Of a DNA stretch of 64,000 bases, positions 1 through 64,000 are shown piece by piece. The DNA is from Halopseudomonas oceani (GTDB lineage: Bacteria > Pseudomonadota > Gammaproteobacteria > Pseudomonadales > Pseudomonadaceae): assembly GCF_002903165.1 (NCBI RefSeq), contig NZ_PPSK01000001.1, positions 310,001 to 374,000 on the forward strand. The letters are read 5' to 3'. The position numbers were made by a program, and so were the translations under genes. Under the pieces are notes generated by a model that saw only the letters and a list, made by a program, of their open reading frames with translations, was not told where the DNA came from and made no database searches. Position 1 is the stretch's first letter; each line of letters starts with the position of its first letter.

Positions 1-1377
<1,377 letters not shown>

Positions 1378-1400
1378 CTAAATGGTTGAAACCGTTACCG

Positions 1401-2264
1401 TTAAACCGCGGCGGCGCCGCCGACGATTTCCGAAATTTCCTGAGTGATCGCTGCCTGGCGAGCCTTGTTGTAGATAAGCTGCAGGTTGCCGATAAGTTCA
1501 CCGGCGTTGTCAGTCGCGTTCTTCATCGCGATCATACGTGCAGCCTGCTCACAGGCATTGTTCTCAACCACGGCCTGATAGACCTGGGACTCGATGTACC
1601 GCACCAGCAGTCCATCCAGCAGCTGTCGTGCATCGGGCTCGTACAGGTAGTCCCAGTTGCCTGTCTGTGCGTCGCCCTCTTCGGAGGCGACCAGCGGGAT
1701 CATCTGATCCACTTTCGGCTGCTGGACCATCGTGTTGACGAAGCCGTTGCTGACCAGGTACAGACGGTCGATGCGACCTTCGTTGTAGCCATCCAGCATC
1801 ACCTTGACGCTACCGATCAGATCGTTCAACGCAGGCTGCTCGCCCAGGTTGCTGATCGCTGCGACAACGTTTCCGCCGTAGCTGCGAAAGAAGGAAGCGC
1901 CCTTGCTACCGATCACACAAAGCTCGGTTTCAACGTTGCGGTCACGCCACTCTTTCATGCTGTTGACCAGGGCCTTGAACAGGTTAGTGTTCAGACCACC
2001 GCAGAGACCACGATCCGTGCTCACCACGATGTAACCCACCCGCTTGACTTCACGCTCTTGCATGAACGGGTGACGATACTCCGGGTTGGCGTTGGCCAGA
2101 TGACCAATCACCTGCTGGATACGCTCAGCGTAAGGACGGCTGGCAGCCATGCGCTGTTGTGCTCTGCGCATCTTGCTGACCGCCACCTTTTCCATGGCGC
2201 TGGTGATCTTCTGCGTACTTTTAATACTCGCGATCTTACCGCGAATCTCTTTTGCGCCTGCCAT
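1401..2264 (-). CDS. atpG: ATP synthase F1 subunit gamma
   Basis: Central rotor stalk of F1, coupling proton flow to conformational change in the alpha/beta hexamer. The 287-aa length is normal. The N-terminus [18 protein letters not shown] and the C-terminal region [18 protein letters not shown] are the conserved coiled-coil ends of gamma. It lies between atpA and atpD in the standard order, with a short gap on each side, and is presumably co-transcribed from upstream of atpI. Confidence 0.98.
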
Positions 2265-2340
2265 GTCACACCCTTTCAGGTTAGCCCTTGGCCGGGTCGC
2301 ACGATGCGGGGATCAGCTCACGCTGCTCCCCGCTGTCGGC

Positions 2341-3885
2341 TTACCAGCTCTGGGTTGCCTTGAACTTCTCGATGCCGGCCTTGATGGCAGCTTCGATGTC
2401 GTCGTTGTAATCGCCTTTCTCGTTGATCTTGGCAAGCAGGTCTGCGTGCTCGGACTTGAAGTAGGCGATCATGGCTTTCTCGAAAGCACCGACCTTGGCT
2501 TGCTCGACGTCAGTCAGGAAGCCTTTCTCGGCAGCAAACAGGCTGATACCCATCTCGGCGATGGACATCGGAGCGTACTGGTCCTGTTTCATCAGCTCGG
2601 TAACGCGCTGACCGTGCTCCAACTGCTTGCGGGTAGCTTCGTCCAGATCGGATGCGAACTGGGCAAATGCTGCCAGTTCACGATACTGAGCCAGTGCGGT
2701 ACGGATACCACCGGACAGCTTCTTGATGATCTTGGTCTGAGCCGCACCACCTACACGAGATACCGAGACACCGGCGTTGACGGCCGGACGGACACCCGAG
2801 TTGAACAGGTTGGACTCCAGGAAGATCTGACCGTCAGTAATGGAGATCACGTTGGTCGGTACGAACGCAGATACGTCACCTGCTTGGGTTTCGATGATCG
2901 GCAGAGCGGTCAGCGAGCCAGTTTTGCCGGTTACCGCACCATCGGTGAACTTCTCGACGTACTCTTCGGAAACGCGGGAAGCGCGCTCCAGCAGACGGCT
3001 GTGGAGATAGAACACGTCACCCGGATAGGCTTCACGTCCCGGAGGACGACGCAGCAGCAGGGAGATCTGACGGTAGGCAACAGCTTGCTTGGACAGGTCA
3101 TCATAGATGATCAGAGCGTCTTCGCCGCGGTCGCGGAAGTATTCACCCATGGTGCAGCCGGCATACGGAGCCAGGAACTGCAGGGCAGCCGGGTCGGAGG
3201 CGGAAGCGGCAACGATGACGGTGTGAGCCATTGCATCGTGCTCTTCCAGCTTGCGTACCACGTTGGCGATGGTCGATTGCTTCTGACCTACGGCAACGTA
3301 AACACACTTAACGCCGGAACCTTTCTGGTTGATGATCGCGTCAACCGCCATGGCAGTCTTACCGGTCTGGCGGTCACCGATGATCAGCTCGCGCTGACCA
3401 CGACCTACCGGAACCATCGCGTCGACAGCCTTGTAACCAGTCTGGATGGGCTGATCAACCGACTTACGCCAGATCACGCCCGGAGCAACCTTTTCAACCG
3501 CATCGGTGTGCTTGGCGTTGATATCGCCCTTGCCATCGATCGGGTGGCCCAGTGTGTTGACAACGCGACCCAGCAGTTCCGGACCAACCGGTACTTCCAG
3601 GATGCGGCCGGTACACTTGACGGTCATGCCTTCGGCCAGACCCAGGTAGTCGCCCAGAATTACAGCACCAACGGAGTCCTGCTCCAGGTTGAGTGCCATA
3701 CCAAAAACGCCTTCGGGAAACTCGAGCATTTCCCCGTACATTACATCGGCGAGACCGTGAATCCGCACGATACCGTCAGATACGGAAAGAATCGTACCTT
3801 CGTTACGTGCCTGAGAAGCGATATCGAGCTGTTCGATCCGCTTCTTGATGATGTCACTGATCTCTGATGGATTCAGTTGTTGCAT
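2341..3885 (-). CDS. atpA: ATP synthase F1 subunit alpha
   Basis: Non-catalytic nucleotide-binding subunit of F1. 514 aa, the usual length. The P-loop GDRQTGKTA lies near residues 170-178. The N-terminus [19 protein letters not shown] is the conserved segment that contacts the delta subunit. It sits between atpH and atpG in the canonical operon order. Nothing unusual is seen. Confidence 0.98.
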
Positions 3886-3914
3886 GCCTTTATCCTCAAA
3901 ACCTTATGCTGAAA

Positions 3915-4451
3915 TCAGGAGCCCAACGACTCGGCCAGTTTGGTCAGTTTTGCGCGCACAGAGGCGTCGATGACCAAGTCGCCGGTGCGAACAACCAGTC
4001 CACCAATCAGTGACTTGTCCACAGCCGCTTCGATCTGCACGTTGCGATCCAGCTTGCGGGACAATGCCTCGGACAGCTTCTGCTGCTGCTCAGCGGTCAG
4101 CTCGAAAGCCGAGCTCACGTTGATGTCGATGGTACGCTCAAGATCAGCTCGGAAGCTGTTAAATAGCGTCGCGATCTCGGGAAGCAGGGCAAGCCTGCGA
4201 TTATCGGCGAGGATCGTCAGAAAGTTGCGTTGCTCTTCGCTCACCGATTTACCGGTGCAGTCGAGGATGACGTCGGCTTTCTTCTGTTCCGCCAGACCCG
4301 GATCGGTCAGCAGCTGGCGAGTTGCCACGTCTGCGGCCACCTGGCCAGCAGCGTTCAGCACCTCGGCCCATTCGGCCAGGGCCTGTTGGGCTTTTGCCCG
4401 CTCAAATGCCGCTTTGGCGTAGGGGCGGGCCAGCGTAATCAGTTCTGCCAT
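3915..4451 (-). CDS. atpH: ATP synthase F1 subunit delta
   Basis: Peripheral-stalk subunit joining F1 to subunit b. 178 aa, begins MAELITLARPYAKAAFERAK, the typical OSCP/delta N-terminus. The C-terminal strand region (GLVVRTGDLVIDASVRAKL) is also conserved in the family. It sits between atpF and atpA with short gaps of 11 and 29 bp, consistent with one operon. Confidence 0.97.
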   Translation of the reverse strand: MAELITLARPYAKAAFERAKAQQALAEWAEVLNAAGQVAADVATRQLLTDPGLAEQKKADVILDCTGKSVSEEQRNFLTILADNRRLALLPEIATLFNSFRADLERTIDINVSSAFELTAEQQQKLSEALSRKLDRNVQIEAAVDKSLIGGLVVRTGDLVIDASVRAKLTKLAESLGS

Positions 4452-4462
4452 GATGACCTCGC

Positions 4463-4933
4463 TTAGAGTTCGGCTACCAGCTTGTTCAGCATGTCACCGT
4501 GCTTGTCAGCGTCGACAGAAGTTTCCAGAATCTTCTCGGCGCCGGCGACTGCGATGGCAGCAATCTCGGCACGCAGAGCGTCTCTGGCCTTGATGCGCTG
4601 CTGTTCGATTTCGGCCTGTGCCTGAGCCAGGATCTTCTCACCTTCCTTGCGAGCGTCCTCTTTGGAGGCTTCAACAATCTGGTTGGCGCGCTTGTTAGCT
4701 TGCTCAATCAGAGCTGCTGCCTGCTCTTTGGCCTGACGCAGTTCCTGGGCCGACTTTTCTTGAGTCAGTTCCAGGTCCTTGGCGGCGCGATCAGAGGCTG
4801 CAAGGCCATCTGCGATCTTCTTCTGGCGCTCCTGCAGAGCAGCAATGACCGGAGGCCATACATACTTCATGCAGAACACCACGAAGATGAAGAACGCGAT
4901 CGCTTGACCGGCTATCGTCAAATTGATGTTCAC
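4463..4933 (-). CDS. atpF: ATP synthase Fo subunit b
   Basis: Peripheral-stalk membrane subunit. 156 aa with one N-terminal membrane segment (roughly residues 5-27, ending at the conserved KYVWPPV) followed by a long charged helix rich in Ala, Glu, Lys and Gln that forms the b-dimer coiled coil. Standard place between atpE and atpH. Confidence 0.97.
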
Positions 4934-4998
4934 GTCTTCACCTCTTGCCTGTCGTATTCATTACCTTCAAGTTGAAGTCGCCGTTGCCGGCGACTGCA

Positions 4999-5253
<255 letters not shown>

Positions 5254-5324
5254 TTAAAGCTCCCAGTTTTCAGTTAATTGCAAGTTATGGGTTTTCGGGT
5301 AGAACTAAATCGTTATCGCCTGAA

Positions 5325-6209
<885 letters not shown>

Positions 6210-6218
6210 TCAGGTCCT

Positions 6219-6617
6219 TTAGCTATGCTGCGTTTTTCCACCCATTACTGCAGGTGTTAGCCAGTTCGTGACCAGCATGATCGCAAATGTAAGAAACAGT
6301 GCCGATTCGTCTATCGGCTTAATACTTTTGAACGCTATCGCAAAGAGGACAGCGCAAAGGATGAGCTTGCCGGCCTCACCCTTGTAAAAAGAACCCATGA
6401 TCTGCTTCGCAGCCCGCGCACCGGTATACCGAAAAGCCTTGAGCGCGAAATACACATTGGGCAGGAGGAAGATGAAGCCTCCTGCCAGGGCGGAATACGC
6501 CGCCACGGGGCTTTTAATCCAGAAAAGCGCCCCCATCAAAAACACAACGACAGCCTGAAACGCGAACCACTTGATCAGCGGGGGACGACGAATGGCATTG
6601 GTCTTCACAGTCGTCAT
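6219..6617 (-). CDS. atpI: ATP synthase assembly protein I
   Basis: Small membrane protein that assists assembly of the c-ring in other bacteria. 132 aa with about four hydrophobic segments. It is the first gene of the atp operon. The start is ATG 6617. Assignment follows from position, size and hydrophobic pattern; AtpI sequences are poorly conserved. Confidence 0.92.
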   Translation of the reverse strand: MTTVKTNAIRRPPLIKWFAFQAVVVFLMGALFWIKSPVAAYSALAGGFIFLLPNVYFALKAFRYTGARAAKQIMGSFYKGEAGKLILCAVLFAIAFKSIKPIDESALFLTFAIMLVTNWLTPAVMGGKTQHS

Positions 6618-6919
6618 CAGTACTCAAAACCCCTGCGGGTGGTGCATGCGTGAAACAAATTACCGGGCTGCCTCTAAAGCGCCGGTGATTATATGTGTTC
6701 GACCCCGCAGAGGCAACCAAGCCCGTGCTGAGCGAAACGCCGCGAAGGCGCATGCTGCCTGATCTGCACGGCATTCCCCGCGCGTTTGGTTGTGCGCCGG
6801 AGTCAGGCACTACATCTTGTGGTTTGAATCAGAATTGCGACGTCTTGAGGTCATCTTTTGTAATAATTGGAGACCTCGCTCCAAGCCAGCAATGGCGCTG
6901 GCTGAGCACTCAAACGAGC
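6618..6919. other. parB-atpI intergenic region with two hairpins, probable atp promoter
   Basis: 302 bp without a credible gene. Reading on the minus strand, two hairpins follow parB: AGCCAGC/GCTGGCT (6884-6903) and TTGGAG/CTCCAA (6867-6884), the second followed by TTATTA. They may end parB transcription, but there is no strong T-run. The rest must hold the atp operon promoter; no convincing -35/-10 pair could be picked by eye. Confidence 0.45.
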
Positions 6920-7780
6920 TTAGCGGATGTGCTCAAGAATGCCATCGAGCTCATCAAGCGAGCTGTAGCTGATAACCAGGCGCCCTTTACCGCGGGCCCC
7001 ATGTTGCAACTTCACTTCCGCCCCCAAACGTTCCCCCAGGTCCTGTTGCAGACGCTCGATATCGGGATTGGTGCGCTGTTGTGTCGCATCTCTTTTCGGG
7101 CTTAGCCACTGGCGGACCAGCGCTTCGGTCTGACGAACGGTCAATCCTTTGGCCACCACCTGACGGGCCGCGCCGGTCTGTTGCTCAGGCGGCAGGCCAA
7201 GCAAAGCGCGGGCATGGCCCATTTCCAGGTCGCCGCGTTCGAGCATCAGTTTCACGTCTTCGGGCAGGCTCATCAGCCGCAGCAGGTTGGTAATACTGAC
7301 CCGTGATTTGCCAACGGCGTCTGCAACCTGTTGCTGGGTGAGTTCGAACTCCTGCTGCAGACGCTGCAGAGCAATTGCTTCCTCGATCGGGTTGAGGTCT
7401 TCACGCTGGATGTTCTCGATCAGCGCCATGGCGATGGCAGCTTCATCCGGTACTTCGCGGATGACCGCCGGAATGCTGTCGAGTCCGGCCAGCTGGCTGG
7501 CACGCCAGCGGCGCTCACCGGCGATGATTTCGTAGCGACCCTCGCCGATCGGACGAACGACGATGGGCTGCATCACGCCCTGAGCGCGAATCGATTCAGC
7601 CAGTTCTTCCAGCGCCTGCGGGTCCATGTCACGGCGCGGCTGGTACTTGCCACGCTGCACCAGGTCGACCGGCAGCTCCTTGAGAATCTGATCCTGGCTT
7701 GCGCCGTCCGCTGTCGGCGCAACACTGGCACCCAGCAATGCGTCCAGTCCCCGTCCCAAGCCGCGTTTCTTGCCCGCCAT
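6920..7780 (-). CDS. parB: Chromosome-partitioning protein ParB
   Basis: Centromere-binding CTPase that loads on parS and spreads along DNA. 286 aa from ATG 7780 (MAGKKRGLGRGLDALLGA), the conserved N-terminus that stimulates ParA; AAGGA lies 8 nt upstream. A TTG seven codons earlier would overlap parA and is less likely. The ParB/Srx box (GERRWRASQ in the first half) and a central helix-turn-helix are present. Its target parS occurs twice in recF (24075 and 24708). Lies 17 bp after parA. Confidence 0.97.
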   Translation of the reverse strand: MAGKKRGLGRGLDALLGASVAPTADGASQDQILKELPVDLVQRGKYQPRRDMDPQALEELAESIRAQGVMQPIVVRPIGEGRYEIIAGERRWRASQLAGLDSIPAVIREVPDEAAIAMALIENIQREDLNPIEEAIALQRLQQEFELTQQQVADAVGKSRVSITNLLRLMSLPEDVKLMLERGDLEMGHARALLGLPPEQQTGAARQVVAKGLTVRQTEALVRQWLSPKRDATQQRTNPDIERLQQDLGERLGAEVKLQHGARGKGRLVISYSSLDELDGILEHIR

Positions 7781-7797
7781 GCCTGATGTCCTTGTAG

Positions 7798-8601
7798 TCA
7801 ATCGTTCAAATCGGTAACGGCAGCCGCCTTGGCTGCCTGTTTGCTGCGGCGTACAACTTCGCCGGCTAGCGCCAGATAGGCGACTGCGCCGCGCGACTGC
7901 TTGTCATAGGCCAGTGCCGGCATGCCAAAACTGGGTGCTTCGGCCAGTCGTACGTTGCGCGGAATCACAGTCTGATAGAGCTTGTCGCCAAAGTGGGCAC
8001 TGAGCTGCGCCGACACATCCAGCGTCAGACTGTTACGCGGGTCGTACATGGTCCGCAGCAGGCCTTCAATCTGCAGACTCGGGTTCAGCACCGAGCTGAT
8101 CCGACTGATGGTGTTGACCAGTGCCGACAACCCTTCCAGCGCGTAATACTCACACTGCATCGGGATCACCACCCCATCGGCGGCGACCAGCCCGTTGACC
8201 GTCAGCATATTCAGCGAAGGCGGGCAGTCGATCAGGATGAAGTCGTAATGATCACGGGCATTAACCAGCGCGTAACGCAGCCGGCTTTCCTTCATTTTGA
8301 TGTTGATCAGCTCGACTTCAGCGGCCGTCAGATCGCCGTTGGCAGGCAGCAGGTCATAGCCACCGTGCTCCGAACGGCAAACCGCATCGGCAAATTCGCA
8401 TTGACCGGTCAGCAACTCGTAGACCGAGTTATCCAGGTTGGCCTTGTCGATCCCGCTGCCCATGGTCGCGTTGCCCTGGGGGTCCAGATCGATCAACAGC
8501 ACCTTGCGCTTGGTTGCGGCCAGCGAGGCGGCAAGATTGATCGTGGTGGTGGTCTTGCCCACACCGCCCTTCTGGTTGGCTACTGCCAGCACCTTGCCCA
8601 C
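7798..8601 (-). CDS. parA: Chromosome-partitioning ATPase ParA (Soj)
   Basis: Walker-type ATPase acting with ParB in origin segregation. 267 aa from GTG 8601: protein MGKVLAVANQKGGVGKTT, with the deviant Walker A KGGVGKTT at residues 11-18. AAGGGGG stands about 6 nt before this GTG. A longer frame from 8670 would run into rsmG and has no family support. Contains the Walker B region LIDLDPQGN and the signature IDCPPSL. Between rsmG (17 bp away) and parB. Confidence 0.97.
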   Translation of the reverse strand: MGKVLAVANQKGGVGKTTTTINLAASLAATKRKVLLIDLDPQGNATMGSGIDKANLDNSVYELLTGQCEFADAVCRSEHGGYDLLPANGDLTAAEVELINIKMKESRLRYALVNARDHYDFILIDCPPSLNMLTVNGLVAADGVVIPMQCEYYALEGLSALVNTISRISSVLNPSLQIEGLLRTMYDPRNSLTLDVSAQLSAHFGDKLYQTVIPRNVRLAEAPSFGMPALAYDKQSRGAVAYLALAGEVVRRSKQAAKAAAVTDLND

Positions 8602-8618
8602 GTTCAGCCCCCTTGATA

Positions 8619-9254
8619 TCAGCCCTGATTCATCCGTCGCAGTATCAACAGATGACGGCTGCCAACGCAACCGGGAACCTGCAATTGTGCACTGCTCTCG
8701 AGTTCGAAGTCGACCGGCATGGCAGCCAGTTCTTCGTCGGGGTACACGCCTTTCATCGCCAACCAGCGGGTTTGCGTCGTACCAAGGTGACGCGTCAGGT
8801 GAGTGAAGTCGGCCAACGAGGCAAAGGCGCGTGAGGTAATGCCGTCAAACGGCTGGCCTGGCTCGAACGCCTCGACCCGGCTGTTGACCACCTGCAGGTT
8901 GCCTAGCCCCAGCTCGTTTTTCACCTGAGTGAGAAACCGGGTCTTCTTGCCATTGCTGTCGAGCAGGGTGAACTCACGCTCGGGAAACATGATCGCCAGC
9001 ATCACGCCGGGCATACCGCCACCGCTGCCGACATCCAGCCAGCGCTGGCCATCGATGAACGAGACAATGCTCAGACTGTCGAGCAAGTGACGGCTGACCA
9101 TCTCGTTCGGGTCGCGCACCGCGGTCAGGTTGTACGCCTTGTTCCACTTGTTCAGCAGGGCCATGTAGCCCAGCAGTTTTTCCTGTTGCTGCTCCGTCAG
9201 AGCGACACCCAACTGCTTGGCGCCCTGCGCCAGCTCTACCGCATGTTGACTCAT
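8619..9254 (-). CDS. rsmG: 16S rRNA (guanine-527-N7)-methyltransferase
   Basis: Methylates G527 of 16S rRNA using SAM. 211 aa, normal for RsmG (GidB). The SAM-binding motif is [13 protein letters not shown] near residue 75. The motif SRAFASL is also characteristic. Only 5 bp separate it from mnmG, so the two are almost certainly co-transcribed with parAB. Confidence 0.97.
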
Positions 9255-9259
9255 TGCGC

Positions 9260-11158
<1,899 letters not shown>

Positions 11159-11750
11159 CTGTCACCTCGATTGTCAGGCCTGTGCCTGACGCGGAAAAAA
11201 GGGGCTGATTATAGGCCCAAGGGGAAAAAATTGCAGCTTTGACTGAACACTTTTTGTACAGCGGGTCGAGTGGGGAGAAAACGGACAGATAGATATAGAT
11301 AAGAAAAAAAAGATTTATATAAACCTTGAATTAGTTAATGTATATAGTCAGCCACTTTTCTGTGGGTAAGTCATAAAAGTATTTATAGATCATAATCTTG
11401 CGTCAATCAAAAGGTTGTGTGAAAGCGGTCGTTGGATGGGGGTAAAAGCCGGGGGTAGCCTGTGGGTAAAGGTGTTGGTTATCCACAGGGTGGTTTCGCC
11501 CCAGACTATCCCCAGGGTTATCGACCGGGTTGGGGCCGGGTTTTCCACAGACTTTATTCGCCTGATTTTTTGATATTTCGCGCTGTTCAGGTGCACACCT
11601 CTCGCTATCATGTGCAGATTGCACACCTTTTTCAGCTTCGCTCCCGGCCTATTGCCGGGAAAGCTGTGTGCTGGCATAGCGGTTGCTATATCACCGGTGA
11701 TGCACGTCTGCAGGGCTGCAGGCGCCCTTTTCACCATGCGGAGATACCCA
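11159..11750. other. Origin-like region upstream of mnmG (AT-rich tract plus DnaA boxes)
   Basis: 592 bp without a gene. An AT-rich tract (about 11280-11350) is followed by DnaA-box-like 9-mers: TGTGGGTAA at 11361-11369 and 11461-11469 (TTACCCACA on the minus strand), perfect TTATCCACA at 11479-11487, and TTTTCCACA at 11541-11549. The offsets 0/100/118/180 are the same as in the rpmH-dnaA region. The 15-mer CTTTTCTGTGGGTAA (11355-11369) also occurs at 20581-20595. Whether it fires as an origin cannot be told from sequence; a second DnaA-box cluster by mnmG is known in pseudomonads. Confidence 0.75.
11643..11735 (+). promoter_or_regulatory. Possible structured leader before codB
   Basis: Upstream of the codB start lie, in order, a hairpin CCCGGC-CTATT-GCCGGG (11643-11659), a hairpin ATAGC-GGTT-GCTAT (11676-11689), a perfect palindrome TCACCGGTGA (11691-11700), and a GGGC...GCCC stem followed by TTTT just before the ribosome site. 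It could be an operator for the PucR-type regulator or an RNA leader with attenuation. No known riboswitch consensus was recognised. Confidence 0.35.
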
Positions 11751-13034
11751 ATGAATCAGTCAGAGCACACCACGGACCCGGATTACCCGTTGAGCCCGGT
11801 GCCGGAAACAGCGCGCAAAAGCATGTGGTCAATGAGCTTCGTGCTGCTGGGCTTTACCTTCTTCAGCGCCACCATGTGGGCTGGCGGCAGCGTTGGCGCC
11901 GCCTTCGATTTCTCGACTACTCTGTGGATCCTGTTAATTGGCAACCTGCTGCTCGGCACTTATGCAGCCATCCTGGGCTACATCGCTGCGCGCTCGGGGC
12001 TGAATACCGCATTGATGAGTCGCTACGCCTTTGGTGAGATTGGCAGCAAGCTGTCCGATTTCATTCTCGGCTTTACCCAGATCGGCTGGTACGCCTGGGG
12101 TACAGCAACCATGGCGCTGCTGCTGGTAAAAATGACCGGTTTGCCGGAAGGGCTGACACTGCCGCTGATGGTGGTCTTTGGGTTCGGCTTCTGCATCAGT
12201 GCCTTTGTTGGCTACCGCGGTCTGGACTTATTGTCGCGTTTCGCGGTGCCGGCGATGCTGATTCTGATAGCGGTCAGTCTGGGTATCGCCACTCAAGACG
12301 CTGGCGGTCTCTCCGGTCTTGGCGCCATCGTCCCCAGTTCTGAGCTGAGCGTGGCCGCGGCGATTACACTGGTATTCGGTACCTTTGTCAGCGGTGGTAC
12401 CCAGGCGACCAACTGGACGCGCTTCGCGAAATCCGGCAAGGCTGCTGTCATTGCGACCCTGGCAGCGTTCTTTATCGGCAACGGTCTGATGACGCTGGTG
12501 GGGGCTTTTGGCGCGCTGGTCTATCAACAGGCTGACATCGTCGACATTCTGGTAGCACAGGGGTTGGCCACACTGGGCGTGCTGATGCTGTTCCTCAATC
12601 TCTGGACCACTCAGGACAACACCGTCTACAACTTCGCCGTGGCCGGTTGTAACCTGCTGCGCACCGAACGTCGCCGCACCATCACCGTCATCGGCGCGGC
12701 GATTGGCACCCTGCTGGCGGTGCTGGGCATGTATGAGTGGCTGATTCCCTTCCTGATCCTGCTGGGTACCTTCATCCCGCCGGTCGGTGGCGTGATCATG
12801 GCCAACTATTTCGTAACCTGGCGCGGCCGCTACGCAGATCTGGGTTCCACTACCCTGCCCGCGTTCAATGTGGTTGGTCTGATTGCCTACGCGCTGGGCT
12901 CGCTGGTGGCGTATACCTCCAACTGGATTGCGCCGGTGGTTGGTGTGCTGGTGGCTGCAGCGTCCTATGCGCTGATCGCACTGGTGGTCAGCGCGGTCAA
13001 GGAACGTCGAGCTACCGAGCTGAGCAATCTGTGA
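11751..13034 (+). CDS. codB: Cytosine permease (NCS1 family)
   Basis: Inner-membrane symporter for uptake of cytosine or a related nucleobase. 427 aa from ATG 11751, preceded by GGAG at 7-nt spacing; an in-frame start at 11610 would add 47 residues without family support. About 12 hydrophobic segments; the N-terminal region SFVLLGFTFFSATMWAGG and the GTFVSGGTQATNWTRF segment fit CodB-type NCS1 carriers. Its stop overlaps the GTG of the regulator gene (GTGA), and codA follows, which supports cytosine as substrate. Confidence 0.88.
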   Translation: MNQSEHTTDPDYPLSPVPETARKSMWSMSFVLLGFTFFSATMWAGGSVGAAFDFSTTLWILLIGNLLLGTYAAILGYIAARSGLNTALMSRYAFGEIGSKLSDFILGFTQIGWYAWGTATMALLLVKMTGLPEGLTLPLMVVFGFGFCISAFVGYRGLDLLSRFAVPAMLILIAVSLGIATQDAGGLSGLGAIVPSSELSVAAAITLVFGTFVSGGTQATNWTRFAKSGKAAVIATLAAFFIGNGLMTLVGAFGALVYQQADIVDILVAQGLATLGVLMLFLNLWTTQDNTVYNFAVAGCNLLRTERRRTITVIGAAIGTLLAVLGMYEWLIPFLILLGTFIPPVGGVIMANYFVTWRGRYADLGSTTLPAFNVVGLIAYALGSLVAYTSNWIAPVVGVLVAAASYALIALVVSAVKERRATELSNL

Positions 13035-13786
13035 GTTCGCTGCTGCGCACCCTCGATGTACCAGCGTTGCCTGGGCTCGGAGCCATCCAGCTGCGTGCCG
13101 GCCACGCGGGTGCGCAGCGCATTGTCCGCTGGCCTTATGTGGCGGAGAACCGTTCGTTTACCCCGTGGATCAAGGGGGGCGAGCTTGTGTTCATCACTGG
13201 GATTGGTCGTCACCATAGCGTCGATAACCTGTTTGAACTGCTTTACGAGGGGGCCGCAGCCAAGGTTGCAGGGCTGGTTATCCTGACCGGTGATGCCTAC
13301 ATCGGTCGCCTACCCGCCGCCCTGCTGCGCCTGGCGGATCAGCATCAGCTGCCGCTGCTTGAGCAGCCATATTCGCTGCCGATGGTGACGGTGACTGAAG
13401 TGATTAGTCGCGCCATCGTGCAACGTGAGCAGTTGGCCTGGCGCGAAACCGAGGCCAGAGCGAGCAGCCTGCTGGAGAAGCTGCAGCTACGCATTGGCGA
13501 CGTAGAAGCACGAGCTGAGTTTATCGCTCCCTGGTTTGCCGAGCATCAGACGCTGTTGCAGCAACTGGCACCGACCGTTGATGCCTGGTTGCGGCATGGC
13601 GGCAACATCAGCGCGGCTGCCGCGGCGCTGGGCAGCCATCGCAACTCGGTGCGTAACCGCCTCGATCGTCTGTTCCGTGAGACCGGGCTGGACCCAGCCA
13701 ACCCCACAGACATCTACAACCTGATTCTGGCTCATGTGCTACTGCACGAGCCCATCACTACACCCGATTTTGGAGATTCCCCATGA
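13031..13786 (+). CDS. PucR-family transcriptional regulator (short form)
   Basis: Likely controls the cytosine genes around it. 251 aa from GTG 13031, which overlaps the codB stop. The N-terminal half (RAGHAGAQRIVRWPYVAE, then GGELVFITG) resembles the PucR sensor domain. The C-terminus holds the PucR-type helix-turn-helix around GNISAAAAALGSHRNSVRNR. The middle domain found in longer PucR proteins is absent or short. It lies inside the operon, its stop overlapping the codA start (ATGA), which suggests feedback control of the operon by its substrate. Confidence 0.85.
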   Translation: MSSLLRTLDVPALPGLGAIQLRAGHAGAQRIVRWPYVAENRSFTPWIKGGELVFITGIGRHHSVDNLFELLYEGAAAKVAGLVILTGDAYIGRLPAALLRLADQHQLPLLEQPYSLPMVTVTEVISRAIVQREQLAWRETEARASSLLEKLQLRIGDVEARAEFIAPWFAEHQTLLQQLAPTVDAWLRHGGNISAAAAALGSHRNSVRNRLDRLFRETGLDPANPTDIYNLILAHVLLHEPITTPDFGDSP

Positions 13787-15039
13787 CCCAGACGCTGTCT
13801 GCCATCATCAATGCGCGCCTGCCCGGCCAGAGTGGTCTGCACCGGGTTGAGATCAGCGCTGGCCGGTTCAGCCGGATCAGTGTGCAAGCTGACGTTACCC
13901 CGGTAGCAGCCGGCGAGCTGGATGCGGCCGGCAACCTGCTGCTGCCGCCCTTTGTCGAGCCGCACATTCACCTGGACGCTGCGCTCACCGCCGGCCAGCC
14001 GCGCTGGAATCAGAGCGGAACCCTGTTCGAAGGCATCGAGTGCTGGGGCGAGCGCAAGGCGACGCTGAGCCGGGATGATGTCATCAGCCGTGCCGAGCAG
14101 ACGCTGAAGCTGTTTGCCGCCCACGGCATTCAGTACGTGCGTACCCACGTTGATGTCACCGATCCGCAGCTGACCGCGCTGCGGGCTATGGTTGAAGTAC
14201 GTGACCGAGTGCGGGAATTTGTTGATCTGCAGATTGTTGCCTTCCCGCAGGAGGGCATTTTGTCCTTCCCGGGCGGTAAGGAGCTGATGCGTGAAGCGGT
14301 GACGGTGGGTGCCGATGTGATTGGTGGCATTCCGCATTTTGAGTTCACCCGCGATTACGGGGTGGAGTCGGTCAAGTTGCTGATGGATCTGGCTGAAGCC
14401 AACGATTGTCTGGTGGACGTGCACTGCGACGAGATCGATGACCCGCAGTCGCGCTTTCTTGAAGTGCTCGCCGCCGAGGCCCTGAGCCGCGATTACGGCA
14501 GCCGGGTTACCGCCAGCCACACCTGTGCCATGCACTCCTACGAAGACGCCTACTGCAGCCGGCTGTTCCGCCTGCTCGGCAAGTCGGGGCTGCGCTTTGT
14601 GGCACTGCCGACCGAGAATCTGCACCTGCAGGGCCGATTTGATGGGTATCCAAAACGCCGCGGCATCACCCGGGTACCCGAATTGCTGGATGCCGGTCTC
14701 AAGGTCTGCTTTGGTCAGGATTCGATCCGTGACCCCTGGTACCCAATGGGCAACGGCAATCTCCTGCGCACGCTGGATGTCGGCCTGCATGCCTGCCACA
14801 TGCTGGGTATGGAGCGGATAGAAACCGCGCTGGAAATCGTTACCGATAACGGCGCTGCGGCGCTCAATCTTGCCGAGTACGGCATCGCGGTCGGCAACCC
14901 CGCGCGCTGCATGGTGCTCAACGGCACAACGCCGTATGAGGTACTGCTGAATCAGAGCCCGGTTCTTGCGTCGATGCGCGATGGTCGCTGTCTGGTACAG
15001 CGTGCCGCACCGGTGCACGAAGTGGCCGGCTGGAACTGA
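13783..15039 (+). CDS. codA: Cytosine deaminase-like amidohydrolase
   Basis: Metal-dependent deaminase of the CodA family (cytosine to uracil and ammonia), 418 aa. Metal ligands are visible in EPHIHLD (near residue 63) and VDVHCDEIDD (the His, with the catalytic Glu three residues on), followed by VTASHT and by Asp in FGQDSIRDPWYPMG. In E. coli CodA the last motif reads FGHDDVFDPWYPLG, so the ligand Asp is kept while the preceding His is Gln and the following Asp (Asp314, next to the substrate) is Ser. Cytosine is the most likely substrate from context; another amino-pyrimidine or creatinine-like ring is possible. Confidence 0.85.
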   Translation: MTQTLSAIINARLPGQSGLHRVEISAGRFSRISVQADVTPVAAGELDAAGNLLLPPFVEPHIHLDAALTAGQPRWNQSGTLFEGIECWGERKATLSRDDVISRAEQTLKLFAAHGIQYVRTHVDVTDPQLTALRAMVEVRDRVREFVDLQIVAFPQEGILSFPGGKELMREAVTVGADVIGGIPHFEFTRDYGVESVKLLMDLAEANDCLVDVHCDEIDDPQSRFLEVLAAEALSRDYGSRVTASHTCAMHSYEDAYCSRLFRLLGKSGLRFVALPTENLHLQGRFDGYPKRRGITRVPELLDAGLKVCFGQDSIRDPWYPMGNGNLLRTLDVGLHACHMLGMERIETALEIVTDNGAAALNLAEYGIAVGNPARCMVLNGTTPYEVLLNQSPVLASMRDGRCLVQRAAPVHEVAGWN

Positions 15040-15095
15040 TAACGCACGCCTCTATGCTAAGGTGACCGGTCGGTTCTGCGATCTTGAGGCGCGCT

Positions 15096-16463
15096 GTGTC
15101 ACCTGCCAGCAACGACGGTTTACCCATGCCCAGACGACTCGGCGCGATCATCGCGATTGCGCTGGGCGTCACCATGGCCGTATTGGACGGCATGATTGCC
15201 AATGTCGCGTTGCCTACCATCGCCGATGATCTGGGGGCCAGCGCGGCCAATTCCATCTGGGTGGTCAACGCCTACCAGTTGGTAATTGCGGTCAGCTTGC
15301 TGCCTCTGGCTTCGCTTGGCGACCTGTGGAGCTACCGGCGTATCTATCTGATCGGGCTGGCGGTGTTTTCTGCCATGTCGATAGTTTGCGCCCTGAGTGA
15401 TTCACTGTTGCAGCTGACCCTCGCGCGCATGCTGCAGGGGCTGGGCGCTGCAGCGGTGATGAGCGTCAACGGCGCCCTGACCCGACTGATTTATCCCCGT
15501 GCGCGCCTGGCCCGCGGTGTGGCGCTCAATACCCTGATTGTCTCGGTGGCCGCTGCTGCCGGCCCCAGTGTAGCAGCGGTCATTTTGTCGCTCGCCAGCT
15601 GGCCCTGGCTGTTCGCGGTCAGCGCCCCCGTCGGCCTGCTAGCCTTGCTGATGGGCTGGAAGTTTCTGCCCGCCAATGCAGGTGCTCCGAGCCTGCGCTT
15701 TGATCTGCCAAGCGCGGTGCTCAACGTACTTACCCTGGGTTGCTTCTTTATGGCTGTTACCGGTGTAGCCCAGGGCCACGCCGGCTGGTGGTTGCTCGGG
15801 CCATTGTTGATTGGCGGCCCGCTGGGTTGGCTGTTCGTGCGTCGACAGCTGAGCCGCAGCATGCCGTTGCTGCCGGTGGATCTGCTGCGCATTCCCATCT
15901 TTGCCTTGTCTATCGGCAGTTCGGTCACCGCGTTCGCCGGGCAGATGCTGGCGATGGTCTCCATCCCCTTCTATTTCCAGCAGCAGCTTGGACTCAATGC
16001 TATGCAAACCGGTTTGCTGATGACGCCATGGCCGCTAGCGACCATGGTTAGCGCGCCCTTGGCCGGGCGGCTGCTGGAGCGTTTTCACGCGGGCTTGCTG
16101 GGTGGTATTGGCATGCTGCTGTTTGCCGGAGGTCTTTGGGGGTTGGCAGCATTGCCGGACAAGCCGGGAACTGGCGCAATACTCGGCTGGATGGTGCTGT
16201 GCGGCGCCGGGTTCGGGCTGTTCCAGTCGCCCAACAATCACACCATCATCACCGCCGCCCCCCTGCACCGCAGCGGCGGCGCCAGTGGCATGCTGAGCAC
16301 CGCCAGGCTGGTTGGCCAGACCAGCGGTGCGGCGCTGGTGGCGTTGATGTTCAACCTGTTCGTCGACAATGGCACCCATGCCGCGTTGATCGCCGCCGGT
16401 TGCTTTGCCTGCCTTGCGGCGGCTGTCAGTACATTGCGACTAAAGCAGCCGCGCTCGGGGTAA
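15096..16463 (+). CDS. MFS transporter, DHA2-like
   Basis: Drug:proton antiporter-like exporter, 455 aa with 14 predicted hydrophobic helices. I place the start at GTG 15096: GAGG lies 6 nt upstream and the resulting N-terminus (SPASNDGLPMPRR before the first helix) resembles relatives. Motif C-like TLIVSVAAAAGPSVAA and the conserved AVLDGMIANVALPTIADDL of the first helix are seen. Substrate unknown. Separated from codA by only 56 bp, and ends 3 bp before the convergent mnmE stop. Confidence 0.85.
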   Translation: MSPASNDGLPMPRRLGAIIAIALGVTMAVLDGMIANVALPTIADDLGASAANSIWVVNAYQLVIAVSLLPLASLGDLWSYRRIYLIGLAVFSAMSIVCALSDSLLQLTLARMLQGLGAAAVMSVNGALTRLIYPRARLARGVALNTLIVSVAAAAGPSVAAVILSLASWPWLFAVSAPVGLLALLMGWKFLPANAGAPSLRFDLPSAVLNVLTLGCFFMAVTGVAQGHAGWWLLGPLLIGGPLGWLFVRRQLSRSMPLLPVDLLRIPIFALSIGSSVTAFAGQMLAMVSIPFYFQQQLGLNAMQTGLLMTPWPLATMVSAPLAGRLLERFHAGLLGGIGMLLFAGGLWGLAALPDKPGTGAILGWMVLCGAGFGLFQSPNNHTIITAAPLHRSGGASGMLSTARLVGQTSGAALVALMFNLFVDNGTHAALIAAGCFACLAAAVSTLRLKQPRSG

Positions 16464-16466
16464 CGG

Positions 16467-17837
16467 TTACTTGCCGATGCAGAAGCTGGAGAAAATCCGT
16501 CCCAGCAGATCATCGGCGGAGAACTCGCCGGTGATCTTGCCGAGCGCCTGCTGCGCCATGCGCAGGTCTTCGGCCAGTAGCTCGCCGGCACCCATCAGAG
16601 TCAGCTGATCATGGCCGTGTTGCAGGAAGCTCGCCGCCTCCTCGAGTGCCTCCAGGTGACGGCGGCGCGCGCTGAACAGGCTCTCGCCGGTTTGCTCAAA
16701 CCCCATGCAGGCCTTCAGGTGGTCGCGCAGCAGGTCGATGCCGTCGCCCTGACGGGCCGACAGGTGCAACACCACTGAGCCGTCGGCGGCGGTATCGAGC
16801 GCAACCGGCTCGCCGGTGACGTCTACCTTGTTGTAGATCAAGGTGACCTTGGCCGGATCAGGGCGTTGTTCGAGGAATTCCGGCCACAGCAAATCCGGGT
16901 TCTTCGCTTCCGGCTGACTGGCGTCGACCATCAGCAGAATCCGGTCTGCCTCGCCGATGGCGGCCATGGCACGCTGCACACCAATGCGCTCCACCTGATC
17001 CTCGGTATCGCGCAGGCCGGCGGTGTCGATGATGTGCAACGGCATGCCGTCGATGTGGATATGTTCGCGCAGGATATCCCGCGTGGTGCCGGCGATGTCG
17101 GTGACGATGGCGCTCTCGCGCCCGGCCAGCGCGTTGAGCAGACTGGACTTGCCAGCGTTCGGGCGGCCTGCGATCACTACCGTCATGCCATCACGCAGCA
17201 GCGCGCCCTGCCCGGCCTGGCGCTGGACCTGGCTGAGTTCAGCTTGCACCTGCTGCAGTTGATTGAGCACATGCCCGTCGGCGAGAAAATCGATTTCTTC
17301 CTCGGGAAAGTCGATGGCCGCTTCGACATAGATGCGCAGCGCAATCAGCGACTCGGTCAGGCTGTGGACCCGCTGTGAGAATGCGCCCTGCAGGGAGTTC
17401 AGTGCATTGCGCGCGGCCTGCTCGGAGCTGGCCTCGATCAGATCCGCAATGGCTTCAGCCTGGGCCAGATCCAGCTTGTCGTTGAGGAAGGCGCGCTCGC
17501 TGAACTCACCGGGTCTGGCCTGGCGTGCTCCGGCGGCCAGACAGGCCTTGAGCAGCAGATCCATCACCACCGGGCCACCGTGGCCCTGCAGCTCCAGCAC
17601 GTCTTCACCGGTAAAGGAATGCGGGCCGGGGAAGAACAGCGCGATGCCTTCGTCCAGTGTCTGCTCAGTAGACCAGAACGGACCGTAGTGGGCGTAGCGC
17701 GGTTGCAGGTCGCGGCGGGCGATGCGCTGAGCAATGTCTCGGGCTGCGGGGCCTGATACCCGGATGATGCCGACTCCACCCTGGCCGGGGGCCGTCGCCA
17801 GCGCGGCAATAGTATCGGCGTGATAAGGCTTGCTCAT
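16467..17837 (-). CDS. mnmE: tRNA modification GTPase MnmE
   Basis: GTPase partner of MnmG in wobble-uridine modification. 456 aa from ATG 17837 ([18 protein letters not shown]), with GGAG at 5-nt spacing; ten more codons upstream are in frame but extend into the yidC terminator. G1 motif [14 protein letters not shown] around residue 225, and the family-defining C-terminal Cys motif FCIGK at the end. Downstream of yidC, separated by a strong hairpin, so it may have its own promoter or depend on readthrough. Confidence 0.98.
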
Positions 17838-17866
17838 GGCGACTCCGGTGTTTTCAGTGGATAGCA

Positions 17867-17890
17867 AAACGCCCCGTAAACGGGGCGTTT
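17867..17890 (-). terminator. Rho-independent terminator after yidC
   Basis: Perfect 10-bp stem AAACGCCCCG / CGGGGCGTTT with a 4-nt loop, followed on the minus strand by TTTT. It stands between the yidC stop and the mnmE start. Confidence 0.85.
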
Positions 17891-17910
17891 GACTGGCGGT
17901 GTGCCGAACC

Positions 17911-19623
17911 TTAGTCCTTGCTCGCAGCGCCCTTTTCGATCTGGCGGGTAATGTACCACTGTTGTGCGATCGACAGACAGTTGTTGACTACCCAGTACAG
18001 CACCAGACCAGCCGGGAACCACAGGAAGAAGAAGGTGAAGACAATCGGCAGCATCTTCATCACCTTGGCTTGCATCGGGTCCGGCGGCGTCGGGTTCAGC
18101 TGCTGTTGCAGGAACATGGTCGCGCCCATGATGATCGGCAGGATGAAGTACGGGTCCTTCAGCGACAGGTCGGTGATCCAGCCCAGCCATTCGGCTTGAC
18201 GGATTTCGACGCTTTCCATCAGGGTCCAGTACAAGGCGATGAAGACCGGCATCTGCACCAGAATCGGCAGGCAGCCACCCAGCGGGTTGATCTTCTCTTT
18301 TTTGTACAGCTCCATCATGCCCTGGGACATTTTCTGACGGTCATCGCCGTACTGCTCACGCAGCGCCTGCAGCTTGGGAGCAACGCGGCGCATGTTGGCC
18401 ATGGAGCGATAGCTGGTTGCAGACAGCGGGAAGAAAATCAGCTTGATCAGGCAGGTCAGCAGGATGATGCTCCAACCCCAGTTGCCGACGAAGCCGTGGA
18501 TCAGGCTGAGAACCCAGAACAGCGGCTGGGCAATCCACCAGAGGAAACCGTAATCGACGGTCAGGTCCAGGCCGGGGGAGATGGCTTTCAGATCGTCCTG
18601 AATCTTCGGACCAGCATAGAACTCGGCAGAAATGGTGCGTTGTTCGCCTGCAGGTACCTGAACGGCCGGGCTGGTGAAACCGATGATGTAGTTACCCGCG
18701 CGATCCTTCAACGTGCGATAGGTGTGGGTGCCATCAGCACTTGGAATCCAGGCACTAACGAAGTAGTGCTGCAGCCAGGCAGCCCAACCGCCGGTCACAG
18801 ATTCCTTCAACTGGCTGTTCTTCTGCTGCATGTCGTCCAGTTCGGACAGCTTCAGCTTGGTGTAGGAGCCATCTGCACTCCAGTAAGCAGCACCGAGGAA
18901 GGTGGCCATACCGGTTGCGGTCGAGCTGGATGGATCACCACTGCCGTCACGTTTGAGCTGGCCGAACAGGCTGCCGCTCCAGACTTGTGCACTCTGGTTG
19001 TCAATCAGATAACTGACATCAACCAGATAGCTGCCGCGGGTAAAGGTGAAGCGCTTGGTGAAAGCAACGCCGTCACTGGAGGTTTTCAGGTCAACGACCA
19101 GCTGTTCCTGACCGTCAGCCAGTTTGTAGCTGTTCTGCTCGACGCTGTAGCGCGCGCGGCCTGTTGCCTTGTCCGGGCCCTGTTGGCCAGTCAGACCGCT
19201 CTGGGCAACGTAGGTACGGTTGCTTGATTGCTCCAGCAACTGGAACGGCAGATCAGGACGGTCCTTGCGAGTCGGATACTCGGGCAGCGAAAGCGAGACG
19301 ATGTCGCCGCCAATCGGGTTGATGCTCAGCTTGAGGGTATCGGTCTCGACCTGAACCAGCTGACCATCGGCGGACGGAGTCGCCACCGGAACCTGAGCCA
19401 GCGCCTCACCATCGGCATTGATCGCTTCAGGCACGTCGCTGTTGGTGTGATCAGCAACAGCAGCAGGGTCATCACCGGGCAGGTCACTACTGTCTTGCGG
19501 AGCTACCTGGGTTTGGGCTGCGGGAGCAAGATCCTGCTGAACAAAATCCTTGTTCCACTGCACCACCATCAGATAGGTGATAACCAGCAGAGCACCAATG
19601 AGGATATTTCGTTGGAGGTTCAT
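17911..19623 (-). CDS. yidC: Membrane protein insertase YidC
   Basis: Inserts and folds inner-membrane proteins, alone or with Sec; among known clients is subunit c of ATP synthase. 570 aa: N-terminal membrane segment ([17 protein letters not shown]), a large periplasmic domain to about residue 350, then the conserved five-helix core with [20 protein letters not shown] and the lipid-facing [13 protein letters not shown]. Its start overlaps the yidD stop (ATGA), so the two are translationally coupled. Confidence 0.98.
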
Positions 19624-19871
19624 GGTTTGTTGGCCATTCGGGTCGGTCGGTTGGCAGAAGCTGGGGGTACCGGATCATATCCACCGGGGTTCCATGGGTG
19701 ACAACGTCCAAGGCGGCGAGCACTGAGCAAGCCTCCCTTGAGAAGACCATGTTGTTCGATGGCTTCCTGGGCGTAGCAGGAACAGGAGGGATAGAAACGG
19801 CAGTGACTGGCCATCATGGGACTGATAGCGTAGCGGTAAACCTTGATCAGCCCTAACGCGATGCTACGCAT
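19620..19871 (-). CDS. yidD: Membrane protein insertion efficiency factor YidD
   Basis: Small amphipathic protein helping YidC-dependent insertion in other bacteria. 83 aa from ATG 19871 ([18 protein letters not shown]); the conserved core [17 protein letters not shown] and [12 protein letters not shown] is clear. A GTG eight codons upstream (19895) is an alternative. The start lies inside the end of rnpA, an overlap of 8 bp, and the stop overlaps yidC. Confidence 0.92.
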
Positions 19872-20259
19872 TGGATGATGGGAGTCCAGGGTCACGTGAG
19901 CGGTTTTTGGCAGCAGATTTGATCAGCCTGCGCCACATACTCTGATACAGGGCATGTAACGCAGTATTGTCCAAGTCGCCTACTCCCTTGCGGGCAAGTA
20001 CGACAATGTCCAGATTGCCCAGCTCAGCGCGATGCTGTCTGAACGATTCGCGGGCAATGCGTTTGACCCTGTTACGGTCCACCGCGTGCCGGACATTTTT
20101 TTTGGCAATGACCAAACCCAGTCGCGCGTGGCTCAGAGAGTTTTCTCTGGCCAACAGCAGCAGACTGGGTCCTGAGGCTTTACAGGTGGCTCCATCGAAT
20201 ACGGTCTTGAACTGAGCAGGTTTGAGTAACCTGTATTCAGGGCCGAATCCGAGATCCAC
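19864..20259 (-). CDS. rnpA: Ribonuclease P protein component
   Basis: Protein subunit of RNase P, which matures the 5' end of tRNAs. 131 aa from GTG 20259. The RNR motif region reads [18 protein letters not shown], with [14 protein letters not shown] before it; both are diagnostic. Follows rpmH by 14 bp and overlaps yidD, the usual rpmH-rnpA-yidD-yidC unit. Confidence 0.96.
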
Positions 20260-20273
20260 CTGGTTACCGGGTC

Positions 20274-21006
<733 letters not shown>

Positions 21007-22494
21007 GTGTCTGTTGCACTTTGGCAGCAATGCATCGATTTTTTGCGTGATGAGCTACCATCTCAACAGTTCAATACCTGGATTCGCCCGTTGCAGGTTG
21101 ACGGCGATCAAGCTGAAATTCGGTTGTATGCACCGAACCGCTTTGTGCTCGACTGGGTGAACGACAAGTACCTGAATCGTATTCAGGAGCTGATGGATGA
21201 CCTGTCTCAGGGACAGGCGCCGATGGTGTCGTTGCTGATTGGCAGCCGTCGTGCTTCGCCCGCTGCGGCTTCTGCTGCCCCTGCCAGCGCTCCTGCGTCC
21301 AGACCGGCAGCAGCACCGGCACCTATCCCGGTTGCCGCACCAGTGACGCCGGTGGTGGTTGAGTCTCAGCCTCAACAAACGCTGGTTGATCACAGCGGTA
21401 GCGCCCAGGCGGCAGCAGAGCTCGCTGGAACCCCTTCGGAACCACCTCAAAGCCCACCTGCCCTGATCAAGCACACCAGCTTGCTCAATCGCAGCTTTAC
21501 CTTTGAGAACTTCGTTGAGGGGAAATCGAACCAGTTGGCGCGCGCAGCAGCTTGGCAGGTCGCAGACAATCCCAAGCATGGTTACAACCCCCTGTTCCTT
21601 TATGGGGGGGTTGGTTTGGGTAAGACCCACCTTATGCATGCGGTCGGTAATCACCTGCTCAAGAAGAACCCAGCCGCCCGCATCGTCTATCTGCATTCCG
21701 AGCGTTTTGTTGCCGATATGGTCAAGGCTCTGCAGATGAACGCAATCAACGACTTCAAGCGTTACTATCGTTCGGTGGATGCGCTGTTGATTGATGACAT
21801 CCAGTTCTTCGCCAAGAAGGAGCGTTCTCAGGAAGAATTCTTCCACACCTTCAATGCCCTGCTTGAAGGCGGGCAGCAGGTTATTCTGACCAGCGACCGT
21901 TACCCGAAAGAGATCGATGGTCTGGAAGAACGTCTCAAGTCGCGTTTTGGCTGGGGGCTGACCGTTGCGGTTGAGCCGCCCGAGCTGGAGACCCGCGTCG
22001 CAATTCTGATGAAAAAGGCCGAGCAGTCGCGGGTGGACCTGCCACACGATGCTGCGTTCTTTATTGCCCAGCGTATCCGCTCCAACGTGCGTGAGCTGGA
22101 AGGTGCGCTCAAGCGGGTGATTGCCAGCGCGCATTTCATGGGACGCGACATCACCATTGAACTGATTCGCGAATCGTTGAAGGATTTGCTGGCCTTGCAG
22201 GATAAATTGGTCAGTATCGATAATATTCAACGTACCGTTGCCGAGTACTACAAGATCAAGGTGGCCGACGTGTTGTCCAAGCGTCGTTCACGTTCCGTTG
22301 CCCGGCCACGCCAGGTCGCGATGGCGTTAGCCAAAGAGCTGACCAATCACAGTTTGCCGGAGATTGGCGATGCCTTTGGCGGGCGTGATCACACGACGGT
22401 ATTACACGCCACGCGCAAGATTGCCGAGTTGCGTGAAACGGATGCGGATATCCGTGAGGACTACAAGAATTTGTTGAGGACGCTGACGACCTGA
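21007..22494 (+). CDS. dnaA: Chromosomal replication initiator DnaA
   Basis: AAA+ ATPase that binds DnaA boxes and opens oriC. 495 aa from GTG 21007, preceded by GGGGGAA. Domain I at residues 1-80 ([17 protein letters not shown]), a Pro/Ala-rich linker to about 160, the Walker [14 protein letters not shown] near 199, and the C-terminal DNA-binding signature [15 protein letters not shown] near 458. Start of the dnaA-dnaN-recF-gyrB unit; boxes upstream suggest autoregulation. Confidence 0.99.
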
Positions 22495-22543
22495 GTTCGT
22501 CAGCCCACATCACTGCCAACCAGCACGAGGTCGAAGGAAGACA

Positions 22544-23647
22544 ATGCAATTCACCATTCAGCGAGAAGCTCTGTTGAAGCCCCTGCAACTGGTTGCGGGT
22601 GTTGTGGAACGCCGCCAGACCCTTCCAGTTCTGTCCAACGTTCTGCTCGTGGTCGATGGCAATACTCTGTCATTGACCGGTACCGATCTGGAGGTCGAAC
22701 TGGTTGGCCGTATCGCACTGGAAGAAGCCAGTGAAGACGGCGAGATTACCGTACCTGCTCGCAAGCTGATGGATATCTGTAAATCGCTGCCGGACGACGC
22801 CACACTCAACTTCAAGGTTGAAGACGGCAAGGCTCTGATCAAGGCGGGTCGCAGTCGCTTCACTCTCGCCACGTTGCCCGCCAACGATTTCCCCAATGTT
22901 GAAGACGGTCCAGGCGCAATGAGCTTTGCCGTCAGCCAGGGGAAACTGCGTCGGCTGATCGATCGCACCAGTTTTGCAATGGCCCAGCAGGATGTTCGCT
23001 ATTACTTGAATGGTCTGCTGCTTGAAATTAACAACGGTCAGTTGCGTGCAGTTGCTACCGACGGTCACCGCATGGCGATGTGCACCGTAGACGCCAATAT
23101 TGATTACCAGGAGCGCTACCAGTTGATCGTTCCTCGCAAGGGTGTGCTTGAGTTGGCGCGCCTGCTCGGCGAGGCTGACGATCTGGTTAACGTGGTGCTG
23201 GGTACACACCACATTCGCGCTACAACCGGCGACTTTACCTTTACCTCCAAGCTGGTCGACGGCAAGTTCCCTGACTACGAGCGCGTGTTGCCGCGGGGCG
23301 GCGACAAGATCGTTGTTGCTGATCGTCATACGTTGCGCGACGCGTTTAGCCGCACTGCGATCCTTTCCAACGAAAAGTACCGCGGTATTCGCCTGACGCT
23401 CGAATCGGGTCAGCTCAAGATTCAAGCTAACAACCCCGAGCAGGAAGAAGCGGAAGAAGAGGTCGTGGTTGACTACAGCGGCGCGCCGCTGGAGATCGGC
23501 TTTAACGTCAGCTATCTGCTGGACGTCATGAACGTACTTGGCCACGAGCAGGCGAAGCTGGTGCTGTCTGATGCCAACAGCAGCGCGCTGGTTCAGGAAG
23601 CCGAGTCGGACGAAAGCCTCTACGTCGTCATGCCGATGCGTCTCTGA
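22544..23647 (+). CDS. dnaN: DNA polymerase III sliding clamp (beta)
   Basis: Ring-shaped processivity factor. 367 aa, MQFTIQREALLKPLQLVAG at the N-terminus and the conserved C-terminus ESLYVVMPMRL that closes the partner-binding pocket. 49 bp after dnaA with its own ribosome site; recF follows 6 bp after the stop. Confidence 0.99.
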   Translation: MQFTIQREALLKPLQLVAGVVERRQTLPVLSNVLLVVDGNTLSLTGTDLEVELVGRIALEEASEDGEITVPARKLMDICKSLPDDATLNFKVEDGKALIKAGRSRFTLATLPANDFPNVEDGPGAMSFAVSQGKLRRLIDRTSFAMAQQDVRYYLNGLLLEINNGQLRAVATDGHRMAMCTVDANIDYQERYQLIVPRKGVLELARLLGEADDLVNVVLGTHHIRATTGDFTFTSKLVDGKFPDYERVLPRGGDKIVVADRHTLRDAFSRTAILSNEKYRGIRLTLESGQLKIQANNPEQEEAEEEVVVDYSGAPLEIGFNVSYLLDVMNVLGHEQAKLVLSDANSSALVQEAESDESLYVVMPMRL

Positions 23648-23653
23648 CGCGCG

Positions 23654-24748
23654 ATGCCGCTCTCTCGTTTGTCGGTCACCGCGGTGCGTAATCTGCACCC
23701 GGTGACCCTTCTCCCTTCTCCCCGCATTAATCTCATCTCAGGCCCCAATGGCAGTGGCAAAACGAGCTTGCTTGAGGCCATTCATATTTTGGGTCTTGCC
23801 CGTTCTTTTCGTAGTACTCGTTTGCAGCCGGTCATTCAGTATCAACAGGACAGCTGTACGGTGTTTGGCGAGGTTTCTCAGGTTGCGGGTGGTGTCAGCA
23901 AGATAGGCATTTCACGTAATCGCCAGGCAGACTACGAAATTCGCATCAACGGCCAGAACGCGCGTGGTACCTCCGAGCTTGCTGATGTACTGCCATTGCA
24001 ATTGATCAACCCCGACAGCTTCCGCTTGCTCGAAGGTGCTCCCAAGCAGCGCCGTCAGTATCTCGATTGGGGGGTGTTCCACGTGGAACATCGTTTTCTC
24101 CCCGCGTGGCAACGTCTGCAAAAGAGCCTCAAACAACGGAATTCGCTGCTCCGACGTGGTAGAATTGAACGTTCGCTGCTAGCCCCCTGGGAGGCCGAGC
24201 TGGTCGCCTCTGGCGAGCAGATAGACGCCTTCCGGCAGGAGTACCTGCAGCAACTCAAGCCCGTGTTCGAATCGGTTTTGGGGGAACTGGCTGATATCGA
24301 TGGGTTGACGCTCAGTTACTTTCGCGGATGGGACCGCGAACGAGGGTTGGCTGAGGTGCTGGACTCCCAGTTCGACCGCGATCTTGCGCTTGGGCACACC
24401 CAGGCCGGACCGCAGCGAGCGGATCTTCGCTTGCGGGTGAACGGGATGAACGCAGCGGAAGTGCTGTCTCGCGGTCAGCAGAAGCTGGTCGTCTGTGCAA
24501 TGAAGATTGCTCAGGGACGCCTGCTTAGTCTGATGGAACGGCAGCGAGATTGTGTATTTTTGGTCGACGACCTTCCCTCTGAGCTGGATCGTCACCACCG
24601 GCAAGCGCTTTGCCGCTTGCTCGAATCGCTCGATTGTCAGGTGTTTATCAGCTGCGTCGATGCGGATTCGCTGAGTGAATGCTGGCAAGCAGACACACCC
24701 TTATCCATGTTCCACGTGGAACATGGGCACATTGTGCAGACCGAATGA
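23654..24748 (+). CDS. recF: DNA replication and repair protein RecF
   Basis: SMC-like ATPase that helps load RecA at gaps. 364 aa. Walker [19 protein letters not shown] at residues 30-37 and the Walker B region [12 protein letters not shown] near the end. The gene body carries two perfect parS sites: one two-fifths of the way in (24075) and one in the last codons (24708), so part of its sequence is constrained by ParB binding rather than only by protein function. Confidence 0.98.
24075..24090. other. parS: parS centromere site 1
   Basis: Perfect 16-bp palindrome TGTTCCACGTGGAACA, the ParB-binding consensus of pseudomonads, inside recF. It lies about 3 kb from oriC. The cognate parAB genes are at 6.9-8.6 kb. 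Confidence 0.95.
24706..24725. other. parS: parS centromere site 2
   Basis: The same 16-bp palindrome at 24708-24723, extended here to a perfect 20-bp palindrome CATGTTCCACGTGGAACATG. It is at the 3' end of recF, 633 bp from site 1, so ParB can nucleate at two nearby points. Confidence 0.95.
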
Positions 24749-24760
24749 AGTCTGGAGTGA

Positions 24761-27181
<2,421 letters not shown>

Positions 27182-27191
27182 TCGGGTTGCA

Positions 27192-27229
27192 GAAAAACCC
27201 CTTTAACCTCACAGTTTAAGGGGTTTTTC
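27192..27229. terminator. Bidirectional terminator between gyrB and the pilU-like gene
   Basis: Stem GAAAAACCCCTT / AAGGGGTTTTTC with a 14-nt loop and T-runs on both strands. It serves gyrB (plus) and the convergent PilU-like gene (minus). Confidence 0.9.
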
Positions 27230-27241
27230 TTTGCCTGCTTG

Positions 27242-28417
27242 TCAGCGAAAGTCGTCGGTTAGATCCGAGTCGGCAAACTCACTGCCGGGAGTAGCCGGCT
27301 TGAATGACAAATCGGCTTGCTGTTCCGGTTGTTGCATACCGAGAGGGGACTCACTGCGGGTATCGCTGAATTTGGATTTCAGTTTGAGGTCGGTTGGCGA
27401 ATCGGCATAACGCAGTGCCATTTCCATCGTGATCTTGCCCTCAGTCAGCAGATCATAGAGATGCTGGTCAAAGCTCTGCAGCCCCGGCTCCTGGCCGCGG
27501 TTCATCGAGTCCTTGATCTCCGACAGCTCGTCCCGGGCAATCAGGTTGCGGATATAGGGAGTACGCAGCAGTACCTCGACGGCTGCGACTCGCTTCTGAT
27601 GTACTGCGGGCACCAGACGCTGGGCAATAATGCCGGCGAGGTTCATGGATATGTCGCTGAGTGTCTGCTTGCGCTCCCCTTCCGGGAACAGGTTGACCAC
27701 CCGTTCAATGGCTTGAACGCTGTTGGTCGCATGCAGCGTGGCGACCACCAGATGGCCGGTCTCACTGTAGTGCAATGCGTGCTGCATGGTGGCCTTGTCA
27801 CGGATCTCACCAATCATGATCACGTCGGGCGATTCGCGCAGCACGTTGCGCAGCGCGTGGGCAAAGCTCTGGGTGTCCAGCCCTACTTCGCGCTGGTCAA
27901 TGATCGACTTTTTGTGCTTGTGCAGGAATTCAATAGGATCTTCAATGCAGACGATATGCCCTGCTCGGTTGGTATTACGGAAATCGAGCATTGAGGCCAG
28001 CGTTGTGGATTTGCCGGAACCGGTTGCCCCAACCACCAGCACCAACCCGCGGTCTTTCAGCGCCAGCCGTTCGAGCTGAGCAGGCAAGCCCAGATCGGCA
28101 ATAGCGGGAATCTTGTGGCTGATATGGCGGACCACCATCCCCACTTCACCACGCTGGTAGAACACGTTGATACGGAAGCGGCCGAGGTTGGGCAGGCCGA
28201 CCGCGAGGTTCATCTCCTGCTCGCGCTCAAACTCGTCAATCTGCTTCTCGTTCATCACCTGCCAGGCCAGATCCTTGACGGCTCCGGAGGCGAGCGGCTG
28301 GTTACCGAAGGAAAAGAAATCGCCCTCGCGTTTCAAGGTAACCGGGGCACCGACGCTAAAGAACAGGTCGGATCCCCCCTTTTCGGAGAGTGCGCGGAGG
28401 TAGCGATTAATATCCAT
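27242..28417 (-). CDS. PilT/PilU-type pilus retraction ATPase
   Basis: Hexameric secretion-type ATPase, 391 aa. N-terminal PAS-like part (LRALSEKGGSDLFFSVGAP), Walker A GATGSGKSTTLASM near residue 130, Asp box IVCIEDPIEF, Walker B VIMIGEIRD, and the His box HLVVATLHATNS. The C-terminal stretch LRYADSPTDLKLK resembles PilU more than PilT. A polar Gln/Pro tail extends past the usual end. No other pilus gene is nearby, so it is a single, possibly accessory, motor gene. In the commonly known Pseudomonas order, gyrB is followed directly by the plsC-like gene. Confidence 0.85.
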   Translation of the reverse strand: MDINRYLRALSEKGGSDLFFSVGAPVTLKREGDFFSFGNQPLASGAVKDLAWQVMNEKQIDEFEREQEMNLAVGLPNLGRFRINVFYQRGEVGMVVRHISHKIPAIADLGLPAQLERLALKDRGLVLVVGATGSGKSTTLASMLDFRNTNRAGHIVCIEDPIEFLHKHKKSIIDQREVGLDTQSFAHALRNVLRESPDVIMIGEIRDKATMQHALHYSETGHLVVATLHATNSVQAIERVVNLFPEGERKQTLSDISMNLAGIIAQRLVPAVHQKRVAAVEVLLRTPYIRNLIARDELSEIKDSMNRGQEPGLQSFDQHLYDLLTEGKITMEMALRYADSPTDLKLKSKFSDTRSESPLGMQQPEQQADLSFKPATPGSEFADSDLTDDFR

Positions 28418-28492
28418 ATCAAGACACCGATCGAGCTGTTGATGAGTGTGCGGCTGCCCGCATGAGAACCCTCAGTATGGACCAGTCGGCGC

Positions 28493-29227
28493 TTACGTGT
28501 TCCGCAGGCTTTGCAACTGCTGATTGATCCAGGCCTCGGCTTGCTTGTTGGCCGCAACGATGGCGCGTGGGTCACCACCGGTGGGATAGATCGGCGGGCC
28601 AATCATCACCTTCACTGTACCTGGGTTCTTTGCCCAGCCGTGGCGTGGCCAGTATTCCCCGGCATTATGGGCGACCGGAATGATCGGGGCATTGTTGGCG
28701 CAGGCGAGCGCCGCACCGCCGCGGGAGAACTTGATGGTCTCGCCTGGCGCGTTGCGGGTACCTTCAGGGAATACCAGAATCCACATGCCATCTTTCAGGC
28801 GCTCACCACCGGTGCGGGTCAACTGCTGAAGTGAATCGCGGGCTTTGGTCCGGTCGATAGCGATTGGCTTGGCTAACGCAAAGGCCCAGCCAAAGAAGGG
28901 GACGTAAAGCAGTTCACGCTTGATCAGTTGGGTTTGCGGCCGGAACAATCCGGGCAGGAAGAAGGTTTCCCATGTGCTCTGATGGTTGGCCAGAATCACT
29001 CCCGGTTGATTCGGAATATTCTCGCGGCCAGTCACTTCATAACGGATGCCGACGATATTGCGCGCCAGCCAGACCGCAATGGCGGACCACCACTCGATGA
29101 TGACTTTAACCCGCCAGCGCACGCTCAGGAACAACGCAATCGGAGTAATCAGCACGCACCAGACGGCGGCGCTGGCCGACAGCAGCAGGTAGAACAGAAC
29201 GACGCGGAGGCGCATCAGCAGGGGCAT
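28493..29227 (-). CDS. 1-acyl-sn-glycerol-3-phosphate acyltransferase family protein
   Basis: Membrane-bound acyltransferase of the PlsC family, transferring an acyl chain to lysophosphatidic acid in phospholipid synthesis. 244 aa. N-terminal hydrophobic segment, catalytic box NHQSTWET (HX4E in place of the commoner HX4D), and the substrate-binding FPEGTRN. Begins 2 bp after the gmhB stop; the pair matches the order near other Pseudomonas origins. Confidence 0.9.
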   Translation of the reverse strand: MPLLMRLRVVLFYLLLSASAAVWCVLITPIALFLSVRWRVKVIIEWWSAIAVWLARNIVGIRYEVTGRENIPNQPGVILANHQSTWETFFLPGLFRPQTQLIKRELLYVPFFGWAFALAKPIAIDRTKARDSLQQLTRTGGERLKDGMWILVFPEGTRNAPGETIKFSRGGAALACANNAPIIPVAHNAGEYWPRHGWAKNPGTVKVMIGPPIYPTGGDPRAIVAANKQAEAWINQQLQSLRNT

Positions 29228-29229
29228 GT

Positions 29230-29763
29230 TCAGGATTCCAGAAGGTGGTCAACAACGGCTGCCAGGTCATCAAATACCCGGGTACCGGCGGGCAGCGTCT
29301 TGTGCTCGGTACTCGCGCCCTTGCCGGTACGTACCAGATAGGGCGTACAACCGACGGCGCAGCCGGCTTCTAGGTCACGCAGGCTGTCGCCCACGGTGGG
29401 AACGCCATCGAGCGAATGGTCGAGTTCATCGGCAATCTGTCTGAACAGTCCTGGCAGCGGTTTGCGGCAATCGCAACCGGCATCAGGAGCGTGCGGACAG
29501 TAACGTATCAGATCGACCTTGCCGCCCTGCTCCGCTACCAGCTGAAGCAGCCGATCATGCATGTCCTGCAGCGTCGCCTCGTCATAGTAGCCACGGCCGA
29601 TACCAGATTGGTTGGTGGCAACGGCGATGGTCCAGCCTGCCTTGCTCAGGCGCGCAATGGCGTCGATTGAGCCGGGCAACGGGATCCACTCGTCAAGGGA
29701 CTTGATATAGGCGTCGGAGTCCTGATTAATGACCCCGTCCCGGTCGAGAATGATTAACTTCAT
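29230..29763 (-). CDS. gmhB: D-glycero-beta-D-manno-heptose-1,7-bisphosphate 7-phosphatase
   Basis: HAD-family phosphatase in ADP-heptose synthesis for LPS core. 177 aa from ATG 29763 (MKLIILDRDGVINQDSD); GGAG lies 9 nt upstream. HAD motif I is DRDGVIN, motif II is ATNQSGIGRG, the zinc-binding loop is CPHAPDAGCDCRKP, and motif IV is VGDSLRDLEAG. Five more in-frame codons upstream are unlikely. Confidence 0.95.
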   Translation of the reverse strand: MKLIILDRDGVINQDSDAYIKSLDEWIPLPGSIDAIARLSKAGWTIAVATNQSGIGRGYYDEATLQDMHDRLLQLVAEQGGKVDLIRYCPHAPDAGCDCRKPLPGLFRQIADELDHSLDGVPTVGDSLRDLEAGCAVGCTPYLVRTGKGASTEHKTLPAGTRVFDDLAAVVDHLLES

Positions 29764-29768
29764 AGCGA

Positions 29769-29830
29769 CAAGCTCCAAGCGGCAAGCTACAAGTCAGCGG
29801 GGTTGGTCCCTCGCAGCCTGTAGCTTGCGG
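29769..29830. repeat. Heptad-periodic CAAGCNN repeat, inverted pair
   Basis: Left arm has consecutive heptads CAAGCTC, CAAGCGG, CAAGCTA (29769-29789); the right arm has CCTGTAG and CTTGCGG (29817-29830), inverted relative to the left. The same heptad family recurs in and beside the liu operon. Confidence 0.7.
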
Positions 29831-29835
29831 CTGCT

Positions 29836-31890
29836 CTAGCCCAGCAGGGAGATGTCGGCGACGCCCAGGAACAGGCCGCGCAGACGGGCCAGCAGGGCGT
29901 AGCGGTTGGCCTTGACGGCGTCGTCGTCGGCGTTGACCAGCACCTGTTCGAAGAAGGCATCTACCGGCGCGCGCAGGGCCGCCAGTTGCTCAAGCGTGGC
30001 GCTGTATTGGCGCTGGGCTGCCAGCGGCGCTACCGACCGTTCTGCCGCTTCTACGGCGCTTGCCAGGGCTTGCTCGGCGGTCTCTTGCAGCAGCGCGGCA
30101 TTGATCTGCTTGCTGACCATACCTTCGGCTTTGGACAGGATGTTGGATACCCGCTTGTTGGCAGCGGCCAGTGTCTCTGCCTCGGGCAGGCGGCGGAACG
30201 CCTGAACCGCCTGTACCCGTTGATCGAAGTCGAGTGGCGAGGTTGGGCTGACGGCGCGTACCGACTGGTAGACGGCGACGTCGATACCTTCATCTTCATA
30301 GCGGGCGCGCAGACGGTCGAAGATGAAGTCCTGTACCAGGGCGACCAGACCTTCGGCTTTTACGCGACTGCCGTACTGCTCGACCGCGGCCTGTAGTGCA
30401 GCGTTGAGATCCAGCTCCAGTTGCTTCTCGATCAGGATGCGCAGCACGCCAAGGGCGGCACGGCGCAGCGCGTAAGGGTCCTTGGAGCCGGTCGGCAGCA
30501 TGCCGATACCGAAGATGCCGACCAGGGTGTCGATCTTGTCGGCCAGCGCGACTGCGGCACCGGTCAGGGTGCTTGGCAGTTCGGCACCGGCACCGCGCGG
30601 CATGTACTGTTCGTTCAACGCCAGCGCAACGTCATCCGCTTCGCCGTCGTGCTTGGCGTAGTAGTAGCCGGCAATGCCCTGCAGTTCCGGAAACTCCCCG
30701 ACCATCTCGGTAGCCAGGTCGCACTTGGACAGCAGGCCCGCACGGGCGGCACGCCCGGCGTCGCCGCCGATGCGTTCGGCAATAAAGCCGGCCAGACTGG
30801 AGACGCGTTGGGCCTTCTCGAAAACGCTGCCCAGATCGGCCTGGAATACCACATTGGCGAGACGCTCATTGCGGGTTTCCAGCGGCTGCTTCTGGTCTTG
30901 CTTAAAGAAGAACTCGGCGTCGGTCAGGCGTGGGCGGACGACTTTCTCGTTGCCCTCAATGATCTGTGTCGGGTCCTTGCTTTCCAGGTTGGAGACCGTG
31001 ATAAAGCGCGGCAGCAGCTTACCGTTGGCGTCGAGCAGGCAGAAGTACTTCTGGTTGTCCTGCATGGTCGAGATCAGGGCTTCCTGCGGTACCTCAAGGA
31101 AGCGCTCTTCGAAGCTGCAAACCAGCGGCACTGGCCATTCAACCAGGGCGGTCACTTCATCCAGCAGGTCAGCCGGGACGATGGCCGTACCTTGTTGCTC
31201 GGCAGCCAGCGTGTCGACGCGGCTGCGGATGATCTCGCGGCGCTCGGCGAAGTCGGCAATCACGTGAGCGCTGCGCAGGGTCTCGGCGTAGGCAGCCGGA
31301 CTGGCGATGGTGACCTGATCCGGGTGGTGGAAGCGGTGGCCACGGGACAGGTTGCCGGCCTGCTGGGAGAGAATCTCGCAGGGTACAACCTGCTCGCCCA
31401 GCAGCATGACCAGCCATTGGGTCGGACGGACGAACTCGGTCTTGCGGGCACCCCAGCGCATGCGCTTGGGAATCGGCAGCGCGGCCAGTGCGGCGTCAAC
31501 GATGCCGGGCAGCAGATCGGTGGCCGGCTGGCCCGGGATGTTCTGTACGAAGCGCAGCTTCGGACCACTCTGGTCGATCTCGGCCAGGCTGACACCGCAC
31601 TTGCGGGCAAAGCCTTCGGCGGCTTTGGTCGGGTTGCCGTCGGCGTCAAACGCCGCCTGTACGGGCGGGCCATCGAGTTGGGTGGTGCGGTCGGGCTGCT
31701 GGGTTGCCAGCGCCTCGACCAGCACGGCCAGGCGGCGCGGCGCGGCGTAGTAGCGGGCCTTGGCGTAGCCCAGACCGGCGTCTTTCAGACCGCCTTCAAC
31801 CCCGGCCAGGAAGGCTTCGGCCAGCTTCTTCAGGGCCTTGGGAGGCAGCTCTTCGGTGCCCAGTTCAACGAGAAAATCCTGCGCCTGCAT
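29836..31890 (-). CDS. glyS: Glycyl-tRNA synthetase beta subunit
   Basis: Subunit of the alpha2beta2 glycyl-tRNA synthetase. 684 aa, N-terminus [20 protein letters not shown] is the family signature. The start codon overlaps the glyQ stop (TAATG), so the subunits are translationally coupled. The C-terminal anticodon-binding region is present. Confidence 0.98.
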
Positions 31891-32837
31891 TATTCGGCCT
31901 CCTTCAGCTTGGCCAGTACTTCATCACGCAATTCGGGGGTGGCCATCGGGAAGCCGAGGCGGGCGCGGGCCAGCAGATAGCTCTGGGCAATCGCGCGGGA
32001 CAGGGTACGAACACGGAGAATGTAGCGCTGACGCTCGGTCACCGAGATGGCGCGGCGGGCGTCCAGCAGGTTGAAGGTGTGCGATGCCTTGATGACCATT
32101 TCGTAGGCCGGCAGCGGCAGCTCCAGTTCCATCAAACGATTGGCTTCACCTTCGTAGAAATCGAACAGCTCGAACAGCTTGTCGACGTTGGCGTGCTCGA
32201 AGTTGTAGGTGGACTGCTCCACCTCGTTCTGGTGGAACACGTCGCCGTAGCTGACCTTGCCGAACGGGCCGTCGGAGTAGACCAGGTCGTAGACCGAGTC
32301 GACGCCCTGCAGGTACATCGCCAGACGCTCCAGACCGTAGGTGATCTCACCGGTGACCGGATAGCACTCGACGCCACCGACCTGCTGGAAGTAGGTGAAC
32401 TGGGTCACTTCCATGCCGTTCAGCCAGACTTCCCAGCCCAGACCCCAGGCGCCGAGGGTCGGCGATTCCCAGTTGTCTTCAACGAAGCGGATGTCGTGCA
32501 CCAGCGGGTCGACGCCGATATGACGCAGCGAATCCAGGTACAGCTCCTGGATGTTGTCCGGGTTCGGCTTGAGCACCACCTGGAACTGGTAGTAATGCTG
32601 CAGGCGGTTCGGGTTTTCACCGTAGCGGCCGTCAGCGGGGCGGCGGCTGGGCTGTACGTAGGCAGCGTTCCAGGTTTCCGGGCCGATGGCGCGCAGGAAG
32701 GTGGCTGTATGGAAGGTGCCGGCACCCATTTCCATGTCGTAGGGCTGCAGTACCGCACAACCCCGCTCTGCCCAGTAGCGTTGCAGGGCAAGGATCAGTC
32801 CTTGAAAGGTGTGGACGGCTGGATTGGTCTGAGTCAC
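31890..32837 (-). CDS. glyQ: Glycyl-tRNA synthetase alpha subunit
   Basis: Catalytic class II subunit. I take GTG 32837 as start: it gives 315 aa, the length in other pseudomonads, has GGTGA just upstream, and the protein then begins with [17 protein letters not shown] after the initiator. The longer frame to 33014 has no family support. Motifs [19 protein letters not shown] and [15 protein letters not shown] are conserved. Confidence 0.97.
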
Positions 32838-33085
32838 GTGTTTCACCAGGTCGGGCTGTGAAATTGAGAAAGACCGAAGTATACAGGATTGGAGCAGCAC
32901 GCAGCTAAGACGGCCGTGCAGGGCTGTCAAGGCTCCGGAAGATTGACCTGGATCATTGGTCAGTATTTTGGCTAAACGAATATATGCTGTTACCGATTGT
33001 CTATTTTCTGGCAATTTGGCAGGATGGCGCAGTTTGACATCATTTTAATATTGCGCAACGAGTCATCGTAGCCAGGGAGATAGCG

Positions 33086-34417
33086 TTGAATCTGAAAAAA
33101 ATAATGCTGCCGTTCAGCCTGTTGAGTGGTCTTTGTCTGCCGATCGTCAGCCATGCAGCCCCTGAACCAATGCAGCCGAGCCCTCCAGTAACGGTCCAGT
33201 ACGGCGGCAGCACCTATACCATTTCATCGGTGTACACCTCCTATACTGCGAACCCCGATATCTTCACTGCACAGCCGTGGTGGGGGAACTCTGACCTGTC
33301 TTTTGGACTGGCCCAGTTGGTTGGGGATGCTGGAAACTTGGGCGTGTTTCTGCTGTTTGGTTACGGTATTGAAAACGGCTTTGTTTCGATTGACTACTAC
33401 ATTGGGCCAGACGTCAGTCACTGTCCGTCTGGTTGCCCCAGCGTAGATGATAGCTACGACTACGCAATAATCAGCGAGCTGGTCACTCTGGCCTCTCTGT
33501 CCAACAGCCTGCAGTCCACTTCGCTGGGGTTGAGCTCGCTTAACAGCGGCCTGAATATGATGATCAACGGCGCCCACAGCCGCCCACTGTCCCGCATGGT
33601 TGCGCCGGGTCAGAGCACCTTCTGGGTTGCTGGTGACTGGGGTACGGATGAGCACGGCCAGCGCTCTGGTTCCACCGGCCTGGCTGAAGTCAGCGTTGGT
33701 CACAACTATGGTGCTGTGCAGCTCAATGCTTCTCTTGGCCAGACCTGGGCGCGTCAGAACCTGAGCAGCAACGGCCGTGCCGAGAGTGACGGTCAATACC
33801 TGCTGGTTGAGGGCATCGTTCCCGTCTCGGAACAGCACAAGGTATATGCCACGGTTGGCGCGTTTGGACACTGGGGTGAAGCGGACATTCGTCGCGGCTA
33901 CATTAGCCTCAGCACTCCTGACTCTTCGAAGGGAAATGCCGACTCCAATACCTGGGGCCTGCGTGCACGTGTTGATTGGGTCGATGCTCTGTCCTTGGGA
34001 AATACTGGCATCAGCCCCTACGCTGACCTGAGCTACACACACTCCAAGCTGGATGGTTATACAGAGGAAGGCGGTACGAATCCTGCCAGCTTCGATAGCC
34101 GTACCGATCGTTTCACCGAAGCTCGACTGGGCTTTGGGACTGAAACACCGCTGAGCTGGCTGGCCGGGTACAACTTGGTAGCTAACCTCGAGGCGGCTCA
34201 TCGTTTTGAGGATCGCAGTGCCGGTGTCAGTGGCTCTATTGATGGCCTGTTCGCTTTCAGCCTGCCCGGGGAAGACTACCAGAACGACTGGTTGAAGGCG
34301 GGTGTGGGGATCGAAGGTGCGCTGGGTGATGGCAAAGCCTCTTTGATGTTGAACGGCACCACCGACAGCGACCAGCCTGACATGTGGGTTGCTGCAAGTT
34401 ACCAACTGGCGTTCTGA
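33086..34417 (+). CDS. Small autotransporter-domain outer-membrane protein
   Basis: 443 aa from TTG 33086 with AGGGAGA upstream. Signal peptide at 1-24 (cleavage after SHA). Residues about 25-160 form a short segment with two Cys (CPSGC). From about 165 on the sequence alternates as an autotransporter beta-barrel (SRMVAPGQSTFWVAGDWG, SVGHNYGAVQLNASLGQTWAR) and ends AASYQLAF, with the terminal Phe needed for barrel insertion. The passenger is too short for a classical secreted domain, so it may act as a membrane-anchored surface protein. Function unknown. Followed by a terminator. Confidence 0.8.
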   Translation: MNLKKIMLPFSLLSGLCLPIVSHAAPEPMQPSPPVTVQYGGSTYTISSVYTSYTANPDIFTAQPWWGNSDLSFGLAQLVGDAGNLGVFLLFGYGIENGFVSIDYYIGPDVSHCPSGCPSVDDSYDYAIISELVTLASLSNSLQSTSLGLSSLNSGLNMMINGAHSRPLSRMVAPGQSTFWVAGDWGTDEHGQRSGSTGLAEVSVGHNYGAVQLNASLGQTWARQNLSSNGRAESDGQYLLVEGIVPVSEQHKVYATVGAFGHWGEADIRRGYISLSTPDSSKGNADSNTWGLRARVDWVDALSLGNTGISPYADLSYTHSKLDGYTEEGGTNPASFDSRTDRFTEARLGFGTETPLSWLAGYNLVANLEAAHRFEDRSAGVSGSIDGLFAFSLPGEDYQNDWLKAGVGIEGALGDGKASLMLNGTTDSDQPDMWVAASYQLAF

Positions 34418-34440
34418 TCCAGCCGGTTCTGCAGTTCGTC

Positions 34441-34480
34441 AAAAAGCCTCGGCAACTTAACCCGGTTGTCGGGGCTTTTT
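34441..34480 (+). terminator. Terminator after the autotransporter gene
   Basis: Stem AAAAAGCC-T-CGGCAAC / GTTGTCG-G-GGCTTTTT with an 8-nt loop, ending in a T-run; symmetrical A-run suits the convergent threonine dehydratase gene too. Confidence 0.85.
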
Positions 34481-34510
34481 GCTTGCTGCTAGCGGCGGCC
34501 ACCTGACTGC

Positions 34511-35560
34511 TCAATCGGTTGCGCTCCCACTCCGCTCAATCACCTGCCCCAGCCGGTCGAAATCGATATTGGCACCCGAGTTGATCGCAATCAGGGTCTG
34601 GTCGCGGATACCTTCGCGTCGTACGTATTCGCGCAAGCCAGCTACTGCCAGCGCGCCAGAGGGCTCGGTGATCGAGCGGGTGTCGTCATAAATCCTGCGT
34701 ACGGCGCTGCAGATGGCGTCGTTACTGACGGTGATGACCTCGTCGACGTAGCGTCGGCAGAAGGCGAAATTGAGTTTGCCGATCTGCGCGACCGCGACGC
34801 CATCGGCAAAGCGCCCGACCGCTGGCAAGACCACACGGGCATCGGCCGCCAGTGCTGCCTGCAGGCAGGCGGATTCCTCCGACTCGACGCCGATCACCCG
34901 CACCTCTGGGCGCAGATACTTGATATACGCCGCTACCCCGGCGATCAGCCCGCCGCCACCGACCGGTACAAATACCGCGTGGAGTGCACCCTGATGCTGA
35001 CGCAGCAGCTCCACCGCGACGGTTCCCTGGCCGGCGATCACATCCGGGTCGTCAAACGGCGGGACAAAGGTATAGCCATACTTGTCTGCCAGCTGCAGCG
35101 CGTGTGCCAGTGCTTCCGGGAAGCCGTCGCCGTGCAGCAGCGCAGTGGCGCCCCGGGCACAGACGCCTTCGACCTTCAGCTTTGGCGTGGTGGTGGGCAT
35201 GACGATCAGCGCGCGCACGCCGAGTCGCTGGGCAGCAAGTGCCAGTCCCTGGGCATGGTTACCGGCTGACGCGGTGATGACGCCGCGCGCCCGCTCGCTT
35301 GGGCTCAGTCGGGCGACGCGGGTGTAGGCACCTCGGATCTTGAACGAGAACACCGGTTGCAGGTCTTCGCGCTTGAGCAGAACCTGATTGCCCAGGTCCG
35401 AGGACAGGCGCGGGGCGAATTGCAGCGGGGTCTCGGTCGCGACGTCATAGACCGGTGCCGACAGGATGCTGCCGACCAGAGTGCGTAATCGTGCCGGGGC
35501 GTCGTCGTCACTCGGGTCGGTTTCGGTGTCGGTTGAAGAGAGGGATAGAGCAGTTGTCAT
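34511..35560 (-). CDS. Threonine dehydratase, short form without regulatory domain
   Basis: PLP enzyme converting threonine to 2-oxobutyrate and ammonia, the first step to isoleucine. 349 aa from ATG 35560 with AGGAGA upstream. PLP lysine in FSFKIRGAYTR, the Gly loop VPVGGGGLIAG, and the family motif TASAGNHAQG. Biosynthetic IlvA proteins are about 500 aa with a C-terminal ACT-like domain; that domain is absent, so isoleucine feedback at protein level is not expected. Upstream lie an Ile/Thr-rich leader peptide and a terminator hairpin, which point to a biosynthetic role controlled by attenuation. Confidence 0.88.
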   Translation of the reverse strand: MTTALSLSSTDTETDPSDDDAPARLRTLVGSILSAPVYDVATETPLQFAPRLSSDLGNQVLLKREDLQPVFSFKIRGAYTRVARLSPSERARGVITASAGNHAQGLALAAQRLGVRALIVMPTTTPKLKVEGVCARGATALLHGDGFPEALAHALQLADKYGYTFVPPFDDPDVIAGQGTVAVELLRQHQGALHAVFVPVGGGGLIAGVAAYIKYLRPEVRVIGVESEESACLQAALAADARVVLPAVGRFADGVAVAQIGKLNFAFCRRYVDEVITVSNDAICSAVRRIYDDTRSITEPSGALAVAGLREYVRREGIRDQTLIAINSGANIDFDRLGQVIERSGSATD

Positions 35561-35601
35561 ACGGTCTCCTGATGCTTGTTTGCCCCGGAGACAGAATGAA
35601 A

Positions 35602-35624
35602 AAACCCGCCTCAGAGGCGGGTTT
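35602..35624 (-). terminator. Attenuator hairpin before the threonine dehydratase gene
   Basis: Stem AAACCCGCC / GGCGGGTTT with a 5-nt loop, followed on the minus strand by a run of T (35596-35601). It sits between the leader-peptide stop (35639) and the dehydratase start (35560), the layout of an amino-acid attenuator. Confidence 0.85.
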
Positions 35625-35638
35625 GGGTGCGCACGATG

Positions 35639-35704
35639 CTAGCCCGCCGTTGTGGGAATGGCGGTAATAATCATTCGGCTGGTCAGTGCGCGTGTGCTGG
35701 TCAT
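35639..35704 (-). CDS. Leader peptide of the threonine dehydratase gene (ilv-type)
   Basis: 21-codon frame from ATG 35704 to TAG 35639. It begins MTSTRALTSR and continues MIITAIPTTAG, with three Ile codons in a six-codon window and five Thr codons in all. The terminator hairpin starts 15 bp after the stop. Ribosome stalling at Ile or Thr codons could favour an alternative fold and let transcription enter the dehydratase gene. No strong Shine-Dalgarno is visible. Too short for normal gene calling. Confidence 0.75.
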   Translation of the reverse strand: MTSTRALTSRMIITAIPTTAG

Positions 35705-35743
35705 GGGTCGAATCTAGCGGCTGTGCCGGTTATGGTCAACCGC

Positions 35744-36757
35744 TTATTCCTTTGGCGCCCCGGGGTCGAGCAGATCCTCACTGCCGCGGCTACGCTGGTC
35801 GGCAGCGATCTGCTCCTCGAGATCGGCCTGCACGCGGGTATCCACCGCAGCGGGTGCCCGAGTTTGCGTCGATGTTGCCGGTGGTGTGACGCCCGGGCTG
35901 GAGGCCGCCCCGCGCTCGCTCAGCTGCACCCGGTAAATCGGCTCGGGCATATCCATCTCGGCGGCCTCCAGGGCGAGTTTTACCAGCCGGATACCTTCAC
36001 TCTTGACGCTGGCAAAGTCGTGGCTGCGCTGGTCAACCCAGGCGTGATAGCGGATCTGCACGTTGGAGTCGCCCAGTGCGGTGATATAGGCGCGCGGTGG
36101 CGGCGTCTCCATCACACCGTCAAGCGTGCCCAGCACCTCGACGCCAATTTGCTGGGCTCGAACCAGATCCTCGTTGACACCGATGCCCACATCAAAGGCA
36201 AAGCGGCGACTGGGGTTGCGGGTGTAGTTGAGCATCACACTGCTGAACACCAGTGCGTTGGGCAGGCGCAGGTGATTGCCGTCCAGCGTCATGAGGATGG
36301 TTGCTCGTGAGGTCAGTGCGACCACAATGCCTTCGTTGCCATCAATGGTGACATGGTCCTTCGGTGAAAATGGCTGCCTGAGGCTCATGAGAATACCGGC
36401 AAGGTAGTTTTCCATGGTGCTCTTGAAGGCGAAGCCAAGCGCTACCCCCATGACGCCGGCGGTGCCCAGTACCGCGCCCACCAGGGCGGTGGCGTCCATG
36501 ATCTCCAGCGCAATCAGAACGCCGATCAGGCTGACGACCCAGCGTACGGTGGTGCGGGTCAGTTCGCGCAGGAACGGGTTGCGCTGGGCGACCAGATCCA
36601 GCATTTGTCGGCGTGCCAGCCAACTGCCCACAAGCCAGAACACGCCGACTACCACCAGTGCGAGCAAAAACAGCGGCAGTGCCGCCAGCAGGCTGTAGCA
36701 TTCTTCCAGCAGACGCTGCAGAACGGCGTCCATATTGAATGTTAGATTGGCTGCCAT
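35744..36757 (-). CDS. Small-conductance mechanosensitive channel (MscS family)
   Basis: Inner-membrane channel releasing solutes on osmotic downshock. 337 aa from ATG 36757, preceded by AGGA; an ATG at 36802 overlapping the FKBP stop is an alternative. Three N-terminal membrane helices; the pore helix is GAVLGTAGVMGVALGFAFKST, then the beta domain. A polar C-terminal tail rich in Thr, Pro, Ala and Glu extends past the channel domain. Confidence 0.88.
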   Translation of the reverse strand: MAANLTFNMDAVLQRLLEECYSLLAALPLFLLALVVVGVFWLVGSWLARRQMLDLVAQRNPFLRELTRTTVRWVVSLIGVLIALEIMDATALVGAVLGTAGVMGVALGFAFKSTMENYLAGILMSLRQPFSPKDHVTIDGNEGIVVALTSRATILMTLDGNHLRLPNALVFSSVMLNYTRNPSRRFAFDVGIGVNEDLVRAQQIGVEVLGTLDGVMETPPPRAYITALGDSNVQIRYHAWVDQRSHDFASVKSEGIRLVKLALEAAEMDMPEPIYRVQLSERGAASSPGVTPPATSTQTRAPAAVDTRVQADLEEQIAADQRSRGSEDLLDPGAPKE

Positions 36758-36801
36758 GCTTGCTTCCTGTGCTGTGCCTGCGGTGAGTTGAAGGGCGGGC
36801 A

Positions 36802-37143
36802 TCAGTCGTCCCGGGTGAGCACTTCCAGCAGCTCGACTTCAAACCGCAGGTTGCTGCCCGGCTTGATATGCTCGCCAACGCTGCTGTCGCCATAGGCCAG
36901 TTCGGCCGGTACGAACAGCTGACGGCGACCACCGACCCGCATGCCCATCAGGCCCTGGTCCCAGCCCTTGATGACCCGCCCGGTGCCGATGACGCACTGG
37001 AACGGCCGACCGCGCTGATGGGAGGAGTCGAATACGGTGCCGTCCTCCAGCGTGCCGGTGTAGTGCGTCGTAATCAGCGCGCCCTTGACGCATTCCTTGC
37101 CCTCGCCCAGGGTCAGGTCGGTAATCTGCAGCTGGTCGTTCAT
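36802..37143 (-). CDS. FKBP-type peptidyl-prolyl isomerase
   Basis: Single FKBP domain of 113 aa, cytoplasmic (no signal). Active-site residues are seen in YTGTLEDGTVFDSS, GTGRVIKGWDQGLMGM and AYGDSSVGEHIKPGS. Precedes the mechanosensitive channel gene and is divergent from tag. Confidence 0.92.
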   Translation of the reverse strand: MNDQLQITDLTLGEGKECVKGALITTHYTGTLEDGTVFDSSHQRGRPFQCVIGTGRVIKGWDQGLMGMRVGGRRQLFVPAELAYGDSSVGEHIKPGSNLRFEVELLEVLTRDD

Positions 37144-37214
37144 GTCGGTCTCCCCGGGGCGGATGTAAGATGGCAGTCAGTTGGCGAGTATAACCCTCAG
37201 ATCGGAGCAAAGGC

Positions 37215-37793
37215 ATGAACCAGATGGATCCGGTGCGCTGCAGTTGGTGCAGTGAAGACCCCTTGTATCAGCGCTATCACGATGAAGAGTGGGGGGTACC
37301 CTGTCGGGATGCCGACAGTCTGTTCGAGATGCTCATGCTGGAGGGATTTCAGGCCGGTCTGTCGTGGATCACGGTGCTGCGTAAGCGCGAGCACTATCGG
37401 CAGGTGTATCGCGGCTTCGATATCGCGTTCATGGCCAGCCAGAGTGATGATGAGTTGCAGGCACTGCTGCAGGATCCGGGGATCATTCGCAATCGACTCA
37501 AGGTGTATGGTGCGCGGCGCAATGCCCGCGCCTGGCAACGGTTGTGCGCCGAGCATGAGCCGGTCGAATGGCTTTGGCAGTTTGTCGGCGGCCAGCCGCG
37601 GATAGGCCACGCAGCGACCCTGGGCGAGATTCCGACCCAGACCGCCGAGGCGAAGGCGATGAGCAAGGCGCTGCAGAAGGCCGACTTTACCTTTGTCGGG
37701 CCGACTATCTGTTACGCCTTTATGCAGGCCACCGGGATGGTCATGGATCACACCACCGACTGCCACTGCTACCCTGCTCTGGCATCCGGCTGA
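37215..37793 (+). CDS. tag: DNA-3-methyladenine glycosylase I
   Basis: Removes 3-methyladenine from alkylated DNA. 192 aa. N-terminal RCSWCSEDPLYQRYHDEEWG and the C-terminal zinc site around HTTDCHCY, both typical of Tag. It lies between glyQ and the lpxL-like gene, as in other pseudomonads, apart from the inserted autotransporter, dehydratase, channel and FKBP genes. Confidence 0.96.
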   Translation: MNQMDPVRCSWCSEDPLYQRYHDEEWGVPCRDADSLFEMLMLEGFQAGLSWITVLRKREHYRQVYRGFDIAFMASQSDDELQALLQDPGIIRNRLKVYGARRNARAWQRLCAEHEPVEWLWQFVGGQPRIGHAATLGEIPTQTAEAKAMSKALQKADFTFVGPTICYAFMQATGMVMDHTTDCHCYPALASG

Positions 37794-37861
37794 CCCCGGT
37801 TCTCGCCCTGCCCGTCCGAGCGGCTTACAATGGCCGTTGATTCATTGTTCGGAGCATTACC

Positions 37862-38749
37862 GTGGAGCGGTTGAAAGGCGCCTTCATTGTTGGATTTCTC
37901 AGGCTGTTTGCCCTGTTGCCCTTCGGCGTAGCGCAGCGTCTTGGGGCGTTCGCTGGCTGGCTGATGTGGAAGCTGCCAAACCGCTCGCGGGACGTCACTC
38001 GAATCAACCTCAGCCACTGCATGCCGGAGTTGGGTGAGGCGGAGTTGAACGACCTGGTGCGTCGCACTCTGCTCGATACCGGCCGCAGCTTTGCCGAAAG
38101 CGCCTGTGCCTGGATGTGGTCACCGCATAAGACGGTTGGCCTGATCAGGGAAGTCGAAGGCGAGCATTTGCTGACCGAAGCTCTGGCGGCCGGCAAGGGC
38201 GTGGTTGCGATTACCAGCCACCTGGGTAACTGGGAGGTGCTCAATCACTGGTACTGCCTGCGGGCCAAGCCGATCATCTTCTATCGTCCACCCAAGCAGA
38301 AGGCGGTCGATGAGCTGCTGCAGCGGCAGCGTACCCAACTGGGCAACAAGGTTGCCGCGTCTACCCGTGAAGGCATCATCAGCGTCATGCGCGAAGTGCG
38401 CCGTGGCGGTGCAGTGGGCATTCCGGCCGACCCCGAGCCGGCGCTCAAGAGCGGCGTATTCGTTCCGTTTTTCGCGACCCAGGCGCTGACCAGCAAGTTC
38501 GTTCCCAATCTGCTCAAGGGCAGCGAGGCGCAGGCCCTGTTTTTTCACTGTGTGCGGCTGCCCGACAACAGTGGCTTCAAAGTGATTCTTGAGGCGGCAC
38601 CAGATGCGCTCTACAGCAAGGATGAATACGAGGCTGTAGCTTGCATGAGCGCGGTCATTGAGGGCTATGTACGTCGCTGGCCCAGCCAGTACATGTGGAG
38701 TATGAAGCGGTTCAAGAAACGGCCCGAAGGTGAACAGCGCTGGTATTAA
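37862..38749 (+). CDS. Lipid A biosynthesis acyltransferase (LpxL/HtrB family)
   Basis: Inner-membrane acyltransferase adding a secondary acyl chain to lipid A. 295 aa from GTG 37862. An N-terminal hydrophobic anchor, the catalytic HX4E box in TSHLGNWEVLN, and YMWSMKRFKKRP near the end, typical of the family. The acyl group and position cannot be told from sequence. Confidence 0.9.
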   Translation: MERLKGAFIVGFLRLFALLPFGVAQRLGAFAGWLMWKLPNRSRDVTRINLSHCMPELGEAELNDLVRRTLLDTGRSFAESACAWMWSPHKTVGLIREVEGEHLLTEALAAGKGVVAITSHLGNWEVLNHWYCLRAKPIIFYRPPKQKAVDELLQRQRTQLGNKVAASTREGIISVMREVRRGGAVGIPADPEPALKSGVFVPFFATQALTSKFVPNLLKGSEAQALFFHCVRLPDNSGFKVILEAAPDALYSKDEYEAVACMSAVIEGYVRRWPSQYMWSMKRFKKRPEGEQRWY

Positions 38750-38846
38750 AGTAGTGGCTAGCTTGTGCTAGGGTGCGCAGGTAGCAGTCGGTACGGGCGG
38801 TTGCCTATAGACCTGACCGTAGTGTGGCTTTTTGGGGGAAAAGGGA

Positions 38847-39116
38847 TTGACCAACCAGCGACAGCATCCGCGGACACCGATGAAGGCGCAGATCCGTATC
38901 TGGCACGCCAGCTTTGGCGACATTCTTGCTTATACCCGTGACCTGTCCGATGGCGGAGTGTTTGTTGAACACCCGCTGATGGGAGAGCTGAAGAACGGCG
39001 ATCAGGTGACCGGCCAGGTTCAGGGCATGCCGTTCGAAGCACCGATTCTGCGTATGCAGGTTCAGCGTGCGGTACCCGGTGAGGGTGCCGGAATGGCGTT
39101 TCTCGACGAAGTTTGA
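38847..39116 (+). CDS. PilZ-domain protein
   Basis: 89 aa, a single PilZ-like c-di-GMP-binding fold. N-terminal RQHPRTPMKAQIRI holds the RxxxR-type motif and DLSDGGVFV the (D/N)xSxxG motif, so c-di-GMP binding is likely. I choose TTG 38847, with GGGGG 8 nt upstream, over an in-frame TTG at 38832. Between the lpxL-like gene and convergent trkH. Confidence 0.82.
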   Translation: MTNQRQHPRTPMKAQIRIWHASFGDILAYTRDLSDGGVFVEHPLMGELKNGDQVTGQVQGMPFEAPILRMQVQRAVPGEGAGMAFLDEV

Positions 39117-39125
39117 GCGCCGCGT

Positions 39126-40574
39126 TCAGCGGCGCCAGAACATCGGCGACAGCAGTACTAGCAGGGTGAATACTTCCAGGCGGCCGAGCAGCATGGCGAA
39201 GCTCAGTACCCATTTCACCCCACTTCCCAGATTACCGTAATGCACGGCGACTTCACCCAGCCCCGGACCGAGGTTGTTGATGCACGCCGTCAGCGCCGAG
39301 AACGCGGTAACAAAGTCCAGACCGGTGCCGAGCAGGATCAGGAACAGCATTGCGAAGGCAAACACATACACCGCGCAGAATCCCCAGACCGCTTCCACCA
39401 CCCGATCAGGTACCGGGCTGTCGCCCAGCTTGACCGGGAACACCCCGTGCGGGTGCAGCAGCCGCTTGATCTCCCGCGAGCCCTGTTTGTATAGCAGCAG
39501 CACGCGAATCACCTTCATGCCGCCGCCGGTTGAACCGGCGCAGGCGCCGATAAAGCTGGCGTACAACAGCAGATAGGGCAGCAGGGTCGGCCAGGTTGAA
39601 AAATCGGTAACTCCGAAACCGGTGGTGGTGGCGATGGACACGGTCTCGAAAGCGGCGAAGCGCATCGAGGTCCAGGCATCGTGGTGCTGGTAGTGCACCA
39701 GCACCGCAAAGCAGATGATGAACAGGGCCAGCAGGATCAGCACGTAGGCACGGCATTCCGGGTCTTGCCAGTAATTTCGCAGCGAGCGGTAGCGCCAGGC
39801 GAGAAAGTGCAGGGCGAAATTGATGCCGGAAATCAGCATGAACAGGATGCAGATCGACTCGATCAGCGGGCTGTTGTAGTAACCGATACTGGCGTCGTGG
39901 GTGGAGAAACCGCCGATGGCGACGGTTGAGAAGCTGTGGCCAATCGCGTTGAACAAGTCCATGCCGGCGGCCCAGTAGGCCAGCGCACAGGCAACGGTCA
40001 GGCCGGCATAGATAAACCAGAGCACCTTGGCGGTTTCGGCGATGCGCGGGGTCAGTTTGTTCTCTTTCAGCGGACCGGGCATCTCGGCACGGTACAGCTG
40101 CATCCCGCCAACACCCAGCATCGGCAGGATTGCCACTGCCAGCACGATGATCCCCATGCCGCCGAACCACTGCAGCTGCTGACGGTAGTACAACAGTGCG
40201 CGCGGCAGAGTATCGAGCCCGGTGATCACGGTGGCGCCGGTGGTAGTCAGGCCCGAGAAAGATTCGAACACCGCATCGGCGACGGTCAGGTCAGGTGTTT
40301 CCAGCAGCCATAACGGCACCGCACCGAACAGGCCGAGAACCAGCCAGAACAGAACGGTAATCAGATACCCATCACGGGTACGCAGTTCGTTGCGCCGGCC
40401 GCGGACCGGCAACCAGATCAGGGTTCCGGCAATCAGGGTAATCACGAAGCCGCTGAGGAACGCGTTCATCGCTTCTTCGTGGTAGTAGGCGCCGACCCCT
40501 GCTGCCGGCAGCATGCTGGTCGAAAAAAGCATCAGCAATATGCCGATGATGCGCTGTATCTGTGGATACTGCAT
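39126..40574 (-). CDS. trkH: Trk potassium uptake protein TrkH
   Basis: Potassium-translocating membrane subunit, 482 aa. The four selectivity-filter loops can be seen: TTTGATVITG, IGGFSTHDAS, TTTGFGVTDF and CINNLGPGLG. It works with cytosolic TrkA, encoded 13 bp upstream, and is the last gene of the def operon. Confidence 0.95.
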   Translation of the reverse strand: MQYPQIQRIIGILLMLFSTSMLPAAGVGAYYHEEAMNAFLSGFVITLIAGTLIWLPVRGRRNELRTRDGYLITVLFWLVLGLFGAVPLWLLETPDLTVADAVFESFSGLTTTGATVITGLDTLPRALLYYRQQLQWFGGMGIIVLAVAILPMLGVGGMQLYRAEMPGPLKENKLTPRIAETAKVLWFIYAGLTVACALAYWAAGMDLFNAIGHSFSTVAIGGFSTHDASIGYYNSPLIESICILFMLISGINFALHFLAWRYRSLRNYWQDPECRAYVLILLALFIICFAVLVHYQHHDAWTSMRFAAFETVSIATTTGFGVTDFSTWPTLLPYLLLYASFIGACAGSTGGGMKVIRVLLLYKQGSREIKRLLHPHGVFPVKLGDSPVPDRVVEAVWGFCAVYVFAFAMLFLILLGTGLDFVTAFSALTACINNLGPGLGEVAVHYGNLGSGVKWVLSFAMLLGRLEVFTLLVLLSPMFWRR

Positions 40575-40587
40575 GCTGCAAGGCGCC

Positions 40588-41961
40588 TCAGAAGAAGGTC
40601 AGGCCGACCTGGAACAGACGCTCCACATCGCGGATGTATTTCTTGTCGATCACGAACAGGATGACATGGTCATCGGATTCGATCACGGTCGAGTCGTGGG
40701 CGATCAGTACCTCGTCGTCGCGGACGATGGCGCCGATGGTGGTGCCTGGTGGCAGGTCAATCTGACCGATCGACTTGCCGACCACCTTGGACGAGCGTGC
40801 GTCGCCGTGGGCAACCGCTTCGATGGCTTCTGCCGCGCCGCGGCGTAGCGAGTAGACGTTGACGATGTCGCCTCGGCGCACGTGGGTCAGCAGGGTGCCG
40901 ATGGTCGCCTGCGAGGGCGAGATGGCGATATCGATCTCGCCGCCCTGCACCAGGTCGACGTAGGCCGGGTTGTTGATCAGCGTCATGACCTTGCGCGCGC
41001 CGAGGCGCTTGGCCAGCATCGACGACATGATATTGGCTTCGTCGTCGTTGGTGATGGCACAGAAGATGTCGACATCTTCGATGTTTTCTTCGATCAGCAG
41101 CTCTCGATCCGAGGCGCTGCCATGCAGTACCACGGTGCGGTCCAGGTTCTGCGACAGGTAGTCTGCACGGGCCTTGCTGGCCTCGATGATCTTGACCTGG
41201 TAGCGGCTCTCGATCGCCTCAGCCAGCCGCTCACCGATGTTGCCGCCACCGGCGATCACCACCCGCTTGTGGGTCTTCTCGACCCGTCGCAGCTCGCTCA
41301 TCACCGCCCGGATATCGCGGGTGGCGGCGATGAAGAACACTTCGTCATCGGCCTCGATGATGGTATCGCCCTTGGGAATGATCGGGCGGTCCTTGCGGAA
41401 AATCGCCGCTACCCGGGTGTCGACACCGGGCATGTGCTGGCGCAGAAAGCGCAGTTCCTGACCGACCAGCGGGCCGCCATAGTAGGCGCGTACGGCGACC
41501 AACTGGGCCTTGCCCTCGGCAAAGTCGAGGACCTGTAGTGCGCCGGGGTTCTCGATCAACCGTTTGACGTAATTGGTGACCACCTGTTCCGGGCTGATCA
41601 GCACGTCGATCGGCACTGCCTCGTTGTGGAACAGGCCGCCGCGGGTCAGATAGGCGGATTCGCGTACGCGGGCGATCTTGGTCGGAGTGCGGAACAGGGT
41701 GTAGGCGACCTGGCAGGCAATCATGTTGGTTTCGTCGCTGCTGGTAACCGCGATCAGCATGTCGGCATCATCGGCACCGGCCTGACGCAGCACGGTCGGG
41801 AAGGAGCCCTTGCCCTGCACCGTGCGGATATCCAGGCGGTCGCCCAGCTCGCGCAGGCGCGCGGTGTCGGTGTCGATCACGGTGATGTCGTTGGCTTCAC
41901 TGGCCAGTTGCGCTGCCAGACTGCCACCGACCTGGCCGGCACCGAGAATGATGATCTTCAT
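40588..41961 (-). CDS. trkA: Trk system potassium uptake regulatory protein TrkA
   Basis: Cytosolic NAD(H)-binding gating ring of TrkH. 457 aa with two RCK repeats: Rossmann motifs [10 protein letters not shown] at residue 7 and [10 protein letters not shown] near 240. Its start overlaps the rsmB stop (ATGA). Confidence 0.97.
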
Positions 41962-43292
41962 GCCGCAGACTCCCTGTTCTTCTGTTGCGGGCTGGCACTG
42001 AGTTTGATCAGGCGGGCCAGATAAAAGCCGTCGTGGCCATCGGCCTGCGGCAGCAGCTGACGGCCGCAGGGTTGGAAAACACCGTAGTCACCGCCGATAT
42101 CCAGCAGCCGCGCACCGGGCTCGCGGGCGAGGAAAGCCTCGATCACGCGGCTATTCTCGTCCGGCAGTACCGAACAGGTGGCGTATACCAGAATGCCGCC
42201 CACCTCCAGCGTAGGCCAGAGTGCGTCCAGCAGCTCGCCCTGCAACTCTGCCAGTGGTGCTATATCGGCCGAGGTGCGGGTCAGCTTGATGTCCGGGTGG
42301 CGCCGGATCACCCCGGTTGCCGAACACGGCGCGTCCAGCAGGATACGCTGGAAGGGCGTGCCATCCCACCATTGATCGACAGCGCGGCCGTCGGCGGCGA
42401 TCAGCCGGGCGCTGAGCTGCAGGCGACTGAGGTTTTCCTCTACCCGCTTCAGCCGCGCCGGCTCCAGATCCAGCGCGACCACTTCGCTCAGGTCTGGCTG
42501 TTGTTCAAGAATCTGGCAGGTCTTGCCGCCGGGCGCACAGCAGGCATCCAGTACCCGCAGGCCCGGCTTGAGGTCCAGCAACGGCGCCGCCAGCTGGGCG
42601 GCCTCGTCCTGCACGCTGACCAGCCCGTCGGCAAAGCCCGGCAGCAGGTTGACGTCACAGGGAACGGCAAGCTGAATGCCGACAGCGCTGAACGTGCAGG
42701 CGCTGGCGCCAATTCCGGCGTCCGCCAATTGCTGCAGATAAGCGTCGCGGCTCAGGCGGCGTTGATTGACCCGCAGGGTCATCGGCGGATGCAGGTTGTT
42801 GGCGCTGGTGATGGCGTCGAGCTGATCGGGCCAGGCGCGTTGCAGGCGCTTGTACAGCCAGCCGGGATGCGCGCAGCGCTGGGAGGGGGATTTGTCGACC
42901 GCCACAAGCAGCGCCTCGCCTTCACGTTGCACCCGGCGCAGCACCGCGTTGAGCAGGCCCTTGGCCCAGGGCTTGTCGAGGCTGACGGCAGCGTTGACGG
43001 TTTCGGCGATGGCCGCGTGGGCCGGAATGCGCAGGTACAGCAACTGATACAGGCCCACCAGCAGCAGCGCGTGCAGGTCCTGATCGGTCGGCTTCATCGG
43101 TTTGTTCAGTAGCTCGCGGGCCAGCCCCTCAAGGCGGCTGTACCAGCGCGCCGTGCCGAAGGCCAGTTCCTGTACCAGGCCCTGATCCCGCGGCGCGACG
43201 GCCTTGAGTTGCGCTGGCAGACTGCCGCCGAGCGAGGCCTTGCCGGCCAGCACGGCGGCCAGGGCGCGGGCGGCTGCCGCGCGGGCGTTCAC
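41958..43292 (-). CDS. rsmB: 16S rRNA (cytosine-967-C5)-methyltransferase
   Basis: SAM-dependent methyltransferase. 444 aa: an N-terminal NusB-like RNA-binding domain and the catalytic Rossmann domain with [30 protein letters not shown] and the nucleophile Cys in YATCSVLP. Overlaps fmt and trkA by 4 bp each. Confidence 0.97.
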
Positions 43293-44242
43293 TGACCGTT
43301 ACCCAGCATGAGGCCAGGCGCGAACTGATCGCGACGGGAGTTAAAGAGGTCGGCAAAGGCCAGTGGCTTGCCGCCGGGCAGCTGCAGGCGGGTCAGGCGC
43401 AGTGCGCCCTCGCCGCAGGCCACCAGCAGCCCCTGCTTCTCACAGGCCAGCACCTGACCGGGCTCGCCCTGTCCGGCGGCCACCTCGGCGGCCCAGACCT
43501 TGAGTGGCTTGCCATCGAGCTGAGCATGGGCCAGCGGCCACGGATTGAAGGCGCGGATCAGGCAGTCCAGTTCGCTGGCCGGGCGCTGCCAGTCAATCGC
43601 CGAGACCTGTTTGTTCAATTTGTGTGCGTAGGTGGCCAGGGCGTCGTCCTGTATCTCGCCGTGCAAGGTACCCGCGGCCAGACCTTCGATGGCTTTAAGC
43701 ACTGCCGGCGGGCCAAGTTCTGCCAATCTATCGTGCAGGCTGCCACCGGTGTCCGTGGCGCTGATCGGCGTGGTGACCTTGAGCAGCATCGGTCCGGTGT
43801 CCAGCCCGGCCTCCATCTGCATCACGGTCACGCCGGTTTCACTGTCACCCGCTTCGATCGCGCGTTGTATCGGCGCGGCGCCGCGCCAGCGTGGCAGCAG
43901 CGAGGCATGGCTGTTGATGCAGCCCAGGCGCGGAATATCCAGTACCGCTTGCGGCAGGATCAGGCCGTAGGCCACCACCACCAGCAGTTCGGGCCTGAGA
44001 TCGGCCAGCGCCTGCTGGTCTGCCGGTTCACGCAGCCGCTCGGGCTGTAGTACCGGCAGCTCATGGGTCTGCGCCAGTTGCTTGACCGGGCTCATCGCCA
44101 GCTTCTGGCCGCGGCCAGCGGGTCGATCGGGCTGGGTATAGACGGCCACGATGTTCAGGCCGGCATCAATCAGCGCCTGCAGATGGGCGGCGGCAAAGTC
44201 CGGTGTTCCGGCAAAAACGATACGTAGGTCGGTTGGCTTCAT
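43289..44242 (-). CDS. fmt: Methionyl-tRNA formyltransferase
   Basis: Formylates initiator Met-tRNA. 317 aa from ATG 44242 ([18 protein letters not shown]); the in-frame TTG at 44275 lies inside a terminator hairpin and is rejected. The catalytic segment [20 protein letters not shown] is intact. A hairpin with a UUCG loop separates it from def. Confidence 0.97.
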
Positions 44243-44258
44243 GGGGATCCGTAAAGAA

Positions 44259-44280
44259 AAGGCTTGCCGAAGCAAGCCTT
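44259..44280 (-). terminator. UUCG hairpin between def and fmt
   Basis: On the minus strand, AAGGCTTGC-TTCG-GCAAGCCTT followed by TTCTTT. A perfect 9-bp stem closed by C(UUCG)G, a very stable tetraloop. It lies inside the def-fmt operon and would reduce fmt expression relative to def or protect the def mRNA end. Confidence 0.75.
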
Positions 44281-44297
44281 GTTATTTCGCTGGCAAA

Positions 44298-44810
44298 TCA
44301 GGCGTTTGCCTGGCTGCGATGGATTTTCTCCAATTTCTTGCGAATGCGGTCACGCTTGAGGTTGGACAGGTAATCCACAAACAGCTTACCGTTCAGGTGG
44401 TCGCACTCGTGCTGGATGCAGACGGCCAGCAGACCCTCATAGACCTCGTCGAACGGGTTGCCGTCACGGTCCAGCGCCTTGACCCGGACGCGCTCCGGGC
44501 GTTCTACATTTTCGTAGAAGCCGGGCACCGACAGACAACCTTCCTGCATTTGCTCGAGATCGTCGGTCAGGGGTTCCAGCTCGGGATTGATGAATACGCG
44601 TGGCTCGGACTTGTCTTCGGACAGATCGATGACAACGACCCGCTCGTGCACATCGACCTGCGTTGCTGCAAGGCCAATGCCGGGTGCGTCGTACATGGTC
44701 TCGAACATATCGTCGACGAGTTGCTGGATTCTCGCGTCCACTGCGGCGACCGGTTTGGCCACGGTCCGCAACCGCGGGTCGGGAAACTCCAGTATGTTCA
44801 AAATAGCCAT
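44298..44810 (-). CDS. def: Peptide deformylase
   Basis: Removes the formyl group from nascent proteins. 170 aa. All three metal motifs are present: [15 protein letters not shown] and QHECDH (HExxH). First gene of the def-fmt-rsmB-trkA-trkH cluster, divergent from the LysM gene. Confidence 0.98.
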
Positions 44811-44928
44811 AGGGGTTTGTACCGCTTTATCTGGAACAAATCTAAATTGTGCTGCTAAGATTATGAGCAGCTTGGAATTAAAGCGGGTCTTGCGTGTGGG
44901 AGCACGATTCGACCTGGATGCTGGCCTC

Positions 44929-44934
44929 TATAAT
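44929..44934 (+). promoter_or_regulatory. Probable -10 element for the LysM gene
   Basis: A perfect TATAAT lies 15 nt before ATG 44950. No matching -35 is seen at 17-bp spacing; TTCGAC at 44908 is at 15 bp. The close distance to the start implies a very short 5' leader. Confidence 0.4.
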
Positions 44935-44949
44935 AAAGGGATTCGTGTC

Positions 44950-45975
44950 ATGAGGAAAACACTACTCGGCCTCGTGTTGCTCGCGGCGAGCGTATGGGTG
45001 CAGGCGCAGGAACCTGTTCTCAGGGAAGATCACCCCGACAGCTATACCGTGGTCAAGGGCGACACACTGTGGGATATCTCCGGGCGTTTTCTCAGCCTGC
45101 CCTGGAAATGGCCGGAAATCTGGCAAGCCAATCCGCAGATTGCCAACCCTCACCTGATCTACCCGGGTGACGTCATTTCACTGGTGTACATCGACGGTCA
45201 GCCACGACTGATGCTCAACCGTGGTAACGGCGGCACCATCAAACTGTCGCCGCAGGCCCGGGTCAAGCCGATTGCCGAGGCGATTCCGGCGATCCCGCTG
45301 GAGGCGATCAACTCCTTCCTGCGCGCTGGCCGTGTGGTCGAGGATGAGGACGTGATCAATGGGGCACCCTATATCGTTGGCGGTGGAGCCGAGAGTGTCG
45401 TACTGGGTGCGGGCAGCAAGGTCTACGCCCGTGGTGACTTCTCCGCTAACGTCCCGGCTTACGACATCTACCGTCGCGGCAAGACCTACATCAACCCTGA
45501 GACTGGCGAACTGCTGGGTATTCACCTGCAGGAAATTGGTAACGGCAACGTTGCGGCGGTTGATGGCGACATCGCCACCGTCAATGTCACGCGCAGCCGT
45601 CAGGAAGTGCTGGTCAATGACCGACTGCTGGAGTCGGAAGAGCGCCCGGTGGCGTCGACCTTCTTCCCCAGCGAACCAAGCCAGGAAATCAACGGCTTGA
45701 TCATGGACGTGCCCAATGGCGTGACCCAGATCGGTCAGTATGACGTGGTGCTGCTCGACAAGGGTGAGCGTGACGGTCTGGAAGTTGGCAACGTACTGGC
45801 AATCTACAAGACCGGCGAGATCGTCCGTGACCGGGTTCGCGACGAGCGTGTGCAGCTGCCCGCCGAGCGTGCTGGCTTGCTGATGGTGTTCCGGGTCTAC
45901 AACAAGATGAGCTACGGTATCGTGCTGCAAGCCAGCCGCCAGATGGCGATTCTCGACGAGATTCGTAACCCCTGA
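44950..45975 (+). CDS. LysM-domain secreted protein
   Basis: 341 aa from ATG 44950; AAAGGGA lies 8 nt upstream. Signal peptide MRKTLLGLVLLAASVWVQAQ, then a LysM motif (SYTVVKGDTLWDISGRFL ... NPHLIYPGDVISL, about residues 30-80) that binds peptidoglycan. The rest has no domain I recognise. The gene next to def/dprA in other pseudomonads is of the same kind. The longer in-frame extension upstream runs through def antisense and is rejected. Confidence 0.9.
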   Translation: MRKTLLGLVLLAASVWVQAQEPVLREDHPDSYTVVKGDTLWDISGRFLSLPWKWPEIWQANPQIANPHLIYPGDVISLVYIDGQPRLMLNRGNGGTIKLSPQARVKPIAEAIPAIPLEAINSFLRAGRVVEDEDVINGAPYIVGGGAESVVLGAGSKVYARGDFSANVPAYDIYRRGKTYINPETGELLGIHLQEIGNGNVAAVDGDIATVNVTRSRQEVLVNDRLLESEERPVASTFFPSEPSQEINGLIMDVPNGVTQIGQYDVVLLDKGERDGLEVGNVLAIYKTGEIVRDRVRDERVQLPAERAGLLMVFRVYNKMSYGIVLQASRQMAILDEIRNP

Positions 45976-45991
45976 CGGGGAATGCACTGCC

Positions 45992-46013
45992 AAGGCCGCC
46001 TTCGGGCGGCCTT
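45992..46013 (+). terminator. Terminator after the LysM gene
   Basis: Stem AAGGCCGCC / GGCGGCCTT closed by TTCG, followed by GTTGTTT. Confidence 0.85.
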
Positions 46014-46053
46014 GTTGTTTGAACTGTTGGTCCTTTCTGATCAAGGATGATCC

Positions 46054-47166
46054 ATGCTTACCGACCTGTCCGCCGAGCGGCAGGCCTGGTTGGAGCTGAT
46101 GCTGCTCGACGGCGTTGGCCCCCGCTTTTTCCAGCGCTTGCGCTCGCATGCCGTCTCCCCGTTTGATTTTATGTCCGCTGATCTGGCCACATTGGCCGAA
46201 CTTGGTGTGCCGCCGTCTGTGCTGGCCAGCCTGCGCCGTTGGCGTGCGGGTGATCCTGTGCTGCGCGAGCGATTCGACCTGGCGCTTGACTGGCTGCAGC
46301 AGGATGGCTGCCGGCTGCTGTTTCTGGATGAGCCGGACTACCCGCCGCTGCTGGCATCTATCAGCGATCCACCGCCACTGCTGTTTGTACGCGGTCGCAT
46401 TGAGGTGCTGCATGATCCACAGATTGCCATGGTCGGCACTCGCCATCCGAGCCCGCTGGGTGCGGAAACCGCCCAGCGCTTTGCCCGTGCGTTTTGTCGC
46501 AGCGGCCTGACGGTGACCAGTGGCATGGCGCTGGGTATCGACGGCGCCTGTCATCGGGGCGCGCTGGATGCTGGCGGGCAAACGGTTGCGGTGTGGGGCA
46601 CCGGTCTTGAGCGCTGTTACCCGCGTCGGCATCGCAAGTTAGCCGACTCGATTGTCGATACGGGCGGGGCGCTGGTCTCCGAGCTGTGGCCTGATAGCGA
46701 ACCGCATCCGGCCCAGTTTCCCCGGCGCAATCGCATCATCAGCGGTCTGAGCCTCGGTACGCTGGTGGTCGAGGCGAGCCTCAACAGCGGCTCGTTGATC
46801 ACCGCGCGAATGGCGTTGGAGCAGAATCGCGAAGTATTTGCCATGCCCGGCTCGATCCACAACGTACAGGCCCGTGGTTGCCATCGATTGCTGCGCGAAG
46901 GCGCGTGTCTGGTAGAGCAGGTGCAGGATGTACTGGATGCCCTGAAAGTGCCGCTCACTGCAGCGCTTGAGGCAGCTGAAGAGCCCGCCACAGAGGTGCC
47001 GGACACTCCACTCTGGCGCTGGCTAGGATTTGATCCGGTCAGCCCCGACTGGCTGGCCCAGCGCGCTGGCATCAGCATGCCGGAGGTCCTGCAACAGCTC
47101 CTGGAGCTGGAACTGGCCGGCGCGGTGCTGGTGGGGCCTGCCGGATATTGTCGCCGTCAGCCTTGA
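46054..47166 (+). CDS. dprA: DNA-processing protein DprA
   Basis: Loads RecA on incoming single-stranded DNA in transformation. 370 aa: N-terminal SAM-like helices (LLDGVGPRFFQRL), the Rossmann core with MVGTRHPSPLG, SGMALGIDGACHRGAL and PRRNRIISGLS, and a C-terminal winged-helix domain starting about residue 310. Followed by tsaC after 54 bp. Confidence 0.96.
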   Translation: MLTDLSAERQAWLELMLLDGVGPRFFQRLRSHAVSPFDFMSADLATLAELGVPPSVLASLRRWRAGDPVLRERFDLALDWLQQDGCRLLFLDEPDYPPLLASISDPPPLLFVRGRIEVLHDPQIAMVGTRHPSPLGAETAQRFARAFCRSGLTVTSGMALGIDGACHRGALDAGGQTVAVWGTGLERCYPRRHRKLADSIVDTGGALVSELWPDSEPHPAQFPRRNRIISGLSLGTLVVEASLNSGSLITARMALEQNREVFAMPGSIHNVQARGCHRLLREGACLVEQVQDVLDALKVPLTAALEAAEEPATEVPDTPLWRWLGFDPVSPDWLAQRAGISMPEVLQQLLELELAGAVLVGPAGYCRRQP

Positions 47167-47220
47167 GTGCGGCGCCGGGCTCGGCTACTGTCGCAGGCAA
47201 TCAATCAAGGTGGAGTTCAC

Positions 47221-48733
<1,513 letters not shown>

Positions 48734-48734
<1 letters not shown>

Positions 48735-49546
48735 TGGACCGTTACGCCGTTGTTGGCAACCCGATTGAGCACAGCAAGTCGCCGCTGATTCACGCCATGT
48801 TCGCCGAGCAGACCGGCCAGCAGCTGGAATACGGCAAGCTGCTGGCGCCGCTCGACAACTTTATCGGCACGGTGCGCGACTTTCTGCGCGAGGGTCGCGG
48901 CGTCAATGTGACCGTGCCGTTCAAGGAGCAGGCTTGGGCCTTGGTGGATGAACATACCCCGGCGGCCGAGCGCGCCGGCGCGGTCAATACCATCCTGCGC
49001 CGTGAAGACGGCAGCCTGCTAGGTGATAACACCGACGGCAAGGGGCTGGTGCGCGATATCGAAGTGAATGCCGGGCTGTCGCTGAAAGGCCTGAGTGTGC
49101 TGCTGGTCGGTGCCGGCGGTGCCGCTCGCGGGGTGATTCAGCCGCTGCTGGCGGCGGGGCCTGCGCATCTGTGCGTGATCAACCGCACGGTCAGCAAGGC
49201 GGAAGAGCTGGCGGCGCTGTTTGTCGATCAGGGGCCGATTGCCGCTGCCGGCCTGCAATGGCTGGTCGAGCCGGTCGATCTGATCATCAATGCGACCTCG
49301 GCCAGTCTGGCCGGTGAATTGCCGCCGATTCCCGACAGCCTGATCAAACCCGGTCATACCTGGTGCTACGACATGATGTACGGCGCCGAAGAGACCCGGT
49401 TCAACCGCTGGGCCCGAGAGCGCGGCGCAGCGCGCTGCATCGATGGCCTCGGCATGCTGGTTGAGCAGGCCGCCGAGGCCTTTGCCCTGTGGCGCGGCGT
49501 CCGCCCGGACACTGCCCCTGTGCTGGCAGCCCTGCGTCAGGCCTGA
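48734..49546 (+). CDS. aroE: Shikimate dehydrogenase
   Basis: NADPH-dependent reduction of 3-dehydroshikimate. 270 aa. Substrate motif [20 protein letters not shown], catalytic Lys in [15 protein letters not shown] loop GAGGAARGV. Converges on trpA with a 10-bp overlap; both genes end in the same palindrome (49534-49549). Confidence 0.97.
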
Positions 49547-49549
49547 CGC
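49534..49549. repeat. Palindrome holding both aroE and trpA stop codons
   Basis: Perfect 16-bp palindrome GCGTCAGGCCTGACGC. Read rightward it ends aroE (codons for Arg-Gln-Ala, TGA 49544-49546); read leftward it ends trpA with the same three residues and TGA (49537-49539). Confidence 0.9.
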
Positions 49550-50328
49550 GGCATTGCAGCGGCCAGCTCGGCAGTCAGCCCGAGCGCCGCTGCCACCCCA
49601 CCCTGCTGCAGCGCCTCGATCAGCGCTGAACCCACCACCACGCCATCGGCGACCTGCGCCAGCGGCGCTGCCTGCTCGGCCCGGCGTACGCCAAAGCCGA
49701 CGCAGATCGGCACACTGCTCTGCGCGCGAATGCCTTCCAGCGCCTGCGCCACCGCGGTGTGATCCGCTGCGCCCACCCCGGTGACGCCGTTGTGCGACAC
49801 GTAGTAGAGAAAGCCGCTGGCGTGCTCCAGCACCTTGGGCAGACGCTGGGCGTCAGTGGTTGGCGTTGCCAGACGGATCATTTGCAGACCGGCATCACGG
49901 GCCATCGGGCCCAGTTCGTTGTCGTGCTCGGGCGGCAGGTCGACCACCAGCAGGGCGTCGACACCGGCCTCTGCGGCGTCACGAATAAAGTCGGCACCGC
50001 CGTAGCGATGAATCGGGTTGTAGTAACCCATCAGCACCAGCGGCGTGCTCTGGTTCTGTTCGCGGAAACGGCGCACCAGCTCCAGCGTGCGCTGCTGGTT
50101 CTGCCCACCCTGCAGGGCGCGCAGGGCAGCGGCCTGAATGGTCGGGCCGTCGGCGGTGGGGTCGCTGAACGGCATGCCCAGTTCAATGATGTCGGCACCG
50201 GCAGCAGGCAGCCCCTGCAGCAGCTCCAGACTGGTATCGAAGTCCGGATCACCGGCGCAGATGTAGGTCACCAGGGCCGCGCGGTTGTCGCGGGCGCAGT
50301 CGGCAAAGCGGGTTTCCAGACGGCTCAT
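49537..50328 (-). CDS. trpA: Tryptophan synthase alpha subunit
   Basis: Cleaves indole-3-glycerol phosphate to indole. 263 aa from ATG 50328 ([15 protein letters not shown]), with a strong GGAGGAAGG upstream. Catalytic Glu in [15 protein letters not shown] and Asp in YICAGDPD. Start overlaps the trpB stop (ATGA), coupling the two subunits. Confidence 0.97.
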
Positions 50329-51533
50329 TTTCCTTCCTCCATCAAACCCAGAATGGTCGGCATGTCCTTGTCGCCACGGCCGGACAGGCACACCACCATC
50401 AGGTGATCTTTTGGCAGCGTCGGCGCGCGGCGCGCCACTTCGGCCAGCGCGTGCGAGGTTTCCAGCGCCGGGATAATGCCTTCGGTGCGGCAGCAGTTGT
50501 GGAAGGCGTCCAGCGCCTGCTGATCGGTTACCGCGACGTATTCGATGCGGCCCTGCTCGTGCAACCAGGCGTGTTCGGGGCCAATGCCGGGGTAGTCCAG
50601 ACCGGCGGAGATCGAGTGGGCATCGGCAATCTGACCGTCGCTGTCCTGCAGCAGGTAGGTGCGGTTGCCGTGCAGCACGCCGGGCGTGCCGCCCTTCAGG
50701 CTGGCGGCGTGCTTGCCGGTTTCGATGCCGTGACCGGCCGCTTCCACTCCGACCATCTGCACCTCGGGGTAATCGAGGAACGGATGGAACAGGCCCATGG
50801 CGTTCGAGCCACCGCCGATACAGGCGACCAGGCTATCGGGCAGACGGCCTTCGCGTTCCAGCATCTGCTGATGCGCCTCACGGCCGATGATCGCCTGAAA
50901 GTCGCGTACCAGCGTCGGGTAGGGGTGCGGGCCGGCCACGGTGCCGATCATGTAGAAGGTGTTGTCGACGTTGGTCACCCAGTCGCGCAGTGCTTCGTTC
51001 ATGGCGTCTTTCAGGGTGCCGGTGCCGGAGGTCACGGGGACGATCTCGGCACCCAGCAGCCGCATGCGGGCGACGTTGTCGCGCTGGCGGTGAATGTCGG
51101 TCGCGCCCATGTAGACCACGCACTGCAGGCCGAAGCGCGCACACACGGTGGCGGTCGCCACGCCGTGCATGCCGGCGCCGGTCTCGGCGATGATTCGCTG
51201 CTTGCCCATGCGGCGAGCCAGCAGGGCCTGGCCGATGCAGTTGTTGATCTTGTGCGCGCCGGTGTGATTCAGCTCCTCGCGTTTGAAGAAGATCTTCGCG
51301 CCGCCGTATTGCTCGGTCAGCCGCTCGGCGAAATACAGCGGGCTGGGGCGGCCGATGAACTCGGCGTTGAAGCGGTCCAACTCGGCGATAAACGCGGGCT
51401 CGGCGCGGGCCTCGTTGTAGGCCTGTTCCAGCTGCAGCACCAGCGGCATCAGCGACTCGGCTACAAAGCGGCCGCCAAACTGGCCGAACTGACCGAGGGC
51501 GTCGGCTTCACGGCGATAATTATGATTGGGCAT
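50325..51533 (-). CDS. trpB: Tryptophan synthase beta subunit
   Basis: PLP subunit condensing indole with serine. 402 aa. PLP lysine in [17 protein letters not shown] and the phosphate-binding GGGSNAMG. Divergent from trpI, which in Pseudomonas activates trpBA in response to indoleglycerol phosphate. Confidence 0.98.
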
Positions 51534-51609
51534 GGATAGAACCTCCTGAGCGATGGACGCAGATTAGGGCAAGCGCAGGCGGGAAAAAATCGATAAGATG
51601 GCCGCAACC

Positions 51610-51626
51610 TGTGAGAAAAAGTGACA
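51610..51626. promoter_or_regulatory. Probable TrpI operator
   Basis: TGTGAG-AAAAA-GTGACA in the 99-bp gap between trpB and trpI, just before the trpI start. It resembles the half-symmetric TrpI site I of Pseudomonas as I remember it (TGTGAG-N5-CTGACA), with one difference. Confidence 0.65.
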
Positions 51627-51632
51627 AGTCCC

Positions 51633-52529
51633 ATGGCCAGAGACCTTCCCTCACTAAACGCTCTGCGCGCCTTCGAAGCCGCTGCCCGACTGGAAAGCGT
51701 GAGTCAGGCAGCGGGTGAGCTGCACGTCACCCACGGCGCCGTCAGCCGGCAGATTCGTCAGCTTGAAGACGAACTCGGCATCGCCCTGTTCAGCAAGGCC
51801 GGGCGCGGCATCAGCCTGACCCCGGCCGGTCGCCAACTGCGTGACGCTTGCCGCGAGGCGTTCGACGGTCTACGCGACACCTGCTCGGCGCTGCGGCAGG
51901 ACCAGCAGCAGGCGCCCTTCCTGCTCGCCTGCCCGGGCAGCCTGCTGGCGCGCTGGTTTATTCCGCGACTGGACCGCCTGAACGCCGAACTGCCCGAACT
52001 GAATCTGCACCTGTCGGCCTCCGAGGGTGAACTCGACCCGCGCCGCCCCGGTGTCAGCGCCACCCTGCTCTACGCCGAGCCGCCGTGGCCGGCCGACATG
52101 CAGGTGTATCCGCTGCGTCAGGAACGCATCGGCCCGGTGCTCAGTCCGCGGTATTCGGGCGCTGCGCGCCTGCTCGATCAACCGACTGGGGTGCTGCTCG
52201 GCGAAGCGCTGCTGCACACCCGTTCACGGCCCGGCGCCTGGCGCGACTGGGCCGAGCGGCAGGGCCTGGATGCGGCTCAATTGCGAACAGGTCAGGGCTT
52301 TGAGCATCTGTACTACCTGCTGGAAGCGGCGCTCTCGGGCCTTGGCGTGGCTATCGCGCCGCAGCTGCTGGTTGCTGACGACATCGCCGCCGGCCGCCTG
52401 CTCGCGCCCTGGGGCTTTGTCGAGACCCGTCACCAGCTTGGCCTCTGGGTGCCGGAGCGCCAGCCCCAGGGCCCGGCGCAGCAACTGGCAGACTGGCTCG
52501 GCAAGGCGTTGCAGCAGGCCGACGCATGA
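51633..52529 (+). CDS. trpI: LysR-family activator of trpBA, TrpI
   Basis: 298 aa from ATG 51633 ([19 protein letters not shown]); a GTG four codons upstream lies in the operator. N-terminal winged helix-turn-helix ([22 protein letters not shown]), C-terminal effector domain with [16 protein letters not shown], very like known TrpI. Divergent from trpB. Confidence 0.95.
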
Positions 52530-53596
52530 AGCGCCTCGCGACGCTTGGCCTCGGCGCCTGCCTGCTCTGGCTGTCCGGCTGCAGCTCGGTTGGCTACCTG
52601 TATCAGAGCTGGCAGGGCCAGCGTGCGCTGATGGCCCGTGCCGAGCCCATTGAGCCGCTGATTGCCGACCCGCAGACCGACCCGCACCTGGCCGAGCGCC
52701 TGCGCACCGCCAGCCAGATTCGCCGTTACGCGGTCGAGGCGCTGGCCCTGCCGGACAACACCACCTACACCCGCTATGCCGCGCTGCCGGGCCCCTATCC
52801 GCTGTGGAACCTGTTTGTCACCGAGGAACTGTCGCTCGCACCGGTGCAGCACTGTTACCCGTTCTTCGGCTGCATCGCCTACAAAGGCTATTTCGACCAG
52901 GCCCGCGCCGAGCAGGCCGCCGATGACTGGCGTGCCCGCGGCAAGGACGTCTATGTCGCCGGCATCCCCGCCTACTCGACCCTCGGCTGGTACGACGACC
53001 CGCTGTTCAGCTCCATGCTGCACTGGAGCGACGACTATCTCGCCGAGATGCTGTTTCACGAACTGGCGCACCAGCGCTTTTACGTGAAGGACGACACCGC
53101 CTTCAACGAGTCCTATGCCAGCTTCGTCGGCCAGCAGGGTCTGCGCGATTGGCTCAGTGTGCAAGGGCGAGCCGCGCACGACTCGACAGGCCGCGAACGA
53201 GAACGGGCGTTTATTCAATTGGTGCTGGCCGCACGCAGCGAGCTGGAAGCCTTGTATCAGAGCACCCAGCCAGACGACGCCAAGCGCAGCGGCAAGGCCG
53301 CGATCCTCGCCCGGCTGCGCAGCGATTACGCCAGCCTGCGCGACAGCGAATGGGACGGCGACAAGCGCTTCGACCACTGGTTTGCCGCTGACCTGAACAA
53401 CGCCCGCCTGCTACCCTTTGGGCTTTACGATCAATGGGTGCCCGCCTTTGCCGCGCTGTATGCGCAGAGCAGTGGCTGGGCCGACTTTCACCAGCGGGTC
53501 GAACGCCTCGGCAGACTCGATCCGCAAGCGCGCCTTGCCGCGCTGCGTGGCCTTTGCCCGCAGTGCGCCGCCGCAGTACAGGAGCCACAACCATGA
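52526..53596 (+). CDS. Lipoprotein aminopeptidase-like metalloprotease
   Basis: 356 aa. Lipoprotein signal with lipobox LSGC (Cys19). Zinc motif HELAH in [15 protein letters not shown], followed by NESYASFVG whose Glu may be the third ligand (gluzincin pattern). Belongs to the predicted-aminopeptidase family of Gram-negative bacteria. Start overlaps the trpI stop (ATGA) and the stop overlaps the next gene. Confidence 0.82.
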
Positions 53597-54603
53597 AAGC
53601 AATTGGATACTTTGAAGCTGGCGCGCTGGACCGCACCGATGCCCTGATCGACCTGGACGTACCCATGCCTTCGCCCGGCCCGCAGGATCTGCTGGTCAAG
53701 GTCGCCGCCATCTCGGTCAACCCGGTCGACACCAAGATCCGCAGTCGTCGCGGCGCGACCGGCGACACGCCCGAAGTGCTCGGCTGGGACGCCGTGGGTG
53801 AAGTGGTCAGCTGCGGCAGCGCCGTTTCCGGCTTCGCGGCAGGTGATCGGGTCTACTACGCCGGTGCGCTGGAGCGGCCAGGCAGCAACGCCGAATACCA
53901 ACTGGTCGACGCCCGCATCGCCGCCCACGCGCCGCTGTCGCTGTCCGCCGCCGAAGCGGCCGCTCTGCCGCTGACCGCGATCACTGCCTGGGAGCTGCTG
54001 TTCGACCGGCTGGGAGTGCGTGAAGGCGGCGGTGAAGGTCAGGCCCTGCTGGTGGTAGGCGCCGCCGGTGGCGTTGGCTCGATCCTGGTTCAACTCGCTC
54101 GCCAGTTGACCAAACTCACCGTGGTCGCCACCGCCGCCCGCGCCGAGAGCGTGAAATGGGTCAAGGGCCTGGGCGCCCATCACGTCATCGACCATAGCCA
54201 GCCGCTGCTGCCGCAACTGCAGGCGCTGGGTATCAAGGACGTCGAACTGATCGCCTCGCTGACCCACACCGATCAGCACTACCCGCAATACGGCGACTGC
54301 ATCGCCCCGCAGGGCCGCCTCGGCGTGATCGACGACTTCGGCCCGCTCGACATGAGCGTGCTCAAGCGCAAGTGTGCCTCCTTCCACTGGGAGTTCATGT
54401 TCACCCGCAGCATGTTCGAAACCGCCGACATGGCCGAGCAGGGCAAACTGCTGCAACGCGTCGCCGAACTGGTCGATGCCGGCACCCTGCGTAGCACCCT
54501 GGGTGAGCATTACGGCGCAATCAACGCGGCCAACCTCAAGCGCGCGCATGCGCTGCTGGAGAGTGGAAAGGCGCGGGGGAAATTGGTGTTGGAGGGGTTC
54601 TGA
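53593..54603 (+). CDS. Zinc-type alcohol dehydrogenase-like / quinone oxidoreductase family protein
   Basis: MDR-superfamily NADPH oxidoreductase, 336 aa from ATG 53593, overlapping the previous stop (ATGA). N-terminal GroES-like fold (VKVAAISVNPVDTKIR), Rossmann motif VGAAGGVGSILVQLA. The cysteine ligands of catalytic and structural zinc are lacking, so despite the family name it is probably zinc-free. Substrate unknown. Confidence 0.87.
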   Translation: MKAIGYFEAGALDRTDALIDLDVPMPSPGPQDLLVKVAAISVNPVDTKIRSRRGATGDTPEVLGWDAVGEVVSCGSAVSGFAAGDRVYYAGALERPGSNAEYQLVDARIAAHAPLSLSAAEAAALPLTAITAWELLFDRLGVREGGGEGQALLVVGAAGGVGSILVQLARQLTKLTVVATAARAESVKWVKGLGAHHVIDHSQPLLPQLQALGIKDVELIASLTHTDQHYPQYGDCIAPQGRLGVIDDFGPLDMSVLKRKCASFHWEFMFTRSMFETADMAEQGKLLQRVAELVDAGTLRSTLGEHYGAINAANLKRAHALLESGKARGKLVLEGF

Positions 54604-54660
54604 CGGCCTGTGCGCCTGCTATCCAGACTGGCGCTATGCACTGAGCATCGTTCGCACACG

Positions 54661-54734
54661 CGTCATCCTCGCGTAGGCGAGGATCCATCCGTGGTTCAGC
54701 GCAACACTGGATTCCCGCCTGCGCGGGAATGACG
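54661..54734. repeat. CGTCATCCTCGCG / CGCGGGAATGACG inverted repeat pair
   Basis: CGTCATCCTCGCGTAGGCGA at the left and GCCTGCGCGGGAATGACG at the right, pointing at each other about 20 bp apart. The left half recurs within copies A, B and C of the large repeat. Confidence 0.75.
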
Positions 54735-54762
54735 GTGTCTGGATAGGCTGATCGTTATGATC

Positions 54763-54785
54763 GTTCCCACGCTCTGCGTGGGAAT
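54763..54785. repeat. Hairpin repeat GTTCCCACGC-TCT-GCGTGGGAAT
   Basis: 10-bp stem with loop TCT, a dispersed palindrome common in pseudomonads. A neighbour with the same loop but a different stem (GGACGC-TCT-GCGTCC) lies about 25 bp further on. Confidence 0.75.
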
Positions 54786-54822
54786 GTCTGTCAGGACGTG
54801 CCTGTCAGGACGCTCTGCGTCC

Positions 54823-55133
54823 GGCTCGCTGCCCTATCACTACGTCATCCTCGCGTAGGCGAGGATCCATGGGGCTCGTGCATGCCGGCCACTTCGGCGC
54901 CGCCTGATAACCCGTCTTTCGCCTTCACGGCGAGCCAAGGGGGGCCGCTTGCCCGGCCCCCCTTGGCAATCCCCCCGGGCACCCGACTACGCGGCCCTTC
55001 GGGTTCGCTGCGTTGCTCGATTTATCGGGGAGCCACAAAACTCGGCTCTTCGAGCCTCAGACATCCTGTGGCTCTTTTTCCCGATAAATCTGCGCTACTC
55101 GCCCGCGTAAACGGGGAGTGGGTCCGTGCATGC
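54823..55133. repeat. Large structured repeat, copy A
   Basis: About 310 bp. Shares with copy B (56956-57260) the stretches GGCTCGCTG, CGTCATCCTC, CCTGATAACCCG, TTTCGCCTTCACGGCGAGCC, a GC hairpin AAGGGGGGCC/GGCCCCCCTT, ACCCGACTACGCGGCCC, GGGTTCGCTGCGTTGCTCG, and CTACTCGCCCGCGTAAACGG. Between the last two lies a variable region with an 11-bp outer stem GATTTATCGGG/CCCGATAAATC (55019-55029, 55080-55090), an inner stem AGCCACA/TGTGGCT (55031-55037, 55067-55073) and an apical hairpin GGCTC-TTC-GAGCC (55044-55056). Confidence 0.8.
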
Positions 55134-55218
55134 TTCACCTCTGGCTGATTCGCATCTCTCCGTGGGGCCTGTGACGTCGTGCGCGACGCTGGTTCAGGCG
55201 GGGTATTGGATGCCGCAC

Positions 55219-55238
55219 GGTCACAGCATGCTGTGACC
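55219..55238. repeat. 20-bp perfect palindrome
   Basis: GGTCACAGCATGCTGTGACC. A related palindrome, CACGGCATGCCGTG, lies at 55297-55310; the A/T pair flanking the GCATGC core is replaced by a G/C pair. Confidence 0.75.
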
Positions 55239-55296
55239 CTACGACTGGCCATGCCACGGCGCCGCCCGCCAACCTTCTCCACCACGTGCGTGGGGG

Positions 55297-55310
55297 CACG
55301 GCATGCCGTG
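55297..55310. repeat. 14-bp perfect palindrome
   Basis: CACGGCATGCCGTG, second member of the palindrome family seen at 55219. Confidence 0.7.
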
Positions 55311-55437
55311 GCCGTGACATTCTGCTACGCCCATCCGATGCCGCAACCCTCCCGTCTTGCCCATGCACCAACACGGTGCTAATCTCGTCAAGTCGTCAAA
55401 CGGCGACTTTTCGTTTTTACCTGTCCAGAGTGACCGC

Positions 55438-55587
55438 ATGTCCACTGCCCAGACCACCGCTGTTGTAAACCGCCCCGCGCTTGCCGGTGTGGTTGCGCGT
55501 GTGCAGGCTGCCGTGGCCTGCCTGCCGGTCACCCCTCCCGGCGTAGCCATCGTGGTTGCCGTGGCTTCACCGCCACCAGCGCACTGA
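55438..55587 (+). CDS. Val/Ala-rich short ORF, possible leader peptide of the EamA gene
   Basis: 49 codons from ATG 55438 (begins MSTAQTTAVVNRPALAGVV), GAGTG-type ribosome site upstream, stop 82 bp before the EamA start. About one fifth of residues are Val, clustered as GVV, GVAIVVAVA, then PPPAH at the end. The Val-rich make-up recalls leader peptides of branched-chain amino acid operons. It does not resemble a folded protein. Translation is not proven. Confidence 0.4.
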   Translation: MSTAQTTAVVNRPALAGVVARVQAAVACLPVTPPGVAIVVAVASPPPAH

Positions 55588-55645
55588 TCCCGTTACCCCT
55601 TTTCTGATTTCTGTTCTCCCTGACTGGCGTCACGCCGTAGGGCGA

Positions 55646-55663
55646 ACCTGTGTCCTGACAGGT
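55646..55663 (+). promoter_or_regulatory. Hairpin covering the EamA ribosome-binding site
   Basis: ACCTGT-GTCCTG-ACAGGT; the right arm contains AGGT of the ribosome site AGGTGA just before ATG 55669. Folding would hide the site. Another small hairpin, GGCG-TCA-CGCC, lies just upstream. Confidence 0.45.
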
Positions 55664-55668
55664 GACAT

Positions 55669-56526
55669 ATGTTTATTCAACGTTTGAACTGGGCCGCCAT
55701 TGGCCCGACTGCGCTGTTCGTGCTGCTCTGGAGCGCGGGCGCGATCTTCTCCAAATGGGGGCTGGAACACGCCTCCGCCTTTGCCTTCCTGCTGCTGCGC
55801 TTTGTACTGGCCTGCGCTGCCCTCGGGCTGCTGGCGCTTACCCGGCGGCGCTGGCTGCCGGCGCGCGGTACCCGCAAGCAGGTAGCATTGGTCGGGGTAC
55901 TGCTGACCGGCGGCTACACCATCTTCTACCTGCTCTCGCTGGACGCCGGGCTCACGCCGGGCGTGCTGGCAACGGTACTGGGCGTGCAGCCGATCCTCAC
56001 CCTGATGCTGGTCGAACGCCGCGCCAACCTGCTGCGGGTATTGGGTTTGCTGTTGGCGCTCGGTGGCCTGACGCTGGTGGTGCTCGACAGTCTGCTGGCG
56101 GCGCGCTTCTCGCTGCTGGGTATCGGCCTGTCGCTGGCAGCACTGCTGTGCATCACCCTGGGTTCGATCTTCCAGAAGGGGATTCAGCAATCACCCATGG
56201 ACGTACTGCCGCTGCAATACGCCATCGGCCTGCTGATGTGCGCGGTGGTCGTACCCTTTCAGCCGTTTGACGTGGAATGGAGCGTCGGCTTTATCGTTCC
56301 GCTGCTGTACATGGGCGTGTTGATTTCGGTCGGTGCAACCCTGTTGCTGTACCGGCTGATTCGGATGGGCAATTTGGTCAATGTGACCAGCCTGTTTTAT
56401 CTGATGCCCGGCTGCACCGCGTTGCTGGATTTCCTGTTCCTGGGGAATCGGATGGCGGCGTTGAGTCTGTTGGGGATGGGGGCGATTGTGCTGGGGTTGG
56501 TGTTGGTGTTTAGGCCGCGTGGTTAA
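55669..56526 (+). CDS. EamA/DMT-family transporter
   Basis: Ten-helix inner-membrane permease of the drug/metabolite superfamily, 285 aa, two EamA repeats (about residues 10-145 and 155-283). The first repeat has FVLLWSAGAIFSKWGLEHA. Likely an exporter of amino acids or similar small metabolites; substrate unknown. The 3' end shifts to G-rich wobble (TTGGGGATGGGGGCG), and repeats of the CGTCATCCTC type begin 50 bp after the stop. It stands alone between the two large repeats. Confidence 0.88.
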   Translation: MFIQRLNWAAIGPTALFVLLWSAGAIFSKWGLEHASAFAFLLLRFVLACAALGLLALTRRRWLPARGTRKQVALVGVLLTGGYTIFYLLSLDAGLTPGVLATVLGVQPILTLMLVERRANLLRVLGLLLALGGLTLVVLDSLLAARFSLLGIGLSLAALLCITLGSIFQKGIQQSPMDVLPLQYAIGLLMCAVVVPFQPFDVEWSVGFIVPLLYMGVLISVGATLLLYRLIRMGNLVNVTSLFYLMPGCTALLDFLFLGNRMAALSLLGMGAIVLGLVLVFRPRG

Positions 56527-56551
56527 TCCAGCGCCCGTGCTCGGATAGCCC

Positions 56552-56640
56552 CGGCTCGCTGACCCTATCGCCGCGTCATCCTCGCGAAGGCGAGGATCCA
56601 AGCGTGCTCTGAGGCACCACTGGATTCTCGCTTTCGGAAA
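56552..56640. repeat. Partial copy C of the large repeat family
   Basis: GGCTCGCTG followed by CGCGTCATCCTCGCGAAGGC, like the left edges of copies A and B, then a degenerate CTGGATTCTCGC. The structured part is absent. Confidence 0.65.
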
Positions 56641-56689
56641 TTAATCTTTTCGCAGCGGCGCATCCTACCTCGCATCGCGCGATGGCAAG

Positions 56690-56893
56690 CTAGTGCCTCC
56701 GCCGATTCGACTCAAAAGCGCTTGTTATCAGAAGCACTTTAGTTTTTTTCTTGCGCTTGCTGCCTGCCCTTGCTCTCAGCTTGGCTTTAGCTAAACGCCG
56801 TTCTTGGCCCTTTTTTAGCACGTATGCTTCGGCTTCCTGCCTCGTAAGTTGGGGTTCGTTTCGGAGCAATTGCTCTATCTTCTTCTCCCACAC
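56690..56893 (-). CDS. Small basic hypothetical protein
   Basis: 67 aa from GTG 56893, with a good GAGGGA 7 nt upstream. N-terminal half is helical and charged (EKKIEQLLRNEPQLTRQEAEAY); the C-terminal half is very basic (RRLAKAKLRARAGSKRKKK), suggesting nucleic-acid binding. Base composition is lower in GC than the core genes. I do not recognise it. Confidence 0.5.
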   Translation of the reverse strand: MWEKKIEQLLRNEPQLTRQEAEAYVLKKGQERRLAKAKLRARAGSKRKKKTKVLLITSAFESNRRRH

Positions 56894-57422
56894 AGTGCTG
56901 TCCCTCGATTAAGTGTGTAGTTTACTAATATCCGTCAGCCGCGCTCGGATAACCTGGCTCGCTGTCCCTATCACCACGTCATCCTCTCGAAGGCGAGGAT
57001 CTAAGGGGCTCAGTGGTTACTTCGGCGCTGCCTGATAACCCGGCTTTCGCCTTCACGGCGAGCCAAGGGGGGCCGCTTGCCCGGCCCCCCCTTAGCGATC
57101 CCCCGGGGCACCCGACTACGCGGCCCTGCGGGTTCGCTGCGTTGCTCGGGCTGACGGGGAGCGGCAGAACTCGTCGCTACGCTCCTCAAACAGGCTGCCG
57201 CTCTTTCTCCCGCCAGCCCTGTGCTACTCGCCCGCGTAAACGGGGATTGGGCGTGCACGGCTCCAAGTTGGTTGCGATACAGAGTAGTCGAGCCTGCTCT
57301 ACTGAGTCATAACACGAAATTCGGGGGTTGGAAAAATTTAGCATAGATAGCAATATGTAATCAGAAAGGATTACAGCTAGGCTTTAATCTTGGATGCAAG
57401 CCATCAAAGGAGTGATCTTAGC
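56894..57422. other. Intergenic tract with large repeat copy B and an AT-rich promoter region
   Basis: 529 bp. Most of it is copy B of the large repeat (56956-57260). The last 160 bp become AT-rich and must hold the promoter of the gene at 57423; TTGGAA at 57328 is a candidate -35 but no clear -10 follows. Frames within the repeat (with GGPLARPP-type peptides) are not believed to be genes. Confidence 0.7.
56956..57260. repeat. Large structured repeat, copy B
   Basis: Same order of conserved blocks as copy A. In the variable region the outer stem is GGGCTG-A-CGGG / CCCG-C-CAGCCC (57148-57158, 57209-57219) and the inner stem AGCGGCAG/CTGCCGCT (57060 offset excluded; 57160-57167, 57195-57202). 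Compared with copy A the primary sequence differs but pairing is kept at nearly all positions. Confidence 0.8.
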
Positions 57423-58349
57423 GTGACAGTGTTACGAGCGAAAAATTTTATTTCTAAATTCTGCCAGAATAAGAAGCTGAGGCTTTTTGCGGACATTGTA
57501 ATTCTTATATCAACCTCTTATTTGATGTTAAAAAAGCTGTCTGGGTTCTCTTTGACAGGTTGGCTAATAAATAATGCATTTCATCAGCCGCTTATAAATT
57601 TCTTTGTGGTGGTTTCGGTAGCGGTTATCATTTTCTGCGTAATAATAAAGATGGTGACTATATATTTTGATGCCTTTCCGCCGTTAAATCATGGGTTAGT
57701 CGAGCCAGACGAAATTTCTAACTGCTTGTATCGTATAAATAGTGAGGTCGGTGAGCATGTAAGCAGGTGCTCGGCAGACGAAAATCTCGATATTCGCTCT
57801 ATCTGCGAGCAGCATGGCTTTAAGGTTAATGCTGCTCTTATCGTTGATTCCCTAGCAGAGCATATCCGGAAGTCGATAAAGAACATTAAAGTAAAGCGCA
57901 AGGATTTGTTTATATCTCTTTATTGTGTGAATGAAGAAAGTGGGTGTCTAGAGTATATGCTTCATTACGATTCGAAAAGAGATCTGGTGGAAACGAAAAG
58001 CATCAGTTTGAACTCGGAAAAATACCAAGAGTATGAAAGTGTAAAGTGTCTCCGGTCGAACAATACTACCGCTTGCGTTCTAGACAAGAAGCGCTATGCT
58101 AAAGGTGCTTCTAAAAGGCACAAGACAATTGAGCATTACATAGGCTGTAAGCTTTCTTCAGAGCATAAGGTTTTTGCGTTTTTAAATATAGAGTTTCACA
58201 ATAGTGCGATTTTTCCTGAGGAGTCTGACATGCAGGACTTTCTTGAAGAGCATGTCTATCCGTTTAAGCTTTTGCTTGAATATCAGTTTTTAAAGAAAGA
58301 GTTTTTCTCGCATCTGAAAAGTCTTGATGAATATAGGAGGGTTGCATGA
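57423..58349 (+). CDS. Two-TM membrane protein with possible GAF-like C-terminal domain, unknown function
   Basis: 308 aa from GTG 57423 (AAAGGAG lies about 10 nt upstream; a TTG at 57390 is an alternative). Two hydrophobic helices, one in the stretch LFADIVILISTSYLMLKK and one in FFVVVSVAVIIFCVIIKMV, then about 210 soluble residues. The end of that part (HYIGCKLSSEHKVFAFLNIE, then a short acidic stretch and a final helix) has the look of a GAF fold, but this is only an impression. Codon use is AT-rich, unlike all core genes here, so recent transfer is likely. It is translationally coupled to a 58-aa ORF. Confidence 0.7.
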   Translation: MTVLRAKNFISKFCQNKKLRLFADIVILISTSYLMLKKLSGFSLTGWLINNAFHQPLINFFVVVSVAVIIFCVIIKMVTIYFDAFPPLNHGLVEPDEISNCLYRINSEVGEHVSRCSADENLDIRSICEQHGFKVNAALIVDSLAEHIRKSIKNIKVKRKDLFISLYCVNEESGCLEYMLHYDSKRDLVETKSISLNSEKYQEYESVKCLRSNNTTACVLDKKRYAKGASKRHKTIEHYIGCKLSSEHKVFAFLNIEFHNSAIFPEESDMQDFLEEHVYPFKLLLEYQFLKKEFFSHLKSLDEYRRVA

Positions 58350-58522
58350 AAGATGTTTCCTTTTCCTCTAATGGGAAGCTGTTTGAAGAGGTTGAACAGC
58401 TAAAGAAAATTATACGTGATGAGATTTACAATAAATCGCGTAATCTCTCGTGCAGCCCTTCGTTTCAGATCCATGAAAGATCGGCATCTTCCTGCAAGCA
58501 TGAACGCGGCAATAAAAAATAA
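58346..58522 (+). CDS. 58-aa hypothetical protein coupled to the two-TM gene
   Basis: ATG 58346 overlaps the stop of the upstream gene (ATGA), and AGGAGG stands 6 nt before it, one of the best ribosome sites in the window. Protein: MKDVSFSSNGKLFEEVEQLK followed by a charged helix and a Ser/Cys-rich tail ending in RGNKK. AT-rich like its partner. Not recognised. The coupling implies the two products work together. Confidence 0.6.
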   Translation: MKDVSFSSNGKLFEEVEQLKKIIRDEIYNKSRNLSCSPSFQIHERSASSCKHERGNKK

Positions 58523-58750
58523 ATAGTAAGCAGAGTAAGTGGTTTGGAGGGGATAGCCTTTGCTAGCAGGAACTAAAATGGCCGGAAGCTTATTTTCCTT
58601 GCCATTTTCTGCTGCGCTGAAAGCTCTGTTCGTAAGTATGTAATTAGAAAAATTGTCGGCGAAATTGGGGGTAGATGAACATTGATAGCGTGAAATGTTC
58701 GTTTGCACCCCCTGATTTCCATCCGCTGTACTCACTACAGATTATCCTGA

Positions 58751-58784
58751 CCGCTTCCCGCTTCCCGCTTCCCGCTTCCCGCTT
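58751..58784. repeat. Tandem heptanucleotide repeat CCGCTTC
   Basis: Nearly five head-to-tail copies of CCGCTTC (last one ends in G). On the minus strand the unit reads GAAGCGG, so it belongs to the same AAGCNN heptad family as the arrays at 29769, 60471, 60579 and 62251. Confidence 0.85.
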
Positions 58785-58809
58785 GACTCATTAGCGCTCA
58801 TTGGCTTAC

Positions 58810-58827
58810 CTTTACGTTAACGTAAAG
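58810..58827. promoter_or_regulatory. Probable LiuR operator
   Basis: Perfect 18-bp palindrome CTTTACGTTAACGTAAAG, 19 bp before liuR. MerR-family regulators bind such palindromes within the promoter spacer. It would control liuR and the liuABCD genes behind it. Confidence 0.8.
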
Positions 58828-58846
58828 CAACCCAAGCCGCTGCTCC

Positions 58847-59224
58847 ATGACCCAGACCTACAGCATTTCCGATCTCGCCCGTGAGCTGGATATCACTACG
58901 CGGGCGATTCGTTTTTATGAGGAGCAGAACATGCTCAGCCCCGAGCGTCGCGGGCAGGAGCGGGTTTATAGCCCTCGGGACAAGGTGATTCTCAAGCTGA
59001 TTCTGCGCGGTAAGCGCATTGGCTTTTCGCTGGCGGAGTGTCGGGAGCTGATTGAGCTGTACGACCCGGGCCACGGTAATCGCAAGCAGCTGGAGACCTT
59101 CCTGGACAAGATCACCCAGCGCCGTGCGCAGCTGGCGCAGCAGTTGCTGGATATCGAGCAGATGCAGATCGAGCTGGATACCGCGGAGGAGCGCTGTCGA
59201 ACGGCGTTGGAACAGACCCGGTAG
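58847..59224 (+). CDS. liuR: MerR-family regulator of leucine/isovalerate catabolism
   Basis: 125 aa. N-terminal winged helix (YSISDLARELDITTRAIRFYEEQNMLSP) and a C-terminal dimerising helix rich in Gln, Leu and Glu. No Cys cluster for metal sensing, which fits a metabolite sensor. First gene of the liu operon, directly behind the palindrome. Confidence 0.92.
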   Translation: MTQTYSISDLARELDITTRAIRFYEEQNMLSPERRGQERVYSPRDKVILKLILRGKRIGFSLAECRELIELYDPGHGNRKQLETFLDKITQRRAQLAQQLLDIEQMQIELDTAEERCRTALEQTR

Positions 59225-59276
59225 CCGTTCGCTTTCCCTTTTAAAGCCTAGATAAAAACAAATACAGGTGACCCCC

Positions 59277-60440
59277 ATGCATTACCCATCGCTGAACTTC
59301 GGTCTTGGCGAGACCATCGACATGCTGCGCGAGCAGACCCGCAACTTGGTTGATGCCGAGCTGGCGCCGCGCGCGGCGGAGATCGACCGGGAGAATCAGT
59401 TTCCGCAGGACATGTGGCGGCGCTTTGGTGACATGGGGCTGCTGGGCATTACCGTGCCTGAGGAGTATGGCGGCTCTGGGCTGGGGTATCTGGCGCATGT
59501 GGTGGCGATGGAGGAGATCAGCCGTGGATCGGCGTCGGTGGGCTTGTCCTACGGGGCGCATTCCAACCTGTGCGTGAATCAGATCAACCGCAACGGCACG
59601 CCGGAGCAGAAGGCAAAATACCTGCCCAAGCTGATCAGCGGCGAGCATATCGGGGCGTTGGCGATGAGCGAGCCGAACGCCGGGTCCGATGTGGTCAGCA
59701 TGAAGTTGCGGGCGGAGCGCCGTGGTGACCACTTCGTGCTCAATGGCAGCAAGATGTGGATCACTAACGGCCCAGACGCGCACGTTTACGTTATTTACGC
59801 CAAGACCGAGCCGGAAAAAGGGCCGCACGGCATCACCGCCTTTATCGTCGAGCGCGATTGGGCCGGCTTCTCCCGCAGTCCCAAACTGGACAAGCTGGGC
59901 ATGCGCGGCTCAAACACCTGCGAGCTGGTGTTCGACAACGTCGAGGTGCCGGTGGAGAACATCCTTGGTCAGGTCAACGGCGGCGTGAAGGTGCTGATGA
60001 GCGGGCTGGATTATGAGCGCGTTGTGCTTTCCGGTGGCCCGACCGGGATCATGCAGAGCTGCATGGACGTGGTGGTGCCCTATATCCACGACCGTCAGCA
60101 GTTCGGCCAGAGCATCGGTGAGTTCCAGCTGATCCAGGGCAAGGTCGCCGACATGTATACCCAACTCAACGCCAGCCGCGCCTATCTGTATGCCGTGGCA
60201 CAGGCCTGCGACCGTGGCGAGACCACCCGCAAGGACGCCGCCGGGGTGATTCTCTACACCGCCGAGAGCGCGACCCAGATGGCGCTGGACGCGATCCAGA
60301 TTCTCGGCGGCAACGGTTACATCAACGATTACCCCACCGGCCGCCTGCTGCGCGACGCCAAACTGTACGAGATTGGTGCGGGCACCAGTGAGATTCGGCG
60401 GATGTTGATTGGACGGGAGTTGTTTAATGAGACGCGGTGA
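59277..60440 (+). CDS. liuA: Isovaleryl-CoA dehydrogenase
   Basis: FAD acyl-CoA dehydrogenase oxidising isovaleryl-CoA to 3-methylcrotonyl-CoA in leucine breakdown. 387 aa from ATG 59277 ([20 protein letters not shown]), AGGTGA 5-6 nt upstream; GTG 59268 is inside that ribosome site. Motifs [13 protein letters not shown] and [15 protein letters not shown] [20 protein letters not shown] are typical. The catalytic Glu is expected in [10 protein letters not shown], as in isovaleryl-CoA dehydrogenases. Confidence 0.95.
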
Positions 60441-60470
60441 GGCAGCGGCAAGACGGATGGCCGCCCCCTG

Positions 60471-60606
60471 TAAGCGGCAAGCGGCAAGCAGCACTGAGAT
60501 GCCTTGGGGTTGGGTGCACCTAGTTAACGTGGGTGGCGAAGTCCTGTCTGGCAAAAATGGTGGAGCGGCTAGGGTTGGCTTGCAGCTTGCGGCTTGCGGC
60601 TTGCAG
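60471..60606. repeat. Heptad-periodic repeat pair between liuA and liuB
   Basis: Left arm TAAGCGG, CAAGCGG, CAAGCAG (60471-60491). Right arm CTTGCAG, CTTGCGG, CTTGCGG, CTTGCAG (60579-60606). The arms are inverted and complementary in most positions of each heptad, so a large hairpin can form in the 186-bp gap. Confidence 0.75.
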
Positions 60607-60626
60607 CTGGCCGGGGAGCAAAAGCG

Positions 60627-62234
60627 ATGAGCGTCCTACCAACCCAAATCACCCCCAGCTCACCGGAATACGCGGCCAACGCGAAGGCCATGCGCTCCCT
60701 GGTCAGCGAGCTGCAAAGCCTGCTGGCAGGCATTGCCGAGGGCGGTGGCGAGGCGGCGAATGCGCGGCATCTGGCGCGGGGCAAGCTGTTGCCGCGTCAG
60801 CGCGTGGATGCGCTGCTCGATCCGGGTTCGGCCTTTCTGGAGATCGGCCAGCTGGCCGCCCATGAGGTCTATGGCGAGTCGGTGCCGGCGGCCGGGGTGA
60901 TTGCCGGTATCGGCCGGATCGAGGGCGTTGAGTGCATGATCATCGCCAATGACGCCACGGTGAAGGGTGGTTCCTACTATCCGCTGAGCGTGAAGAAGCA
61001 CCTGCGGGCGCAGACTATCGCCCGCGAGAACCGTCTGCCGTGCGTCTATCTGGTTGATTCGGGCGGCGCCAACCTGCCACGCCAGGACGAGGTGTTCCCG
61101 GACCGTGAGCACTTCGGGCGGATCTTCTTCAATCAGGCCAATATGAGCGCGGCGGGCATTCCGCAGATTGCTGTGGTGATGGGCTCCTGCACCGCGGGTG
61201 GCGCCTATGTGCCGGCGATGGCCGACGAGACCATCATGGTGCGCGAACAGGCGACCATCTTCCTCGCCGGGCCGCCGCTGGTGAAGGCGGCGACGGGTGA
61301 GGTGGTCAGCGCCGAGGCGCTGGGCGGCGCGGATGTGCATTGCCGCACCTCGGGCGTGGCCGACCATTACGCCGAGAACGACGAACACGCCCTGGCCCTC
61401 GCCCGTCGCTGCATTGCCAATCTGAACTGGCATAAGCAGGGTGAGCTGAACTGCCGCCCGGTGCTGCCGCCGCGCTATCCGGTGGACGAGTTGTACGGGG
61501 TGATTCCGGCTGACAGCAAGCAGCCGTTCGACGTGCGCGAGGTGATTGCGCGGCTGGTCGACGACAGCGCCTTCGATGAATTCAAGGCGCTGTTCGGCAC
61601 CACGCTGGTCTGCGGTTTTGCGCATCTGCACGGCTATCCGGTGGCGATTCTGGCCAACAACGGCATCCTGTTTTCCGAGGCCGCGCAGAAGGGCGCGCAC
61701 TTTATCGAGCTGGCCTGCCAGCGCGGCATTCCGCTGCTTTTCCTGCAGAACATCACCGGCTTTATGGTCGGCAAGAAGTACGAGGAAGGCGGCATCGCCA
61801 AGCACGGCGCCAAGCTGGTCACTGCGGTGGCCTGCGCCCGGGTGCCCAAGTTCACGGTGATTATCGGCGGCAGCTTTGGCGCCGGAAACTACGGCATGTG
61901 TGGCCGCGCTTACGATCCACGTTTTTTGTGGATGTGGCCGAATGCGCGCATCTCGGTGATGGGCGCCGAACAGGCCGCGGGCGTGCTGGTGCAGGTCAAG
62001 CAGGAGCAGGCCGAGCGCAGTGGCGAGCAGTTCAGCGCCGAGCAGGCCGACGCCCTGCGCCGGCCGATCCTCGATCAATACGAACGCCAGGGCCACCCCT
62101 ACTATGCCAGCGCCCGCCTGTGGGATGACGGCGTGATCGACCCGGCGCAGACGAGGGATGTGCTGGGGTTGGCGATATCGGCGGCGTTGGGGGCGCCTAT
62201 ACCGGCTAGCACGTTCGGTGTTTTCCGGATGTAG
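60627..62234 (+). CDS. liuB: 3-methylcrotonyl-CoA carboxylase, carboxyltransferase (beta) subunit
   Basis: Transfers carboxyl from biotin to 3-methylcrotonyl-CoA. 535 aa from ATG 60627, GGGGAG about 8 nt upstream; eleven codons further upstream in frame lie in the heptad repeat and are rejected. Conserved [30 protein letters not shown] and [16 protein letters not shown]. Works with the biotin subunit LiuD, encoded two genes downstream. Confidence 0.96.
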
Positions 62235-62250
62235 CGGCGCACATCAGCGG

Positions 62251-62380
62251 CAAGCTGCAAGCTACAAGCAGCAAGCTGACCGAGTCCGCTTCTGGCTTTT
62301 GCGCTTTAGAAAGCCCTGCGTTGGCTTGGGTTAGGAAACGAGCATTTGGGCTGCACGGACAGCTTGCCGCTTGCAGCTGC
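62251..62380. repeat. Heptad-periodic repeat pair between liuB and liuC
   Basis: Left arm is four consecutive heptads CAAGCTG, CAAGCTA, CAAGCAG, CAAGCTG (62251-62278). Right arm CAGCTTG, CCGCTTG, CAGCTGC (62360-62380) is inverted. Arms match over 22 nt with three differences. Confidence 0.75.
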
Positions 62381-62419
62381 GCGAGCAAGAGCGCGCCAGC
62401 CACCAATCGAGAAAACAAC

Positions 62420-63220
62420 ATGAATGCTTACGAAACAATAGAACTCGAATTCCGCGCAGACGGTGTGGCGACGCTCTGGCTTGCTCGCGCAAGCAAGAAC
62501 AACGCCTTTAACGCCCAGATGATCCGCGAGCTGCTGGACGCCCTGGATGCGGTCGCGGCCAACCCGGCGGTGCGCTTTATGCTGCTGCGGGGGCGTGGCA
62601 AGCACTTCTCTGCCGGTGCCGATCTGGCCTGGATGCGCGATTGCGCGGCGCTGGATTACAACGCCAATCTGGATGACGCCCGCGAGCTGGCCCAGCTGAT
62701 GGCCTCGCTGGCGCAGCTCAAGGTGCCGACGCTGGCGGTGGTACAGGGCGCGGCCTTTGGTGGCGCGCTGGGGCTGATCAGCTGCTGCGATATGGCGATT
62801 GGCGCGGACGACGCGCTGTTCAGCCTGTCGGAGGTGCGCATTGGTCTGCTGCCGGCGGTGATCAGTCCGTACGTTACCCAGGCCATCGGCGCTCGCGCCA
62901 CCCGCCGCTACGCGCTGACCGCCGAACGCTTTGACGGGCTGCGGGCCTGCGAGCTGGGGCTGCTGGCCGAGTGTTATCCGGCGGCCGAACTGGAGGCGGC
63001 GCTCGATCAGTGGGTCGCCAACCTGCTGCTGAACGGCCCGCAGGCGATGATGGCCACCAAGGCGCTGTTGCAGGAGGTCGGGCTGGGCGCCATGAGCACG
63101 CCGCTGCGTCGCTACACCGAGGCAGCGATTGCCCGGGTGCGGAACAGCCCCGAAGGTCAGGAGGGCCTGTCGGCCTTCCTGGAAAAACGCCAACCCGACT
63201 GGTGCGCGAGCCATGATTGA
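62420..63220 (+). CDS. liuC: 3-methylglutaconyl-CoA hydratase (enoyl-CoA hydratase family)
   Basis: Hydrates 3-methylglutaconyl-CoA to HMG-CoA. 266 aa from ATG 62420; an upstream in-frame start at 62321 would extend through the heptad repeat. Crotonase motifs GKHFSAGADLAWM and VQGAAFGGALGLISCCDMAI form the oxyanion hole; the catalytic Glu is expected in FSLSEVRIGLLP. Overlaps liuD by 8 bp. Confidence 0.92.
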   Translation: MNAYETIELEFRADGVATLWLARASKNNAFNAQMIRELLDALDAVAANPAVRFMLLRGRGKHFSAGADLAWMRDCAALDYNANLDDARELAQLMASLAQLKVPTLAVVQGAAFGGALGLISCCDMAIGADDALFSLSEVRIGLLPAVISPYVTQAIGARATRRYALTAERFDGLRACELGLLAECYPAAELEAALDQWVANLLLNGPQAMMATKALLQEVGLGAMSTPLRRYTEAAIARVRNSPEGQEGLSAFLEKRQPDWCASHD

Positions 63221-64000
63221 TTCCCTGCTGATTGCCAACCGCGGCGAAATTGCCTGCCGCATCATGCGCACCGCGCGCGAGCTGGGTATCGCTACCGTGG
63301 CGGTGCACAGTGATACCGACCGCGACGCCCTGCACGTGCGCAGCGCCGATCAGGCGGTCAACCTCGGTGGCGCCCGCCCGAGTGACAGTTACCTCAAGGT
63401 CGAGGCGATCATCGCCGCGGCCAAAGCCGCCGGCGCCAATGCGATTCACCCGGGTTACGGCTTTCTCTCCGAGAACGCCGACTTTGCCCGCGCGGTGGCC
63501 GCCGCCGGGTTGATCTTTGTCGGCCCACCGGCCAGCGCGATTGACGCCATGGGCAGCAAGTCGGCGGCCAAGGCGCTGATGGAAACCGCCGGGGTGCCGC
63601 TGGTGCCCGGGTATCACGGCGCCGATCAGGCGCTGGAGACCTTCCGTGTCGAGGCCGCCAAGATTGGCTACCCGGTGCTGCTCAAGGCGGCGGCTGGCGG
63701 CGGCGGCAAGGGCATGAAGGTGGTCGAATCGGAAGCGGAGCTGAGCGAGGCGCTGTCCTCCGCCCAGCGTGAAGCGCAGGCGGCCTTTGGCGATGCGCGC
63801 ATGCTGGTCGAGAAATACGTGCTGCAGCCGCGCCACGTCGAGATTCAGGTGTTTGCCGATCAGCACGGCAACGCGGTGTATCTGGCCGAGCGCGATTGCT
63901 CGATCCAGCGCCGTCACCAGAAGGTGGTGGAAGAAGCCCCGGCACCGGGCCTGTCGCCCGAGCTGCGCCGCGCCATGGGCGAGGCGGCGGTCACCGCGGC
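63213..64000 (+). CDS. liuD: 3-methylcrotonyl-CoA carboxylase, biotin-containing (alpha) subunit, 3' truncated by window
   Basis: Starts at ATG 63213 (MIDSLLIANRGEIACRIMRT) and stays open to the window edge, 262 codons of a protein usually about 650 aa. Visible are the biotin carboxylase N-domain (IHPGYGFLSENADFA), the ATP-grasp loop AAAGGGGKGMKVV, and EKYVLQPRHVEIQVFAD. The lysine-biotin domain lies outside. Overlaps liuC, as in other liu operons. Confidence 0.96.
   Translation, partial: MIDSLLIANRGEIACRIMRTARELGIATVAVHSDTDRDALHVRSADQAVNLGGARPSDSYLKVEAIIAAAKAAGANAIHPGYGFLSENADFARAVAAAGLIFVGPPASAIDAMGSKSAAKALMETAGVPLVPGYHGADQALETFRVEAAKIGYPVLLKAAAGGGGKGMKVVESEAELSEALSSAQREAQAAFGDARMLVEKYVLQPRHVEIQVFADQHGNAVYLAERDCSIQRRHQKVVEEAPAPGLSPELRRAMGEAAVTA

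Follow-up and report, generated by a model that had tools for sequence, protein, structure and literature searches.

The window analysed here is a 64,000-nt stretch of the Halopseudomonas oceani genome (contig NZ_PPSK01000001.1, positions 310,001 to 374,000; coordinates below are those of the window), in which two copies of a strongly folding repeat lie on the + strand around the gene of an EamA transporter. Copy A (core 54917..55115) sits between a zinc-dehydrogenase gene and the EamA gene, and copy B (core 57045..57244) lies 3' of the EamA gene. Both cores are matches to a covariance model of the family, R1 (237 bits for A and 217.6 bits for B), supplemented for A by a flank conservation profile; the conserved ends of A reach approximately 20 nt further left and 30 nt further right than the core. 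The initial annotation, made from the sequence of this region, had described a repeat of about 300 bp. The repeat is real, but the conservation profile puts its unit at ~200-250 bp, and a smaller repeat, which recurs at 56550-56602, accounts for part of the similarity between A and B upstream of ~54890.

Five hairpins follow one another in the listed direction of each copy. H1 and H5 are small, H2 is GC-rich, H3 is predicted, and H4, which bears the variable stems, is long and has two storeys. In copy A, all on the + strand, H1 (TCGCC/GGCGA) occupies 54919..54933, although its GGCGA(G) can alternatively pair with CTCGCC at 55098-55103 to form the closing helix of the consensus fold. It is followed by H2 at 54934..54967 (arms 54934-54947 and 54954-54967), H3 at 54985..55014 (from the consensus fold), H4 at 55019..55090 (from sequence and covariation), and H5 (CCCG-CGTAAA-CGGG, conserved in the family alignment A1) at 55102..55115. 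H4 of copy A has outer arms at 55019-55029/55080-55090 and middle arms at 55031-55037/55067-55073; constant pieces lie between these variable stems, namely the boxes AACTCG and CTCAGACA around the tip (~55039-55063) and a one-sided bulge between the storeys (CTTTTT, 55074-55079). The corresponding hairpin of copy B, likewise on the + strand, spans 57148..57219, with outer arms at 57148-57158/57209-57219 and middle arms at 57160-57167/57195-57202.

Re-reading the sequence places the two copies and both H4 stems where the initial annotation had put them. Between A and B, four outer and two middle pairs have changed on both sides and are still Watson–Crick, one middle pair has been gained, and one outer pair has become A.C, which makes the earlier tally of about seven changed pairs and one A-C mismatch a fair one. 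The flanking hairpins are indeed conserved, and the GC-rich stem of H2 covaries in the family as well. Both copies are more stable than any of 200 shuffled versions of themselves (z of -7.1 for A and -3.1 for B). Short open reading frames cross A and B, yet the stems change pairwise and members of the family show single-base and 14-nt indels, and we reject a coding function.

R1 was built from alignment A1, which holds 59 of 64 trimmed copies, from nine genomes; the five others are cut by contig ends, and the copies of one genome (G031), being near-duplicates, were left out. It finds 40 matches in the genome to which the window belongs, several of them fragments of a single copy (interrupted by a contig end or an insertion), and 27, 30 (in G033), and 46 in three relatives, 27 being the number in G034. 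By DNA similarity, carriers number 10 of 58 genomes, counting the window's own, and all belong to one genus. An exact pattern scan, which may omit records very close to the window's genome, found the repeat in Halopseudomonas pachastrellae, H. aestusnigri, H. sabulinigri, H. xinjiangensis, Pseudomonas abyssi, and P. neustonica, as well as in one Pseudomonadaceae MAG and one MAG labelled Rhodobacteraceae. At the level of the class, scoring nine candidates per genome, we obtained matches at E <= 1e-4 (E-values being rough) in 35 of 274 genomes, spread over 32 of 222 genera. The Rfam search of 54500-57500 on both strands returned five matches, the best with an E-value of 0.31, all far below gathering scores and none beyond chance. 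The covariance-model search and Rfam comparison that the initial annotation had proposed thus yield many further copies and no Rfam family that fits.

Across A1 the covariation score is 0.267, compared with 0.126 for shuffled and at most 0.059 for slid alignments, and 18 of the 46 modelled pairs show changes on both sides; a measure of further pair types did not rise above shuffles, and the closing helix and H3, which show no both-sided change, rest on prediction. The signal is stronger among 41 distant matches (29 loci), where 39 of 46 pairs have changed on both sides and the score is 0.468 (0.124 shuffled, at most 0.088 slid) in an alignment that was fitted to the structure. To avoid that fit, we also read the outer arms at set distances from the conserved boxes, which could be done for 65 of 70 distinct distant hits (the remaining five did not parse). 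Under this fixed-offset reading, 396 of 455 outer-stem cells are Watson–Crick, against a mean of 131.6 and a maximum of 157 in 200 shuffles, and the base pair directly beneath the CTCG/CTGCG boxes is Watson–Crick in all 65 copies, with all four pair types present. Stem sequence is nearly free and complementarity is kept, while the unpaired boxes are conserved amid the covarying stems. The initial proposal thus withstood the refuting check that it had set for itself, since further copies keep the pairing (137 of the Halopseudomonas type, with two of 139 unparsed, and the 65 distant ones). The initial argument that covariation indicates selection on the fold holds insofar as the covariation is strong; it is not pure proof of selection, as palindrome-perfecting mutation could add to it.

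How the variable parts are inherited is apparent from the coupling between modules. Over the 137 copies, the adjusted mutual information between paired arms is 0.84 for the middle stem, 0.81 for H2 (117 copies), and 0.47 for the outer stem, compared with 0.29 between the outer-left and middle-left arms, which lie 5 nt apart, 0.23 between the middle-right and outer-right arms, and 0.39 and 0.41 between the tip and the middle arms. Restriction to the 96 copies of the main lineage (76 for H2) gives paired-arm values of 0.89, 0.78, and 0.42 and adjacent-module values of 0.16-0.26. Coupling tracks the fold, not distance, and plain duplication followed by drift fails on this combination of coupled paired arms and uncoupled adjacent modules. 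Orthologous copies were compared in 17 pairs whose flanks align on both sides over 120 bp or more, some loci entering more than one pair. The outer stem differs in 14 of them, one of which (L058/L221) is a reading-offset artefact, and the middle stem in nine; in several pairs an entire stem allele has given way to a different one whose arms are likewise complementary. Relatives carry other stem alleles at the A and B sites, and in five relatives that lack the family this gene pair is present without a repeat. Part of the stem change is, from arm coupling and orthologous sites, module replacement rather than stepwise compensation, and we infer exchange between copies at different loci together with ordinary compensation.

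Because G.T (or G.U) should be better tolerated than A.C on a folding strand, an excess of A.C in the listed direction makes the reverse complement the likelier folded strand. Such an excess is seen among the distinct arm pairs of Halopseudomonas (A.C 58, G.T 12) and in the distant outer stem (A.C 28, G.T 3, of 455 cells), where 15 of the 28 A.C cells fall at one position, leaving 13:2 when it is excluded. The distant middle stem leans the opposite way in the fitted alignment (G.T 13, A.C 3); when the arms are anchored, taking the offset that pairs best and keeping copies with at least four of six pairs, its 49 copies give G.T 2 and A.C 0, too few wobbles to tell. Probably, then, it is the reverse complement of the listed strand that folds. 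The overall scarcity of wobble would suit DNA somewhat better than RNA, though not decisively, and the asymmetry favours neither of the two. The options initially proposed, a structured RNA or an ssDNA element, remain the appropriate ones, with the wobble asymmetry pointing to the reverse complement of the strand quoted at the time. Relative to replication, orientation shows no consistent bias (19:8 in one genome, 15:15 in another).

With genes called by our own codon-usage script, none of 139 distinct copies falls inside a predicted gene. Among the 99 with both neighbours, 62 lie in convergent gaps, 24 in tandem gaps with the listed strand along the gene, 11 in tandem gaps against it, and two in divergent gaps, where background gaps of at least 60 bp at the same loci comprise 74 convergent and 76 divergent out of 340. 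Distant copies (n = 44) comprise 21 convergent, 15 tandem along, seven tandem against, and one divergent, with two hits inside predicted genes. Copies are found mostly at gene 3' ends, and promoter gaps are avoided. In tandem gaps the listed strand runs along the gene by 39 to 18 when the sets are combined, with p values that overstate independence since the copies are related; the distant copies alone (15:7) give no significant bias. As the listed strand tends to run along the gene, the folded strand would be antisense there.

Copies also occur in pairs of a preferred geometry. The 105 matches of eight distant genomes include, among neighbours no more than 450 bp apart, 17 tail-to-tail pairs, one tandem pair, and no divergent pair, and the spacing of the inverted pairs is near-constant within two genera: of the eight pairs in one genus, seven have gaps of 52-54 bp (the eighth has 358), and the gaps in another genome are 44, 44, and 60. 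G033 contributes six tail-to-tail pairs with gaps of 86-93 and one divergent pair, and G034 one tail-to-tail pair only. Most Halopseudomonas copies are single, A and B being same-strand singles. Four of the tail-to-tail pairs of G033 were read, and each joins a copy to a partner of a second type, whose H2 is T-rich. The outer ends of one dimer in G286 carry long matching inverted sequences, as judged by eye, and looser ones are seen in G169. At seven loci, all in G002, 15 composite copies carry a second repeat of ~270 bp, which occurs in either orientation and always at a single position after H2. A search for an empty state at five aligned sites turned up neither a clean site nor a clean target duplication, other repeats filling or flanking the gaps. 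The inverted pairs and composites are compatible with a mobile inverted dimer whose copies undergo exchange, without proving recent movement; the composites could have spread by conversion in place of movement.

No mobilising protein was found among the candidates checked, which were Y1 transposases (considered below) and reverse transcriptases; the latter are present in 5 of 10 carriers and 11 of 27 non-carriers and show no link with the repeat. We likewise reject carriage by plasmids or phages. The first type of repeat has no match in a plasmid collection, and a piece of the second type has no phage match and aligns, along roughly one quarter of its length, with 12 records of that collection; R1 has no match in the four of these records to which it was applied. 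One exact first-type hit in a viral contig bears the A-site 3' flank and EamA-side sequence, and is thus a piece of Halopseudomonas chromosome. Separately, viral contig L268 differs at one position from H. pachastrellae over ~220 bp of 3' flank, yet its H4 hairpin is altogether different. The left flank of this contig comes from another place, which both a misassembly and ectopic recombination at the repeat would fit.

Several known classes of element invite comparison. Bacterial MITEs (Correia, ERIC, YPAL, and others) are short, non-coding, high-copy, intergenic, and strongly folding. The repeat shares these properties, and differs in that just one dimer showed, by eye, long matching inverted ends, that the five sites aligned gave no clean target duplication, and that its stem sequences are free rather than conserved. 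Like RNA families in Rfam, it combines conserved loops with covarying stems, albeit with no match beyond chance in 54500-57500. The closest resemblance is to REPINs, which passages of Bertels and Rainey (2011; PMC3116915) describe as inverted doublets whose hairpins commonly carry compensatory changes and whose singlets are remnants; to judge from the same passages, both are dispersed and extragenic and fold into ssDNA or RNA hairpins with compensatory changes, and the inverted doublets of preferred spacing have a counterpart in the close pairs of the distant genomes, though hardly in G034. Unlike them, our repeat has ends of ~200 nt with nested hairpins and separately assorting stems, no conserved GTAG tag, and no linked RAYT that we found. 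GTAG-/CGTC-tagged palindromic repeats, in the portions of PMC3733652 that bear on them, are 20-40 bp long with a terminal tetranucleotide tag, and resemble the repeat in their intergenic position, their head-head or tail-tail dimers mostly 20-100 bp apart, and their heterodimers; the repeat is about five times longer, without a conserved tag, the CTAC/GTAG position varying in distant copies (it is kept, for example, in one of the first four alignments). The best reading is that the repeat works like a REPIN: its hairpins show the compensatory changes expected of a REP, yet its ~200-nt core and the lack of a conserved GTAG-type tag place it outside the 20-40 bp tagged REPs. A keyword search of open-licence papers did not meet the repeat, the nearest matches being REP/REPIN and stem-loop families as they appear in parts of PMC3116915, PMC2267715, and PMC3733652, and six motif strings are absent from such papers; an earlier description may exist in the subscription literature or in supplements.

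On balance, we lean towards the view that the repeat represents one end of the unit of a mobile, non-autonomous DNA family. This family would work in the manner of a large REPIN, its unit having originally been an inverted dimer with two multi-hairpin ends of ~200 nt each, separated by a short centre; A, B, and other single ends would be derived forms. The reverse complement of the listed strand would fold as single-stranded DNA, and a protein encoded elsewhere would read its unpaired boxes (CTCG/CTGCG and AACTCG/CTCAGACA) by sequence and its stems by shape, such that selection would keep pairing and not sequence. Copies would spread via that protein, survive where they are least harmful, and swap hairpins through recombination with one another. 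Recognition, strand chemistry, and mobilisation are put forward here by analogy, as the inverted doublets, compensatory changes, and remnant singlets of REPINs suggest a folded strand recognised by a protein. A more far-reaching proposal, in which the repeat is a widespread gammaproteobacterial element whose nested hairpin cassettes are exchanged as whole paired units of a one-strand mobile nucleic acid, with its shape and not its sequence inherited and with dedicated exchange or binding machinery, we entertain only tentatively.

Conserved unpaired boxes among covarying stems, and a wobble asymmetry that favours one strand, could also reflect a structured non-coding RNA made from the reverse-complement strand, with its loops bound by protein and its copy number set by dosage or repeated recruitment. 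RNA helices are usually richer in G-U, however, and wobble is scarce here even on the favoured strand (28 of 455 distant outer-stem cells); that strand is antisense to neighbouring genes in 39 of 57 tandem gaps, Rfam holds no match, and a scan of 54500-57500 found no sigma-70-like promoter, although just 0.9 would be expected there by chance. We consider such an RNA unlikely. Selection for the fold would not be needed at all if template switching in quasi-palindromes had perfected the palindromes by mutation, and both the near-perfect Watson–Crick stems of free sequence and the whole stem alleles that differ between orthologous sites resemble its products. Yet template switching of this kind would erase asymmetry, where the one-sided bulge and the boxes within the hairpin persist, and it does not predict the wobble asymmetry; as the main explanation it seems to us improbable.

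We would give no more credence to a true REPIN moved by the genome's own RAYT-type Y1 transposase, even though inverted doublets and compensatory hairpin changes are shared with REPINs (as passages of PMC3116915 portray them) and one Y1 subtype is restricted to carriers, occurring in seven of ten. That subtype is absent from G033 despite its 30 matches, BLAST of the repeat against the surroundings of the seven carrier-restricted genes found no copy, the hairpin foot shows no conserved GTAG tetranucleotide, and the unit measures ~200 nt against the 20-40 bp given for REPs in portions of PMC3733652. Least credible, and indeed very improbable, is a transcription terminator or 3'-end stabiliser: it would suit the position of copies at gene 3' ends and the run of at least four T in the bulge of 91 of 137 Halopseudomonas-type copies, but TTTT follows the tip box within 30 nt in just 13 of 51 distant copies, a stem with a U-run is not conserved, and several flanks, by eye, already carry a hairpin with a T-run.

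The repeat presents an unusually clean case of a conserved fold with nearly free sequence, across 32 of 222 sampled genera, and its arm-coupled, module-shuffled pattern separates structural selection from ordinary duplication or conversion. Were it an RNA, it would constitute a large undescribed RNA family. If it is instead mobile, as in the REPIN-like inverted dimer that we favour, it would extend the REPIN idea from units of 20-40 bp to multi-hairpin ends of ~200 nt, and the dozens of natural stem variants in each genome would be useful for finding the protein that reads them.

Around copies A (54917-55115) and B (57045-57244) of the main repeat, the window also contains a smaller second repeat (54659-54734 and 56572-56636, as well as 54819-54871, 56550-56602 and 56953-57005), which has the pattern GTCATCCTCGCG..CGAGGATCCA, in part combines with GATTCCCGCC..GGGAATGAC into an inverted doublet, and looks like an ordinary REP/REPIN; short matches related to it were found again throughout the genus. 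Directly after copy B lies a 319-aa reading frame (57390-58349), for which a Pfam search gave no match. The stretch carrying this frame has a GC content of 39%, and neighbouring stretches have 60-66%; it is probably acquired DNA. One contig listed as viral (L268, IMGVR_UViG_3300001458_000031) holds the A-site flank and EamA side of a Halopseudomonas chromosome, and is therefore probably host DNA.

Copies of the main repeat can themselves contain inserts. A different repeat of ~270 bp with long inverted ends, which also stands alone at many loci, occurs in both orientations at one fixed point within 15 main-repeat copies (sequence records L231-L242; L220, 4778-5258 and 8692-9156; L072). Separately, in some copies (among L060-L077 and L038-L057) 14 nt are inserted into the left arm of the long hairpin H4, close to the base of its middle stem; the insert occurs in both orientations, reading ACCTCGCCGGCCAC in one and the reverse complement of this in the other.

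Among the 10 carrier genomes, seven have a Y1-transposase-like gene in a single conserved gene neighbourhood (L260-L266). In genome G022, where the gene contains a stop, and in G034, its HUH motif reads MPNHA.

The T-rich H2 module (..TTTCTTTTGGTTACTTTTCTTTGG..CAAAGAAAAGTAAC; L222-L225) is also present in records from Aeromonas, Pasteurella, Burkholderia and Pseudoalteromonas. By eye, the Aeromonas and Pasteurella modules adjoin other large inverted repeats, an arrangement that suggests a wider superfamily.
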